Source: Pseudomonas viridiflava (GTDB lineage Bacteria > Pseudomonadota > Gammaproteobacteria > Pseudomonadales > Pseudomonadaceae). Taken from it: a stretch of 64,000 bases of DNA. The notes beneath the pieces were generated by a model, which saw nothing but the letters and a program-made list of their open reading frames with translations, made no database searches and had not been told where the DNA came from. Where the stretch lies: NCBI RefSeq assembly GCF_900582195.1, contig NZ_UTHA01000243.1:1-64000 (forward strand). The letters are read 5' to 3'. Shown here in pieces: positions 1-64,000 of the stretch (its first letter is position 1; each line of letters starts with the position of its first letter). The position numbers and the translations under genes were made by a program.

Positions 1-96
1 TTTATTCTTTATGTCGTGTTTCATCGAATCAACCGACGACAAACCCTTCGCCGAATAATTATCATTGGATATCGTTTTTTATCTTTTGAGATAAAC

Positions 97-1701
97 ATGC
101 CAAACAAGCAGACCGTTGCCATCGGATTTATCGGTGCCACCCTTGATCGCGTCGGCAAGGGTGCCAATCGCTGGAGCCATTGGCGCCCCAGTGTTGGCCT
201 TTGCCAACAGCAGGACGTGCTGATCAACCGGCTCGAGCTGATTCACGGCATCGACGCTCGCGACGTCAGCCTCGCCGAGCGGGTGCGCGTCGACATCCAG
301 CAGGTTTCGCCAGAGACCGAAGTGCGCCTGCACCCGATGTCACTGCGCAACCCGTGGGATTTCGAAGAGGTCTACGGCGCACTGCACGACTTCACCACCG
401 CTTACGATTTCGACACCGAGCGCGAGGACTACCTCGTCCACATCACCACCGGCACCCACGTCGCGCAGATTTGCTGGTTCCTGCTGACCGAGGCGCGCTA
501 TCTGCCAGCGCGGCTGATCCAGACCTCCCCGGCCAAGCGCTACAGCGAAAGCGATCACGCCATCGGCACGCATGCCCTGATTGATCTCGACCTGTCGCGC
601 TACGATCGCATCGCTTCGCGCTTCGCCAACAAGCGCCTCGAAGGCCTGGAGTTCTTGAAGTCCGGCATCGCCACACGCAACGCCGCCTTCAACCGCTCGA
701 TCGAACAGATCGAGCGCGTGGCCGTGCGCTCAAAGGCGCCGATGCTGCTGATCGGCCCGACCGGCGCCGGCAAATCCTTCCTCGCTCGACGCATCTACGA
801 ACTCAAACGCAGCCGCCATCAGATGCAGGGACGTTTTGTCGAGGTGAACTGCGCCACCTTGCGTGGCGATGGCGCGATGTCGGCGTTGTTCGGCCATGTC
901 AAAGGCGCCTTCACCGGCGCACAGAATGCCCGTGACGGCCTGTTGCGCGCCGCCGATGGCGGCATGCTGTTTCTCGATGAGATCGGCGAACTGGGCGCAG
1001 ACGAACAGGCGATGCTACTCAAGGCGATTGAAGAAAAACGCTTCTTTCCGCTGGGCTCCGATAAGGAGGTTGAAAGTGATTTCCTGATCATTGCCGGCAC
1101 TCACCGTGACCTGCGCAGCCGCGTCGCTGACGGTTTGTTCCGCGAAGATTTGTACGCGCGCATCAACCTGTGGACGTTCGACCTGCCCGGCCTAGCCCGC
1201 CGCCGCGAGGACATCGAACCGAACATTGATTTCGAGCTGGAACGCCACGCCCGCGAACACGGGCAATTGGTGCGCTTCAATCTGGAAGCCCGGCGCAGTT
1301 ATCTGGCGTTCGCCAGCTCTCGCGAGGCAGCGTGGCTGGGCAACTTCCGTGAACTGTCCGCCTCGATCACGCGGATGGCGACACTGGCAGACAGCGGACG
1401 GATTGATGAAGCACAGGTGCAGGAAGAAATTGATCGACTGCGCTACGCGTGGGGCCTGGCGCAACCGCAGGCGATTTCAGGAGAATTGCCCGGAGACGCC
1501 GAAAGCATCGATCTGTTCGACCGCTTGCAATTGAAGGCAGTGATTGAGGTGTGCCGACAGGCGGACAGCTTGTCCGATGCCGGCCGCAGGCTGTTCGGAA
1601 TATCGCGCCAGGCCAAGGCACAACCCAACGATGCCGATCGACTGAGGAAATACCTCGGCCGGTTCGGGCTTGAGTGGGGCCAGATTGTCGAGCCCAAGTG
1701 A
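97..1701 (+). CDS. rtcR: RtcR, sigma54-dependent activator of RNA repair genes (CARF domain)
   Basis: Transcriptional activator of the rtcBA RNA ligase/cyclase genes. The 534-residue product has an N-terminal CARF-type sensor (HITTGTH near residue 120), known in the family to sense RNA-damage products. It is followed by an AAA+ sigma54-interaction domain with Walker A GPTGAGKS, the sigma54-contact loop GAFTGA, a Walker B segment (MLFLDEIGEL), and a C-terminal helix-turn-helix. Translation can be read 27 codons further upstream, but the ATG at 97 begins the usual family N-terminus (MPNKQTVAIGFIGATLD). The target genes rtcBA would be expected to lie divergently, to the left of the window. I see no clear -24/-12 promoter in bases 1-96. 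Family assignment is secure; the upstream context cannot be seen. Confidence 0.93.
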   Translation: MPNKQTVAIGFIGATLDRVGKGANRWSHWRPSVGLCQQQDVLINRLELIHGIDARDVSLAERVRVDIQQVSPETEVRLHPMSLRNPWDFEEVYGALHDFTTAYDFDTEREDYLVHITTGTHVAQICWFLLTEARYLPARLIQTSPAKRYSESDHAIGTHALIDLDLSRYDRIASRFANKRLEGLEFLKSGIATRNAAFNRSIEQIERVAVRSKAPMLLIGPTGAGKSFLARRIYELKRSRHQMQGRFVEVNCATLRGDGAMSALFGHVKGAFTGAQNARDGLLRAADGGMLFLDEIGELGADEQAMLLKAIEEKRFFPLGSDKEVESDFLIIAGTHRDLRSRVADGLFREDLYARINLWTFDLPGLARRREDIEPNIDFELERHAREHGQLVRFNLEARRSYLAFASSREAAWLGNFRELSASITRMATLADSGRIDEAQVQEEIDRLRYAWGLAQPQAISGELPGDAESIDLFDRLQLKAVIEVCRQADSLSDAGRRLFGISRQAKAQPNDADRLRKYLGRFGLEWGQIVEPK

Positions 1702-1801
1702 GGTGAACTTTAGCGACAGACCGCCCGTCCAGCAGCGGGCACCTTCGCTTGCCGGGCGCTTCCAATGAATCACCACCCGCTTCGACCGGAAGACGACCAT
1801 C

Positions 1802-2080
1802 ATGAACAGCAAAATTGCAGCGATCACCCTGGCCGGCCTGCTCGCGACCTGCCCGCTTTTCGCCTCGGCAGCCGGGCAGGCAACTGACGAGTCTGCCGCG
1901 CCACCGACCGCGCTTCCCGGCGTGAATCAGGCCAGCAAAGCTCAATCCAACGCAGACAAGGCAGACAAGAAAGGTGAAGAGGCGTCGGGTTCAAACTCCG
2001 GCGCCGAGTCGCATGAAACGGCGAAAGATGCAGCCACTTCAAGCGACTCGGAAGACCTCGGTAAATCACCGAAACCTTGA
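1802..2080 (+). CDS. Small secreted hypothetical protein
   Basis: A 92-residue protein with a clear signal peptide (hydrophobic stretch about residues 5-24, ending in FASAAG). The mature part is low in complexity and rich in Ala, Ser, Lys, Glu and Asp, which suggests a disordered periplasmic or surface polypeptide. No domain or cysteine is visible. It lies about 100 bases after rtcR on the same strand. I do not recognise a family. Function unknown. Confidence 0.6.
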   Translation: MNSKIAAITLAGLLATCPLFASAAGQATDESAAPPTALPGVNQASKAQSNADKADKKGEEASGSNSGAESHETAKDAATSSDSEDLGKSPKP

Positions 2081-2088
2081 TCAGGGTT

Positions 2089-2304
2089 CTACGGAGGTGG
2101 TGGCTGCACATCCTTGAATGTCAGCCCGACTCTCTTGGTGATTTGCCCCGGGTTGGCAGCGCCGTGCTCGCTGAACGACACATAGTCGAACAGCGAGTCC
2201 TTTAACCCGTCGATCTGCTCCTGACCCGGCAGACGCTTCAAGGCGAAGAACACTACCGCCAGGTCTTGGGCCCACTGGATTAGTCTCTGGGCGATATTGC
2301 GCAT
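2089..2304 (-). CDS. Small hypothetical protein
   Basis: A possible 71-residue protein starting at the ATG at 2304 (MRNIAQRLIQWAQDL). A GTG at 2319 in the same frame would add five residues. The N-terminal half is amphipathic and hydrophobic (residues about 4-19) and the C-terminus ends in four prolines. An AGGG sits a few bases before the ATG. It is divergent from the NADAR gene, with start codons about 56 bases apart. No family recognised. The amino-acid composition is plausible for a real protein, but the short length keeps confidence low. Confidence 0.4.
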   Translation of the reverse strand: MRNIAQRLIQWAQDLAVVFFALKRLPGQEQIDGLKDSLFDYVSFSEHGAANPGQITKRVGLTFKDVQPPPP

Positions 2305-2360
2305 TGCCCTGACACGCACAGCAACGGTAACGTCGAAAGTCAGTTACCGAGGAAATCTCA

Positions 2361-2918
2361 TTGCACGATTCTAAACTTCTCGAAGATCTACGCGCTCGCT
2401 TCAACGCTGGAGAGCCTCTGGATTTCACTTTTTTCTGGGGACACCAGCGAAGCAAAAACACCGTCACGGCTTCGTGCTTCAGCCAGTGGTACGAAGCCGA
2501 ATTCGTTGTCGAGGGGCAACGCTACCCGACAGCCGAACATTTCATGATGGCCGAGAAGGCAGCGCTGTTCGACGATCAGGAAATTCGTGCACAAGTACTG
2601 CAGGCCCCGACCCCGAACGCCGCCAAAGCCCTCGGCCGCAAGGTGCGCGGATTCAACGACCCACTCTGGCTGCAACACCGATACGACATCGTCGTCCAGG
2701 CAAACCAAGCCAAGTTTTCCCAAAACCCGGAGCTGGACGAATACCTGATGCGCACCGGATCTCGGGTCATTGTCGAAGCGAGCCCGGTTGATGCCATTTG
2801 GGGAATTGGACTCGCGCAAGATCACGCAGATGTGAACGATCCGAATCTGTGGAAAGGCCTGAATCTTTTGGGGTTTGCACTGATGCAGGTTCGGGACGGC
2901 AGGGTTGGATTGTCCTGA
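2361..2918 (+). CDS. NADAR family protein (YbiA-like N-glycosidase / ADP-ribose hydrolase)
   Basis: A 185-residue NADAR-domain protein. The characteristic start of the fold (DFTFFWGH near residue 22), the segment YPTAEHFMMAEKA near residue 54, and the C-terminal IWGIGLAQ and LWKGLNLLGFALM are all present. E. coli YbiA hydrolyses N-glycosidic bonds of damaged riboflavin intermediates. Other NADAR proteins remove ADP-ribose from guanine and can act as antitoxins to DarT-like toxins. No toxin gene is visible beside it. The apparent start is a TTG at 2361 preceded by GAGGAAA; the alternative is a later ATG that would cut into the domain. It is monocistronic. Family is secure; the specific substrate is inference. 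Confidence 0.85.
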   Translation: MHDSKLLEDLRARFNAGEPLDFTFFWGHQRSKNTVTASCFSQWYEAEFVVEGQRYPTAEHFMMAEKAALFDDQEIRAQVLQAPTPNAAKALGRKVRGFNDPLWLQHRYDIVVQANQAKFSQNPELDEYLMRTGSRVIVEASPVDAIWGIGLAQDHADVNDPNLWKGLNLLGFALMQVRDGRVGLS

Positions 2919-3145
2919 GCTTTATCGGAGGTGGTGCGGGTCATAAATTGCAGGTGTATTGATATTCGAAGGGGAAGAATACTGTATCGACCACTAATGA
3001 AAATGGCGCATCAATCAGTAAAAAGGGAATCAACTTGCCTTTGGATGTACCTACCAACCACCAGTCGAACCGAACTCCTATGTAAGGACATCGGTGCTTG
3101 TCATAAGAAAAACGGGATGAACCGCTGCAAAAGTCCCCACGCATG
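2919..3145. other. Intergenic stretch without a recognisable gene
   Basis: About 230 bases between the NADAR stop and the tRNA-Pro terminator. It is richer in A and T than its surroundings. Short open frames exist on both strands, but none has a convincing ribosome-binding site or composition. It lies on the 3' side of tRNA-Pro, a place where integrative elements often insert, but no integrase, direct repeat or attachment core is seen. Confidence 0.5.
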
Positions 3146-3173
3146 AAAAAGCCCAACTCGCGAAAGCTGGGCT
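3146..3173 (-). terminator. Intrinsic terminator after tRNA-Pro
   Basis: On the minus strand AGCCCAGCT and AGTTGGGCT form a stem around TTCGCG and are followed by a run of five T. It ends the transcript that carries ihfA, merR and tRNA-Pro. Confidence 0.8.
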
Positions 3174-3189
3174 AACTCATTGAAAAATA

Positions 3190-3266
3190 TGGTCGGGACG
3201 GAGTGATTCGAACACTCGACCCCTAGCACCCCATGCTAGTGCGCTACCGGACTGCGCTACGCCCCG
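3190..3266 (-). tRNA. tRNA-Pro (GGG anticodon)
   Basis: Cloverleaf read on the minus strand, 77 bases including an encoded CCA (3190-3192). The acceptor stem is CGGGGCG/CGTCCCG with one G-T pair, the anticodon stem is CTAGC/GCTAG, and the anticodon loop ATGGGGT gives anticodon GGG for proline. The T loop is GTTCGAATC. It follows the merR-like gene by 88 bases and may be co-transcribed with it. Confidence 0.95.
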
Positions 3267-3354
3267 ACTGGTTTGAAACCCGTTCTTCACCTCGAAGAAC
3301 GCTCAAGAATATAGCGCAAGCGTTTGAAAACTGGAAGTATTCAAACGCCGCTTT

Positions 3355-3711
3355 TTATTTCTTGAGAACCACCAGCACATCTTCCAATTCGGCAATCATC
3401 TGCCGAATCATCTGTTTGTATTGGGTAGTGTCGTCTTTGGCTTCATCGCCGGACAAGCGCAGGCGTGCGCCGCCGATGGTGAAACCTTGATCGTAAAGGA
3501 GCGCGCGGATCTGCCGGATCATCAGCACGTCCTGGCGCTGATAATACCGGCGGTTTCCGCGGCGTTTGACGGGGTTGAGCTGAGGAAACTCCTGCTCCCA
3601 GTAGCGCAGCACGTGTGGCTTTACGGCACACAGCTCGCTGACTTCACCGATGGTGAAGTAGCGTTTGCCCGGGATGACGGGTAGTTCGTCGTTATGACTT
3701 GGTTCCAGCAT
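3355..3711 (-). CDS. MerR family transcriptional regulator
   Basis: A 118-residue DNA-binding protein with an N-terminal MerR winged helix: [12 protein letters not shown] near residue 17 and the conserved VLRYWEQEF and RRGNRRYY. A short C-terminal helix follows. There is no metal-binding cysteine pair at the C-terminus, so it is not a classic metal sensor. The ATG at 3711 (MLEPSHND) is preferred over one at 3720 three codons upstream. It overlaps the end of ihfA by 20 bases, so it is translated from the ihfA transcript. A MerR gene after ihfA is usual in Pseudomonas and other gammaproteobacteria; its target is unknown. Confidence 0.88.
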
Positions 3712-3994
3712 AAGCCTCAACTCGGGCCTTCAACTTCTGCCCTGGACGAAAGGTGACCACACGGCGAGCCGTGATCGGGATTTCTTCCCCCGTTTTCGGG
3801 TTGCGGCCAGGCCGCTGGCGTTTGTCCCGAAGGTCGAAATTGCCGAAACCGGACAATTTGACCTGCTCGTTGTCTTCAAGAGCGTGCCTGATTTCCTCGA
3901 AAAACAGCTCTACCAATTCCTTGGCTTCCCGCTTGTTCAGGCCCAGCTCTTCATACAGACGTTCCGCCATCTCAGCTTTCGTCAAAGCCCCCAT
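3692..3994 (-). CDS. ihfA: Integration host factor subunit alpha
   Basis: A 100-residue HU/IHF-family DNA-bending protein ([18 protein letters not shown], with [12 protein letters not shown] in the DNA-contact arm and [11 protein letters not shown] after it). It pairs with IhfB to bend DNA at specific sites and supports sigma54 promoters, recombination and nucleoid structure. It begins three bases after pheT ends and its 3' end overlaps the merR-like gene, the order seen in E. coli and Pseudomonas. Confidence 0.97.
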
Positions 3995-3997
3995 ACG

Positions 3998-6376
3998 TCA
4001 CTTCCTTAACGTGGCGTTCAACCTTTGTTCGAGCGAGGTGAGGATATTTTGCGTCGTCGAATTCACCTCATCGTCATTAAGAGTGCGCGATGGATGCTGC
4101 CAGGTCAAGCCAACTGCAAGGCTTTTTCTATCAGGATCAATGCCTTTACCCTGATACACGTCAAACAGCCTGAGATCTGTGAGCCATTCACCTGCATTTT
4201 CACGGATTACGTCCAGTACGGCTGCGGACGCGACGTCTTTGTGCGCAATCAGTGCAAGGTCACGACGCACTTCAGGAAAGCGCGACAACTCGTGGAATTT
4301 CGGCATTTTACCGAGTGCCACTTCAGCCAGAACCAGCTCGAAAACGAAGACCGGACGATCCAGACCCAAGGCTTTCGACAATTCCGGGTGGATGGCGCCG
4401 ATGAAACCGACTTCACGCCCTTCCCGCTCGATTCGCGCGGTTTGGCCCGGGTGCAGCGCCGGGTGTTTGCCCGGTGCGAAGGTGAAAGAATCCAGCGCAC
4501 CAGCGAAACCCAGCACTGCCTCAACGTCAGCTTTGACGTCGAAGAAGTCGACGGTGTCGCGACCCTGCGCCCAACCTTCCGGCAGACGGCTACCGCAAAC
4601 CACACCGGACAGCATCGGCTCTTGCTTCAGGCCTTCGAGCTGACCGACGAAGCGCAGACCGCTTTCGAACAGACGCACGCGATCTTGCTGACGGTTGAGG
4701 TTGTGCTGCAGCGCTTTGACCAGACCCGGCCACAGCGACGAACGCATGGCAGCCATGTCATTGGAGATCGGATTGGCCAGCAACAGCGGCTCGACGCCCG
4801 GGTTGAACAGTTCGAACTGACGCGGATCGATGAAGCTGTAAGTGATCGCTTCCTGATAACCACGCGCCACCAGCAGACGGCGCAGCTCCGGCAGATCGCT
4901 ACGCGCTTCAGCTTTGGCTTGCGGCGCCAGACGCGCTTGCGGATAACGAACCGGCAGACGGTTGTAACCGTACAGACGGGCCAACTCTTCGATCAGATCG
5001 ACTTCCAGGCTGATGTCGAAGCGATGGCTTGGCACTTCTACGCGCCACTGGCCTTCACCGTCGGCGGTAATGCCCAGACCCAGGCCGCCGAGCAAACGCT
5101 CAACCTGGGCGGAGTCCATTTCCATACCGAGCATCTGAGTGATGCGCTGGGAACGCAGAGTGATCGGCGCGATCGACGGCAGATGCTGCTCGCTGACGGT
5201 CTCGATGATCGGGCCGGCTTCGCCGCCAGTGATTTCCAGCAGCAGGCCAGTGGCGCGCTCCATGGCTTCACGGGCCAGTTGCCAGTCGACGCCACGCTCG
5301 TAACGGTGCGACGCATCGGTGTGCAGACCATAGGAACGAGCCTTGCCCGCCACAGCGATCTGGTCGAAGAACGCACTTTCCAGGAATACATCGCGAGTGG
5401 TCGTGGACACACCGCTGTGCTCGCCACCCATGACACCGGCAATCGCCAGCGCGCGAGTGTGGTCAGCGATCACCAGCGTATCGCTACGCAGGCTGACTTC
5501 CTGACCGTCGAGCAGCACCAGCTTCTCGCCCTCTTCCGCCATACGCACGCGGATGCCGCCATTGATTTCGGCGAGATCGAAAGCGTGCAGTGGCTGACCC
5601 AGTTCGAGCATCACGTAGTTGGTGATGTCGACGGCAGCGTCGATGCTGCGCACATCGGCACGACGCAGACGCTCAACCATCCACAGCGGCGTCGGCCTGG
5701 ACAGGTCAACGTTACGGATAACGCGGCCCAGGTAACGCGGGCATGCCGCCGGAGCCAGCACTTCTACCGAGCGCACTTCATCGTGCACGGCAGGAATGGC
5801 CATGACCACCGGACGGGTAACCGGCGCGTCGTACAGCGCGCCAACTTCACGGGCCAGTCCGGCCAGGGACAGGCAGTCGCCACGGTTCGGGGTCAGGTCG
5901 ACCTCGATGCTGGCGTCTTCCAGATCCAGGTACACACGGAAATCTTCGCCCACCGGCGCATCGACCGGCAGCTCCATCAGACCGTCGTTGCCTTCACCGA
6001 TCTGCAGCTCGGCTTGCGAGCACAGCATGCCGTTCGACTCGACGCCACGCAGCTTGGCCTTCTTGATCTTGAAGTCACCCGGCAGTTCGGCACCGATCAT
6101 GGCGAACGGAATCTTCAGACCCGGACGCACGTTTGGCGCACCGCACACGACCTGGAAGGTCTCTACACCATTGCTGACCTGGCACACGCGCAACTTGTCG
6201 GCATCAGGGTGTTGCTCGGTGCTCAGCACCTCGCCCACCACCACGCCGCTGAATACACCGGCGGCCGGGGTCACGCTATCGACCTCAAGACCGGCCATCG
6301 ACAGACGAGCAACCAGCTCGTCGCGATCTACCTGCGGGCTAACCCAGCCACGCAGCCATTGTTCACTGAATTTCAT
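3998..6376 (-). CDS. pheT: Phenylalanyl-tRNA synthetase beta subunit
   Basis: A 792-residue beta chain of the (alpha-beta)2 PheRS, which charges tRNA-Phe. It begins MKFSEQWLRGWV and continues with the tRNA-binding OB domain (about residues 40-150, with HPDADKLRVC). Then come the B3/B4 editing domain (about 210-390), the B5 domain and synthetase-like core, and a C-terminal FDX-ACB anticodon-binding domain ending GLTWQHPSRTLNDDEV. Length matches the bacterial family (about 795). It is 26 bases downstream of pheS and three upstream of ihfA. Confidence 0.98.
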   Translation of the reverse strand: MKFSEQWLRGWVSPQVDRDELVARLSMAGLEVDSVTPAAGVFSGVVVGEVLSTEQHPDADKLRVCQVSNGVETFQVVCGAPNVRPGLKIPFAMIGAELPGDFKIKKAKLRGVESNGMLCSQAELQIGEGNDGLMELPVDAPVGEDFRVYLDLEDASIEVDLTPNRGDCLSLAGLAREVGALYDAPVTRPVVMAIPAVHDEVRSVEVLAPAACPRYLGRVIRNVDLSRPTPLWMVERLRRADVRSIDAAVDITNYVMLELGQPLHAFDLAEINGGIRVRMAEEGEKLVLLDGQEVSLRSDTLVIADHTRALAIAGVMGGEHSGVSTTTRDVFLESAFFDQIAVAGKARSYGLHTDASHRYERGVDWQLAREAMERATGLLLEITGGEAGPIIETVSEQHLPSIAPITLRSQRITQMLGMEMDSAQVERLLGGLGLGITADGEGQWRVEVPSHRFDISLEVDLIEELARLYGYNRLPVRYPQARLAPQAKAEARSDLPELRRLLVARGYQEAITYSFIDPRQFELFNPGVEPLLLANPISNDMAAMRSSLWPGLVKALQHNLNRQQDRVRLFESGLRFVGQLEGLKQEPMLSGVVCGSRLPEGWAQGRDTVDFFDVKADVEAVLGFAGALDSFTFAPGKHPALHPGQTARIEREGREVGFIGAIHPELSKALGLDRPVFVFELVLAEVALGKMPKFHELSRFPEVRRDLALIAHKDVASAAVLDVIRENAGEWLTDLRLFDVYQGKGIDPDRKSLAVGLTWQHPSRTLNDDEVNSTTQNILTSLEQRLNATLRK

Positions 6377-6402
6377 CCTGCTCTCCTAAGAATTCGTTAC
6401 GA

Positions 6403-7472
<1,070 letters not shown>

Positions 7473-7528
7473 TAAGACGTTTACCACCTGGCCCCACGGA
7501 AGTGAGGCCGGGTGATTGTCGGGGGTAC

Positions 7529-7885
7529 TTAAGCCAAGGTGGCTTTAGCTTTCTCGACAATCGCAGCAAACACCGCTTTTTCGTTCACTGCCAGATCAGC
7601 CAGAACCTTACGGTCGATCTCGATGGACGCTTTTTTCAGGCCAGCGATGAAACGGCTGTAGGACAGACCGTTAACACGAGCACCAGCGTTGATACGAGCG
7701 ATCCACAGAGCGCGGAACTGACGTTTTTTCTGACGACGGTCACGGTAGGCGTATTGGCCTGCCTTGATTACCGCTTGCTTGGCAACACGGAATACGCGGG
7801 AGCGTGCGCCGTAGTAGCCTTTAGCAAGTTTCAGAATTTTTTTGTGACGCTTACGGGCAATGACGCCACGCTTTACACGAGCCAT
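7529..7885 (-). CDS. rplT: 50S ribosomal protein L20
   Basis: A 118-residue basic ribosomal protein ([19 protein letters not shown]). It binds 23S rRNA early in 50S assembly and in many bacteria represses its own operon. It follows rpmI by 28 bases in the conserved infC-rpmI-rplT order. Confidence 0.99.
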
Positions 7886-7913
7886 GAGTTACTTCCTCTA
7901 TTCTTGACTAAAA

Positions 7914-8108
7914 TTAACGAAGGCGCAGCATGCGCTCGACTTTTGCCACGTCAGACGGATGCAGCAAGCTGCTACCGCGCAGTTGACGCTTACGCTTGGT
8001 CGACATTTTAGTCAGGATGTGGCTCTTGAAAGCGTGCTTGTGCTTGATACCGTTAGCAGTTTTCAGAAACCGCTTAGCAGCACCACTTTTGGTTTTCATT
8101 TTTGGCAT
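7914..8108 (-). CDS. rpmI: 50S ribosomal protein L35
   Basis: A 64-residue basic protein ([17 protein letters not shown], with [16 protein letters not shown]) matching the L35 family in length and sequence. It lies between infC and rplT. Confidence 0.99.
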
Positions 8109-8168
8109 GTTCGGATACTCCGCATTCAGTTGATAAACATAATCAGAAGGCCTGCCGTGCCCTGTTGA

Positions 8169-8720
8169 TTACTTCTTCTTTTTCGGGGCGATGACCATGA
8201 TCAGCTGGCGTCCTTCCATCTTAGGATGCTGTTCGACCGAACCGTACTCGAGCAGGTCAGCTTCAACCCGCTTGAGGAGTTCCATCCCCAGCTCCTGGTG
8301 GGCCATCTCACGGCCGCGGAATCGCAAGGATACCTTGGCCCTGTCCCCATCACTCAGGAAACGTACCAGGTTGCGCAGTTTTACCTGGTAATCCCCTTCC
8401 TCCGTCCCTGGACGAAACTTGATTTCTTTTACCTGAATCTGCTTCTGGTTTTTCTTCGCCGCAGCAATCTGCTTCTTCTTTTCGAAGATCGACTTGCCGT
8501 AGTCCATCACGCGGCAAACCGGTGGGACTGCGTCTGCGGAGATTTCTACCAGATCAAGCTTTGCTTCTTCAGCAATACGAAGCGCTTCATCAATCGAGAC
8601 GATGCCAATCTGCTCGCCATCAGCGCCAATTAACCGAACCTCGCGTGCCGAGATATTCTCGTTGATCGGGGCTTTCGGTGCAGCTCGTTTATCTTGTCTC
8701 ATTTCACGCTTAATAATAAT
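8169..8720 (-). CDS. infC: Translation initiation factor IF-3 (ATT start)
   Basis: IF-3 binds the 30S subunit and monitors start-codon and initiator-tRNA choice. The N-domain begins [14 protein letters not shown] and the C-domain carries [16 protein letters not shown]. An ATG at 8702 would give a protein lacking the first residues typical of Pseudomonas IF-3. Reading from the ATT at 8718-8720 gives 183 residues beginning (M)[11 protein letters not shown], with GGAG five bases upstream. Non-canonical ATT/AUU starts are the family's known autoregulatory device: IF-3 rejects its own start codon when abundant. The ATT shares one base with the thrS TAA stop, so the two genes are translationally coupled. 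Three ATT codons lie in tandem, so the exact first one is inferred. Confidence 0.95.
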
Positions 8721-10642
8721 TACTCCGAATCTGGGCGACCACGCCGGGAAACCGCTTGCGCGAGAAACTCAGCGAACTGGGCGACGGGCATCGAGCCCAG
8801 GTCAGCACCTTCACGAGTACGCACAGCGACAGTCTGCATCTCGACTTCCTTATCTCCGATAACCAAAAGATAGGGAACCTTGAGCAAAGTATGCTCGCGG
8901 ATTTTAAAGCCGATCTTTTCATTTCTCAAGTCGGACTTGGCACGAAATCCGCTTTCGTTGAGAGTTTTTTCAACTTCTGCAACAAAATCTGCCTGTTTAT
9001 CAGTGATATTCATGATCACCGCCTGCGTTGGCGCGAGCCATGCAGGGAACGCACCTTCGTAGTGCTCGATCAGAATCCCGACGAAACGCTCGAAGGAGCC
9101 GAGAATCGCACGGTGCAGCATCACTGGGTGTTTGCGGCTGTTGTCTTCAGAGACGTATTCAGCGCCCAAACGGACAGGCAGGTTAAAATCGAGCTGCAGA
9201 GTACCACATTGCCAGACCCGACCGAGGCAGTCTTTCAGCGAGAACTCGATCTTCGGACCATAGAACGCACCTTCGCCCGGCTGCAGATCGTACGGCAGGC
9301 CCGCAGAATCAAGGGCTGCAGCCAATGCAGCTTCAGCGCGATCCCACAGTTCGTCGGAACCGACGCGTTTTTCCGGACGAGTGGACAGTTTCATCTCGAC
9401 ATCGGTAAAACCGAAGTCGCGGTAAACGTCCATGGTCAGCTTGATGAACGCAGCGGATTCCGCCTGCATCTGCTCTTCGGTGCAGAAGATGTGGGCGTCG
9501 TCCTGAGTGAACGCACGCACGCGCATGATGCCGTGCAGCGCACCCGACGGCTCGTTACGGTGGCAAGCACCGAACTCGGCCAGACGCATCGGCAGCTCGC
9601 GGTAGCTCTTCAGGCCTTGGTTGAACACCTGCACATGGCACGGGCAGTTCATCGGCTTGATAGCGTAGTCGCGGTTTTCCGACTGCGTGGTGAACATGTT
9701 GTCGGCGTAGTTGGCCCAGTGCCCGGATTTCTCCCACAGGCTGCGGTCAACGACTTGCGGCGTCTTGATCTCAAGATAGCCGTTGTCGCGCTGGATCTTG
9801 CGCATGTACTGCTCGAGCACCTGGTACAGAGTCCAGCCGTTCGGGTGCCAGAACACCATGCCCGGAGATTCTTCCTGGGTGTGAAACAGACCCAGACGCT
9901 TGCCGATCTTGCGGTGATCGCGCTTTTCAGCTTCTTCGATGCGCTGGATGTAAGCCGCCAGTTGTTTCTTGTCTGCCCAGGCGGTGCCGTAAACGCGCTG
10001 CAATTGCTCGTTCTTGGCGTCGCCGCGCCAGTAGGCACCGGACAGCTTGGTCAGCTTGAAGGATTTCAGGAAGCGCGTGTTCGGCACGTGCGGGCCGCGG
10101 CACATGTCGACGTATTCTTCGTGATAGTACAGGCCCATGGCCTGTTCGTTCGGCATGTCCTCGACCAAGCGCAGCTTGTAGTCTTCGCCACGAGCCTTGA
10201 ACACTTCGATCACTTCGGCGCGCGGAGTGACTTTCTTGATGACGTCGTAATCCTTCTCGATCAGCTGCTGCATGCGCTGTTCGATAGCGGCCATGTCGTC
10301 CGGAGTGAAAGGACGTTCGAAGGCGATGTCGTAATAGAAGCCTTCGTCGATGACCGGGCCGATGACCATTTTCGCAGTCGGGTACAACTGCTTGACCGCG
10401 TGGCCAACCAGGTGAGCGCAAGAGTGGCGAATGATCTCCAGCCCCTCTTCATCCTTAGGCGTGATGATTTGCAGGGTCGCGTCGCTGCTGATGATGTCGC
10501 TGGCGTCGACCAGTTGGCCATTGACCTTGCCGGCCAGAGTGGCTTTGGCCAGACCGGCACCAATGGATGCGGCGACCTCGGCTACGGAAACCGGGTGATC
10601 GAATGAGCGTTGACTGCCGTCGGGAAGAGTAATAGTTGGCAT
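8720..10642 (-). CDS. thrS: Threonyl-tRNA synthetase
   Basis: A 640-residue class II synthetase that charges tRNA-Thr. Domains in order: TGS (about 1-62, [19 protein letters not shown]), the editing domain with [16 protein letters not shown] near residue 73, the catalytic core ([19 protein letters not shown]-like segment, REYGACH-like [13 protein letters not shown]), and a C-terminal anticodon-binding domain. The ATG at 10642 gives the family's usual start; an in-frame extension to 10675 is unlikely. It heads the operon. Confidence 0.98.
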
Positions 10643-11013
10643 GGCGCCTCCTCTCCTAGTGGTGACCCCTACCAAAGGTCACGTGGGTTGGGATGAGCCA
10701 GTACAAGATCCGATCCAGGCCATTCAATGACGAACGCCTGCCTTACAGCGGCAGGAGCCTTGCGGCCAACCGGAAAACCGAACCAGAGTGACTGGGATTC
10801 AAATCGAAATATTCGCACGTCGACCGCTGCCGGGACTGTAGGTCATCCGGAGCCTGAGAACGCTTGAGCCCGGCATGCTAGCACAGATGAGCGGTCACTT
10901 ATGCCTCTGTTTGATCACAAGGCAAATCGTCTGTTTTTGTGCCAGAGTGCTGAACTTGATGGCGCCTTCAGCCCTCAGATAACAAGACATTGACCCACAA
11001 GGAGCATCCTCGC
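10643..11013. other. Upstream region of thrS and of the 11014 gene
   Basis: About 370 non-coding bases between divergent genes; promoters for both must lie here. The one clear structure is a hairpin at 10737-10755 (CCTGCC/GGCAGG, seven-base loop) about 100 bases before thrS. This position would suit a leader element, but no threonine-tRNA-like operator can be assigned by eye. Confidence 0.4.
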
Positions 11014-11316
11014 ATGCGTCTGAATACCCTGTTCGCCGTCGTCGCCCCTATCGTTATGCTGCTGCCGCTGAGCGCCCACGCCGACTGGCCGAAGGGCGAG
11101 CGTGAGAAGTACATGGCGCAGTGCACCCAGGCGGCGACTCCGCAAATCGGCGCGGCTGCGGCCAAATCGCACTGTGCTTGTGGCGCTGATGCAATCAAGA
11201 CTTATCCTGCAGCCGATATTCAGTCCCTGATGGACAACAAGGCCACCCCTGAACTGCAGCAGAAAGCACTGGGCCAAATTGCCAAATGCAAGGCAAATAC
11301 ACCGGCGAAAAAGTGA
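11014..11316 (+). CDS. Small exported cysteine-containing hypothetical protein
   Basis: A 100-residue protein with a signal peptide (MRLNTLFAVVAPIVMLLPL, cleaved near AHA-D). The mature part has four cysteines (MAQC, HCACG, AKCKA) that could form two disulfides in the periplasm. The ATG at 11014 is chosen because AAGGAG lies about ten bases upstream; an in-frame ATG at 10990 would place eight charged residues before the signal peptide. No named family recognised. Confidence 0.75.
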   Translation: MRLNTLFAVVAPIVMLLPLSAHADWPKGEREKYMAQCTQAATPQIGAAAAKSHCACGADAIKTYPAADIQSLMDNKATPELQQKALGQIAKCKANTPAKK

Positions 11317-11604
11317 TTGAAAAAGCCTTCTGAGTCGGCTCAGCGCCCCTGAAACGGGCTGATTTTGAGCCTTTTCAGACGATTTATGCAGGTTTTACAG
11401 GTTTTTTTATCGTTTTTACGTTCCGCTCAAAGCCTTGTAAACCGGGGCTTTCAGCTGAAACAGGCAGTAAAGAAAACACGACTGATTGGCAAACAGCACG
11501 CCCGGGGGGCTACCAAAGCGAACATTTCGACTATGATACCCGGGTGTGCCCAGTTGGCCTGAGCAGCACAGTACTGAAAAATATATGTTTCTTGGAGATA
11601 CACC

Positions 11605-11817
11605 ATGTCTAATCGCCAAACCGGCACCGTTAAGTGGTTCAACGATGAAAAAGGCTTCGGCTTCATCACTCCTCAAGGTGGCGGTGACGACCTGTTCGTA
11701 CACTTCAAAGCTATCGAATCCGACGGTTTCAAAAGCCTGAAAGAAGGCCAGACCGTCTCTTTCGTGGCTGAGAAAGGCCAAAAGGGTATGCAAGCTGCAC
11801 AGGTTCGCCCAGAGTAA
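11605..11817 (+). CDS. Cold-shock domain protein (CspA family)
   Basis: A 70-residue single cold-shock domain. It has both RNA-binding motifs, KGFGFI (RNP1) and DLFVHF (RNP2), and starts [15 protein letters not shown]. These proteins bind single-stranded RNA and act as RNA chaperones. TTGGAG precedes the ATG. The roughly 290-base region upstream, with U-rich runs near 11390-11415, is long enough for the structured leader that cold-shock genes often have. A strong terminator follows directly. Several Csp paralogues exist in Pseudomonas, so no specific symbol is given. Confidence 0.95.
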
Positions 11818-11831
11818 TTTCTCGGCGCACT

Positions 11832-11863
11832 AAAAAAACCCCGTCCATGTGACGGGGTTTTTT
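11832..11863. terminator. Bidirectional intrinsic terminator
   Basis: AAACCCCGTC/GACGGGGTTT stem with loop CATGT, flanked by A and T runs on both sides. It serves the cold-shock gene on the plus strand and the convergent lipoprotein gene on the minus strand. Confidence 0.9.
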
Positions 11864-11889
11864 ATGCCTGCAACAAAAGCGCTGTCTGA

Positions 11890-12207
11890 TTAGCCGCAGT
11901 TGACGCGAGTGATCACCAGATTGTTGTCGGTGTTCAGATTCAGGCGATCAGAACGGTACTCGAGCGTGATCATGTCATTCGGCTTGAGGAAACGAGCATT
12001 CTGCGCCCCGGCTTTGTTGCGCGCCTGCTCCAGAAGCTCTGGTGAAGCTTTCTTGCCAATGGCGAATTCCGCCGCCGTTGCTTCACAGCGACTGTGACCG
12101 GATTCGGCTGCCACTGGATCCTTTGCCGACTCGCTGGAGGTCGTGCTGCAACCGGCCAACATGGCAGCGGCCAAAAGTGCACCCAGTGTCGCGAACTTCA
12201 AAGGCAT
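11890..12207 (-). CDS. Lipoprotein with I78-type peptidase-inhibitor domain
   Basis: A 105-residue lipoprotein. The signal peptide ends in the lipobox LAGC, with the lipidated cysteine near residue 20. Its C-terminal half matches the I78 inhibitor/elastase-inhibitor-like fold: ARNKAGAQNARFLKPND, then LEYRSDRLNLNTDNN and a final CG. The second and third cysteines (SRCEAT and VNCG) probably pair. Known I78 members inhibit serine proteases; inhibition here is inferred. Confidence 0.75.
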   Translation of the reverse strand: MPLKFATLGALLAAAMLAGCSTTSSESAKDPVAAESGHSRCEATAAEFAIGKKASPELLEQARNKAGAQNARFLKPNDMITLEYRSDRLNLNTDNNLVITRVNCG

Positions 12208-12376
12208 GAAGCCTCCTTGTTGTCAAAATGGTTAAGCTGAGATCGTGCGACCGTCATTCCGGCGTTTGGTTTCACAGCCAAGGCCATCACCCTGCCGCAC
12301 GATTGGAAAAACGCCGAGTGTGCCTGAGCGGCATGCGTGACTTCATCAATCAATCGTGACTGAATATTAACGGCGC

Positions 12377-12682
12377 TCAGTAGACGTCGATGTAGTCATA
12401 CGGTGGATTCGGCCAGTTATCCTTCAGCGCGTTGAAAATCTGCATCACCCACACCTCGTCACTGGCCGCGACGTTGCCCACGTAGCCCGAGCCCTTGGCC
12501 CAGGTTTCCAGGCGAAACAGCAAACCGTCGATATCCTGCCCACCGGTAACGCCGGAAGAAATGTAAGCGATACCGCCCTTGGTCACACGAAGTTGCGTGT
12601 GCTCGTCATCACTGGCCGAGGCGAGCAACTGGCGCACTGCGTCGAGCGTGAGGCCGTCAGGGGTGTTCAAATCGATCTGCAC
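12377..12682 (-). CDS. Conserved hypothetical protein
   Basis: A 101-residue soluble, acidic protein starting at a GTG (MQIDLNTPDG) with AAGGAT about ten bases upstream. The N-terminal 35 residues look like a small helical unit (LTLDAVRQLLASASDDEHTQ) followed by a beta-rich part with Gly and Trp. No signal peptide or cysteines. No family recognised. Its upstream region overlaps the start of the open frame of the divergent gene at 12814. Confidence 0.6.
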   Translation of the reverse strand: MQIDLNTPDGLTLDAVRQLLASASDDEHTQLRVTKGGIAYISSGVTGGQDIDGLLFRLETWAKGSGYVGNVAASDEVWVMQIFNALKDNWPNPPYDYIDVY

Positions 12683-12813
12683 AGCACGATCCTTGAAAAG
12701 CCTTGAAAGACCAAGTGTCGCATAGCACTCCGCTCATGCCTAAGTCGCAGTGCCAAACGCCCGACAAAATGGTTAACTCGAATCCAGGATCTTCCGACTT
12801 TTCGAGCGCTCTC

Positions 12814-13020
12814 ATGACCACCATCAGCATCGACGCCGCCATTAACGCCAAATGGGCAGACGGACACAGCTCTTACAGCCCGGGCACCACCGAAGAACTG
12901 GCGCTGATTGGTATCGATCTTTTGGTCAAGGAACTGGGCACAGAAGCGGCCAAGCAATTCATAAAGCAGATTTTCGAGCGCTACCCGACCGAACAAGCCG
13001 AGAACACTGAGAGGGTGTAA
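12814..13020 (+). CDS. Small conserved hypothetical protein
   Basis: A 68-residue protein starting MTTISIDAAINAKWADGHSS, predicted mainly helical and soluble. The open frame extends upstream to 12703, but that extension overlaps the promoter of the divergent gene and has poor composition, so the ATG at 12814 is preferred although its ribosome-binding site is weak. Function unknown. Confidence 0.55.
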   Translation: MTTISIDAAINAKWADGHSSYSPGTTEELALIGIDLLVKELGTEAAKQFIKQIFERYPTEQAENTERV

Positions 13021-13044
13021 AACCCGCAGGCTGGCACCTGCGGG
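13017..13044 (-). terminator. Terminator of the rbs operon
   Basis: CCCGCAGG/CCTGCGGG stem with a six-base loop, followed on the minus strand by TTTTA. It closes the long ribose/nucleoside operon and overlaps the stop codon of the convergent 12814 gene. Confidence 0.8.
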
Positions 13045-13052
13045 CGAATGAT

Positions 13053-14081
13053 TTACTTCAGGCGTTTCAGGCGCTCGGTCAGCAAGTCAAAGAAGCCTTG
13101 CGCGTCGCCGTTTTCTACCCAAAAGGCGTTCTTGGGTGCCTTCAGGCCGTCGTACCAATCGACAATGGTCTGGCCGAAAGTCGGCCCTTCACGGCTATCG
13201 ACAACGACATTTACCGAACGGCCGGTGAACAGCTCCGGCTTGAGCAGGTAAGCCACGACGGTCGCGTCATGCACCGGGCCACCCGGAATACCGTAGTGCT
13301 CCATGTCGCCCTTGATGTACTCGTTGAGAATGTCGCCGACAATCTTGCTCGCGTTGTTGTTCAGCGCAGCGATCTGTTTCAGGCGCGCGTCACTGGTGAG
13401 AATCTTGTGGGTCACGTCCAGCGGCAGGTAAGTCAGTTTCACGCCGCTTTTCAGCACGACTTCAGCCGCTTGCGGGTCAGCGAACAGGTTGAACTCAGCC
13501 ACCGGAGTGATGTTGCCACCGTTGAAGTGCGCACCACCCATGATCACCACTTCCTTGATGCCCTGAACGATTTCAGGCTCCTGGATCAGCGCCAGCGCCA
13601 GATTGGTCTGTGGGCCGAGCATGGCGATGGTGATGCTATGCGGCTTGGCTTTTTTCAGGGTATCGATCAGATAGTTGACGGCATTGCCTTCAGCCAGACC
13701 CTTTTTCGGTTCGTGCACGGTGACACCCGACAGGCCTTCCTTGCCATGGATGTTCTCGGCATAGATCGGCGTGCGCATCAGCGGCTTCGGCGCACCAGCA
13801 TAAACCGGTACGTCTTCGCGGCCTGCCCACTCGCGAGCCAGTCGTGCGTTACGCGAAGTCTTGTCGAGGCGCACATTGCCGGCCACGGTGGTCAGCGCGC
13901 GAATGTTCAGTTCGTCCGGCGAGGCCAGCGCGAACAGCAAAGCGACCACGTCGTCGGCACCCGGGTCGGTGTCGATGATCAGGTCGATTTTTTCCGCCGC
14001 ATGAGCGCCGGTGGCAGAGATAACGGACAAAAGCAGCAGACTCCGGAGCAGTTGGTGCAGTTTCTGAGCATAGCGTTGCAT
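13053..14081 (-). CDS. Exported inosine-uridine type nucleoside hydrolase
   Basis: A 342-residue ribonucleoside hydrolase that splits nucleosides into base and ribose. The calcium-binding motif DTDPGADD lies at about residues 36-43, and the family segments VYAGAPKP, GPQTNLALAL, VIMGGAHFNGGN and PVHDAT follow. Unlike the cytosolic Rih enzymes it begins with a signal peptide (LLRSLLLLSVISATGAHA, cleaved near residue 28), so it should act in the periplasm. It is the last gene of the rbs operon, 31 bases after rbsD. This suggests it supplies ribose to the RbsABC importer. Confidence 0.9.
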   Translation of the reverse strand: MQRYAQKLHQLLRSLLLLSVISATGAHAAEKIDLIIDTDPGADDVVALLFALASPDELNIRALTTVAGNVRLDKTSRNARLAREWAGREDVPVYAGAPKPLMRTPIYAENIHGKEGLSGVTVHEPKKGLAEGNAVNYLIDTLKKAKPHSITIAMLGPQTNLALALIQEPEIVQGIKEVVIMGGAHFNGGNITPVAEFNLFADPQAAEVVLKSGVKLTYLPLDVTHKILTSDARLKQIAALNNNASKIVGDILNEYIKGDMEHYGIPGGPVHDATVVAYLLKPELFTGRSVNVVVDSREGPTFGQTIVDWYDGLKAPKNAFWVENGDAQGFFDLLTERLKRLK

Positions 14082-14112
14082 GGCGCATTCCTTGTGCTTG
14101 TGAAATCAAAAG

Positions 14113-14517
14113 TTAAAAGGTGACTCCAGCGACCAGCACGATATTGCAGTACGGCTGGCATTCGCCTGTACGAACAATCGCCCGAGCCTGTCGGCTGAGC
14201 ACCTTGAATTGCTCATGACTGAGCAGATCGCGACGGCCCAAAGCGCCCTCTTCGTTCAACGCGTCCAGCGTGATCAGCGCTGTCGGTTGCTTGTCGAAAA
14301 TTTCCTTGGCCAGCGCATGGCTTTCCACCTGCATCTCGCTGAGCACGACCTTCAGGGTGCTGACGAAATCCGGCACACCGTGGGTCAGCGCCAGATCAAT
14401 CAGCTCGACGCCCGGCGGCACTGGCAGCCCGGCATCACCAATAACCACCATGTCGCCATGGCCCAGGGATGCGATCAGCCGCGACAAGGCGACGTTGAGC
14501 AGAGGAGTCTTTTTCAT
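14113..14517 (-). CDS. rbsD: D-ribose pyranase
   Basis: A 134-residue protein that interconverts ribopyranose and ribofuranose forms so that ribokinase can act. It begins [22 protein letters not shown] with the conserved early His, and contains [13 protein letters not shown]. It overlaps rbsK by four bases (ATGA), implying coupled translation. Confidence 0.95.
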
Positions 14518-15431
14518 GCGGGTTTAAAGGCCTGTACGTCGGATTGGGTTGGAATGGACGGTTGTGCACCGGCGCGGGTTACCGACAGCGCGGCGGCAAT
14601 CTGTCCGTAGCGAATCGCCTCAGCCTCGGATTTACCATTGGCCAGCGCCGCGGCAAAGCCACCGACAAACGTGTCTCCGGCGGCGGTGGTGTCGACAGCC
14701 TTCACTTTCGGCGCCGGGAAATGCTCAAAGCTCTGGCCGTTAGCGAACAGCGAACCTTGAGCACCAAGGGTAATGATGACTTTACCCGCCCCCATGGTGA
14801 TCAATTGACTGGCGGCATTTTCTGCACTTTCCAGCGAGTCCACCGGCAATCCGCTCAACACGGTCGCCTCGCTCTCGTTGGGGATCAGATAATCGATCGC
14901 GGCAAACCAGTCTGCCGGCAGTGCACGACTGGCCGGGGCCGGATTGAGGATGACGATTTTGCCCAGTGCACGCGCACGCCTGAGCGCATGCCCCACCGTG
15001 GCATCGGGAATTTCGAGCTGGCAGATAATCACGTCGGCGGCTTGCAGCACCGCATCAAACCGGTCGATCACTGCGGGCGTCATTGCGCCGTTGGCGCCGG
15101 CGACGATGACAATGGCGTTCTGACTGTTGTCATCGACCACAATCAGCGCAACGCCGCTGGAATCAGCGACTGTGCTGACGGCCTGACAATCGATCTGCTC
15201 GGCCAACAAGGCGTCACGCAATTGCACACCATAGTCATCATTGCCAACGCAGCCGACCATTGCCACCTGTGCGCCCAAACGCGCGGCGGCCACCGCCTGA
15301 TTGGCGCCCTTGCCACCGGAAACCGTGGCAAAGGAATGACCGATCAGCGTTTCACCGCCTACCGGCAGCCGCGGCGCCCGGGTCACCAGATCCATGTTCA
15401 GGCTGCCTATTACCACTACATTTACTGGCAT
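14514..15431 (-). CDS. rbsK: Ribokinase
   Basis: A 305-residue PfkB-family kinase that forms ribose 5-phosphate. It shows GSLNMDLV at the start, the glycine pair motif [15 protein letters not shown] near residue 40, and the C-terminal anion-hole/catalytic motif [17 protein letters not shown] with the catalytic Asp. It lies 24 bases after rbsR in the operon. Confidence 0.97.
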
Positions 15432-15455
15432 ACATCATTACTCGTCAATTCGGTT

Positions 15456-16475
15456 TCAGCGGTATTCGGTGAACACGCCGGACAACGGTGCAGTCGATTC
15501 GCGCAAGACAATACTCGGGGTCACGATTCGCTGATCAGTGCCCAGGTTCGGCGTAGCGATCCGTCGCAGCAACACTTCAGCGGCCATCTCACCCAGTTGC
15601 AGGATCGACTGCCCGACAGTGGTCAATGCCGGATACACGTAACGACTCATCTGGATATCGTCGAAACCGATCACCGACAGCTCGCTCGGCACGCGAACAT
15701 TGCGCTCCGCTGCAGCGCGCAGCACGCCGATGCCGATCATGTCGTTACCGGCAAAAATCGCGCTGGGCGGATTGCTTTCAAGCAGCGTCGCTGCCGCGTT
15801 GTAACCGCCAGTACTGGTGAAATCACTTTCCAGCATGCGCTCCTGGCGGACTTCAACGCCCGCCTCTTTCAGCGCCCGGCAATATCCGGCCAGACGCATC
15901 TGCGCCACACTGGTACTGGCCGGACCGCCAATAGTGGCAATGTCGCGGTGGCCCAATTCCAGCAAGTGCCGGGTGGCGAGGTAGGCGCCGTATTCGTGGT
16001 CGATACGCACCAGATCGGCGTCGACACCGTCCAGACCACGGTCGACGATGACCATCGGCGTTTTCACCCCGGCCAGCCCTTGCGCCAGACCGCTGTCACC
16101 ACCTGCGGAAGCAACGATCAGACCGTCGATGCGCTTCTCCAGCAATACGCGCAAATAGCTGCGCTGCTTGTCGGGGTTGTCGTCGGAGTTGCAAAGGATC
16201 ACGCAGTAGCCATTACGCTCGCAGTAATCCTCGATGCCCCGCGCCAACTCGGCGAAGTACGGGTTCAGACTGTTCGGCACCAGCAGGCCGATGGTTGCAG
16301 TGGTCTTGGCCTTCAGCGAGCGCGCCACAGCACTCGGCACATAGTCGAGGCTCTTGATCGCCGCCTCGACTTTCAGCCGCACTTCCTGACTGACCGGCCG
16401 GGTGTTGTTCACCACATGCGACACCGTCGTGTAGGAAATTCCCGCGAGGGCTGCCACATCCTTGATCGTTGCCAT
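15456..16475 (-). CDS. rbsR: Ribose operon repressor, LacI family
   Basis: A 339-residue repressor. The N-terminal helix-turn-helix and hinge (TIKDVAALAGISYTTVSHV; YVPSAVARSLK) are followed by a periplasmic-binding-protein-like ribose sensor. It lies inside the operon it should regulate, between rbsC and rbsK, three bases after rbsC. The 14-base palindrome at 20115 upstream of rbsB is its likely operator. Confidence 0.93.
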   Translation of the reverse strand: MATIKDVAALAGISYTTVSHVVNNTRPVSQEVRLKVEAAIKSLDYVPSAVARSLKAKTTATIGLLVPNSLNPYFAELARGIEDYCERNGYCVILCNSDDNPDKQRSYLRVLLEKRIDGLIVASAGGDSGLAQGLAGVKTPMVIVDRGLDGVDADLVRIDHEYGAYLATRHLLELGHRDIATIGGPASTSVAQMRLAGYCRALKEAGVEVRQERMLESDFTSTGGYNAAATLLESNPPSAIFAGNDMIGIGVLRAAAERNVRVPSELSVIGFDDIQMSRYVYPALTTVGQSILQLGEMAAEVLLRRIATPNLGTDQRIVTPSIVLRESTAPLSGVFTEYR

Positions 16476-16478
16476 GTC

Positions 16479-17456
16479 TTAGCCCCGGCGACTGGCGCGC
16501 TGACTGCGATAAGTATCAAGCACTACCGCGATCACAATCACCGCACCGGTAATGATACGTTTGGTCGGCTCGGTCGCGCCGATCTGCGCCAGACCCGCCG
16601 CCAGTACCGAGATGATCAATACGCCGAAGAACGTGCTGATCACCGAACCGCGTCCGCCCATCAGGCTGGTACCGCCGATCACCACTGCGGCGATCACTTG
16701 CAGCTCCAGACCGGAGCCGGCGTTCGGGTCAGCGGCTTCCAGACGGGAAATCTGAAACAGCGCGGCGATGCCGGCCAGCAGGCCCATCAAGCTGAACACC
16801 AGAATCTTGTAGGGTTTCGGATTGATCCCCGCGAGCCGCACCGCCTCTTCGTTGGTACCGATGCCGATCAGGTAGCGACCGAATACGGTGCGAGTCAAAA
16901 CCGCTTGAGCAATGATGATCACCAGCAAGGCAATGATGAACGACGGCGAGATGCCGAACGCGATCGGGTTCGACAGCCAGGCGAACGAATCACCGATGTA
17001 CGCGGTGCGCGATCCGGTCATCTGATACGCCAGACCCCGAGCCATTTCCAGCACACCCAGAGAGACGATGAACGATGGAATCCGCCACGCCACAGTGATC
17101 GAACCGGTGACAGTACCGGCCAGTGCCGCCACGGCCATGCCGAGCAACGCTGACGGCAACACGCCCCAGCCCCAACCGAGAATGGCGACGCTGACCGTCG
17201 AAGCGGCCAGTGCCAGTACCGAACCCACCGACAGGTCGATGCCGCCGATGATCAACACGAAGGTCATGCCGACGGCCAGTACCATCAGGTCAGGAATCTG
17301 GTTGGCCAGGGTGCTGAAGGTGTTATAGGACAGAAAGTGGCTGCTCAAGACCGAGAACAGCGCAATCATCGCCAGCAAGGCACCGGCCAGGCCCAGATAA
17401 GTGCCCAGACCATAGAAGTTGCCACTACGTTTGCCGGCAGGAGATGCAGTTTTCAT
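16479..17456 (-). CDS. rbsC: Ribose ABC transporter permease
   Basis: A 325-residue inner-membrane permease with about eight to ten hydrophobic segments. It carries the family motifs IGGIDLSVGSVLALAAS and GGTSLMGGRGSVISTFFG. It partners RbsA and RbsB for ribose import. It overlaps rbsA by four bases. Confidence 0.96.
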   Translation of the reverse strand: MKTASPAGKRSGNFYGLGTYLGLAGALLAMIALFSVLSSHFLSYNTFSTLANQIPDLMVLAVGMTFVLIIGGIDLSVGSVLALAASTVSVAILGWGWGVLPSALLGMAVAALAGTVTGSITVAWRIPSFIVSLGVLEMARGLAYQMTGSRTAYIGDSFAWLSNPIAFGISPSFIIALLVIIIAQAVLTRTVFGRYLIGIGTNEEAVRLAGINPKPYKILVFSLMGLLAGIAALFQISRLEAADPNAGSGLELQVIAAVVIGGTSLMGGRGSVISTFFGVLIISVLAAGLAQIGATEPTKRIITGAVIVIAVVLDTYRSQRASRRG

Positions 17457-19006
17457 GGGAGATCCCTAGGCGCCGCTTCGTTGAGCAACGCATCACGTTT
17501 TTGGTAGCCGGCGAACGCGGCGGCAAGCAAATCATCCTGGGTCCAGCTGTCTCGCTCGAAAGTGTCGATCAAGCGCCCTGCCGACAAAACGCCGATCCGG
17601 TCGCAGATCAGCATCAGCTCGCGCAAGTCACTGGAGACCACTACCAGCGCTTTGCCCTGGCGAGTCAGTTCGCCAAGCAGGGCATAAATGTCGAATTTGG
17701 CGCCGACGTCGATGCCGCGGGTCGGCTCGTCGAACAGCAGCACCGAACAGTCGCGCTCCAGCCAGCGGCCGATCACAACCTTCTGCTGGTTGCCGCCGGA
17801 CAACTCTGAAACCAGTTGTGTCGGACTTGAACTGCGGATGCGCATGGCGTCGATCTGACGCTGCGCCAGAGCTGTCTCGTCGCCGCTATTGACGACACCG
17901 CCACTGGAAATCTCCGGCATGTTGCCGAGCGCGATGTTGGCACTGATCGACTGACTCAGCAGCAGGCCTTCACCCTTGCGATCCTCGGTAATCAACGCGA
18001 TGCCGTTGCGTACGGCATCGACTGGCGAGCGCACACTGACGACTTTGGCTGGCGAGCCGAGGGCGATGGTGCCGCTGTCGGCGGTGTCTGCACCGAAGAT
18101 CAAGCGCAGCAACTCTGTGCGGCCTGCCCCGATCAGTCCGGAAATCCCGAAAATCTCGCCGGCACGCACTTCGAAGGAGACATCGCGCACTTTGTCGGAG
18201 CGAGTCAAACCCGTGACAGTCAGCGCCGGAGCACCGATCTTGCGCGGGCCCATGTCGATATGCTCGCCGAGTTCACGACCAACCATCAGCGTAACCAGTT
18301 GCTCGCTGTTGTAATTGGCCATCGGCTCGACGCAAACCAGATTGCCGTCACGCAGCACGGCAATGCGCTGTGCGACTCGGGCCAGCTCTTCGAGACGGTG
18401 GGAAATGTAGATGATCGAAACGCCGCGCGCCTGCAAGCGAGTGATCTGCTCAAAGAGCATTTCGACTTCACGCGCCGTAAGCATCGCGGTCGGCTCATCG
18501 AGAATCAGCACATGGCAATCGCCGATCAGGTTGCGGGCGATTTCGACCATCTGCTGATGCCCGATACCCAACTCGCCGACCAGCGTATCCGGATCAATTG
18601 CGTCGAGACCGACTTGCGCCATGGCTTCGATCGCCGCTTTGCGTAACTGCTTGCGGCTGATCCAGCCACCGTTGCTCGGCAGGTTGTCGAGAAACAGATT
18701 CTCCGCCACCGACAATGTCGGCAACAGATTGAGTTCTTGCATGACCATACGCACACCGAGGTCTTCAGCCTGGGTGCGACTGCCCGGTCGATAGTCCTTG
18801 CCCTGGAATTGCATCTGGCCGGTGGTCGGGGTGACCAGTCCGCCAATGATCTTCGACAGGGTACTTTTGCCGGCACCATTCTCGCCGGTCAGCGCCAGTA
18901 CTTCACCGCGCATCAGCGTCAGATCGATGCCGGTGAGCACCGGTTGCGCATAGGTCTTACCGATACCGCTGACCGAGAGGACAGCGTTCGGGGCGGAAAC
19001 TGACAT
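17453..19006 (-). CDS. rbsA: Ribose ABC transporter ATP-binding protein
   Basis: A 517-residue protein with two fused nucleotide-binding domains. The first has Walker A GENGAGKST and Walker B ILDEPTA. The second has a degenerate Walker A (GLIGAGRTEL) but an intact signature LSGGNQQK and Walker B LLFDEPTRG. This asymmetry is normal for the sugar importers of this class. It energises RbsC. Confidence 0.97.
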   Translation of the reverse strand: MSVSAPNAVLSVSGIGKTYAQPVLTGIDLTLMRGEVLALTGENGAGKSTLSKIIGGLVTPTTGQMQFQGKDYRPGSRTQAEDLGVRMVMQELNLLPTLSVAENLFLDNLPSNGGWISRKQLRKAAIEAMAQVGLDAIDPDTLVGELGIGHQQMVEIARNLIGDCHVLILDEPTAMLTAREVEMLFEQITRLQARGVSIIYISHRLEELARVAQRIAVLRDGNLVCVEPMANYNSEQLVTLMVGRELGEHIDMGPRKIGAPALTVTGLTRSDKVRDVSFEVRAGEIFGISGLIGAGRTELLRLIFGADTADSGTIALGSPAKVVSVRSPVDAVRNGIALITEDRKGEGLLLSQSISANIALGNMPEISSGGVVNSGDETALAQRQIDAMRIRSSSPTQLVSELSGGNQQKVVIGRWLERDCSVLLFDEPTRGIDVGAKFDIYALLGELTRQGKALVVVSSDLRELMLICDRIGVLSAGRLIDTFERDSWTQDDLLAAAFAGYQKRDALLNEAAPRDLP

Positions 19007-19063
19007 AAAAAACTCTCCATGCGCTCGCCCGGACGGACGAGCGCCGTTGTGTCGCCAGAAGAC

Positions 19064-20020
19064 TTACTTGGTGACCAGCTCGACCGGTGTTTCGATCACG
19101 CCGTTGGCGCCGCTGTCGACTTTCTCGCCCTTGATGATTTTCAGCGCGGTTTCGATGCCGAACACTGCCTGCTTCGCAGCGAACTGGTCAGCCGTGGCCA
19201 ACACGCGACCGTCCTTCAACATGGGCTTGATGGCATTGATGTTGTCGTAACCGACGACCTGAACCTGACCGGCCTTGCCAGCGGCACGCACTGCGGAAAC
19301 CGCACCTACAGCCATGCTGTCGTTGCCGGCCAGCAATGCCTTGACATCCGGGTACTCGCTGAGGATCGACGCGGCAACCTTGTTGCCCTTGTCGATTTCC
19401 CAGTCACCGGACTGCAGGGAAACGATCTTGATCTGCGCAGCGTCCATCGCATCCTTGAAGCCAGCGGTGCGCTGCTGGGCGTTGGTCGTGGTGGACACGC
19501 CTTCAATGATGCCGACTTCGTCTCCGGCCTTGAGCTGCTTGGCCAGATATTCACCGACCAGACGTGCGCCTTTGCGATTGTCCGGGCCTACGAAGGGCAC
19601 ACTGATATTTTTGCTTTTGACGATGGCCGGATCGAGCTGATTGTCGATGTTGATCACGGTGATGCCGGCATCGACGGCTTTCTTGATCACCGGCACCATG
19701 GCCTTGGAATCGGAAGGCGCGATCACCAGTGCATTAACCTTGGCCAAAATCATCTGCTCGACGATGCGGGTCTGGCCAGCAGTATCGGTTTCATCCTTGA
19801 TGCCGTTGGAGATCAGGTCGAAATCGGCGGAGTGTTCTTTCTGGTAGGCCTTGGCGCCATCTTCCATGGTCAGGAAGAATTCGTTGGCCAGAGACTTCAT
19901 GACCAGCGCGACTTTAGGTTTTTCGGCGGATTCGGCGAATGCCGAGGAGACAGGTAGTGCGGCGGCTGTGGCAGCCAGCATAGCGACAGCAAGAAGACGT
20001 CCAGCGAATGGCAGCTTCAT
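19064..20020 (-). CDS. rbsB: Periplasmic ribose-binding protein
   Basis: A 318-residue substrate-binding protein with a signal peptide (about residues 1-29, ending AFAES). The mature protein has the two-lobed sugar-binding pattern: KVALVMKSLANEFF, NALVIAPSDSKAM, GPDNRKGARL and LAGNDSMAVGAV. It is the first gene of the operon, and the 57-base gap to rbsA may allow differential expression. Confidence 0.96.
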   Translation of the reverse strand: MKLPFAGRLLAVAMLAATAAALPVSSAFAESAEKPKVALVMKSLANEFFLTMEDGAKAYQKEHSADFDLISNGIKDETDTAGQTRIVEQMILAKVNALVIAPSDSKAMVPVIKKAVDAGITVINIDNQLDPAIVKSKNISVPFVGPDNRKGARLVGEYLAKQLKAGDEVGIIEGVSTTTNAQQRTAGFKDAMDAAQIKIVSLQSGDWEIDKGNKVAASILSEYPDVKALLAGNDSMAVGAVSAVRAAGKAGQVQVVGYDNINAIKPMLKDGRVLATADQFAAKQAVFGIETALKIIKGEKVDSGANGVIETPVELVTK

Positions 20021-20114
20021 GGGTTCACTCCGATCTTATGATTATTGTGAGCAACGCTTGCGCTGGCGTAAGCTAACTCGCTTTCTTCCGGGCCATACAA
20101 TGCCGAGAGAGCCG

Positions 20115-20128
20115 CGCAAACGTTTGCG
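20115..20128. promoter_or_regulatory. Probable RbsR operator
   Basis: CGCAAACGTTTGCG is a perfect 14-base palindrome with the central CG of LacI-family operators. It lies about 95 bases upstream of rbsB. A weaker related half-site (GCAACGCTTGC) lies nearer to rbsB, around 20051. Binding by RbsR is inferred from position and family. Confidence 0.75.
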
Positions 20129-20221
20129 TAGACCGAACTATGCGAATCCAGCCGACATTTGTCAACAATCAGAAATCGTCACTTGTTGTAGGGCGAATCG
20201 TCCGACTCGCCCTTGCGCTGC

Positions 20222-20668
20222 TTATACCGTGGTGCTGACCAAATTGCCGCTAGTGGAACTCTTGGACATTTCCTTGACCAATGCACCCGCTACTTCTGCC
20301 ATCGCGGCGCTGGTTTGCGCGATCTGCCCCTGAATCGACATAACCGCCTGCGACTTCGCCTCGGGCGTCGGATAGGTTTCAGCTTGTGCCGCAGCCAGTT
20401 GCTGTTGCTGCTCCTGAAGCTGCTTTTGCAATTCCTGCATGCGCTTGAGCAGCATCTTGACGGTAACGCTCAGGTTGCTGCCACTTTCAGCCTTGCTGTC
20501 TTCTTGCGCAGCGCCACCGGTTCTGACCTGATTGCTCTCATCTTTCTCAGTGCCCAGCGCCTCGGTGGAAGCATCCGCTTCCGCCTCGCTCATTGCATTG
20601 ATGGTCGCTGCGGTTTTGCCGCCGATCGTGACTGCGCCAGGATTTGAAAAACCGACCGTCAGTGACAT
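20222..20668 (-). CDS. Coiled-coil hypothetical protein (FlxA-like)
   Basis: A 148-residue protein without a signal peptide. The N-terminal third is low-complexity, with many Ala, Glu and Ser. A strong coiled coil rich in Gln follows (MQELQKQLQEQQQQLAAAQ, about residues 78-96), then an Ala/Met-rich helix (GQIAQTSAAMAEVAGALV). The pattern resembles the FlxA-like family, whose role is not established. It is monocistronic and reads in the same direction as rbsB, whose promoter lies just upstream on the other side of the gap. Confidence 0.6.
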   Translation of the reverse strand: MSLTVGFSNPGAVTIGGKTAATINAMSEAEADASTEALGTEKDESNQVRTGGAAQEDSKAESGSNLSVTVKMLLKRMQELQKQLQEQQQQLAAAQAETYPTPEAKSQAVMSIQGQIAQTSAAMAEVAGALVKEMSKSSTSGNLVSTTV

Positions 20669-22106
<1,438 letters not shown>

Positions 22107-22115
22107 TTGACCTTC

Positions 22116-22175
22116 GCCCGATCAATTCTCGATCGGGCAACCTGCGCACTACTCGCCCAACAGGTGGGTAGTGCG
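22116..22175 (+). other. Two consecutive stem-loops after ansB
   Basis: The first hairpin is GCCCGATC/GATCGGGC (22116-22138). The second is a 13-pair stem at 22145-22175 with loop CAACA and two G-T pairs. The G-T pairs fit an RNA made from the plus strand. Neither is directly followed by a T run; the first T-rich stretch is about 20 bases later (22196-22200). They may protect the ansB mRNA 3' end or form an unusual terminator. Confidence 0.65.
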
Positions 22176-22275
22176 TCGCTTACAACACTCTCGCATTTTT
22201 CCTACAAAAAACTCGACACGACCTACACCAAAATCCGAAAACCGCTGTCAGAGGATTTTCTTGAATTTTAAGCAG

Positions 22276-22316
22276 TTGCGAAAATGCTTACAGTTAAATA
22301 CTGTATGCACGTACAG
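22276..22316 (+). promoter_or_regulatory. LexA-controlled promoter of DUF1654-endA
   Basis: A -35 element TTGCGA (22276-22281) and a -10 element TACTGT (22299-22304) are 17 bases apart. The -10 is overlapped by CTGTATGCACGTACAG (22301-22316), which fits the LexA box CTGT-N8-ACAG. LexA bound there would block initiation, so the operon should be induced by DNA damage. Confidence 0.85.
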
Positions 22317-22334
22317 CTTAATAAGGATAACCTC

Positions 22335-22574
22335 GTGGCCACCTCCCCTGATGCTCCTGACGCTTACGAACGCATGGGCATGCGCGTTCAGAAAATCATC
22401 AATTCCCCGACCGCCCAAAAAGCCAAAGCCGCACTGATCTTCCGTTTGCCGGACGAGCCGATGGACGACTGGGAGCGTCTGCTTGAGGAAATCGACGAGA
22501 ACGACAACGTCACCCTCGCCTATCGCGACGACGGTGGCGTGCAGATTTTTTGGGTTGTACCGAAGGAAGATTGA
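22335..22574 (+). CDS. DUF1654 domain protein, SOS-controlled
   Basis: A 79-residue acidic protein matching DUF1654: YERMGMRVQKIINSPTAQKA, then a Trp-containing acidic segment (WERLLEEIDENDNV) and the end VQIFWVVP. The GTG at 22335 is chosen because AAGGATAA lies about six bases before it and the LexA box lies upstream. A longer reading from 22284 would run through the promoter. It is four bases ahead of endA. Biochemical role unknown; the regulation implies a DNA-damage function. Confidence 0.85.
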   Translation: MATSPDAPDAYERMGMRVQKIINSPTAQKAKAALIFRLPDEPMDDWERLLEEIDENDNVTLAYRDDGGVQIFWVVPKED

Positions 22575-22578
22575 TTCA

Positions 22579-23268
22579 ATGAGTGTCCGCTGTTTTGCTT
22601 TGCTGCTTTTGTTTATCGCCATGGGTGCCCAGGCTGGCGCACCCCGCACCTTTACCGAAGCCAAGAAGGTCGCATGGAAGCTTTATGCGCCGCAGTCCAC
22701 AGAGTTTTATTGCGGGTGCAAGTACACCGGCAACAAGGTGGATCTGAAGGCGTGCGGTTACGTACCGCGCAAGAATGCCAAGCGTGCGTCACGCATTGAA
22801 TGGGAACACATCGTGCCGGCCTGGCAGTTCGGTCATCAGCGTCAGTGCTGGCAGGCAGGTGGACGCAAGAACTGCACGCGTTACGACCCAAGCTATCAAA
22901 AGGCTGAAGCCGATCTGCATAACCTGGTGCCGAGTATTGGCGAGGTCAATGGCGACCGCAGCAACTTCAGTTACGGTTGGCTGCCGGTGCAATCCGGGCA
23001 GTACGGTTCGTGCCTGACCCAGGTCGACTTCAAGGCGAAGAAGGTCATGCCTCGCCCGTCGATTCGCGGCATGATCGCCCGCACTTACTTCTACATGAGC
23101 AAGCAATACGGCTTGCGCCTGTCGAAACAGGATCGACAACTGTACGAGGCGTGGGATAAGACCTACCCGGTGCAGGACTGGGAGCGTCAGCGCAATCAGA
23201 GCGTGGCGTGCGTGATGGGGCGCGGCAATGAATTTGTCGGCCCGGTGAATATGAAAGCCTGCGGTTGA
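22579..23268 (+). CDS. endA: Endonuclease I, exported
   Basis: A 229-residue secreted or periplasmic DNase. The signal peptide is MSVRCFALLLLFIAMGAQA. The nuclease core has IEWEHIVPAW with the catalytic His, and DLHNLVPSIGEVNGDRSN, the metal-binding and family signature. Multiple cysteines (YCGCKY, KACG, RQCW, KNC, GSC, ACV, KACG) fit an extracytoplasmic protein. A longer open frame starting at 22483 overlaps DUF1654 and lacks the signal peptide at its start. Co-transcription with DUF1654 places it under LexA. Confidence 0.93.
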   Translation: MSVRCFALLLLFIAMGAQAGAPRTFTEAKKVAWKLYAPQSTEFYCGCKYTGNKVDLKACGYVPRKNAKRASRIEWEHIVPAWQFGHQRQCWQAGGRKNCTRYDPSYQKAEADLHNLVPSIGEVNGDRSNFSYGWLPVQSGQYGSCLTQVDFKAKKVMPRPSIRGMIARTYFYMSKQYGLRLSKQDRQLYEAWDKTYPVQDWERQRNQSVACVMGRGNEFVGPVNMKACG

Positions 23269-23283
23269 TCGACCACTAAAAAT

Positions 23284-23317
23284 AAAAGGCCTCGAACGTC
23301 ATGTCCGAGGCCTTTTT
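23284..23317. terminator. Bidirectional intrinsic terminator
   Basis: AAGGCCTCG/CGAGGCCTT stem with an A run before and a T run after. It ends endA on the plus strand and the siderophore-interacting protein gene on the minus strand. Confidence 0.9.
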
Positions 23318-23322
23318 TGTGG

Positions 23323-24225
23323 TTAGCTGCCCGCCTTGTTGTAACGCCAGTAACCCATCAGGTTGAGCGACTCCCTCGGGATCCCGCACTCTTTGATCAG
23401 GTACCTGCGCAGGCTCATCACCGCGGCGCTTTCTCCAGCGATCCAGCCATAGAAACCCTCACTGGCTGTATCGGCGATTTCCCAAAGAATCTCTTTGTCG
23501 ATATCGACCTCGGCCAACTCGACAGCCTGGACGATGGACGAGGCATGAATGGGTGGAACGGCTTTCTGTACTGCCGCCACCATCAACATACCGGCACTGG
23601 CCTGATCCCGGATCAGCCACTGCACCGTCAGCCCGGCCCAATCGGGAACTGCCAGCATATCTTCGACACTGTCGACTTCGAAAAACGCCTGTGTCAGGGG
23701 AGGTTCAGCCATAGCGGCCAACTCATCGAGAATGCCCATGGCCGCAGGTAGCGCGGTGCCGTCGGCGACCAGCAGAACCTGCTTGAGGATCTGCGGTGGC
23801 TTCCATTCGAATCCTCCGGCGTCTTGTGCGGAAAAGCGGCGATCCGGTGCGAGAATCTGCATCGAATCACCGGGCTGCGCCCGAAGCGCCCAACGCGAAG
23901 CCGGTCCGGTTTCGCCATGCAGAACGAAATCAATATCCACTTCGCCTTGTTCGGCACGCAAATGACGAATGGTGTAGGTGCGCATCGCCGGACGCCGATC
24001 GGCAATCATTGCCTTGAAGCGGTTGTACCAACCCTCGCTCTGAGCAAGCCTGGCAGGCGATCCATCAGCCGCAGGAAAAAACAGTTTCACCCTTTGATCC
24101 GGCGCCCAGGTGGCCATTTCTCTAACAGCAGGACTGGCCAGCGTGATCCGCATCATGTGCGGGCTGAGCAAGGTTTTGCGATGCAGGATAACGTCGAACA
24201 GCTGGTAAGGATTGGCGGAGGCCAT
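23323..24225 (-). CDS. Siderophore-interacting protein (FAD/NAD(P)H ferric reductase)
   Basis: A 300-residue member of the SIP/ViuB family, which reduces ferric siderophores in the cytoplasm to free iron. The N-terminal FAD-binding barrel contains MRTYTIRHLR, the RxYT FAD motif. It is followed by a pyridine-nucleotide domain with LVADGTALPAAMGIL, and the C-terminal region WIAGESAAVMSLRRYLI is typical. The ATG at 24225 (MASANPYQLF) with AAGGAG upstream is preferred over longer frames. No siderophore or regulator gene is adjacent. Confidence 0.92.
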   Translation of the reverse strand: MASANPYQLFDVILHRKTLLSPHMMRITLASPAVREMATWAPDQRVKLFFPAADGSPARLAQSEGWYNRFKAMIADRRPAMRTYTIRHLRAEQGEVDIDFVLHGETGPASRWALRAQPGDSMQILAPDRRFSAQDAGGFEWKPPQILKQVLLVADGTALPAAMGILDELAAMAEPPLTQAFFEVDSVEDMLAVPDWAGLTVQWLIRDQASAGMLMVAAVQKAVPPIHASSIVQAVELAEVDIDKEILWEIADTASEGFYGWIAGESAAVMSLRRYLIKECGIPRESLNLMGYWRYNKAGS

Positions 24226-24313
24226 GCGGAGCTCCTTCGGAAAAATCGTGACTGACTCGTAAAAGACGAGCCACGTCCGAGGTCCTTTAGGTCGCTCCGC
24301 TGAAATGCAGCAT

Positions 24314-24679
24314 TTACGGCGTGAGCGGGTGCTCAACCACCACCGATTCAATATTCTGCTTCTTGGCTTTCACCAGAGCAGCATCCACTTGTACTTTTCG
24401 GGCCTCAGCTTCGGCTTGCGAGTTGAAAGGACCAATCAGAATTCGCGCTTTGCCACTGCTGTCCTTGATCACCGTAGGCACGAAGGCGTGCTCAATCAAC
24501 CAGCCGCTCAGGTCGCTGATAGCCTGCGGGGTCTCGCCGCGCACTTCGAGATCCCATTGTGGTGCGGCCGCAGCAGGCGCCGTCACTACAGCCGATTGTG
24601 GTTTTGCTGCGTCTGCATTCTTGCCTTCACCACAGCCAGTCAATACCAGAGCCGCGACCAACCAAACCAATTTGCGCAC
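24314..24679 (-). CDS. SPOR-domain lipoprotein
   Basis: A 121-residue lipoprotein with lipobox LTGC (lipidated Cys about residue 16) and a C-terminal SPOR-type repeat (VPTVIKDSSGKARILIGPFNS, followed by an EAEARK helix). SPOR domains bind denuded peptidoglycan at the division septum. It stands alone between the siderophore-interacting protein gene and rsmE. A role at the septum is inferred from the domain. Confidence 0.8.
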   Translation of the reverse strand: MRKLVWLVAALVLTGCGEGKNADAAKPQSAVVTAPAAAAPQWDLEVRGETPQAISDLSGWLIEHAFVPTVIKDSSGKARILIGPFNSQAEAEARKVQVDAALVKAKKQNIESVVVEHPLTP

Positions 24680-24929
24680 AACACTTTCCTCGAAATTCTC
24701 AAAGCCGCGATCTTATCATTCATAAATACTTCGCGAGGCCCGCAAATTGGGCACAAAACAACGAGATTGATGGTTGCAGCCTCTGTATAGTTACGCCCTG
24801 GGAATTAATGCCGCTTCTGCGCGTCAGAAAGAGGCACCCAAACCGTGAGACTTCGCACTAATCTATACGTACCACCGACCTCTGCACTGTCTGAATCAGG
24901 TGCCCTACAAAGCAATCAAGGAGAAGACC

Positions 24930-25124
24930 ATGCTGATACTCACCCGCAAAGTCGGTGAAAGCATAAACATCGGTGATGACATCACTATCACCATTCTGGG
25001 CGTTAGCGGCCAACAGGTCCGCATTGGTATCAACGCTCCGAAAAACGTTGCAGTGCACCGTGAAGAGATTTACCAGCGCATTCAGGCTGGCCTGACCGCC
25101 CCGGACAAGCCACAAACTCCCTGA
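24930..25124 (+). CDS. rsmE: RsmE, CsrA-family translational regulator
   Basis: A 64-residue RNA-binding repressor of the Gac/Rsm cascade. The sequence [17 protein letters not shown]...[15 protein letters not shown] corresponds to RsmE rather than RsmA, which begins MLILTRRCAESL. The RNA-contact Arg44 region (VAVHREEIY) is intact. AAGGAG lies directly before the ATG and contains the GGA core recognised by Rsm proteins, so autorepression is plausible. An in-frame ATG at 24900 is ignored because it precedes the ribosome-binding site. Confidence 0.93.
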
Positions 25125-25140
25125 GCCGCCTCGCAGTCAG

Positions 25141-25175
25141 TAGCCAGTCCGTTTACCTCGTGGAATGACTGGCTA
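25141..25175 (+). terminator. Stem-loop after rsmE
   Basis: TAGCCAGTC/GACTGGCTA, a nine-base stem with a 17-base loop, 16 bases after the rsmE stop. It lacks a T run, so it may stabilise the mRNA end rather than terminate by itself. Confidence 0.5.
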
Positions 25176-25334
25176 GAGATTCACGCGCCGTTTTGCCATC
25201 CGCTTCCCACTTCGCTGGGTACGGCGCCTGACACACCCCTCCCCTTCACACCCCCCTCCTGCTGCCGGATACTACCTGCCATCCCCGAAGCTGGCTGTCG
25301 GACATTTCCGATAGAGCGCAGAGAATTCGCCTTC

Positions 25335-25790
25335 CTAACCAAATGTCACTCCACGCGCCATCCCTGTGGCCGCCACCATTATCAGTACCAGCAACAACGC
25401 CTCGACATGACTGATTCGCGCGTACAGCTTTGCGCGCCCGGTATCGATGACTGCGCCGCGTGCGGACGCGATCCGCCACTTGATCAACGTGATCATCGGG
25501 CCGAGCTCTACAATCAGGATCAGCACAAACAGCGTCATCTTCAGATGAAACAGCGGCTGATGAAGATAATAGTCAGTGCCTTTTTCAAAGCCACCAAAAG
25601 CCCGCATCCCGCCTGTCACCAGCAGAATCAGCGCAGAGATCCCCCAGAGATTATCGGCAAGTAAAACACGCCTGGCCTCACCTGCGCCGGCATCGAGGCG
25701 ACTGAATGCCGTCCCTCGAGTCAGAACCGCCCAAAAACCCAAGGCATAAGCCAGTAGATGAATAGCTGCAAGAAACCAGTGAGCCAGCAT
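25335..25790 (-). CDS. DUF2214 family inner-membrane protein
   Basis: A 151-residue protein with four hydrophobic segments (about residues 6-25, 45-65, 80-105, 125-148). The family pattern ADNLWGISALILLVTGGMRAFGG, KGTDYYL and LKMTLFVLILIVELGPM is clear. The ATG at 25790 (MLAHWFLAAIHLLAYALG) fits the family length of about 150; the open frame continues to 25943 but runs into a terminator hairpin. Function unknown. Confidence 0.85.
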   Translation of the reverse strand: MLAHWFLAAIHLLAYALGFWAVLTRGTAFSRLDAGAGEARRVLLADNLWGISALILLVTGGMRAFGGFEKGTDYYLHQPLFHLKMTLFVLILIVELGPMITLIKWRIASARGAVIDTGRAKLYARISHVEALLLVLIMVAATGMARGVTFG

Positions 25791-25934
25791 CGATACACCC
25801 CCATCCAAATGAGTTGAAAATCGGCCAGTCAGTAGTAGTCGAAAAAGCAGGGATTCGCTTGCGAGCAATCGCCCGGCAATTACAGGGTATCGAGCGGAAA
25901 AATAGAGCGGCAAAAGCCAAATTGCAGGCAAAAA

Positions 25935-26062
25935 AAATCCCAAGCAGCTGATGGAAGCTTGGGATTTAAAAATGCATAAACCGTGGTGGTGAACGCGGGG
26001 CGAATGTTACTTAATTCCACGGACAGTAACAACGTTTTTTTGATAACCGGTTGGTTAGTAAC
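25935..26062 (-). ncRNA. Candidate small RNA ending in an intrinsic terminator
   Basis: A strong terminator at 25935-25967 (minus strand AAATCCCAAGC/GCTTGGGATTT then eight T) has no gene before it. The only upstream minus-strand gene, tRNA-Val, has its own terminator at 26331. A possible promoter lies at 26069-26096 (TTGAAA, 16 bases, TAGGTT), which would start a transcript of about 130 bases near 26062. No convincing reading frame lies inside. It could instead be a leader attenuator of the DUF2214 gene, 145 bases downstream. Position and structure only; no known RNA family recognised. Confidence 0.35.
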
Positions 26063-26068
26063 ACTCGT

Positions 26069-26330
26069 AACCTATTCAATATCCACATCTTTTCAAAGGG
26101 CGCTCGCGACGAGCGGCAAACCGCCTGACCCGACGATGCAGACATTCGACCGTGGGCGGGGGCACGACGAAGACTTGCGCACGCCATTCAGCAAGGACCG
26201 CAAAACGGTGAAGTACGACTCGCAGTGGATCAATAGGCCAGGCATGGAATCTCGAACGCCCTGAAATCGACCGAACGTGAAGTCCAGCTGGCGCCCTAGA
26301 GGAGGATTTGCAAATCGCAGACAACAAAAA
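26069..26330. other. Intergenic stretch without a recognisable gene
   Basis: About 260 bases between the candidate small-RNA promoter and the tRNA-Val terminator. A plus-strand frame of 93 codons (25983-26264) crosses it, but it has no ribosome-binding site and unconvincing composition. Nothing else is recognised. Confidence 0.45.
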
Positions 26331-26355
26331 AGGGCCCACCTTTCGGTGAGCCCTT
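26331..26355 (-). terminator. Terminator after tRNA-Val(GAC)
   Basis: Minus strand AAGGGCTCAC, loop, GTGGGCCCTT, then TTTT. It lies 30 bases after the tRNA 3' end. Confidence 0.88.
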
Positions 26356-26384
26356 CTAGACCGCCCAGCAGAGCGGATTTTGTT

Positions 26385-26461
26385 TGGTAGGCGCGATTGG
26401 ACTCGAACCAACGACCCCCACCATGTCAAGGTGGTGCTCTAACCAACTGAGCTACGTGCCT
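26385..26461 (-). tRNA. tRNA-Val (GAC anticodon)
   Basis: A 77-base cloverleaf with encoded CCA. Anticodon stem CCACC/GGTGG, loop TTGACAT giving GAC, T loop GTTCGAGTC. The acceptor stem AGGCACG/CGCGCCT has an A-C mismatch at the fifth pair (positions 5 and 68); the other six pairs are good. It has its own promoter and terminator. Confidence 0.95.
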
Positions 26462-26474
26462 GCTGTGAGGCGGC

Positions 26475-26502
26475 ATTCTACGGAATTCCGGAGGGGTGTC
26501 AA
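26475..26502 (-). promoter_or_regulatory. Sigma70 promoter of tRNA-Val(GAC)
   Basis: Minus strand TTGACA (26497-26502), a 16-base spacer, and TAGAAT (26475-26480). The -10 ends 13 bases before the mature tRNA 5' end. A near-consensus stable-RNA promoter. Confidence 0.85.
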
Positions 26503-26644
26503 CACCTTTTTTTCACCTAACCCTATGAATATGCAAAATATTTAATTTCGGGTCGCCAACGAAGATTTTCCGTTGGCTGGCGGAGGTTTTTCAACTCGGG
26601 TAGGATCGATGCACTCGTAAAATATATTAAACAGAGGCTGCAGG

Positions 26645-27928
26645 ATGGCGAACACCCTTTACCCAGAGTCCTATTACGCTGCGTCGGCCAACGCCGTACC
26701 GCCCCGCCCTGCCTTGCAGGATGATGTGGAGACGGACGTCTGTGTGATCGGCGCCGGGTATACCGGATTGTCCTCTGCCTTGTTTCTGCTGGAAAACGGT
26801 TTTCGCGTCACCGTCCTGGAAGCGGCCAAGGTCGGCTTCGGCGCCTCGGGGCGCAATGGCGGGCAGATCGTCAACAGCTATAGCCGTGACATCGACGTCA
26901 TCGAGCGCAGTGTCGGCCCCAAACAAGCACAACTGCTCGGGCAGATGGCGTTCGAGGGCGGTCGGATCATTCGCGAGCGCGTGGCCAAGTACAACATTCA
27001 GTGCGACCTGAAGGATGGCGGCGTGTTCGCCGCGCTGACAGCCAAGCAGATGGGCCATCTGGAATCGCAGAAGCGCCTCTGGGAGCGCTTCGGTCATACG
27101 CAGCTCGAACTGCTCGATCAACGCCGTATTCGCGAAGTGGTTGCGTGCGATCAGTACGTCGGCGGCATGCTCGACATGAGCGGCGGGCATATTCATCCGC
27201 TGAACCTCGCGCTCGGCGAAGCGGCGGCGCTCGAGTCCCTCGGCGGCACTATTTACGAACAATCACCCGCCGTGCGCATCGAGCGCGGCGCCAACCCGGT
27301 CGTGCACACGCCGCAAGGCAAGGTCAGAGCCAAGTTCATCATCGTCGCCGGCAATGCCTACCTCGGCAATCTGGTGCCGGAACTGGCAGCCAAGTCGATG
27401 CCATGCGGCACGCAAGTGATCACCACCGAGCCGCTGGGCGATGAGCTGGCGCGAGCGTTACTACCTCAGGATTACTGCGTTGAAGACTGCAATTATCTGC
27501 TCGACTACTACCGCCTGACGGGCGACAAGCGTCTGATTTTCGGTGGAGGCGTGGTGTATGGTGCGCGCGATCCGGCCAACATCGAGGCGATCATCCGTCC
27601 GAAAATGCTCAAGGCGTTTCCGCAACTCAAGGATGTGAAGATTGATTACGCCTGGACAGGAAACTTCCTGCTGACTTTGTCGCGTTTGCCACAGGTTGGC
27701 CGACTGGGCGACAACATCTATTACTCGCAGGGCTGCAGTGGCCATGGTGTGACCTACACGCATTTGGCAGGCAAGGTCCTCGCTGAAGCGTTGCGCGGTC
27801 AGGCCGAACGTTTTGATGCGTTTGCCGACTTGCCGCACTATCCATTCCCCGGCGGACAGCTGCTGCGTACGCCATTTGCTGCGTTAGGTGCTTGGTATTA
27901 CGGCTTGCGCGACAAATTCGGGATGTAA
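26645..27928 (+). CDS. FAD-dependent amine oxidase, gamma-glutamylputrescine oxidase-like
   Basis: A 427-residue DAO-fold flavoprotein. The Rossmann FAD motif VIGAGYTGLSSALFLLE lies near residue 34, followed by GFGASGRNGGQI, a family signature of PuuB/PauB-type oxidases. The C-terminal GCSGHGVTYTHLAGKVLAE closes the FAD site. PuuB oxidises gamma-glutamylputrescine in polyamine catabolism. No partner puu/pau gene is next to it, so the exact amine is uncertain. It has a single-gene layout with a terminator directly after. Confidence 0.85.
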   Translation: MANTLYPESYYAASANAVPPRPALQDDVETDVCVIGAGYTGLSSALFLLENGFRVTVLEAAKVGFGASGRNGGQIVNSYSRDIDVIERSVGPKQAQLLGQMAFEGGRIIRERVAKYNIQCDLKDGGVFAALTAKQMGHLESQKRLWERFGHTQLELLDQRRIREVVACDQYVGGMLDMSGGHIHPLNLALGEAAALESLGGTIYEQSPAVRIERGANPVVHTPQGKVRAKFIIVAGNAYLGNLVPELAAKSMPCGTQVITTEPLGDELARALLPQDYCVEDCNYLLDYYRLTGDKRLIFGGGVVYGARDPANIEAIIRPKMLKAFPQLKDVKIDYAWTGNFLLTLSRLPQVGRLGDNIYYSQGCSGHGVTYTHLAGKVLAEALRGQAERFDAFADLPHYPFPGGQLLRTPFAALGAWYYGLRDKFGM

Positions 27929-27929
27929 A

Positions 27930-27957
27930 AAAGGGCCGCTGAACAGCGGCCCTCTTT
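27930..27957 (+). terminator. Intrinsic terminator
   Basis: AGGGCCGCT/AGCGGCCCT stem, loop GAAC, followed by CTTTATT. It ends the FAD oxidase transcript. A preceding A run also suits the convergent xdhC transcript. Confidence 0.8.
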
Positions 27958-27975
27958 ATTCAACACTGAACGGTT

Positions 27976-28947
27976 TCAGAGCTGATCCCGAGCAATCCCG
28001 CTACGAATACGCACAATATCAGCCAGCACGGCCAAGGCAATTTCCGCCGGCGTCTTGCTGCCGAGGTTAAGCCCGATCGGCGCATGAATCCGCGCCAACT
28101 CGCTCTCCCTCAGCCCGCCAATCCGGCGCAATCGCTCAAAGCGTTTCTGCGACGTCTGCAGCGACCCCATCACGCCAATGTAGAACGCTTCAGTGCGCAC
28201 CGCTTCCATCATCGCCAAATCGTCGATGCGCGGATCATGCGTCAGCGCCACGACCGCGGTATCACGATGACAGCCGCCGTCAGCAATAAACACCGATGGC
28301 AATTGCCGACGAACCTCCACGCCATCAAGCACCACACCTTCCAGTACTTCATCGCGCGGATCGCAGAGAATCACTTCAAAGCCAAGGCCAACAGCAAACT
28401 CGGCACAGGCCTGCGCCACGCTGGAATAACCGGCGAGCAACAAGCGCTGCGCCGCGCCGACACGAATGCGTACCCGATCAATCTCGCGCTCGATCCGCGC
28501 ACCCTGCTCGCGATCGGCAAACAGAGTGCGTGCACCGCTGGCCAGATCGACCTCGCGAATCAAGCGACGCTGACCAAGCAGCGCCGACTCCAATTCACGC
28601 AGATGCGCCTGCACCTCGCAGTCAGCGTCAAATTTCTCAACCAGCACATCGAGAATGCCGCCACAGGGCAGGCTGACCCGCGAGCGCGGATCGTCGCCTT
28701 CGCCGTAACGCACGACATTGACCGCATCGAGAAACGCACCTTCGGCGACGCGCTCGAGAAAATCTTCCTCGACGCAACCGCCAGACAGCGACCCGATCCA
28801 CTGTCCGCCTTCGTTCACCGCCAGCAGCGAACCCGGCGCACGCGGTGCCGAGCCGTAAGTGGTCAACACGGTGCAGAGCCAGATACGCTGCCCCGCCACC
28901 GACCACTCCAGCGCACGGCGCAGCACTTGTAGATCGAGATGCTGCAT
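27976..28947 (-). CDS. xdhC: XdhC family molybdenum-cofactor maturation protein
   Basis: A 323-residue XdhC/CoxI-family protein that delivers sulfurated molybdenum cofactor to molybdenum hydroxylases. The N-terminal domain has TYGSAPRAPGSLLAV and the conserved SLSGGCVEEDF with its cysteine. The C-terminal Rossmann domain has LTHDPRIDDLAM and FYIGVMGSLQTSQKRFERL. It is one base after the cytochrome gene, so it belongs to the same operon as its presumed client enzyme. Confidence 0.92.
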   Translation of the reverse strand: MQHLDLQVLRRALEWSVAGQRIWLCTVLTTYGSAPRAPGSLLAVNEGGQWIGSLSGGCVEEDFLERVAEGAFLDAVNVVRYGEGDDPRSRVSLPCGGILDVLVEKFDADCEVQAHLRELESALLGQRRLIREVDLASGARTLFADREQGARIEREIDRVRIRVGAAQRLLLAGYSSVAQACAEFAVGLGFEVILCDPRDEVLEGVVLDGVEVRRQLPSVFIADGGCHRDTAVVALTHDPRIDDLAMMEAVRTEAFYIGVMGSLQTSQKRFERLRRIGGLRESELARIHAPIGLNLGSKTPAEIALAVLADIVRIRSGIARDQL

Positions 28948-28948
28948 G

Positions 28949-30184
28949 TCAGTGCGCCTTGTGCTCTACAGACGGTGCGTCGGCTTGCAGTTTCTGCACT
29001 TCACTCACGGCCAACTCAGCGGATTGACCACCCCAACCTTGACGCAGGTAGTTGAGCAGATCGGTCAGCTGCTCAGGCTTGAGCTTGTCGGCGAAACCCG
29101 GCATCGGTTGCATGTGCTCGAAGCCGGAGAACTTCTGCTCGCCGATCCCATCCTCGATCACCCGCAACAGGTTGCGTGGATCTTCGAGGCGCAACGTGGT
29201 GTTGCCGCGCATGGCCACCGCGATGTGTGGTTTACCTTCGCCCCCGACTGCATGGCAACCAGCGCAGACGTTCAGGTACTCCTGCTGGCCGCGCTGGGCG
29301 CTGGCGCTGAGTTTCTCGACTGGCACCTCAACGAGGACTTTGGCTGCCGGCGGTTTGTCGCCGAGCAGGAACGTCGCCATCGCCGCCAGATCTACATCGC
29401 TCAGGCCCTGGGTGCTGTTGTGGAACACCGGGAACATCTCGTTGAACATCGTCCCCTGCGCACTCATCCCGTGCTTGAGGAACGTGCTGAGATCCTGCTC
29501 ATTCCAGCCGCGAGCCGCCAGATCAGTGGCCAGCAGGCTCGGCGCCAGGTAACCATTGAGGATGCCGCCAGTCAGGCGCTTATCCAACTGCATCGCCCCC
29601 GGCAGGCCGCGTGGCGTGTGGCATTCGCCGCAGTGGCCGAGGACTTCTACCATGTACTGGCCACGCTTCCAGGCTTCACTTTTGCCTTCGGCCGACTCCA
29701 GCTTCAGCGCTTTGCCATACATCATGTTCCAGCCGATCAGGCCCGGACGCACGTTGAACGGAAAGCTCAGGCTGGTGACCGGTGCTGCACGTTCGATAGG
29801 CTCGATGGTTTTCAGGTACGCATGGATCGCATCGGAATCTTCGCGCGGCATCAGGTGATACGAGGTGTAAGGCATCGCCGGATACAGGTTCGCGCCATCG
29901 CGACGCTTGCCCTCGGTCAGCGCTGCAAAGAACTCGTCATCGTTGTACAGACCGATGCCGTGCTCTTTGCTCGGGGTAATGTTGGTGCCGTAGATCGTGC
30001 CGAACGGCGACACAATCGGCAGGCCACCAGCAAACGGCGCACCACCGGGGGCAGTGTGGCAAGCCATGCAGTCAGCGGCGCGAGCTAGGTATTCGCCGCG
30101 CTTGACCTGGTCATCAGCGTGGGCGAACAACACCGGCGCAGCGAGGCCGACCGCCAAGGTCAGGCGGCTCAGAAAAAGCTTCAT
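28949..30184 (-). CDS. Tri-heme cytochrome c, electron acceptor of the molybdenum hydroxylase
   Basis: A 411-residue exported protein with a signal peptide (about residues 1-23) and three c-type heme motifs: CMACH near 39, CGECH near 187 and CAGCH near 322. Its layout matches the gamma/cytochrome subunits of membrane-bound alcohol and aldehyde dehydrogenases. It probably takes electrons from the 2Fe-2S subunit and passes them to the respiratory chain. It starts two bases after the 2Fe-2S gene ends. Confidence 0.92.
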   Translation of the reverse strand: MKLFLSRLTLAVGLAAPVLFAHADDQVKRGEYLARAADCMACHTAPGGAPFAGGLPIVSPFGTIYGTNITPSKEHGIGLYNDDEFFAALTEGKRRDGANLYPAMPYTSYHLMPREDSDAIHAYLKTIEPIERAAPVTSLSFPFNVRPGLIGWNMMYGKALKLESAEGKSEAWKRGQYMVEVLGHCGECHTPRGLPGAMQLDKRLTGGILNGYLAPSLLATDLAARGWNEQDLSTFLKHGMSAQGTMFNEMFPVFHNSTQGLSDVDLAAMATFLLGDKPPAAKVLVEVPVEKLSASAQRGQQEYLNVCAGCHAVGGEGKPHIAVAMRGNTTLRLEDPRNLLRVIEDGIGEQKFSGFEHMQPMPGFADKLKPEQLTDLLNYLRQGWGGQSAELAVSEVQKLQADAPSVEHKAH

Positions 30185-30186
30185 GC

Positions 30187-30726
30187 TTAACCCTCCTTGA
30201 CCAGGCCGAGATCGGTCAGCACGTTACGGGTGGCGTTGTAATAACGCACGTACCCGGTACAACGGCAGACGTGATGGCCGAGGCTGTCCTCGATGACTTG
30301 TTCGAGCTTGCTTTGCACGGTCGGCTGGCGCTGCAGCTTTTCCACCAGCACGGTTGCAGCGTTGACGAAGCCCGGCGCGCAGTAGCTGCACTGGAAGGCG
30401 AACTCGTCGACGAAGCGCTGCTGAATCGGGTTCAGCTCGGTGACCTGGCCCGCCTCGTCGCGCTTGGCGTGGGATTCGATGGTGCGGACTTTTTTGCCTT
30501 CGAAGTAATGCGCACCGGTGATGCAGGTGCGCACTTCTTCGCTGGTGCCGTCCGGGTTGTCGACGATCACCACGCAGGCGTGACAGATACCCTGGCCACA
30601 GCCCAGGCGCGAACCGGTGAGGTTTTTGTATTCGTGCAGGTAGTCGATCATCGGCAGGTCATCAGGGATGTCCACCGGGCCGACGGATTGACCATTGAGG
30701 GTCAGTTGAAGCGGACGGTTAGCCAT
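30187..30726 (-). CDS. 2Fe-2S subunit of molybdenum hydroxylase
   Basis: A 179-residue small subunit of the xanthine-dehydrogenase family. The ferredoxin-like domain has GCGQGICHACVV. The helical second-cluster domain has QCSYCAPG and CRCTGYVRY. It begins MANRPLQLTLNG at 30726, overlapping the large-subunit stop by eight bases. The longer open frame to 30819 lies inside the large-subunit gene and is rejected. It has no signal peptide, so it is probably exported together with the Tat-carrying large subunit. Confidence 0.93.
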   Translation of the reverse strand: MANRPLQLTLNGQSVGPVDIPDDLPMIDYLHEYKNLTGSRLGCGQGICHACVVIVDNPDGTSEEVRTCITGAHYFEGKKVRTIESHAKRDEAGQVTELNPIQQRFVDEFAFQCSYCAPGFVNAATVLVEKLQRQPTVQSKLEQVIEDSLGHHVCRCTGYVRYYNATRNVLTDLGLVKEG

Positions 30727-33550
30727 TGAGGGCCTCCTTGATGCGCGCAGCAGTGATGGGCAGATCGCGAACACGTTTACCGATGGCATGCGCCACGGCG
30801 TTACCGATGGCACCGACAATCGGGATCATCACCACTTCGGCGATGCCTTTGGACGGGTCGCTCGGTGACAGGGCCGGGAGAATCTCCGACGTCTGTTTCC
30901 ACACCGCAACGTGGCGCGCCATCGGCAGACGGTAACGGTTGAAGTTCCAGTCACCCTCCCCCGGCCCACCTTCGTACAGCGGCATTTCTTCCATCAAGGC
31001 GTGACCGATGCCCATGGCGATACCGCCTTCCATTTGGCCCTTGACCAGCTCTTCAACCAGCACACGACCGCACTCGACCCACGAATGGTGATTGAGCACT
31101 TCGACTTCCGCCGAGCCTTTGTTGACCTTCAGCTCGACCAGCGTGGCGACCGGGCTGTAGTAAGTCACCGCAGCGTTGTTCAACTGCACAACCGGGTAAT
31201 TGATGTTCTGGCGATCCAACAGGTGGAAACCAGACGTGGTCATCAACGCCTTCTTCGCTTTCGGCGCGCCGTCACCGTATTTCACCGCGAGACCATCGAG
31301 CGGCAGACGCTCGCGCACGCCGTCGATGCTGTATTCGGCTTCGGCCCAACTCCAGCGGTTGAACGCGTGAACGGTGGCGCCGGTCACCAGACCACGCTCG
31401 TGAGCATGTTTGGCCAGTTCTTCGAAGCTCAGCGGCTGCATGCCGTTGGCGGTGAGTTTGCCATCAACCCAATGCGCATCTTCGCGACGCACCACATAAG
31501 GGTTGGCTTGACCGCCGTAAGGACCCTGACGCCAGATTTCCATGGCCGCCGGCCACAGACCGTTGTTGAACAGCACACGCGCCGCTTCACGGGTGGCGTG
31601 GCTGAAGTAGTAGGCCGAGTTGGTCGCCGACGAGGCCGATGCCAGTTTGCCGACCCAGCGCGGGTTGCGCAGCAGGTTGTCCTGCTCGGCCTGGCTCATG
31701 ATGTAAGGGTTGCCGCTGGTAATCAGCTGCATTTCCTTCCATTCGGTTTCGCCGGTTTTCACTTCGTGCGCCGGACTGCCGAGGAAATCGGCAACAACCA
31801 GGGCCTGCGAGGTGGACATGCCGGTGCCGATTTCAATACCGATATGGCGCAGGGTAATGCGGCCATCGGCGGTGAATTCGATGCTGGCCATCGGCGCTTC
31901 GGAACCGGTGCCGAAGTCTTTCTGGCAAATGGCAAAACCAACGCCGTACCAGTTGTCCGGGTCGGCGGCTTCGCGTTGTTTCTTGATCGCGTCGCGGTTT
32001 TTCCAGACTTCGTGCACCGCGGCCTTGTCGAGAATCTCGTGCAGGCGCAGCGCACCGGCCGGGATCGCGCCCTGGGTGTTTTTCATGCCTGAACGCAAGG
32101 CGTTCTTGCGACGCAGATCAATCGCGTCGACACCGAGACGATTGGCGATTTCGTCGACCATCATCTCGGTCGCCGCCATGCTTTGCAGCGTGCCGTAGCC
32201 GCGCATCGAACCCGCTTCAACACCGCGCGAATGGTAGGCGGTGACCTGCAGATCGTTCTGCGGCATGTAGTAGATCGACTGCGCCGCCGTGGCGCCCACT
32301 GCGGCTACCGATGGGCTGTAGTTGATCCGACCACCACCGTCCACGCTCATTTCGGCGCGGAAAATCTTGAAACTGTAGTCGTTCTTGTCCACGGCCAGTT
32401 GGTAGCGGATGTCGAACGGGTGACGCTTGATGCCGCTCTGGAACTGCTCGTAGCGGTCGTTGGCCAGGCGCACCGGCACACCAGCGCCGTACAACGCTGC
32501 CAGGGCTGCGTAGTAGACGAAGATGTTGTGGTCTTTGGACCCGTACCCGACGGTGTAGCCCGGGTGCATGTTCAAGCTGTCGAGGCCGAAACGCGACGGC
32601 GCGATCATTTTCGCGGTCTCGGTCGCTGCTTCCAGCGGGCACTGGGTCGCTACCACGAAGTGCAGGGTTTTGCTCTTCGGGTCGTACCAGCCGTTGCCGT
32701 TGTCCGGCTCCATGGCGGCCGGCTCGATCGACGGGGTTTTGTAGCGCTCGTCGAACACCAGCCAGTTGTCCGGCGGCGTATCGATCTCTTGCTTCATGCG
32801 GTCGGCGTAGAACAGGCCGCGCTCGGTCAGGTTGCCGTGCAGGTTCGGCTGGGAATTCCACACCGGACGACGGTTTTTGAGCATCGGGAACAGGATCGAA
32901 TCCTTTAGGCTGGCAAATTCATCTTCGTCTGCCGAGGTCGCGCCGCCCACACGTACGTAGCGGAAGCTGCCATACGGATCGCCTTCGTAATACGGCACTT
33001 GTGCACCGTACCGAATCGCTTTGTCATTGAATTTGAGTTTGTTCTTGGCCTGACGGAAACGCTCGAAGTCGTTCCAGATCAGGATGGCTACCGGGTGACC
33101 GATGAACATCGGCACCTTGCCTTCCGGCAGCAGTGGATCCGGGGCGTGCTCTTCCGGGAAGACGATGCCGTCCTTGTCCAGATCCGCGGCGGTGACGATG
33201 CGGTCCGGCTGCAAATCGGCGCCGAGCCACGACAGGTCGTAACCGGCGTAGATGCGGTCAGCCTTGATGGTTTTCAGCAGCATGGCGTGGCCTTGCTGTT
33301 CAGGCCAGCCTGGCATGTCCTTGGAGCGGATGTCGCGGGCAAAGACTTTGCTGCCGCAGACTTTGGATAGGGCATCGTTACGCTGACGCGCCTTGCCGTT
33401 GTTGCCGAGCCACTTCTCGGACGGCACGGTGACGCTGTTTTCCATCAAGGCAGCCAGCGCCTGACTGCTGAGCGGCGTGAGCGTGACGCTCACACCCGCC
33501 ACCAGCCCGCCCTGGAGGAACGAGCGCCGGGATATATCACGGTTGGACAT
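30719..33550 (-). CDS. Molybdopterin-binding large subunit, aldehyde/isoquinoline oxidoreductase type, Tat-exported
   Basis: A 943-residue catalytic subunit of the xanthine dehydrogenase/aldehyde oxidase family. The N-terminus carries a twin-arginine signal (SRRSFLQGGLVAG). The one-chain layout with a Tat signal and a separate 2Fe-2S chain is that of isoquinoline 1-oxidoreductase (IorB) and related periplasmic aldehyde dehydrogenases. Conserved blocks include GYGSKDHN, RGVEAGSMRGYG and EIGTGMSTSQALVVADFLG. The C-terminal VEELVKGQMEGGIAMGIGHALMEE provides the cofactor-contact and active-site Glu region. Substrate cannot be told from sequence; aldehydes or N-heterocycles are both possible. Confidence 0.9.
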   Translation of the reverse strand: MSNRDISRRSFLQGGLVAGVSVTLTPLSSQALAALMENSVTVPSEKWLGNNGKARQRNDALSKVCGSKVFARDIRSKDMPGWPEQQGHAMLLKTIKADRIYAGYDLSWLGADLQPDRIVTAADLDKDGIVFPEEHAPDPLLPEGKVPMFIGHPVAILIWNDFERFRQAKNKLKFNDKAIRYGAQVPYYEGDPYGSFRYVRVGGATSADEDEFASLKDSILFPMLKNRRPVWNSQPNLHGNLTERGLFYADRMKQEIDTPPDNWLVFDERYKTPSIEPAAMEPDNGNGWYDPKSKTLHFVVATQCPLEAATETAKMIAPSRFGLDSLNMHPGYTVGYGSKDHNIFVYYAALAALYGAGVPVRLANDRYEQFQSGIKRHPFDIRYQLAVDKNDYSFKIFRAEMSVDGGGRINYSPSVAAVGATAAQSIYYMPQNDLQVTAYHSRGVEAGSMRGYGTLQSMAATEMMVDEIANRLGVDAIDLRRKNALRSGMKNTQGAIPAGALRLHEILDKAAVHEVWKNRDAIKKQREAADPDNWYGVGFAICQKDFGTGSEAPMASIEFTADGRITLRHIGIEIGTGMSTSQALVVADFLGSPAHEVKTGETEWKEMQLITSGNPYIMSQAEQDNLLRNPRWVGKLASASSATNSAYYFSHATREAARVLFNNGLWPAAMEIWRQGPYGGQANPYVVRREDAHWVDGKLTANGMQPLSFEELAKHAHERGLVTGATVHAFNRWSWAEAEYSIDGVRERLPLDGLAVKYGDGAPKAKKALMTTSGFHLLDRQNINYPVVQLNNAAVTYYSPVATLVELKVNKGSAEVEVLNHHSWVECGRVLVEELVKGQMEGGIAMGIGHALMEEMPLYEGGPGEGDWNFNRYRLPMARHVAVWKQTSEILPALSPSDPSKGIAEVVMIPIVGAIGNAVAHAIGKRVRDLPITAARIKEALNG

Positions 33551-33795
33551 GGATCATCCTCTGGGCGGTTATGTGTCCGCCCTTCTGGTTATCTACTGGG
33601 GAATCTCGAGTCTTGCAGAAGCCCTTTCTGGCGAAGCAAAGAGCTGTGTTGACAGTGCAAAGCTGACCGAAAGGTTAACTTTAAAGGTTTCTCGGCTCGC
33701 AGCAAACAACCAGTTACAAAAATTTGACTAAAGAATCAAAAAATCAATGCGACATGCTATCGCAGCAAACCCGTATAGATAACGGGACAGACCTA
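33551..33795. other. Upstream region of the molybdenum hydroxylase operon
   Basis: A non-coding stretch that must contain the operon promoter (minus strand). It is AT-richer than the genes, particularly 33660-33780. Nothing specific is recognised in it. Confidence 0.4.
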
Positions 33796-33885
33796 TGTGG
33801 GAGCGAGCTTGCTCGCGAAAGCGCAGGTCCAGCCACCGCAAATTTTGAATGTACCGACGTCTTCGCGAGCAAGCTCGCTCCCACA
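33796..33885. repeat. REP doublet, outward arrangement
   Basis: Two inverted 24-base REP units, at 33796-33820 and 33862-33885, core GGGAGCGAGCTTGCTCGCG. They are separated by about 41 bases. Their order is the reverse of that in the other four doublets of this window. They lie between the molybdenum hydroxylase promoter region and the tRNA-Asp terminator. Confidence 0.9.
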
Positions 33886-33955
33886 GGGAATTCCATCGGA
33901 TTCAGAGGATAGGTGTTGCAGGAGGGAAAAAGGGGAATAGCCAAATTTCAGTCAC

Positions 33956-33982
33956 AAAAAACCCCGGTCTTTCGACCAGGGT
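33956..33982 (-). terminator. Terminator of the tRNA-Val/tRNA-Asp transcript
   Basis: Minus strand ACCCTGGTC, loop GAAA, GACCGGGGT, then a T run. One mismatch lies in the stem. Confidence 0.85.
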
Positions 33983-34057
33983 CTTTGCTATCGATTCCGA
34001 ATCAGCCAACGGCTGCGTTCGGTGCTTCAAGGCGTTCAGTGGTCCTTGTAGCAGATA

Positions 34058-34134
34058 TGGCGCAGCGGACGGGACTCGAACCCGCGACCCCCGGCGTGAC
34101 AGGCCGGTATTCTAACCGACTGAACTACCGCTGC
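34058..34134 (-). tRNA. tRNA-Asp (GTC anticodon)
   Basis: A 77-base cloverleaf with encoded CCA. Acceptor stem GCAGCGG/CCGCTGC, anticodon stem CCGGC/GCCGG, loop CTGTCAC giving GTC, T loop GTTCGAGTC. It follows tRNA-Val(TAC) by 55 bases on the same transcript. Confidence 0.96.
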
Positions 34135-34189
34135 GCGTCGGTGCAGGCACTCTCAGCCTACGCTCTTGCTTACGCAAGTATCTCGGGAG

Positions 34190-34265
34190 TGGTGGGTGAT
34201 GACGGGATCGAACCGCCGACATTCTGCTTGTAAGGCAGACGCTCTCCCAGCTGAGCTAATCACCC
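34190..34265 (-). tRNA. tRNA-Val (TAC anticodon)
   Basis: A 76-base cloverleaf with encoded CCA. Acceptor stem GGGTGAT/ATCACCC on the minus strand, anticodon stem TCTGC/GCAGA, loop CTTACAA giving TAC. First gene of the tRNA-Val/tRNA-Asp pair. Confidence 0.96.
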
Positions 34266-34287
34266 GTTTGCATCTCCGAGGCCGCGA

Positions 34288-34316
34288 AATTTACGCAGGT
34301 AGCAGACCTAAGTCAA
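34288..34316 (-). promoter_or_regulatory. Promoter of the tRNA-Val/tRNA-Asp pair
   Basis: Minus strand TTGACT (34311-34316), a 17-base spacer, and TAAATT (34288-34293), about 22 bases before the tRNA-Val 5' end. Confidence 0.75.
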
Positions 34317-34374
34317 TAGCAGGATTGAAGTTTTTCTGAAAAAGACGAAATTTTTTCGATCCTGCAAGACCGCC

Positions 34375-34439
34375 TTCGCGAGCAAGCTCGCTCCCACAGG
34401 GGATTGCATTCCAAATGTGGGAGCGAGCCTGCTCGCGAA
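34375..34439. repeat. REP doublet (REPIN-like)
   Basis: Inverted REP units at 34375-34398 and 34416-34439 flank a 17-base spacer containing TTGCATTCC. One unit differs at one base (GAGCCTGCTC instead of GAGCTTGCTC). It lies between the SDR gene end and the tRNA promoter. Confidence 0.92.
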
Positions 34440-34481
34440 GACAGCAGTCCATCCGACGCAAATTCAGGAGAAGAATGCGAT

Positions 34482-35258
34482 CTACTCGCTGTAGATCATC
34501 TTTTTCGTCATGCCGCCATCGACGACGAATTCCTGCCCGGTAACAAACCCGGCATTCCTCGACAGCAACCAAGCAACCATGGCCGCGACATCCTCGACCG
34601 TCCCTACCCTGCCCGCCGGATGCTGAGCATGATCGGCATCGGCCAGCGGCTCTGCTCGACGCACAGAAGGATCGCGCGCATCAATCCAGCCCGGACTGAC
34701 CGCATTGACGCGAATCTCCGGCCCCAGGCTGATCGCCAGCGCATGCGTCAACGCCAACAACCCGCCCTTGCTCGCCGCATACGCCTCAGAGTCTGCCTCC
34801 GACTGTCGTGCACGGGTCGAGGCCAGATTGACGATGGAACCGTTGTGCGCACGCAAATACGGCGCACAGTACTTGGCCAGCAACATCGGCCCACTGAGAT
34901 TCACCGCCAGTACGCGATTCCAGTAAGCCAGATCGAGGCTTTCCAGGGTGATGTTGTGCGGGTCAGCCACCGCCGCGTTGCACACCAGCGCATCGAGACG
35001 ACCAAACTGCCCCAGCACTTCAGCAACACCGAGCGCCACCTGCCCTTCATCTGCGACATCCATGGCGATGAACCAGGCGTTTTCGCCCAGCACCTTCGCC
35101 ACCTTCGAACCGCGCGCCCGATCCAGATCGGTGAGCACCACTTGCCAGCCTTCGCTGATCAGCCAGGCAGCAATGCCCAGACCGATACCACGCGCAGCAC
35201 CCGTGACCAGCGCAACGCGGCCATGGGTGCCTGCTGCCGGCGTAGACAACTCGATCAC
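34482..35258 (-). CDS. SDR family oxidoreductase
   Basis: A 258-residue classical short-chain dehydrogenase/reductase. It has the nucleotide motif [11 protein letters not shown] near residue 18, CNAAV (NAG-type motif) near 90, the catalytic Tyr-Lys in [11 protein letters not shown], and the end [13 protein letters not shown]. It overlaps metZ by four bases (ATGA), so it is the second gene of that operon. Substrate unknown; the link to methionine synthesis is only by position. Confidence 0.9.
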
Positions 35259-36466
35259 AGCGCCGCCAGACCGCGCGCCAGGTCGGCTTGCAGGTCGGCC
35301 ACGTCTTCCAGACCGACCGCAATGCGGATCAAGCTGTCACGGATGCCCGCCGCTTCACGCTCCTGCGGCGCCAGACGGCCGTGGGAGGTGGTGCTCGGGT
35401 GCGTGATCGTAGTTTTGCTGTCGCCAAGGTTGGCGGTGATCGAAATCAGGCGAGTGGCATCGATGAAGCGCCACGCGCCCTCTTTGCCACCCTTGACCTC
35501 GAAACTCACTACCGCACCAAAGCCTTTCTGCTGACGCTGGGCCAGTTCGTGCTGCGGATGGCTCTTCAGACCGGCGTAATGCACTTTTTCGATGCCATCC
35601 TGCTGCTCCAGCCATTCGGCCAATTCCTGAGCATTGGCGCAGTGCGCCTTCATCCGCAGGTTCAGAGTTTCCAGACCCTTGAGGAAGATCCATGCGTTGA
35701 ACGGGCTCAAGGTCGGACCGGCAGTGCGCAGGAAGCCGACGATTTCTTTCATCTGCTCGCTGCGACCGGCAACGACGCCCCCCATGCAACGGCCCTGGCC
35801 GTCGATGAACTTGGTCGCCGAGTGCACAACGATGTCTGCGCCCATTTTCAGCGGCTGCTGCAACGCTGGCGTGCAGAAACAGTTGTCGACCACCAGCATC
35901 GCGCCTTTGGCGTGGGCGATTTCAGCCAGTGCGGCGATATCAACCAGTTCGGCCAGCGGATTGGATGGCGACTCGACAAAAAGCAGTTTGGTGTTCGGCT
36001 TGATCGCTGCATCCCAGGCCGACAGGTCAGCCAAGGGCACGTAATCGACTTCCACACCGAAACGCTTGAAGTACTTCTCGAACAGGCTGATGGTCGAACC
36101 GAACACACTGCGCGAAACCAGCACGTGATCGCCGGCGCTGCACAGGCTCATCACCACCGCCATGATCGCCGCCATGCCGGTTGCAGTCGCAACGGCTTGC
36201 TCGGCGCTTTCCAGCGCGGCGATGCGCTCTTCGAACGCGCGCACGGTCGGGTTGGTGTAGCGCGAGTAGACGTTGCCCGGTACTTCGCCGGCAAACCGCG
36301 CGGCCGCGTCGGCAGCGGTGCGGAACACGTAGCTGGAGGTGAAGAACATCGGATCACCGTGCTCGCCTTCCGGCGTACGATGCTGACCGGCACGTACGGC
36401 CAGGGTATCGAACGCTACGCCTTCAAGGTCGCTGTCCAGCCGACCGGCATCCCATTCCTGACTCAT
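35255..36466 (-). CDS. metZ: O-succinylhomoserine sulfhydrylase
   Basis: A 403-residue PLP enzyme that makes homocysteine from O-succinylhomoserine and sulfide in methionine synthesis. The family blocks [20 protein letters not shown] and TGMAAIMAV are present, with the PLP lysine in [13 protein letters not shown] near residue 210. In Pseudomonas metZ normally lies downstream of purF, as here; it is separated from it by a terminator. Confidence 0.96.
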
Positions 36467-36510
36467 GCTGTCACTCCTTGCCCTGTTCTCGAAAATTGAA
36501 AGTCAGATAC

Positions 36511-36533
36511 AAAACCGGCCCCTCAGGGCCGGT
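36511..36533 (-). terminator. Terminator after purF
   Basis: ACCGGCCC/GGGCCGGT stem with a four-base loop, followed on the minus strand by TTTTG. It separates purF from metZ. Confidence 0.8.
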
Positions 36534-36539
36534 AGAAAC

Positions 36540-38045
36540 TCAGTTGTTGTACAGATCGATGATCGCACTGACCGCCTGGGTCTTGACCTTCGAGGCATCG
36601 TTGCGTGCCTGTTCGATCTTGTTCAGGTACGCCTCGTCGACGTCACCGGTGACGTACTTGCCGTCGAACACCGCGCAATCGAAGTTCTCGATCTTGATCT
36701 TGCCGCCACCGACCGCTTCGATCAAGTCAGGCAGGTCCTGATAGATCAGCCAGTCAGCGCCGATCAGATCCGCGACGTCCTGAGTCGAGCGATTGTGCGC
36801 GATCAGTTCGTGCGCGCTCGGCATGTCGATGCCGTAGACGTTCGGGAAGCGTACTGCCGGCGCCGCCGAGCAGAAGTAGACGTTTTTCGCACCGGCTTCG
36901 CGGGCCATCTGAATGATCTGCTTGCACGTGGTGCCGCGCACGATCGAGTCGTCGACCAGCATCACGTTCTTGCCGCGGAATTCCAGCTCGATGGCGTTGA
37001 GCTTCTGGCGTACCGACTTCTTGCGCGCCGCCTGGCCAGGCATGATGAAAGTACGGCCGATGTAACGGTTCTTGACGAAACCTTCGCGGAATTTCACGCC
37101 GAGGTGGTTGGCCAGTTCCAGCGCCGCGGTACGGCTGGTGTCCGGAATCGGGATAACCACGTCGATGTCGTGCTCTGGACGCTCGCGCAGGATCTTCTCG
37201 GCGAGTTTCTCGCCCATGCGCAGACGAGCCTTGTAGACCGACACGCCGTCGATGATCGAGTCCGGACGCGCCAGGTAGACGTGTTCGAAGATGCACGGGG
37301 TCAGGGACGGGTTGGTCGCGCACTGACGGGTGTGCAGCTTGCCGTCTTCAGTGATGTAGACCGCCTCGCCCGGTGCCAGGTCGCGAATCAGGGTGAAACC
37401 GAGCACGTCCAGCGAAACGCTTTCGGAAGCGATCATGTACTCGACACCTTCGTCGGTGTGACGCTGGCCGAACACGATCGGGCGGATGCCATGCGGGTCG
37501 CGGAAACCGACGATGCCGTAACCGGTGACCATGGCGACTACCGCGTAACCGCCGACGCAACGGTTGTGCACGTCGGTCACCGCGGCAAACACGTCTTCTT
37601 CGGTCGGTTGCAGCTTGCCGCGCTGGGCCAGCTCGTGGGCGAACACGTTGAGCAGCACTTCCGAGTCGGAACTGGTGTTGACGTGACGCAGGTCGGATTC
37701 GTAGATCTCTTTGGCCAACTGTTCAACGTTGGTCAGGTTACCGTTGTGCGCCAGGGTGATGCCGTAAGGCGAGTTGACGTAAAACGGCTGGGCTTCGGCC
37801 GAAGTCGAGCTGCCCGCGGTCGGGTAACGGACGTGGCCGATCCCCATGTGGCCGACCAGACGCTGCATGTGACGCTGCTGGAACACGTCACGCACCAGGC
37901 CATTGTCCTTGCGCAGGAACAACCGGCCATCATGGCTGGTCACGATACCGGCAGCGTCCTGGCCGCGGTGCTGGAGCACGGTTAGCGCGTCATACAGCGC
38001 CTGATTGACGTTCGACTTACCGACGATACCGACGATGCCACACAT
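36540..38045 (-). CDS. purF: Amidophosphoribosyltransferase
   Basis: A 501-residue enzyme of the first committed step of purine synthesis. The catalytic Cys2 (MCGIVGIVG) fixes the start at 38045, because it must become the N-terminus; an ATG three codons upstream is rejected. The glutaminase domain (about 1-230) is followed by the phosphoribosyltransferase domain with the PRPP motif [13 protein letters not shown] near residue 365. It lies 41 bases after cvpA. Confidence 0.98.
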
Positions 38046-38086
38046 GCGACGCAACCCCTACTTAATGGATCTGAACTGAACAACAC

Positions 38087-38647
38087 TCACTGAGGCGTTT
38101 TCGCCGACGGCAAGAGTTGCTCCTTGAACGGAATATCAGCGGGTACGCTGATTCCGCTGGCAAGCCACTGACTGCTCCACCCGAGAATCAGGTTTTTGGA
38201 CCAATCAGCGACCAATAGAAATTTTGGTACGAGCTGTGATTCTTTCCACCACCCGTCCTGCTGTACCGGCCCCAGGCTCAACAGCCCGACCGCCACGACC
38301 ACCAGCAACACGCCACGCGCAGCGCCGAAGGCCATGCCGAGGAATCGATCGGTCCCGGACAACCCGGTGACGCGAACCAACTCGCCGATAAGATAATTGA
38401 TCATTGCGCCCACGATCAGTGTGGCGACAAACATGATGGCACAGCCCGCGATCACGCGAGCCGATGGGGTTTCGATATATCCGGCGAGGTTCTCGGACAA
38501 TGAGCCACCGAACATCCAGGCGACGACTCCTGCGATGATCCAGGTCACCAGCGATAATGCTTCCTTGACGAAGCCGCGGCTCAAACTGATCAAAGCGGAG
38601 ATGGCGATGATTGCAACGATCGCCCAGTCAACCCAGGTAAATGGCAC
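38087..38647 (-). CDS. cvpA: CvpA family membrane protein
   Basis: A 186-residue inner-membrane protein with four hydrophobic segments (about residues 7-24, 30-50, 65-90, 103-125), beginning MPFTWVDWAIVAIIAISALISLSRG. CvpA is linked to colicin V production and envelope stress in E. coli. It is upstream of purF as in most gammaproteobacteria. Confidence 0.95.
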   Translation of the reverse strand: MPFTWVDWAIVAIIAISALISLSRGFVKEALSLVTWIIAGVVAWMFGGSLSENLAGYIETPSARVIAGCAIMFVATLIVGAMINYLIGELVRVTGLSGTDRFLGMAFGAARGVLLVVVAVGLLSLGPVQQDGWWKESQLVPKFLLVADWSKNLILGWSSQWLASGISVPADIPFKEQLLPSAKTPQ

Positions 38648-38745
38648 AGTGCAGCCTACAGACGGATAAGGCGGCGCATTTTAGCAGAGCGCATGCCTCT
38701 CGGTAAGCTGCGATTGTCAGTGCATTTCAATCGGGGCGATAGTTT

Positions 38746-39396
38746 TTAACCGCGCTCGGGCTGGAAGCGCACAACAAACCCCTTCAGGTTCTGCTGACGA
38801 CCCAACAGATCACGCAGACGATCGGCTTCGGCACGCTCGATCAGCGGCCCGACAAACACCCGATTCTTGCCATCGGCCGAACGGATATAGGCGTTGTAGC
38901 CTTGGCTGCGAAGGGTTTTCTGCAGGCTTTCGGCACTGGCGCGGCTCGACAGACTGGCCAGTTGCACCGACCAGCTCACCGACAGGCCATTGGCATCGAC
39001 ACGGCTTTGGGTGGTGTCAGGCTTGCTCAAGGCCGCAGTGATCGGCTGAGCAGGTGCGGGAATCGGCTTGGCCACCGCGGGCGGCGCAGCAGGCTTGGTG
39101 ATCATAATGGGAGCCGTTGGCGCAGGTGCGACGGGCGCAGCAGGCGCAGTGTCTTCGGCGACTTCTTCATCCGTCGGCACTGGCTCTTGCGGCAAGGCTT
39201 GCGGCTCGGGAACGGCCACGGTTTCCATCTGCACTTGCGGCACGACAGGCGCTTGCGGAGCGGCAGGCGCCTCGACAGTCACCTGACGCTGCTCATCCTG
39301 ACGGGAAAACAGCATCGGCAGGAAGATCACCGCCAGCGCCACCAGCACCAAAGCGCCAACCATGCGCTGCTTGTACGCTTTATCCAGCAAAGCCAT
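38746..39396 (-). CDS. dedD: DedD-like SPOR-domain protein
   Basis: A 216-residue single-pass inner-membrane protein. A transmembrane helix lies at about residues 11-29 (MVGALVLVALAVIFLPMLF), then a long Pro/Ala/Val linker, then a C-terminal SPOR domain (WSVQLASLSSRASAESLQ to KGFVVRF). DedD participates in cell division. The ATG at 39396 overlaps the end of folC by 17 bases. A longer frame to 39450 lies inside folC. Confidence 0.92.
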   Translation of the reverse strand: MALLDKAYKQRMVGALVLVALAVIFLPMLFSRQDEQRQVTVEAPAAPQAPVVPQVQMETVAVPEPQALPQEPVPTDEEVAEDTAPAAPVAPAPTAPIMITKPAAPPAVAKPIPAPAQPITAALSKPDTTQSRVDANGLSVSWSVQLASLSSRASAESLQKTLRSQGYNAYIRSADGKNRVFVGPLIERAEADRLRDLLGRQQNLKGFVVRFQPERG

Positions 39397-40687
39397 TTGC
39401 CGCTTCCTCCGTGGAGCGCCGGGACAACCATTCAAGGGCCTCGGCGACACAATAAAATGATCCGAACAACAGAATCTCGTCGTCGCTGGTAGCTACTGCG
39501 CACTGCCCTTCCAGTGCGGCCGCGACACTGTCGTAAGACGTGACAGCGGCACCAAGGTTCTGCAATGCCGCGTGCAACTCAGCCACAGGGCGCGCGCGCG
39601 GTGAATCCAGCGGCGCCACAGCCCAGTGCTCGACACTAGCATTCAATTCGCCGACAACACCATCCAGATCCTTGTCCGCCAGCAGGCCAAATACCGCCAG
39701 ACGCTTGCCGACCGGCGGCTGCGCGGCCAGACGGCGGGCCAGATACTCGGCGGCGTGCGGATTGTGGCCCACATCCAGCAACAGATTCAGACGCTTGCCA
39801 TTCCACTCGAACGAGCGCCGATCCAGCCGCCCGACCACGCGAGTGGCCTGCAACGCCGCGACGATCTGTTGCGCATTCCACGGCAAACCAAGCAGCAGAT
39901 ACGCCTGCAACGCCAGCGCGGCGTTTTCCATCGGCAGATCGAGCAGCGGCAAATCACGCAATTCGACAGCCTGCCCTTGCGCATCGGTACCGCGCCACTG
40001 CCAGTGCTGATCAGTGATGCCGAGATCGAAGTCACGCCCACGCAGGAAGAATGGACAGGCCAGCTCACGCGCCTTGTCGAGCAACGGTTGCGGAGGATTC
40101 AGATCACCGCACAAGGCCGGTTTGCCCTGACGGAAGATGCCGGCCTTCTCGAAAGCCACGGACTCGCGGGTATCACCGAGATAATCGGCGTGATCGACGC
40201 CAATGCTGGTGACCAGCGCAATGTCGGCATCGACCACGTTGACCGTGTCCAGACGCCCGCCCAGACCGACTTCCAGCACCACCGCATCCAGCCCGGCCTG
40301 TTGAAACAGCCAGAACGCCGCGAGGGTGCCCATTTCGAAATAAGTCAGGGAAGTGTCGCCGCGCCCGGCCTCGACCGCTGCAAAGGCTTCGCAAAGCTGT
40401 GCGTCAGTGGCTTCGACGCCATTGAGCTGCACCCGCTCGTTGTAACGCAGCAGGTGCGGAGAATTGTAGACACCAACACTCAGACCCTGCGCACGCAGCA
40501 ATGAAGCCACGAAAGCGCAGGTCGAACCCTTGCCATTGGTGCCGGTGACCGTAATCACCCGAGGCGCCGGCTGGCCCAGCCCCATGCGGGACGCTACCTG
40601 TTGCGAACGCTCCAGCCCCATGTCGATGGCCGAAGGATGCAACTGTTCAAGGTAGGCGAGCCATTCGCCAAGGGTGCGCTCGGTCAT
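39380..40687 (-). CDS. folC: Bifunctional dihydrofolate/folylpolyglutamate synthase
   Basis: A 435-residue Mur-ligase-fold enzyme of folate synthesis. The ATP loop is [14 protein letters not shown] near residue 46, and blocks [29 protein letters not shown] and [13 protein letters not shown] follow. It overlaps accD by four bases and dedD at its end. Confidence 0.96.
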
Positions 40688-41604
40688 AGGCCAGCAGGGA
40701 CCGGCGGAACCACGATCGGCTCGATTGGCGCGGCGACGAATTTCGGCGTCGGCTTGCCAGTCATTTGTGCCAGCAGATTACCCAGGCGTGGGCGCAGTTC
40801 CTGACGATGGATGATCATGTCGATCGCGCCGTGTTCCAGCAGGAACTCGCTGCGCTGGAAGCCTTCCGGCAGTTTTTCACGTACGGTTTGCTCGATAACC
40901 CGTGGACCGGCGAAGCCGATCAGGGCTTTCGGCTCACCGACGATGACATCGCCGAGCATCGCCAGACTCGCCGAAACACCGCCGTAGACCGGGTCGGTCA
41001 GTACGGAGATGAACGGAATGCCTTCTTCACGCAGACGCGCCAGCACCGCCGAGGTCTTGGCCATCTGCATCAGCGAGATCAGCGCTTCCTGCATGCGCGC
41101 ACCACCGGAGGCGGCGAAGCAGATCATCGGGCAGCGATTTTCCAGCGCGTAGTTGGCAGCGCGCACGAAGCGCTCACCGACGATGGCGCCCATGGAACCA
41201 CCCATGAAGCTGAATTCGAAGGCCGAAACCACCACTGGCATTCCCAGCAAGGTACCGCTGACAGAGATCAGCGCGTCTTTTTCGCCAGTCTGCTTCTGTG
41301 CAGCGGTCAGGCGATCCTTGTACTTCTTGCCATCGCGAAATTTCAGACGGTCAACCGGCTCCAGATCAGCGCCCAGCTCGTTGCGACCTTCGGCATCGAG
41401 GAAGATGTCGATGCGCGCACGTGCGCCGATGCGCATGTGGTGGTTGCATTTAGGGCAAACGTCCAGGGTCTTTTCCAGCTCTGGACGATACAACACCGCC
41501 TCGCAAGACGGGCATTTGTGCCACAGACCTTCAGGGACCGAGCTCTTCTTGACCTCGGAACGCATGATCGAAGGGATCAGTTTGTCTACTAACCAGTTGC
41601 TCAT
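40684..41604 (-). CDS. accD: Acetyl-CoA carboxylase carboxyltransferase beta subunit
   Basis: A 306-residue subunit. The N-terminal zinc ribbon has two pairs of cysteines (CPSC near residue 28, CPKC near 50), followed by the carboxyltransferase core with [33 protein letters not shown] and [14 protein letters not shown]. It catalyses malonyl-CoA formation with AccA, AccB and AccC. Confidence 0.98.
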
Positions 41605-41808
41605 GCTTTCTTTCTCCAGTACCGGCGGCCCGAACGCTCTGGTTCGCAGCCCCGCGTATGCCCTTCAGCTAAATTCATGTGTGTGGCGATGATCGATGGA
41701 CAGCCACGGTCAGCGCGAAACATGACCTGCGTGCGATCCAGAAACCCTCAGCCGCGCCTGCTTTGTGCAAGTGCATTGATGGACGGCGGCAGACTGCCAG
41801 CCGTCACA
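41605..41808. other. Gap between trpF and accD
   Basis: About 200 bases. It presumably holds the accD promoter. A promoter or terminator could not be assigned by eye. Confidence 0.4.
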
Positions 41809-42435
41809 TCAATATGGTGCATTGCGTACCGCGTCAATGAACGCGCGAACCTTTGCGTGATCCTTGATTCCTTTGCTCGCCTCTACCCCACCGCTGACGT
41901 CTACCGCGTAGGGTTTGACCCGAGCCACAGCGCCTGCGACATTCTCTGGGGTCAACCCCCCTGCGAGAATCAACGGCTTGCTCAAACCTTGCGGAATCAA
42001 AGACCAGTCGAAGGCCTCACCGGTTCCGCCTGGCACACCTTCAACATACGTATCGAGCAGCACACCACTGGCACTCGGGTAAGCATTGACAGCCGCCGCG
42101 ATGTCATCGCCGGCCTTGACCCGCAGCGCCTTGATATAAGGGCGATGCCAGCCTTCACAGTCTTCAGCGACTTCATCGCCATGGAACTGCAACAGATCCA
42201 GCGGCACGGCATCGAGGATTTCTCCCAACTCGCAGCGGCTGGCGTTGACGAACAGGCCCACGGTGGTCACAAACGGCGGCAATGCCTGGATGATCGCGCG
42301 CGCCTGTTGCACGGTTACCGCTCGCGGACTCTTGGCATAGAACACGAACCCGATCGCATCCGCCCCGGCCTCAACGGCTGCCAGCGCATCTTCTATGCGG
42401 GTAATCCCGCAGATCTTGCTGCGAACGGCTGACAT
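41809..42435 (-). CDS. trpF: Phosphoribosylanthranilate isomerase
   Basis: A 208-residue TIM-barrel enzyme of tryptophan synthesis. The catalytic Cys lies in [11 protein letters not shown] at residues 7-17 and the catalytic Asp in [13 protein letters not shown] near the end. In pseudomonads trpF stands apart from trpBA, in this truA-trpF-accD order. Confidence 0.97.
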
Positions 42436-42500
42436 ATCGAGAAAAACTCCGAGGCAAAAACCGGGAAAGTCCCGGATGGTAACAAAAGCGTTCGAGGGCG

Positions 42501-43325
42501 TCAGCCGTCAAGTTCGGAGAAACCCGTAAGGAAATGTGGCCCGATAAAACGCTCGGGCAACGGGAATTCGTCGTGGTACTCGACCTGCACCAGATACAAA
42601 CCGTACGGATGCGCGGTCACCCCACCGGAGCGGCGCTCGCGGCTTTCGAGGACTTCCTTCATCCACTCCACCGGACGCTCGCCAGCACCAATGGTCATCA
42701 GCACGCCAGCGATATTGCGCACCATGTGATGCAGGAAGGCATTGGCGCGAATATCGAGCACGATCATCTTGCCGTGACGGGTCACGCGCAGGTGATGCAT
42801 CTTCTTGATCGGCGACTTGGCCTGGCACTGGCCGGCGCGGAACGCACTGAAATCGTGAGTACCGATCAGGTACTGCGCGGCCTCGGCCATGCGCTCGACA
42901 TCCAGCGGACGGTGGTTCCAAGTGATTTCTTCATTGAGATGCGCCGGGCGGATCTGATCGTTGTAGATCACATAGCGATAGCGCCGGGCGATGGCTTTGA
43001 ACCGCGCATGAAAATGCGCCGGCATCACCCGCGCCCAACTGACACTGATGTCATGGGGCAGATTGATATTGGCGCCCATGACCCAGGCTTTCAGCGAACG
43101 ATCGACCGTCGTATCAAAATGCACCACTTGCCCACAGGCATGCACGCCGGCGTCGGTACGCCCGGCACACTGTAGCGAAACCGGTGAGTTGGCGACTTTT
43201 GACAGCGCTTTTTCGAGTTCTTCCTGGACCGTCGCCACACCCGTCAACTGACGCTGCCAGCCGCTATAGCGCGAGCCTTTGTACTCAACGCCCAGCGCGA
43301 CGCGGTAAAAGCCGTCAGGGGCCAT
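42501..43325 (-). CDS. truA: tRNA pseudouridine(38-40) synthase
   Basis: A 274-residue pseudouridine synthase acting on the anticodon arm. The catalytic Asp is in [16 protein letters not shown] near residue 55, and [12 protein letters not shown] marks the C-terminal domain. The ATG at 43325 (MAPDGFYRV) is chosen. A TTG at 43355 ([11 protein letters not shown]) with an AAGGTGG upstream is a credible alternative start. Frames further upstream run through the REP doublet and are rejected. Confidence 0.93.
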
Positions 43326-43446
43326 TTCGGCGACCGGGTTATCTATGTTTGCCAAGGTGGGACAGCCTGCTGTTTGTGCAAAGGCGGGCATTATAAGGCT
43401 GTGGTTCAGGGATGCCAGAGAGTTCTCTGTCGCCTGTAACACCGCT

Positions 43447-43512
43447 TTCGCGAGCAAGCTCGCTCCCACAGAGAAAATGCATTCCAAATGTGGGAGCGAG
43501 CTTGCTCGCGAA
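43447..43512. repeat. REP doublet (REPIN-like)
   Basis: Inverted REP units at 43447-43470 and 43489-43512 with an 18-base spacer containing ATGCATTCC. It lies between fimV and truA. Confidence 0.93.
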
Positions 43513-43550
43513 AGCGCTGGATCAGACACCACTGAACACGGCACAAACAA

Positions 43551-43578
43551 AAACGGCAGCCTCACCGGGCTGCCGTTT
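43551..43578 (-). terminator. Terminator after fimV
   Basis: AAACGGCAGC/GCTGCCGTTT stem with an eight-base loop, followed by T-rich sequence on the minus strand. It separates fimV from truA. Confidence 0.85.
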
Positions 43579-43596
43579 TCGTTTACCGCTGACTTG

Positions 43597-46251
43597 CTAC
43601 AAGCTCGACAGCATGTCCTTGGCCTCGCCACGCTGTTTCTCGTCACCCTCGGTCAACACTTCGTTGAGAATGTCGCGCGCACCATCGGCATCGCCCATGT
43701 CGATGTAGGCCTGAGCCAGATCAAGCTTGGTCGCGGCCTCGTCGGTGCCAGCGAGGAAGTCGAAATCATCTTCGCCCAGATCATCACCCATTGCCGCATC
43801 GGCTTCGGTGAAGGTCGGCTCGGCAATGCTTTGCGACAGACGATCCAGCTCGGCGTTGACGTCATCCAGCTCGGTAGCGAACGCATCCGGTTCGGCAGCT
43901 GGATTGCTGTCCATTTCGTCAGCCAGCGACAGATCGAAATCGGCCGGTAGCTCCAGATCATCTTGTGGCACGTCAGCGACGACCGGCGCCTCGACCGGCG
44001 GCAGATCCTTCACGCCTTCGTCCAGATCCAGCAGGAAGTCATCGTCCGCCAGATCAACCGCTGGAGCCGCCGGCTCGGCACCGAGGTCCAGATCCAGGTC
44101 GAAGTCCGACAGATCATCCAGATTCTCTTTGATATCGGTCTGCTGTTGCAGCACCGATTCGAAGCTCAGGTCATCGTCGGACGGGAACTCGTCCAGCTCG
44201 GCCGGCGCTTCAGGCTCGACAATTGGCGCAGGCTTTACCGGCGTGATGTTGTCGAGATCATCCAGACTCAGATCAAACGCGCTGTCGAGGTCGTCTTCCA
44301 CGGGTGCCGGCGCCGGTGCTTCAGGCTCATCCAGCAGCAGATCCTTGACGTATTGCGCGTCCAGTTCGGCAGCAACGGCGGCGGCAGCCAGACCACTGGC
44401 AGCAACAACCGCCATGGCCGGGAAGCGGCTTTTCAGCTCTTCGACCTTGGCAAAGTTATCGCCATTGGCGACCAACTGACGCTCCTGACCGACGAACGCA
44501 TCGCGGTCGCCCTGCTGACCGTAGACTTCCATCAGCTTCAGACGCAGGTCACTGCGCTGCGGCTCCAGGCTGACGCCCTCTTCCAGCAGCGCGGCAGCCT
44601 GATTCAGGCGACCGGCATTGATGTGCGATTGCGCCTTGTCGAGCACGTCATCGGAACGCTCGGCGGCCGGCGCAACCAGCGGCGCGGCAATTGGCTCAGC
44701 CATCACGATCGGCGCCACTACCGGAGCCACGACTGGAGCAGGCGCAGGCGCCGGGGTGTTGAGCTTGACGCTTGCCGCCGGGGTTTCCAGACCTTCGAAG
44801 CTGCTTTCCGGCAGATCCTGTTCGGCGGAGAACTCTTGTTCCTCAGACAGCGCTCGGGCCATACGCAGATGCTTCTCGGCCTCCTGCTGGGCTTTGCGGC
44901 GACGCGCCAGCAACAGCAGCAGAAGCAGCAGAACGACGGCGCCGCCACCGACCAGACCCAGCAGGATCGGGTTGGTCAGCAGTTCGTTGAAGGTTTTTTC
45001 CTCATCGGCGGCAGGCGTGGTCTCGACAACCGGTTCGACCACTGGCTCAACCGGCGTCTCGGCGGGTGGCGCAATGGCCGATTCTGGCGTCGGCGCTGCT
45101 TCTGCAGGAGTAGCCGGCGGTGTGGCAGCCAGCTCAGCAGTGATCGCCGGAACCGGGGCCACCGCGCCGTTCGCGGCCGGGGCAGCACCCGCGCCTTCGG
45201 CCTGCAGTTTTGCCAGTTGGTTGTTCTTCAGCTCGATCAGCTTTTGCAGCTTGTCCAGCTGACTTTGCAGATCGGACATGCGGCTCTTCAGTTCCTCATT
45301 GTCACGACGGGTCGTGTCGAGGCTTTCCTGAGTGACCGCGAGCTTGTTGCTCAAGGCTTTGGCATCACCTGCCGGACCTTTGCCGCGCGCCTTGGCGCTT
45401 TCGGCGGAGACCAGACTCAGATTGTCCTGGGCGTTCTGTGCACCAGCGGTATTGCCGCGACCACGGCTGGTCGCATCGAGTTGCTGCTGACCGGTGCCTG
45501 GCTTGGCCACATAACGACGGCCCGAGCGCCAGGCTTCGTTCTGCGCTGCCACTTCGGCAATGGCCTTGGACTGTGGCAACGCCGTGCTTTGCACCGCATC
45601 CGGCAGACGCAGGACCTGGCCGGTTTTCAGACGGTTGATGTTGCCGCCAATGAACGCATCAGGGTTCAACGCTTGAATCGCCAGCATGGTCTGCTGTACC
45701 GAACCGCCGTTGCGCGCCTTCGCGGCGATTTCCCAGAGGGTATCGCGCGGCGTGGTGGTGTATTGCGTCGGGTGCGTGGCGCCAGTGGTCGGTGCGGTGA
45801 TGGTCTGCGACGGCGCCGGTTGCGCGGCGGCGTCAGCGGTCTGCGGCGAGAATTTCGAGGGATCGAGCAGCACGCTGTAATCGCGCAGCAGACGACCGTT
45901 CGGCCACATCACCTGCACGAGGAATTTCACCATTGGCTCCGACAACGGCTTGCTCGAGGTGACGCGCAGCACGCTTTTACCACTGGCGTTGAGCACCGGG
46001 GTGAAGGTCAGATCGTTGAGGAAGGCCTGGCGATCAACGCCAGCCTTGGCAAAATCTTCGGGTGAAGCCAGGCTCGGCACCACTTCGGCAGCGGTGAGAT
46101 CCTTGACGTCGAGCAGCTCGATCTCGGCCACCAACGGCTGGTTCAGGGTCGACTTCAGGGTCAGCTCCCCGAGCCCGAGGGCATGCGCCATACCGGAGGA
46201 CAGCGCCGAGGCGGCCGCTATTGCTAACACCAGTTTGCGAACTTGAACCAT
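43597..46251 (-). CDS. fimV: FimV polar hub protein
   Basis: An 884-residue inner-membrane protein that organises the cell pole and supports type IV pili. In order: signal peptide (about 1-24), the FimV N-terminal domain starting LGLGELTLKSTLNQPL, a LysM peptidoglycan-binding motif (TPRDTLWEIAAKARNGG, about residues 165-215), a coiled coil (about 300-345), a transmembrane helix (GLVGGGAVVLLLLLLLLAR, about residue 435), a long acidic cytoplasmic region, and the conserved C-terminal TPR-like cap (KLDLAQAYIDMGDADGARD). Length agrees with Pseudomonas FimV. Upstream of truA as in related species. Confidence 0.95.
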   Translation of the reverse strand: MVQVRKLVLAIAAASALSSGMAHALGLGELTLKSTLNQPLVAEIELLDVKDLTAAEVVPSLASPEDFAKAGVDRQAFLNDLTFTPVLNASGKSVLRVTSSKPLSEPMVKFLVQVMWPNGRLLRDYSVLLDPSKFSPQTADAAAQPAPSQTITAPTTGATHPTQYTTTPRDTLWEIAAKARNGGSVQQTMLAIQALNPDAFIGGNINRLKTGQVLRLPDAVQSTALPQSKAIAEVAAQNEAWRSGRRYVAKPGTGQQQLDATSRGRGNTAGAQNAQDNLSLVSAESAKARGKGPAGDAKALSNKLAVTQESLDTTRRDNEELKSRMSDLQSQLDKLQKLIELKNNQLAKLQAEGAGAAPAANGAVAPVPAITAELAATPPATPAEAAPTPESAIAPPAETPVEPVVEPVVETTPAADEEKTFNELLTNPILLGLVGGGAVVLLLLLLLLARRRKAQQEAEKHLRMARALSEEQEFSAEQDLPESSFEGLETPAASVKLNTPAPAPAPVVAPVVAPIVMAEPIAAPLVAPAAERSDDVLDKAQSHINAGRLNQAAALLEEGVSLEPQRSDLRLKLMEVYGQQGDRDAFVGQERQLVANGDNFAKVEELKSRFPAMAVVAASGLAAAAVAAELDAQYVKDLLLDEPEAPAPAPVEDDLDSAFDLSLDDLDNITPVKPAPIVEPEAPAELDEFPSDDDLSFESVLQQQTDIKENLDDLSDFDLDLDLGAEPAAPAVDLADDDFLLDLDEGVKDLPPVEAPVVADVPQDDLELPADFDLSLADEMDSNPAAEPDAFATELDDVNAELDRLSQSIAEPTFTEADAAMGDDLGEDDFDFLAGTDEAATKLDLAQAYIDMGDADGARDILNEVLTEGDEKQRGEAKDMLSSL

Positions 46252-46459
46252 AGCCTCATCCTTTGTTTGAACGTTCCTCGGCCAGCGAGAAGATGTTGAA
46301 TACCGCTGCCGTAAGGCATTGCGCGCAACGACGACAGATGTCGCGCGCGATCATTTCTTTGATGCCCCGGAATGTCCCGGAGGGTGACACGTTATCGAGC
46401 AATCTGGGCAAGCATAGCGCTCACCTAGAATCAGTCGACAAATTGTTGCCAAGTATCTT

Positions 46460-47470
46460 TTACAGCAGGTCTTTTATCAACAACTCAGCCACCTGCACAG
46501 CGTTAAGGGCCGCGCCTTTGCGTACGTTATCTGACGTCAGCCACAGATTTAGTTCCGCCGGGTCGTCGACACCGCTGCGCACGCGACCGACATAGACAAC
46601 ATCCTGCCCCACCGCGTCACCGACTGCGGTCGGGTAATCACCGGCTTCGACCAGCTCGATACCGGGTGCACCTTCGAGTGCAGCGTTGACCTTGACCAAG
46701 TCAACGGCGCTCTTTGACTGCAAGGTCACGCTAAAGCTATCGCCAAAAAACACCGGGGCTTGAACGCAAGTTGCGGAAATCTTTAATAAAGGCAGTGCCA
46801 ACACCTGACGCAGCTCGCGCACCAGACGTATTTCCAGCAGCGTGTGGCCCTGCGCGTCAGGCGTGCCGACCTGGGCCAGCAGGTTGAAGGCCATCTGCCG
46901 GTCGAAGAAAGTCGGCTCCAATGGGCGCATGTTCAACAGCTCGGCGGTCTGCCGCGCCAGCTCGGTCACGGCTTCACGACCCTGCGCGGAAACAGCCAGA
47001 TTGGCGGTGACGTTGACATATTGCAGGTCAATGAGATCGAGCAGCGGCGCCAATACCACGGCGAGCGAAGTGGCCGACGGGCTTGGGCTGCTGACCTGGA
47101 ACGGTGCTTTCAAAGCGGCGAGCACTTCGGCGTTGGCTTCCGGCACGATTTGCGGCGCCTGATCGGCCGGCAGCGCACCGGACAGGTCGATCAGCGAGCA
47201 ACCGGCGGCGTGGGCACGGGCGGCGTAGCTCAGGGTAATCGCCGGGCCAGCAGCGAAGAACACCAGTTTGACCTTGCTGAAATCGAACTCGTCGACTTCA
47301 CGAACGCGCACATTCTTGTTGCGGAACAGCACCGAGCTGCCGGCGGATTCGCTGCTCGCCAGCAGGTGCAGGTTGCCGACCGGGAAGTCGCGCTCTTCGA
47401 GAATCTGTACGAGGGTTTCGCCGACAGTACCGGTGGCGCCGATCACGGCAATATCTAGGGTCTGGGTCAT
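46460..47470 (-). CDS. Usg-like paralogue of aspartate-semialdehyde dehydrogenase
   Basis: A 336-residue protein with the Asd fold: the NADP motif IGATGTVGETLVQIL at the N-terminus and LNLWLTSDNVRKGAALNAVQ at the C-terminus. The catalytic cysteine of Asd (in the NCST-type motif) is absent: the aligned segment reads SSPSPSATS. The next active-site block, normally a Gln/Gly-rich loop, is also altered. It therefore probably does not make aspartate semialdehyde. It matches the Usg-1 family, found beside asd or truA in many gammaproteobacteria, of unknown role. The real asd lies 250 bases upstream. Confidence 0.9.
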   Translation of the reverse strand: MTQTLDIAVIGATGTVGETLVQILEERDFPVGNLHLLASSESAGSSVLFRNKNVRVREVDEFDFSKVKLVFFAAGPAITLSYAARAHAAGCSLIDLSGALPADQAPQIVPEANAEVLAALKAPFQVSSPSPSATSLAVVLAPLLDLIDLQYVNVTANLAVSAQGREAVTELARQTAELLNMRPLEPTFFDRQMAFNLLAQVGTPDAQGHTLLEIRLVRELRQVLALPLLKISATCVQAPVFFGDSFSVTLQSKSAVDLVKVNAALEGAPGIELVEAGDYPTAVGDAVGQDVVYVGRVRSGVDDPAELNLWLTSDNVRKGAALNAVQVAELLIKDLL

Positions 47471-47567
47471 GGTGCGAGCCTCTGGCGAAACGGGGGGAGC
47501 GGCACTTTACCGGGTGACTGGCGCACAGGCAATTTCTGCCGGGATTTGCGGCGCCTGTACCGCCCCC

Positions 47568-47632
47568 TTCGCGAGCAAGCTCGCTCCCACATTTGAAATA
47601 CATTCCCCTGTGGGAGCGAGCTTGCTCGCGAA
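47568..47632. repeat. REP doublet (REPIN-like)
   Basis: Inverted REP units at 47568-47591 and 47609-47632 with a 17-base spacer. The spacer differs from that of the 50850 doublet at one position. It lies between the Usg-like gene and asd. Confidence 0.93.
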
Positions 47633-47667
47633 GGGGCCAGACCCGGCAACCGAGAACCATCAGGCAT

Positions 47668-47700
47668 AAAAAAACCCGCACCTCTCACAAGGCACGGGCT
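47668..47700 (-). terminator. Terminator after asd
   Basis: Minus strand AGCCCGTGCC/GGTGCGGGTT, with some G-T pairs, followed by seven T. It lies 20 bases after the asd stop. Confidence 0.8.
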
Positions 47701-47719
47701 CTTTCATTGCTGCAAGCAA

Positions 47720-48832
47720 TCAACGCTCAAGCAAAATCCGCAGCATGCGACGCAGCGGTTCGGCCGCGCCCCACAGCAACTGGTCGCCGACGGTGAACGC
47801 ACCGACGAACTGCGAACCCATGTTCAGCTTGCGCAGACGACCCACCGGAACATTCAGGGTGCCAGTGACCTTGGTCGGGCTCAGCTCCTGCATGCTGATT
47901 TCGCGCTGGTTCGGCACCAGTTTGACCCAAGGGTTGTGCTGGCTGATCAGCCCTTCGATATCAGCGATCGGCACGTCTTTGTTCAGCTTGATGGTCAGCG
48001 CCTGGCTGTGGCAACGCATGGCGCCGATGCGCACGCAGATGCCGTCGACCGGGATCGGGCTCTTGAAGCGACCGAGGATCTTGTTGGTCTCGGCCTGAGC
48101 TTTCCACTCTTCACGGCTCTGGCCGTTCGGCAGTTCCTTGTCGATCCACGGGATCAGGCTGCCGGCCAGCGGTACGCCGAAGTTTTCGGTCGGGTAGGCT
48201 TCGCTGCGCATGGCGTCGGCCACGCGACGGTCGATGTCGAGGATCGCGCTGGCCGGATCGGCCAGTTGATCGGCGACAGCGGCGTGGGTTGCGCCCATTT
48301 GCTTGATCAGTTCACGCATGTTCTGCGCACCGGCACCTGAGGCCGCCTGATAGGTCATGGCGCTCATCCACTCGACCAGACCGGCCTCGAACAGACCGCC
48401 CAGGCCCATCAGCATCAGGCTGACAGTGCAGTTGCCGCCGATGTAGTTCTTGGTGCCCGCGTCGAGCTGCTGATCGATGACCTTGCGGTTGACCGGATCG
48501 AGAATGATCACCGCGTCATCGTTCATGCGCAGGCTCGAGGCCGCGTCGATCCAGTAACCCTGCCAGCCGGCTTCGCGCAGTTTCGGGAACACTTCGCTGG
48601 TGTAGTCGCCGCCCTGGCAGGTCAGAATCACGTCGAGGGTCTTCAGCTCGTCAATGCTGTAAGCATCCTTGAGCGGAGCAATGTCCTTGCCCACGGACGG
48701 GCCTTGGCCACCGACGTTGGACGTGGTGAAAAACACCGGCTCGATTAGATCGAAATCCTGCTCTTCCAGCATCCGCTGCATGAGCACGGAACCGACCATC
48801 CCGCGCCAACCGATCAGACCTACACGTTTCAT
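47720..48832 (-). CDS. asd: Aspartate-semialdehyde dehydrogenase
   Basis: A 370-residue enzyme for the branch point to lysine, threonine and methionine. NADP motif [14 protein letters not shown], catalytic Cys in [16 protein letters not shown] near residue 135, and the substrate-binding [16 protein letters not shown]. Length and sequence match the gammaproteobacterial Asd. Downstream of leuB. Confidence 0.97.
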
Positions 48833-48856
48833 CGCAACTACACCTTCTTGAAAAGT

Positions 48857-48892
48857 GGGCCGCTGCTTTGTATTGAATTTCGCAGCGGGCCC
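48857..48892 (-). terminator. Putative stem-loop between leuB and asd
   Basis: GGGCC-C-GCTGC paired with GCAGC-GGCCC around a 15-base loop (one bulge), followed on the minus strand by ACTTTTC. It may reduce leuB read-through into asd. Confidence 0.5.
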
Positions 48893-48898
48893 GAGAGA

Positions 48899-49981
<1,083 letters not shown>

Positions 49982-50034
49982 GCTTTCCTCGTGTCTTCAG
50001 TCGGTGCGCCTCTACCGGCGCGCCCGGAAAAATT

Positions 50035-50808
50035 CTATCGCTCGGCCATCAATACGATTACATCTGTACTGAACGAACCATCGGCATCAATCTCAAAATA
50101 TTCGCGTACTTCATTGCCCATCGACTGCTGCAACTGGCGGATCGCCGCGCGCATCACGTCAGGCGTGCGCATGCGTTCAACCCAGCTTGTGTACTCCAGA
50201 CGCAGACGTTGACGCGTGGTACTGCGCACGTGCAAACCGGCCTCGCTGACCTGCCGTAGCCATTCGGCGGCAGAATAATCGCGCACATGGCTGGTGTCGC
50301 GCAGCACTTCGACGCTTTGCAGGTAAGTGTCGAACAACGGACTGCCCGGTGACAACACATCCACGAACGCCACCACACCGCCCGGCTTCAGTACCCGACG
50401 CACTTCGCGCAGGGCCACACCAAGATCGCTCCAGTGATGCGCCGAATAACGGCTGAACACGAAGTCGAACTCGTCGTCGGCAAACGGCAAGCGCTCGGCG
50501 GCTCCGTTGACCGTGGCAATGTTGGTGAAACCGCGATCAACAGCAGCAGCGGCGACCACGTCGAGCATTTGCTGCGACAGGTCGTAGGCGACCACTTCCC
50601 TGACCAGCGGTGCGACGTGGAAACTGACGTGACCGGCGCCGCAACCCAAGTCCAGCACCCGCGCCTCGCCCTGCCCGGCCAGCTCAGCTTGTAGCAGAGC
50701 GAATTCGGTGCCTTGAGCGTGAACGGCGCTGCTCAGGTAGGCGGCGGCCTGTTCACCGAATTGCTTTTGTACGACCTGAGTGTGTTGGGCGGTGCTGGTC
50801 ATGGTCAC
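50035..50808 (-). CDS. Class I SAM-dependent methyltransferase
   Basis: A 257-residue UbiE/COQ5-like methyltransferase with the SAM motif VLDLGCGAGHVSF near residue 50 and motif II-type acidic residue in VVAYDLSQQML. A post-core VLKPGGVVAFVDV matches motif III. The start may be either 50808 or 50802. It lies between leuD and leuB, a placement usual for Pseudomonas. Substrate unknown. Confidence 0.88.
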   Translation of the reverse strand: MTMTSTAQHTQVVQKQFGEQAAAYLSSAVHAQGTEFALLQAELAGQGEARVLDLGCGAGHVSFHVAPLVREVVAYDLSQQMLDVVAAAAVDRGFTNIATVNGAAERLPFADDEFDFVFSRYSAHHWSDLGVALREVRRVLKPGGVVAFVDVLSPGSPLFDTYLQSVEVLRDTSHVRDYSAAEWLRQVSEAGLHVRSTTRQRLRLEYTSWVERMRTPDVMRAAIRQLQQSMGNEVREYFEIDADGSFSTDVIVLMAER

Positions 50809-50849
50809 ATCCTTCTGGGTTTTAGCCTTGTATTGCCTGGACTACCGTC

Positions 50850-50914
50850 TTCGCGAGCAAGCTCGCTCCCACATTTGAAATGCATTCCCCTGTGGGAGCG
50901 AGCTTGCTCGCGAA
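50850..50914. repeat. REP doublet (REPIN-like)
   Basis: Inverted REP units at 50850-50873 and 50891-50914 with a 17-base spacer. It lies between leuD and the methyltransferase gene, inside what is otherwise the leu operon. Confidence 0.93.
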
Positions 50915-50949
50915 GAGGCCAGTCTGAACTGCATCAATTCAAAAATTGC

Positions 50950-51594
50950 TTAGGCGTCGCGGAACAACCAAGGCTGGCTCACACGATGTCTGGCCTCGAA
51001 GGTGGCAATCGCATCACCGTCCTGCAAGGTCAGGCCGATATCGTCCAGACCGTTCAACAGGCAATGCTTGCGGAAGGCGTCAATCTCAAAGCTGTACACC
51101 TTGCCATCCGGGCGGGTCACGGTCTGCGCTTGCAGATCGACCTGCAATTGATAGCCCGGCTCAGCCTCGACCTGCTTGAACAGCTCATCGACTTCAGCGT
51201 CGCTCAAGATGATCGGCAGCAAGCCGTTCTTGAAGCTGTTGTTGAAGAAGATGTCGGCGTAGCTCGGCGCGATGATGCTGCGGAAACCGTACTCTTCCAG
51301 GGCCCACGGCGCGTGTTCACGGCTGGAGCCGCAACCGAAGTTCTCGCGGGCCAGCAACACGCTGGCGCCTTGATAACGCTCGGCGTTGAGGACGAAGTCC
51401 TTGTTCAGCGGGCGCTTGGAGTTGTCCTGATACGGCTGGCCGACATCGAGGTAGCGCCATTCGTCGAACAGGTTCGGGCCGAAACCGGTACGCTTGATCG
51501 ACTTCAAAAACTGCTTCGGAATGATTTGGTCGGTGTCGACGTTGGCACGATCCAGAGGCGCGACAAGACCAGTGTGCTGGGTAAAAGCTTTCAT
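50950..51594 (-). CDS. leuD: 3-isopropylmalate dehydratase small subunit
   Basis: A 214-residue small subunit of the isopropylmalate isomerase. The family signature is [15 protein letters not shown] near residue 70. It pairs with LeuC, which ends 11 bases upstream of it. Confidence 0.98.
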
Positions 51595-51605
51595 GCTGCG
51601 CTCCT

Positions 51606-53024
51606 TTAAATCAATTCACGAACGTCGATGAAACGACCGTTCACCGCTGCCGCAGCCGCCATGGCCGGGCTGACGAGGTGGGTACGGCCACCGGCGCCCT
51701 GACGGCCTTCGAAGTTACGGTTGGAGGTCGAGGCGCAATGCTCGCCGGACTCCAAACGGTCCGGGTTCATCGCCAGACACATCGAGCAACCCGGCTCACG
51801 CCATTCGAAACCGGCTTCGAGGAAAATCTTGTCGAGACCTTCGGCCTCAGCCTGAGCCTTCACCAGACCCGAGCCCGGCACCACGATTGCTTGCTTGATG
51901 GTCGAAGCGACCTTGCGGCCCTTGGCGATCACCGCCGCAGCGCGCAAGTCTTCGATGCGCGAGTTGGTGCAGGAACCGATAAAAACGCGATCCAGTTGAA
52001 TGTCGGTGATCGCCTGATTGGCAGTCAAACCCATGTATTTCAAGGCGCGGACGATCGAGTCGCGCTTGACCAGATCCATTTCTTTTGCCGGGTCCGGCAC
52101 GTTCTGATCAACGGCCAGAACCATTTCCGGGGAAGTACCCCAGCTGACTTGCGGCTTGATCTGCGCAGCGTCGAGTTCAACCACGGTATCGAACTTGGCG
52201 TCGGCGTCGGAAACCAGATCTTTCCAGGCTTCGACAGCCATGTCCCATTCGGCGCCTTTCGGGGCGAATGGACGGCCCTTCACGTAGTCGACGGTCTTCT
52301 GATCCGCAGCCACCAGGCCAACGCGGGCGCCGGCCTCGATGGACATGTTGCAGATGGTCATGCGGCCTTCAACGGACAAATCGCGGATCGCGCTGCCAGC
52401 GAATTCGATGGCATGGCCGTTACCGCCGGCGGTGCCGATCTTGCCGATCACCGCGAGGACGATGTCCTTGGCGGTCACGCCGAACGGCAATTGCCCTTCA
52501 ACGCGCACCAGCATGTTTTTCATTTTCTTCGCGACGAGGCACTGGGTGGCGAGCACGTGCTCGACCTCTGAAGTGCCGATACCGTGCGCCAACGCGCCGA
52601 AAGCGCCGTGGGTCGAGGTGTGCGAATCACCGCAGACCACGGTCATGCCCGGCAAGGTCGCGCCCTGCTCCGGGCTGATGACGTGGACGATGCCTTGGCG
52701 CACGTCGTTCATCTTGAACTCGACGATGCCGTATTCATCACAGTTGTCATCGAGGGTCTGAACCTGCAAACGCGAGACCTGATCGGCAATGGCTTCGATG
52801 CCGCCCTTGCGCTCTGGAGTCGTTGGTACGTTGTGGTCCGGGGTCGCGATGTTGGCATCGATGCGCCAAGGCTTGCGCCCGGCCAGACGCAGGCCTTCGA
52901 AGGCTTGCGGCGAAGTCACTTCGTGGATGATGTGACGATCGATGTAGATCAGCGCCGAACCATCGTCGCGCTGCTTGACCAAATGCGAATCCCAGAGCTT
53001 GTCGTAGAGCGTTTTGCCGGCCAT
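51606..53024 (-). CDS. leuC: 3-isopropylmalate dehydratase large subunit
   Basis: A 472-residue aconitase-family subunit carrying a 4Fe-4S cluster. Cluster cysteines are in [13 protein letters not shown] and GCSMCLAMN. The ATG at 53024 ([14 protein letters not shown]) is the family start; a longer frame to 53069 is rejected. It is divergent from the LysR gene. Confidence 0.98.
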
Positions 53025-53164
53025 CAGACGGTTCCTCATCAGCTTGTTTCTATGCCCTGGGCTTATCAATAACCCTTTGGCTTGTGAGGCCGATCCTATG
53101 GGGTTAGATTAAATAACTCAAATTCATATTTTTTATGCTTTGGATAACCAACTGGAATACGAAC

Positions 53165-54049
53165 ATGGATCTGGCCAACCTCAACGCTTTTATCGCGATT
53201 GCCGAGACCGGCAGCTTCTCCGGCGCCGGCGAACGGCTGCACCTGACGCAGCCGGCGATCAGCAAACGCATCGCCGGGCTGGAGCAGCAATTGAAGGTGC
53301 GCCTGTTCGATCGACTCGGGCGTGAAGTCGGCCTGACCGAAGCGGGCCGCGCCCTGCTCCCCCGGGCTTATCAGATTCTCAACGTGCTGGATGACACCCG
53401 CCGCGCCCTGACCAACCTGACCGGTGAAGTCAGCGGTCGCCTGACCCTGGCCACCAGTCACCATATCGGCCTGCACCGTTTGCCGCCGCTTTTGCGGGAA
53501 TTCACCCGCCGATACCCGCAGGTGGCGCTGGATATTCAGTTCCTTGATTCGGAAGTAGCCTACGAAGAAATTCTCCATGGCCGCGCTGAACTGGCGGTCA
53601 TCACCCTGGCGCCAGAACCTCACGCACTGGTCAAAGCCACGCCGGTGTGGGACGACCCGCTGGACTTTGTGGTCGCCCCGGAACATTCACTGATCAGCAA
53701 CGGCCCCGTCAGCCTGGCGGACATTGCCGGTCATCCGGCGGTTTTCCCCGGTGGCAACACCTTCACGCACCACATTGTCCAACGCTTATTCGAAGCCCAA
53801 GGCCTGACGCCGAACATCGCCATGAGCACCAACTACCTGGAAACCATCAAGATGATGGTCTCGATTGGCCTCGCCTGGAGCGTTTTGCCGCGCACCATGC
53901 TCGATGAGCAGGTGGCGAGCATCGCTTTACCGGGCATACAGCTCACTCGCCAGCTAGGCTATATCCTGCACACCGAACGGACGCTATCGAATGCGGCGAG
54001 AGCCTTTATGGCATTGCTGGACGCACAACTCGATCTGCCAGGGACTTAA
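53165..54049 (+). CDS. LysR family transcriptional regulator
   Basis: A 294-residue LysR-type regulator. The winged helix-turn-helix is at about residues 2-60 (LNAFIAIAETGSFSGAGERL, LTQPAISKRIAGLEQQL), followed by the effector-binding domain. It is divergent from leuC across a 140-base gap with AT-rich segments (about 53100-53145) where an autoregulatory T-N11-A site is plausible. LysR regulators next to leuCD in other bacteria respond to leucine intermediates; this is inference here. Confidence 0.9.
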   Translation: MDLANLNAFIAIAETGSFSGAGERLHLTQPAISKRIAGLEQQLKVRLFDRLGREVGLTEAGRALLPRAYQILNVLDDTRRALTNLTGEVSGRLTLATSHHIGLHRLPPLLREFTRRYPQVALDIQFLDSEVAYEEILHGRAELAVITLAPEPHALVKATPVWDDPLDFVVAPEHSLISNGPVSLADIAGHPAVFPGGNTFTHHIVQRLFEAQGLTPNIAMSTNYLETIKMMVSIGLAWSVLPRTMLDEQVASIALPGIQLTRQLGYILHTERTLSNAARAFMALLDAQLDLPGT

Positions 54050-54123
54050 GGCCAACTTGTGCTACTCCTATAGAGCCGCTACCCCTGTGCCTAACGCCAC
54101 CATCAGCTCAAGGCCTGTCCACA

Positions 54124-57100
54124 ATGCCGAAATCTGTTGACCGAATTCCGCCGATGCCGCGTATCCAGGCGATTGACCCGCGTCATTCCGAGCAGAGCTG
54201 GGAGAGTGCGCCGCAATTGTTGGCGGCGCTCAACGGTGCGCGGCTCGGTGCGTGGTACTGGGACATCGAGCGCGGGCAGATCAGTTGGTCGCGTGGCACC
54301 CAGGCCTTGTTCGGCTTCGATCCGCGGCAGCCACTGCCAGCAGATCTCGAATACCTCGACTTGCTGCCGCCGGAAGACCGCGCAAAAACCGTCCGCGCCT
54401 TCCACGCCGTGATTGCCGGCGCGCCGCTGGAACAAGCGATGCACCACCGCATCCGCTGGCCCGACGGCAGCCTGCACTGGCTGGAGATCAACGGCAGCCT
54501 GCTGCCGGACAAGAACGGCCGTCCCCGAATGATCGGGGTGATTCGTGAAATCACCCACCAGCGTCAACGCGAACAGGCGCTGAGCAGCTCGGAGAAACGT
54601 TTCGCGACACTTTTTCACCTGTGCCCGAACATGGTCCTGCTGACCCGCCAGGAAGACGGCCTGATCAGCGAAGCCAATCAGTATTTCGAAAGTCTGTTTG
54701 GCTGGCCGGTGCAGAGCGCCATTGGCCGGACCACACTGGAACTGGGCCTGTGGGTGCACCCCGAGCAGCGCGCCGAACTGGTCAAGAAGACCAACAACAA
54801 AGGCGAACTGATCGCCATGGAAGTGCAGTTTCGCGCCAGCAACGGGCAGATTCACGACGGCATTCTCAGTGCGCAGAAAGTCGAACTCGAAGGCCAGCCT
54901 TATCTGCTCAGCACGTTCCTCGACACCACCGAACGCAAGGCCGCCGAACATGCTTTGAAGGACAGCCAGGAACGCCTCGACCTGGCGCTGGACTCGGCAC
55001 AGCTCGGCACCTGGGACTGGCACATCCCCAGCGGCATGCTTTACGGCTCGGCGCGCGCCGCGCAATTGCACGGGCTCGAACCGATACCGTTTCACGAATC
55101 GTTCGAAGAGTTTTTCGAAGGCGTGCCAGGTGAGGAACGCGACAGCATGCGCGACGCCTACCGCAGCCTGCGCGAAGGTCCGGCGGGCAACTATCAGCTG
55201 ACCTATCGCGTGCAACTGCCGGACGGCAGCTCGCGCTACCTGGAAAGCCGCGCCCGCCTCTACCGCGACGACAACGGCGCGCCGCTGCGCATGGCCGGCA
55301 CGTTGCTCGACATCACCGATCAGGTCGAGCGCGAGCAGCGGCTGGTGGCCTCGGAAGAGAAATTCGCCACGCTGTTCCAGGTCAGCCCCGACCCGATCTG
55401 TGTCACCCGCCAGGACAGTGGCGAGTTCATCGAAATCAATAACAGCTTTACCCAGACCTTCGGCTGGAGCGCCACCGACGTGATTGGCCACACCGCTGAA
55501 GAAATCGGCTTGTGGGATGCCTCGGCGAAAAGCCTGCAACGCATTGAAAGGGTGATTCGCGAACAGGGCTTGAGCAACGTCGCGATCATCGTCCAGCACA
55601 AGGACGGCCAGTCGCTGACCTGTGTGATCTCCAGCCGACAGATCAGCGTCGGCGATCAGCCGTGTATCGTCACCACCCTGCGCGACATCACCCAGCAGCA
55701 GCGCTCGGAAGCGGCGCTGAAAGCCAGTGAAGAGAAATTCGCCAAGGCGTTCCACTCCAGCCCCGACGCGATCACCATCACCGAACGCGACACCGGGCGT
55801 TATCTGGAGGTCAACGACGGCTTCTGCCGCCTCACTGGCTATCGCGCTGAAGAAGTCGTGGGCAAAACGGTTTATCAGGTTGGTATCTGGGCTGAAGAGA
55901 AACAGCGCTCGGCATTACTCGCCGAACTGCAGATCAAGGGCCGCGTGCACCATCAGGAAATGCTCGGGCGCAACAAACGCGGGGAAATGCTGACGGTGGA
56001 GGTCTCGGTCGAGCCGATCACCCTCAATGAAACCGCGTGCCTGCTGCTGACCGCGCGGGACGTCAGCCTGCTGAAAAACGCCGAAGCGCAGATTCGCCAT
56101 CTGGCCTATCACGACCCGCTGACCAACCTGCCCAACCGCGCCCTGCTGATGGATCGCCTGAGCCAGCAGATCGCCTTGCTCAAGCGCCACAACCTGCGCG
56201 GGGCCTTGTTATTTCTCGATCTCGATCACTTCAAGCACATCAACGACTCCCTCGGCCATCCGGTCGGGGATACGGTGCTGAAGATCATCACCGCGCGGCT
56301 CGAAGCCAGTGTGCGCATGGAAGATACGGTCGCACGCCTCGGCGGCGACGAATTTGTCGTGCTGCTCAGCGGTCTCGAAGGCTCGCGCAATGAAGTCAGC
56401 ACGCAAGTGCGCAATCTGGCCGACACCCTGCGCGAATTGCTCTCGGAACCGATGTTCCTCGACGGCCAGCGCCTGCAAGTGACACCGAGCATCGGTGTGG
56501 CGCTGATTCCAGACCATGGCTCGACCCCGACCGACCTGCTCAAACGCGCCGACATCGCCCTGTACCGGGCCAAGGATTCCGGGCGCAACACCACGCAGAT
56601 GTATCACAACACCATGCAGAAAGCCGCCAGCGAACGGCTGCGCATGGAGACCGATCTGCGTCTGGCCTTGTCCCGCGGCGAATTCAAAGTGCATTTCCAG
56701 CCGCAGATCGACGCGCAAGACAATCGCATTATCGGCGCCGAAGCCTTGGTGCGCTGGAACCATCCTGAACTCGGTGCGCAGTCGCCTACCGAGTTCATCA
56801 AAGTGCTGGAAGACAGCGGCCTGATTCTGGAAGTCGGCACCTGGATCCTCGACGAAGCCTGCAATGCCTTCAAACAACTGATCGCCCTGAAACTGGTCGA
56901 CCCACTGAATTTCAGCCTGTGCGTGAACATCAGCCCGCGACAGTTCCGCCAGAACGATTTCGTCGAGCGCATCGAGCACAGCATGACCAGTCACGGCCTG
57001 CCCTGTTCGCTGCTGAAGCTGGAAATCACCGAAGGCATCGTCATCCAGAACCTGGAAGACACCATCAGCAAAATGCGCCGCTTGAAAAAACTCGGGGTGA

Positions 57101-57402
57101 GCTTCGCCATGGATGACTTCGGCACCGGTTATTCATCGCTGACTTACCTCAAGCGGCTGCCGGTGGACACATTGAAAATCGATCAGTCGTTCATTCGCGA
57201 TGCGACCACTGACCCCAACGATGCCGAGATCATTCGCGCGATTGTCGCCATGGCGCGCAGCCTCGAACTGGAGGTGATTGCCGAAGGCGTGGAAACCCCG
57301 GAGCAACTGGCGTTCCTGCAAGGTCTGGGCTGCCATTTGTACCAGGGTTATCTGCACAGTCGACCGCTACCACTGGAGGGCCTGAAAAAGCTGCTCCGAT
57401 GA
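54124..57402 (+). CDS. Multi-PAS GGDEF-EAL cyclic-di-GMP enzyme
   Basis: A 1092-residue soluble sensor. Five PAS domains follow one another at about residues 35-145, 158-275, 284-402, 418-530 and 538-655. Then comes a GGDEF domain (about 665-830) with intact GGDEF and the allosteric I-site RMED five residues before it. The EAL domain follows (about 840-1090) with EALVRW, the catalytic-base region KLEITEG, DDFGTGYSSL and EGVET all intact. Both catalytic activities are thus possible on sequence. There is no membrane segment. PAS domains may bind a ligand, heme or flavin; none can be assigned. Monocistronic, 93 bases before hscC. Confidence 0.93.
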   Translation: MPKSVDRIPPMPRIQAIDPRHSEQSWESAPQLLAALNGARLGAWYWDIERGQISWSRGTQALFGFDPRQPLPADLEYLDLLPPEDRAKTVRAFHAVIAGAPLEQAMHHRIRWPDGSLHWLEINGSLLPDKNGRPRMIGVIREITHQRQREQALSSSEKRFATLFHLCPNMVLLTRQEDGLISEANQYFESLFGWPVQSAIGRTTLELGLWVHPEQRAELVKKTNNKGELIAMEVQFRASNGQIHDGILSAQKVELEGQPYLLSTFLDTTERKAAEHALKDSQERLDLALDSAQLGTWDWHIPSGMLYGSARAAQLHGLEPIPFHESFEEFFEGVPGEERDSMRDAYRSLREGPAGNYQLTYRVQLPDGSSRYLESRARLYRDDNGAPLRMAGTLLDITDQVEREQRLVASEEKFATLFQVSPDPICVTRQDSGEFIEINNSFTQTFGWSATDVIGHTAEEIGLWDASAKSLQRIERVIREQGLSNVAIIVQHKDGQSLTCVISSRQISVGDQPCIVTTLRDITQQQRSEAALKASEEKFAKAFHSSPDAITITERDTGRYLEVNDGFCRLTGYRAEEVVGKTVYQVGIWAEEKQRSALLAELQIKGRVHHQEMLGRNKRGEMLTVEVSVEPITLNETACLLLTARDVSLLKNAEAQIRHLAYHDPLTNLPNRALLMDRLSQQIALLKRHNLRGALLFLDLDHFKHINDSLGHPVGDTVLKIITARLEASVRMEDTVARLGGDEFVVLLSGLEGSRNEVSTQVRNLADTLRELLSEPMFLDGQRLQVTPSIGVALIPDHGSTPTDLLKRADIALYRAKDSGRNTTQMYHNTMQKAASERLRMETDLRLALSRGEFKVHFQPQIDAQDNRIIGAEALVRWNHPELGAQSPTEFIKVLEDSGLILEVGTWILDEACNAFKQLIALKLVDPLNFSLCVNISPRQFRQNDFVERIEHSMTSHGLPCSLLKLEITEGIVIQNLEDTISKMRRLKKLGVSFAMDDFGTGYSSLTYLKRLPVDTLKIDQSFIRDATTDPNDAEIIRAIVAMARSLELEVIAEGVETPEQLAFLQGLGCHLYQGYLHSRPLPLEGLKKLLR

Positions 57403-57496
57403 TGTACGCGGCTGCGCAGGTTGTAACAGGCGCGTAATTGCCATGGTTGGCGGCAACCTGTAGGGTCGCGTTTTTTGCGCCGTTTCGAGATCTTTC

Positions 57497-59188
57497 ATGC
57501 AGGATGCAACCCTCCCCCGCCCGGCTCTGCTGGGCATCGACCTTGGCACCACCAACAGTCTGATCGCCGTCTGGCAGGACGGTCAGGCCCGACTGATTCC
57601 CAACGCTCTGGGCGACGTGCTGACGCCATCGGTGGTCAGCCTCGATGAAGACGACACCATTCTGGTCGGCAAAGCGGCCCGCGCCCGCCTGACCACGCAT
57701 CCGGATCGCACCGCCGCGGCGTTCAAGCGCTTTATGGGCAGCGATAAACAAGTCCAGCTCGGCACACGTCAGTTCAGCCCCGAAGAGTTGTCGGCGCTGG
57801 TGCTCGGCTCACTCAAGCAGGACGCCGAAGCCTTCCTCGGCCACCCGGTGTCGGAAGCGGTGATTTCCGTCCCGGCCTATTTCAGTGACGAACAACGCAA
57901 ACGCACGCTGTTTGCCGCCGAACTGGCCGGGCTCTCGGTGACACGCCTGATCAACGAGCCGACTGCCGCCGCGATGGCTTACGGACTGCACGAGCAGAAA
58001 TTCGAACGCACGCTGATCTTCGATCTCGGCGGCGGCACCTTCGACGTCACGGTGCTGGAATACGCTCTGCCGCTGATCGAAGTGCACGCCTCCACTGGCG
58101 ACAACTTTCTCGGCGGCGAAGACTTCACCGCCGCGCTGTTGCAAGCCTGCCTGAAACACTGGCAACTGGCCCCGGCAATGGTCGACGCGCAAAGCATGGC
58201 CAGCCTCGGCGATGCGCTGGAACAACTCAAATGCAAACTCGCTGAAGGTGTTCAACAACTGAGCTGGCGCTACGGCGACAAGACCCTCGAGTGGTCGCTG
58301 GACGAAGCCGCTGCAGTGAAAATCTGGGAACCGCTGCTGGCCCGTTTGCGCGCGCCAATCGAGCAAGCCCTGCGTGATGCACGCCTCAAACCTCGCGACC
58401 TCGACAGCCTGGTGCTGGTCGGCGGCGCCACGCGCATGCCGGCGGTGCAGCAAATGGTCGCCACGCTGTTCGGACGCCTGCCTTACCGGCACCTTGATCC
58501 GGATACCATTGTTGCGCTGGGAGCGGCGACGCAAGCGGCGTGCAAGGCGCGCGACGGTGCGGTTGAAGAGTTGATTCTGACGGATGTCTGCCCGTATACG
58601 CTGGGGATTGCGACCATGCGTGGCGAAGACATCAAAGGTGCCTTCTCGCCCATCATCGAACGTAACACCATCATTCCGACGTCAAGGGTGGAGCGCTATT
58701 ACACCACCCAGCCTAAGCAAACAGTGCTGCGCATCGCCGTCTATCAGGGTGAGCGGCCGTGGGTGTGCGACAACATTCTGATTGAGGCTTTCGATGTCAC
58801 GTTGACGCCCACTGAACACATCCAGGAACTGGACGTGCGCTTCAGCTATGACATCAACGGTTTGCTCGAAGTCGACGTCACCCTGCTGGAAACCGGCGAG
58901 CGTCACAGTCACAGCATCGACCGCAGCCCCACCGGTCTGGACGAGCAAGCGCGTCGAGACAGCCATAACCGGCTGTCGACACTGAAAGTCCATCCACGCG
59001 ATGCGCTACCCAACCGCACGTTGCTGGCCCGTCTGGAGCGGGCATGGATGCAGAGTCTGGGCGCGCAACGCGAGCACATTGCCGAATGGATGCACAACTT
59101 CACCCGTGTGCTCGGCGGCCAGCAACCCGCAGAGATCGCCAGCCATCGCTCAGAGCTGAACAAGGCGCTGGACCAACTGCGTCTCTAG
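57497..59188 (+). CDS. hscC: HscC-like Hsp70 chaperone
   Basis: A 563-residue Hsp70 homologue of the short HscC type. Nucleotide domain motifs: LGIDLGTTNSLIAVW at the start, DLGGGTFDVTV near residue 176 and VGGATRMPAVQQM near residue 310. The substrate domain is about 375-500 and the short helical lid ends at KALDQLRL. It lacks the extended C-terminal EEVD-like tail of DnaK. It converges on the J-domain gene: the two stop codons overlap in one CTAG. Confidence 0.93.
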   Translation: MQDATLPRPALLGIDLGTTNSLIAVWQDGQARLIPNALGDVLTPSVVSLDEDDTILVGKAARARLTTHPDRTAAAFKRFMGSDKQVQLGTRQFSPEELSALVLGSLKQDAEAFLGHPVSEAVISVPAYFSDEQRKRTLFAAELAGLSVTRLINEPTAAAMAYGLHEQKFERTLIFDLGGGTFDVTVLEYALPLIEVHASTGDNFLGGEDFTAALLQACLKHWQLAPAMVDAQSMASLGDALEQLKCKLAEGVQQLSWRYGDKTLEWSLDEAAAVKIWEPLLARLRAPIEQALRDARLKPRDLDSLVLVGGATRMPAVQQMVATLFGRLPYRHLDPDTIVALGAATQAACKARDGAVEELILTDVCPYTLGIATMRGEDIKGAFSPIIERNTIIPTSRVERYYTTQPKQTVLRIAVYQGERPWVCDNILIEAFDVTLTPTEHIQELDVRFSYDINGLLEVDVTLLETGERHSHSIDRSPTGLDEQARRDSHNRLSTLKVHPRDALPNRTLLARLERAWMQSLGAQREHIAEWMHNFTRVLGGQQPAEIASHRSELNKALDQLRL

Positions 59189-61881
59189 CCGTTCAGCCGC
59201 CGCAAAGCGGCCTGCAGGCCGCCGGACAGCATCTCGGTATCACCGCTGTCCGGCGGCACGCCATAGCGATTGGGCAACTTGTCTCCGGCAAGCCCGAACA
59301 ACACCAACGGCAAAAATGGCAGAAACGGCGTCAGCGCCATGAAGATCAGCAACGTCGGAATGCCCCGGCCCATGTCGTGCAAACGGCGCAGGATGGCGCC
59401 GAACACCAGCAGCACGCCCAATAGCAGGATAAGAATGCCTGCGCCCGTAGTGCCACTGATCAGCCCTGCCACCGGCGCAATCACCAGACACCCCAAGACC
59501 TGAGCGATAAAAGCCTTGCGCCCCAACCGCGAGCCGAGACGCCAGATCGCTGTCGCCGGTACTGGCTGCACATCGCTTTTCGCCAGCAGCAAACGCTCCG
59601 ACCAGGACAGCAACGCGCACAAGGCCAAGCGCAGCCCGACGCTGTTCTGCACATCGTCCTTGCCCTGCTGCATCTGCCGCAGGACGCGCGTTTTCGGCAC
59701 TCCGGCAGCGCCATAGCGAATCAAGCCCTTGAGCGCGTCCAGCGCCTCGTATGCCAGCAGTTTGTCGACACCAAAATCCGTCAGCACTTTGCGCGGCGGC
59801 CATACCGGTTCGCCTTTGATCAAACCGTCACGGAAGCCTTCGAACCAATCGTCTTCACAACTGATCGCCGCAATCGACTGCAACAATGCGCGATGCTGTT
59901 CGGCACTCAGGCTCGGGTCGTGATAGAGCACGCCCCAGAACATCATCAACCCCAGCAAATCGTCGCCGCATGCCGCACGATCGCTTTCAAGGCAGGTGTA
60001 AAGCAGGGTATTGGCCGGCAACCGGATACTGTCGAGTGCCTGCTGTACGCTGAACAATTGCTGCACCAGCAAACCGTGCACCGGATCATGGCCTTGCAGC
60101 CATCCCAGCAAACCGTTGCAATTGCCTTGCTCGCGCAGCAAGCGCCGCAGCAGTGGCTGCAGTCGACTCAAAGGATGAGCCGGATTGAAAGGCAGGCGCT
60201 CAAGGCTCTGTGCGTCAATCAACTGCAACCAGCGTTCGGGCTGATCCAGCAATGCCAGCAGGAACAGTGTCTGCGCATGCCACTCCCAAGTGGCCTCACC
60301 CAGCCCGACCGGTGGCAACTGAATCCCGCGCCGGCTCAACTGCAGAATCAAATCGAGTTCGGACAAGTCGCAATCATCTTTGACCGCGGCCAGCTTGAAC
60401 GCGTCTGCCAGTCTTTCCAGCGCAGCCTCGCTGTAAGGCCGCAAGCGACGCAACCACAGACGACAGACCTTGTGCGGCTCGCCTTGCGTCAGTACCTGCG
60501 GCAAGGGCCGCGCACTTGAATCCGCGTCAATGAAAGCACCCATGGCCAACGCAATCGGTGCCCCGCGCAACCAACGCAGGTGTTGCTCAGCCTGATATTT
60601 GAATCCGCTCATTACCAGATTTTCGAGGGCATCGATCGGCAGCGGTGCGTCCAGAATCTGCTGCAGCAAAGCCGAATCACCCCGGTGCAGCGCCCAAGCG
60701 TACCGGTACAGATGCAGCAATCGGCTGTCGGCATTCTCGCCCAGCAGTTGCGCGAGCAATGGCAGTTCATCGCCGGTCATGCGCCACTCGACAAAGCTAT
60801 GCGCAAGGCTATCAAGCTTTAGCCTGCCGACACCCAGCCAACGGTTCAGCGTCTCGGGATGTTGTGACGGGCTGCCATAGACATGGCCGTCATCGTCGAG
60901 ATCCTCCGACCAGTCAGAGCAGTCCTCCAGACGATCAAATGCCTGAATCAGCAGAGGTAGAAACGTCGGCTGTCGCTTGGCACACATTTCCAGCAGGCGA
61001 CTTTCCGCCATCGGATGCCGATGTTCGTTCCACAGCCGGATCCAGCAAGGCAGTGCCTGATCATCCCGGCCCAGCAGACTGCTCTGACACGCCAACAAGT
61101 AAAGCCAGTCGACATCATCCGGTGCGGCAAGCTGCTGTTCGATACAGCCCTGCAAAAACGTCGGCCCGCCGATACCCGCCTGAGTGAACTGCACCAACAG
61201 GCGCTTGAGGTACGCGGCATCATTTGGCAACGGTATACAAGTGTGCCGCCCCGCGAAGTCGGCGAACTCATGAAGTGGACGCTGGGCGAAGATGAAGTCG
61301 AGACTCCGGGCGTACCACAGCGATTCGGTCTGCGCTGCCTCTGACCATGTGCTGATCAAATCCGTATCGAACGGGTCAGGCGTTTCGATTCGCTGCAGAA
61401 AGGATTCCACCTGATGGACGTCTTCGTACTCCAGATCCAGCAGCTGTTGATCCCAGGCCATACGCTTGGCCAATAGATTCGCGCAGCGGTACGACAACGG
61501 ACCGGCGTCGGCCAGCCGGTGGTACAGGCCCCAGCTGAGTTCATCGAGCACGTCCAGCGACAGCTCATCCAGCCCTCGAATAAAGGCCTGCCACGCGGCG
61601 AAATTGAACCGGCGAGCAGGATCATCCAGCAGTTCACAAAAATCGACGAACGCCTGAGGAACCTCAACGACCTGCCGCTTCAATGCTGCGGGTTCTTCCT
61701 CGAACTCTTCTTCCTCTTCCTCACGCGCCAGACGCAGGGCGTTTTCGTAGGCCATGCGCAGCGCCTGAAACCCTTGCGGATCAGTCTCTGGGTGGTGCTG
61801 CGGTAAACGTGCGCGGTAGGCGTTGCGAATCAGGTTTTCGTCGGTGGTAGGCTCGATGCCCAGGCGGATCCAGCAACTCAT
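59185..61881 (-). CDS. J-domain protein with C-terminal DUF805 membrane domain
   Basis: An 898-residue protein. An N-terminal J-like domain (about residues 3-50: WIRLGIEPTTDENLIRNAY) carries HPE where the canonical J-domain has HPD. It is followed by a long helical, Leu/Trp-rich region (about 60-770) without a recognised motif. At the C-terminus (about 780-880) there are hydrophobic segments and RRLHDMGRG, the DUF805 signature. The protein should be anchored in the inner membrane. It overlaps the DUF1266 gene by four bases (ATGA), so it is translated from the same mRNA. It is the probable partner of the convergent HscC. The E. coli counterparts are DjlB and DjlC, which are shorter. Confidence 0.82.
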   Translation of the reverse strand: MSCWIRLGIEPTTDENLIRNAYRARLPQHHPETDPQGFQALRMAYENALRLAREEEEEEFEEEPAALKRQVVEVPQAFVDFCELLDDPARRFNFAAWQAFIRGLDELSLDVLDELSWGLYHRLADAGPLSYRCANLLAKRMAWDQQLLDLEYEDVHQVESFLQRIETPDPFDTDLISTWSEAAQTESLWYARSLDFIFAQRPLHEFADFAGRHTCIPLPNDAAYLKRLLVQFTQAGIGGPTFLQGCIEQQLAAPDDVDWLYLLACQSSLLGRDDQALPCWIRLWNEHRHPMAESRLLEMCAKRQPTFLPLLIQAFDRLEDCSDWSEDLDDDGHVYGSPSQHPETLNRWLGVGRLKLDSLAHSFVEWRMTGDELPLLAQLLGENADSRLLHLYRYAWALHRGDSALLQQILDAPLPIDALENLVMSGFKYQAEQHLRWLRGAPIALAMGAFIDADSSARPLPQVLTQGEPHKVCRLWLRRLRPYSEAALERLADAFKLAAVKDDCDLSELDLILQLSRRGIQLPPVGLGEATWEWHAQTLFLLALLDQPERWLQLIDAQSLERLPFNPAHPLSRLQPLLRRLLREQGNCNGLLGWLQGHDPVHGLLVQQLFSVQQALDSIRLPANTLLYTCLESDRAACGDDLLGLMMFWGVLYHDPSLSAEQHRALLQSIAAISCEDDWFEGFRDGLIKGEPVWPPRKVLTDFGVDKLLAYEALDALKGLIRYGAAGVPKTRVLRQMQQGKDDVQNSVGLRLALCALLSWSERLLLAKSDVQPVPATAIWRLGSRLGRKAFIAQVLGCLVIAPVAGLISGTTGAGILILLLGVLLVFGAILRRLHDMGRGIPTLLIFMALTPFLPFLPLVLFGLAGDKLPNRYGVPPDSGDTEMLSGGLQAALRRLNG

Positions 61882-62573
61882 GACCAGTCGAACTCCTTGA
61901 GCGATGCCGGACGTGGCGGCAGGTCAATTTCCATATGCCATGGCAAATCAGCCAGAAACCGGGGGATGTTCTCGGCGAGGCCGCGGGCAATCCGCACGTT
62001 AAGGGCGTTGGTGCCTTGTCGATCCAGTTCGCGCGCCAGATCATCGTCACTTGCACTGAGGCACGACCAAAAGGTTCGGCCCACTACAAAGCCATCGAAG
62101 TAAGCCATCCAGCTGCCGTAGTGAAATTGCGCTCTGAGGGCCAAACGGCTGTGCAGCCAGTTGCTTTCGTCGAGGTCGATCCACTGATTGCGCACCGCGC
62201 AACGCAGGAGAAAGCCCATGCGGCCATAATCCCAGGACAATATCCCGCCCGGCCCGCAACTGCCGAAGGTGCGGCTGGCAAACTGATGCAGGATGCGCTC
62301 ACGGGTCGGGAGATTCTCCAGCAAGGCCTGCCATTCACTTGGCAGACAACGCTGCCACGCCAGGTAGGCCGCGCTGAGGTGTTTGGCATGGCCGTCGTCG
62401 GTCATCCGCTCGAGCATGTCGAACAACTGCCCACGGTCATCGATACCCCAACTGTCTTGCAGATCGATGTAGCGATCGTCGCAGAACGCGGGATCGTCGT
62501 AGCTGGCGCCAGTATTGATCGCCGCCATTGGCGCAGACAGGGCACACAGCCAGCGCTGTTGAATATCGTCCAT
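61878..62573 (-). CDS. DUF1266 domain protein
   Basis: A 231-residue soluble protein of the DUF1266 family: the N-terminal WLCALSAPMAAINTG, the acidic middle YDDPAF and WGIDDRGQLFDML, and the C-terminal SWDYGRMGFLLRCAV with the family's WD.GR core. The ATG at 62573 (MDDIQQRW) is chosen. A frame to 62714 is rejected because it runs through the ibpA terminator region. It is the first gene of the operon with the J-domain protein. E. coli YbeR and YbeU, near hscC, carry the same domain. Function unknown. Confidence 0.85.
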   Translation of the reverse strand: MDDIQQRWLCALSAPMAAINTGASYDDPAFCDDRYIDLQDSWGIDDRGQLFDMLERMTDDGHAKHLSAAYLAWQRCLPSEWQALLENLPTRERILHQFASRTFGSCGPGGILSWDYGRMGFLLRCAVRNQWIDLDESNWLHSRLALRAQFHYGSWMAYFDGFVVGRTFWSCLSASDDDLARELDRQGTNALNVRIARGLAENIPRFLADLPWHMEIDLPPRPASLKEFDWS

Positions 62574-62682
62574 GAAAAAAGGCTCCGGGCCGACCGGTGA
62601 GGAATGGGGTCGGCAAAACTGCGGCGGATTGTAGAGAAACCACCGCCAGCGGCAAAGTCGAACAGCGCTTTTCTTGTGCGCA

Positions 62683-62712
62683 CAAAAAAGGCCCCGACGT
62701 ATCGGGGCCTTC
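62683..62712 (-). terminator. Terminator after ibpA
   Basis: AGGCCCCGA/TCGGGGCCT stem with a four-base loop, followed on the minus strand by six T. It separates ibpA from the DUF1266-J-domain operon. Confidence 0.9.
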
Positions 62713-62760
62713 ATTCAGCGGCTTATCGCCGGTTCAGGCGATTGTGTTGCGGCACATGAC

Positions 62761-63207
62761 TCAGTGCTGCAACGCCGGTTTCTGCGTCCCGTTGATCGGG
62801 ATGCGCTTGGCTTTCGCTTCTTCCGGGATCACGCGCAACAGGTCGATGCTCAGCAGACCGTTTTTCAGATCGGCAGCCTTGATCTCAATGTGATCGGCCA
62901 GGCGGAAGGACAGCTTGAACGCGCGCTGGGCGATGCCCTGGTGCAGGAAGGTCACGCCTTCGTTGGCATCACGCTTGCCGCCACTGATGGTCAGCACACC
63001 TTTTTCGACTTGCAGTTCCAGGTCTTCTTCCTGGAAACCAGCTGCCGCTACAACGATGCGGTATTGGTCATCACCGTGCTTTTCAACGTTGTAAGGTGGA
63101 TAGGTGCTGCCTGGCTCGTTGCGCAGGGCGGTTTCGAACAGGTCGTTGAAACGGTCGAAACCCACCGAGGAACGGAACAGTGGCGCGAGGGAAAATGCAG
63201 TACTCAT
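62761..63207 (-). CDS. ibpA: Small heat-shock protein IbpA (Hsp20)
   Basis: A 148-residue alpha-crystallin-type holdase that binds aggregating proteins. It begins MSTAFSLAPLFRSSVGFDRFNDLF. The alpha-crystallin domain runs from about residue 38 (YPPYNVEKHGDDQYRIVVAAAGF) with the hallmark GVLTISGGK, and the C-terminal I-x-I type tail is KRIPING. It has a sigma32 promoter and a thermosensor-like leader upstream. Confidence 0.96.
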   Translation of the reverse strand: MSTAFSLAPLFRSSVGFDRFNDLFETALRNEPGSTYPPYNVEKHGDDQYRIVVAAAGFQEEDLELQVEKGVLTISGGKRDANEGVTFLHQGIAQRAFKLSFRLADHIEIKAADLKNGLLSIDLLRVIPEEAKAKRIPINGTQKPALQH

Positions 63208-63274
63208 GATTCAAATCTCCTGAAAACAATCAGCAAGGTTTTTTGACTCCGCGACCCGAATTCGGCATCGCGTA
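63208..63274 (-). promoter_or_regulatory. ROSE-like RNA thermometer in the ibpA leader
   Basis: The leader, roughly 67 bases, has a first hairpin around the palindrome CCGAATTCGG. A second part places TTGCT (minus strand, 63232-63236) opposite the ribosome-binding site AGGAG (63217-63221). The U-Y-GCU element pairing with the ribosome-binding site is the hallmark of ROSE thermometers known for Pseudomonas and rhizobial small heat-shock genes. Folding was judged by eye. Confidence 0.75.
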
Positions 63275-63280
63275 ACCCTT

Positions 63281-63308
63281 AGATAGGGACCGCTGATTTG
63301 ATTTCAAG
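63281..63308 (-). promoter_or_regulatory. Sigma32 (heat-shock) promoter of ibpA
   Basis: Minus strand CTTGAAA (63302-63308), 13-base spacer, CCCTATCT (63281-63288). This matches the sigma32 consensus CTTGAAA-N11-16-CCCCATnT with one mismatch. The predicted start is about 67 bases before the ibpA ATG. Confidence 0.9.
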
Positions 63309-63328
63309 AGATTATTTGCAGATTTTTT

Positions 63329-64000
63329 TCAGGCCGCTTCGGCGACTGGCAGACCGAGCAAACGCGAGACGTGATCCGGTTCGGTCTCACGACGCAGCAC
63401 GGTGAACAGCTCGGTGGCCTCGGGATAATTACGTGTCAGCATCGCTAGCCATTGCTTCAATCGGCCCGGCGATTGGCGCGCAGTCATCTGCGCTTTGGCT
63501 TGCAGCCAGAAGTCCTGGATCAGCGGCATCAGCTCGGTCCAGCTCATCTCGACCACTTCTTCGCCAGCGCGGGCAGCGGCGATCTGTTTAGCCAGATCCG
63601 GGCGCGAGACCAGACCGCGACCGAGCATGATGTCTTCGACACCACTGATTTCCCGGCAACGCCGCCAGTCTTCGACGCTCCAGATATCGCCATTGGCGAA
63701 CACCGGGACTTTGACCACCTCTTGTACGCGCGGAATCCACTCCCAGTGCGCCGGCGGTTTGTAGCCGTCCATCTTGGTACGGGCGTGAACCACGATGTGC
63801 TCGGCGCCGCCTTCGGCCAATGCAGTGGCGCAGACCAGCGAACCGTCGGGACTGTCGAAGCCCAAACGCATTTTTGCGGTGACGGGAATGTGCGCAGGTA
63901 CGGCGCGGCGCACGTGCTCGACGATCTGGTTGAGCAGTTCTGGTTCTTTGAGCAGAACCGCGCCGCCACGGGACTTGTTGACGGTCTTGGCCGGGCAACC
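63329..64000 (-). CDS. dusC: tRNA-dihydrouridine(16) synthase, cut by the window edge
   Basis: The C-terminal 223 residues of an FMN-dependent dihydrouridine synthase; the start lies beyond 64000. At the edge the sequence reads [17 protein letters not shown] with the catalytic Cys. The FMN-site segments [23 protein letters not shown] and MLGRGLVS follow, then the C-terminal recruitment domain with LKQWLAML. The last part ([14 protein letters not shown]) fits DusC rather than DusA or DusB. It reads toward ibpA's promoter. Confidence 0.92.

Follow-up and report, generated by a model that had tools for sequence, protein, structure and literature searches.

In the genome studied here, genes of the Pseudomonas LexA (SOS) regulon whose products act inside the cell, on DNA or on cell division (lexA-sulA, yebG, topoisomerase and radical SAM genes), carry an upstream box of the same type as one found before a gene pair that, unlike them, encodes a predicted exported nuclease (EndA) and a DUF1654 protein. 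Secreted nucleases under SOS control are represented by the extracellular nuclease of Serratia marcescens and by nuclease bacteriocins. Our locus shares with these an SOS-controlled secreted nuclease, predicted in our case, and differs from them in nuclease family and in species. We know of no DUF1654 protein in the Serratia nuclease or nuclease bacteriocin systems, and bacteriocins kill, which EndA, to our knowledge, does not; a literature search for the Serratia precedent returned nothing usable. Endonuclease I of Vibrio and Escherichia coli belongs to the same family as EndA (PF04231) and has the same N-terminal signal and EWEH motif. We are aware of no SOS control of either enzyme.

In Pseudomonas aeruginosa, endA has been linked to AmrZ and to biofilm dispersion, and EndA overexpression disperses biofilms, according to one report (PMC9769550). 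The accessible portion of a review describes a LexA regulon of about 15 genes and leaves endA unmentioned (PMC13114513). Two other papers give P. aeruginosa PA0922, beside dinB, as a LexA target (PMC8944484) and describe DNA released by SOS-linked lysis in Burkholderia (PMC10710452). For DUF1654, the literature searched yielded a single match, a phage report (PMC13028781). A search on LexA or SOS control of endA-type nucleases in Pseudomonas, which left most subscription papers outside its reach, found nothing on the operon or its induction. SOS-controlled nucleases have precedents, and our best reading is that the DUF1654-endA operon is specific to the genus. We propose that LexA probably controls DUF1654 and endA as one SOS operon, from which DNA damage would release a DNase.

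Promoter and genes of the DUF1654-endA locus

The window (the whole stretch of Pseudomonas viridiflava DNA that was analyzed, 64,000 nucleotides) contains the following features.

22276..22281, + strand: -35 hexamer TTGCGA, lying within the conserved TTGCGAAA
22299..22304, + strand: -10 hexamer TACTGT, separated from the -35 by a 17-base spacer and overlapping the LexA box
22301..22316, + strand: predicted LexA (SOS) box CTGTATGCACGTACAG, an exact 16-mer match
22335..22574, + strand: DUF1654 gene, GTG start, acidic protein of 79 amino acids (PF07867, E 3.1e-32)
22579..23268, + strand: endA, endonuclease I, 229 amino acids, predicted exported (PF04231, E 1.5e-38)
22579..22635, + strand: likely Sec signal peptide of EndA, MSVRCFALLLLFIAMGAQA, recognized by eye and not by a signal-peptide program
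23284..23316, no strand assigned: palindromic terminator-like hairpin 3′ of endA, 14 pairs, listed by the scan on the - strand only

The first-pass annotation had described a LexA box over the -10 of a well-spaced promoter, followed by DUF1654 and endA four bases apart. Both parts of this description hold: the box is exact and begins within the -10 of the TTGCGA-17-TACTGT promoter, so that CTGTATGCACGTACAG lies across TACTGT, and the gap between the two genes is TTCA. The promoter is absent from the list of a consensus promoter scan because TACTGT has only 3 of the 6 consensus letters; it is supported instead by conservation, each letter of TTGCGAAA being 94 to 100% conserved in 31 divergent representatives. 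The promoter spacer also contains an inverted repeat, ACAGTTAAATACTGT (22290-22304), that is conserved in part and may be a second operator or a chance occurrence.

The list of open reading frames begins the DUF1654 frame at an upstream ATG (22284). We consider the GTG at 22335 the better start, because a start-picking script chose GTG in 137 of 144 core homologues and the distance from box to start is exactly 18 bases in 102 of 149 box-bearing loci. The DUF1654 protein scores 110.6 bits against PF07867 (cut-off, 27) and EndA 133.3 bits against PF04231 (cut-off, 25). EndA also matches solved endonuclease I chains (2vnd, 2g7e, and 1ouo), with the EWEH motif, itself visible by eye, included in the alignment to one such chain, and scores 273 against the NCBIfam deoxyribonuclease I equivalog model, below that model's own cut-off of 372. 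With the family match and the N-terminal signal seen by eye, the exported DNase of the first-pass annotation stands as a prediction: EndA probably leaves the cytoplasm and acts as a DNase. A T run follows the hairpin behind endA on the + strand too. A library of anti-phage defense proteins gave no match for the 4 proteins checked.

Conservation of the box and of the gene order in Pseudomonas

PF07867 is present in 173 of 199 Pseudomonas genomes, leaving 26 without DUF1654. Across the order it is rare, occurring in 4 of 145 genomes, one of which is that of the window. We read 180 DUF1654 loci, which represent every one of the 173 genomes, with multicopy genomes covered for some of their copies; 150 of these places come from 146 genomes and 30 more from the other 27. 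The first-pass annotation had named a box not conserved in relatives as one result that would refute it, and had asked how often endA follows DUF1654 across Pseudomonas; its reading survives that conservation test. CTGTN8ACAG lies just upstream of DUF1654 at 179 of the 180 loci (149/150 and 30/30), the sole exception (L082) having CTGTACGCACATCCAG, with one mismatch, and endA is directly behind DUF1654 at 137 (118/150 and 19/30). Of 442 relatives from named species, the nearest 80 carry, without exception, the box and an adjacent endA, which is a weak test by itself because these are the closest relatives.

In the 31 representatives, no two of which reach 75% identity over the region, TTGCGAAA, CTGTA, TACAG, their spacing and most of the AAATA before the box are nearly invariant, and the flanks are poorly conserved. 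A chance match of the box is ruled out by this footprint and by its presence at 179 loci.

For the comparisons below, we define as core 144 of the 150 loci, leaving out six loci (L057, L059, L078, L097, L154, and L158) that we label prophage-type from where they fall in a tree of poor resolution; the 30 further loci are outside this classification. With its 70 columns, the DUF1654 tree has too little resolution to support either a phage origin of the core gene or the opposite direction. Two loci have an unusual endA. In L096 (G100), two endA matches lie at nearly one place behind DUF1654, which could mean that the alignment is split, that the gene is frameshifted or that it is present in tandem, and L027 apparently keeps only an endA remnant.

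Retention of a nuclease behind DUF1654

An EndA match is missing from 11 of 199 genomes. In all 11, and in exactly these, tblastn places a nuclease of another fold directly behind DUF1654, in the position of EndA. The replacement proteins belong to or resemble the Exo_endo_phos family (11/11). The nine on which Pfam was run are all Exo_endo_phos, seven of them with an additional, mostly weak, Ada metal-binding domain, and all nine start with an export signal recognized by eye. In 11 of 11 cases, CTGTN8ACAG is found 5′ of DUF1654, at a distance of 322 to 499 bases from the nuclease match. The exchange was probably made in place, because at 7 of the 11 loci some of the neighboring genes are those of the window (open reading frames 19064-20020, 21018-22106 or 24314-24679). 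At one further locus (L007), a long EndA lies 209 bases behind DUF1654. NCBIfam names the C-terminal part of the one replacement nuclease scanned "sunset," and this small cysteine domain forms the C-terminal part of L007:1926-2891 and of L128:2748-3833, two nucleases whose folds are unrelated.

The box is absent from the nucleases we read that are not behind DUF1654. It was found within 700 bases of 0 of 29 long EndA paralogues in other places; long EndA paralogues are about 50% identical, and the one behind DUF1654 has the box. It was likewise found within 900 bases of 0 of 20 endA genes from genomes in which DUF1654 is not adjacent (18 of the 26 genomes that have no DUF1654, plus G013 and G054, which have only a remote copy), and at 0 of 3 relatives of the replacement nuclease elsewhere in three other genomes. 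Since neither the paralogues nor the other endA genes carry it, the box goes with DUF1654 and not with endA as such. It is conserved at the DUF1654 site and absent from all three sets of controls, as expected of a member of the SOS regulon. Together with the exchange of nucleases, its absence away from the operon suggests that selection keeps the combination of LexA box, DUF1654 and some exported nuclease.

An alternative is that DUF1654 is the only gene selected for SOS control and that endA merely lies downstream, with nothing gained from that control. Such an arrangement would account for the 14 of 144 core loci that have the box and DUF1654 with no nuclease behind, which make the linkage of DUF1654 and nuclease less than absolute, and for phage-type loci with box and DUF1654 and no endA. 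We nevertheless find it unlikely. A predicted exported nuclease (EndA, the replacement fold or the long EndA of L007) adjoins DUF1654 in 130 of the 144 core loci, and the nuclease of another fold occurs in exactly the genomes that lack EndA. Moreover, the genomes of all 14 solo loci carry a second, long EndA elsewhere, compared with 15 of 118 in the endA class (Fisher P = 5e−10, calculated with L007 counted as solo and with L048 and L095 not yet placed in the replacement class).

Resemblance of the box to LexA sites

In the window alone, the box has 3 matches with one mismatch allowed, which is not significant by itself given the 1.44 expected. Across the genome, exact CTGTATN6ACAG occurs at 12 places (16 strand matches), compared with 1 for the reversed control. 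Among the 12 places are the promoters of lexA-sulA and yebG as well as genes for a topoisomerase and a radical SAM protein; near several others, no SOS gene was seen. Two matches to LexA_DNA_bind, the family of LexA DNA-binding domains, occur in this genome. LexA-like sites, defined as at least 7 of 8 fixed letters within 150 bases upstream, precede lexA at 30 of 30 loci and yebG at 30 of 30 (from 40 genomes each). Under a LexA model built from the lexA and yebG sites plus four boxes of the window's own genome, every one of the 150 DUF1654 upstream regions scores higher than the 99th percentile of 3,000 random stretches, and 36 of the 150 do not beat the single best of the 3,000.

The core of the box is richer in G+C at host-type DUF1654 loci than the AT-rich cores before lexA and yebG, a difference that may affect affinity or suit a second regulator. 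The palindrome could be viewed as the operator of some other repressor, possibly DUF1654 itself or a partner, that is LexA-like by resemblance only. The stricter form CTGTAYGNNCRTACAG fits 141 of the 150 DUF1654 loci, and its core is not favored before lexA or yebG. Of 59 genomes, 50 contain it, with 1 to 4 occurrences each; of the nine genomes that lack it, seven have no DUF1654 and two (G013 and G054) have a remote copy with another core. Against this reading, boxes before phage DUF1654 genes have other cores (for example, CTGTTTATTCATACAG, CTGTATATCCATACAG, and CTGTATAAAAAAACAG), which agree with LexA but depart from the strict form, the 144 core DUF1654 proteins are acidic, with net charges of −3 to −8, and both sequence and place agree with a known kind of box. 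We regard control by another repressor as improbable.

Two further boxes of this genome precede genes of proteins with no Pfam match. The only other strict-form box, CTGTATGTTCATACAG, is upstream of a 105-amino-acid protein (L033, G000:C63, 1501-1857), whose gene is possibly a further SOS gene, judging from the box. The second, CTGTATGCATGTACAG, is just 5′ of a possible start of a 237-amino-acid protein (L034, G000:C67, 754-1516).

Proposed regulation and role of EndA

Under LexA control, the simplest and our preferred explanation, we infer that LexA would occupy 22301-22316 in undamaged cells and block the -10. DNA damage would lead to cleavage of LexA and to synthesis of a single mRNA for DUF1654 and then EndA. 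EndA would exit the cytoplasm by its signal peptide and cut DNA in the periplasm or outside the cell, where its substrate would most plausibly be the DNA of sibling cells that prophages or pyocins had lysed during that SOS episode. That cells benefit from a DNase released in this way is a suggestion we make tentatively; the first-pass annotation had proposed that the enzyme could supply nucleotides or degrade extracellular DNA. Besides the G+C-rich box core and the 14 core loci with no nuclease, several points count against LexA control of the operon as the best explanation: a further endA promoter may lie inside DUF1654, 26 genomes lack DUF1654 and the endA genes read in 18 of them have no box, P. 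aeruginosa endA has been linked to AmrZ, and the review of the LexA regulon leaves endA out.

The SOS response is usually viewed as intracellular repair, and here a strictly kept LexA-type site precedes a predicted exported nuclease. The pairing of site and nuclease in most sampled genomes of a large genus would tie DNA damage to the fate of extracellular DNA, which matters for biofilm matrix, gene transfer and nutrients. DUF1654, a family with no assigned function that is found in many Pseudomonas phages, gains a regulatory context.

DUF1654 in phages and its possible function

All 50 phage records that match DUF1654 are of Pseudomonas. In the three read, phages F116 and phi297 have the box with a Peptidase_S24 repressor nearby, and PS-1 has the repressor with an imperfect box. 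In viral contigs, the box is present at 53 of 57 DUF1654 loci, two of the other four beginning 33 bases before the match. Five of the 57 (L293-L297) look host-type; among the other 52, which are phage-type, 50 have the box, none has endA, and 36 have a LexA/CI-like protein within the fetched DNA.

The first-pass annotation had also suggested that DUF1654 perhaps regulates or inhibits EndA before export, but a role as its dedicated cytoplasmic inhibitor or immunity partner, to which the adjacent genes and the small acidic protein would be suited, is the least likely of the alternatives. The small gene of a nuclease-inhibitor or toxin-antitoxin pair would be expected only with its cognate nuclease. 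DUF1654 instead occurs with no nuclease at 14 of the 144 core loci, next to a nuclease of another fold at 11 and without endA at 52 of 52 phage-type loci, and endA has no neighboring DUF1654 at 49 of 49 loci off the operon (18 of them from genomes chosen as DUF1654-less).

In our best explanation, DUF1654 is instead an SOS protein with a cytoplasmic job of its own that temperate phages also use. Prophages have LexA-controlled antirepressors and DinI-like proteins, and phage DUF1654 resembles these: it too is a small gene that carries a LexA box and lies close to a CI/S24 repressor. It differs from them in having no named Pfam relative and no significant fold match. Pfam names no relatives beyond DUF1654 itself, and a DUF1654 profile had no match among PDB sequences. 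The predicted fold (mean pLDDT, 92.4) found no Foldseek match at an E value of 0.001 or better in the PDB or among viral models; its best match in VIA is the winged-helix protein CtsR (3h0d; Z, 6.9; root mean square deviation, 2.4; 68 aligned).

DUF1654 lies close to repressor genes in phages and does not depend on EndA, which suggests that it may modulate the SOS or lysogeny switch. By extension, the operon might serve a genus-wide clean-up after lysis, in which an exported or spilled DNase cuts the DNA of dying kin and DUF1654 is an SOS modulator shared by hosts and phages, possibly acting on RecA or on LexA/CI-type repressors; we think this broader scheme conceivable but doubtful. At L154 (G181, 2468-4486), a DUF1654 gene that we class as phage-type carries a box of its own and precedes a gene for a UmuC-like polymerase by about 0.5 kb.
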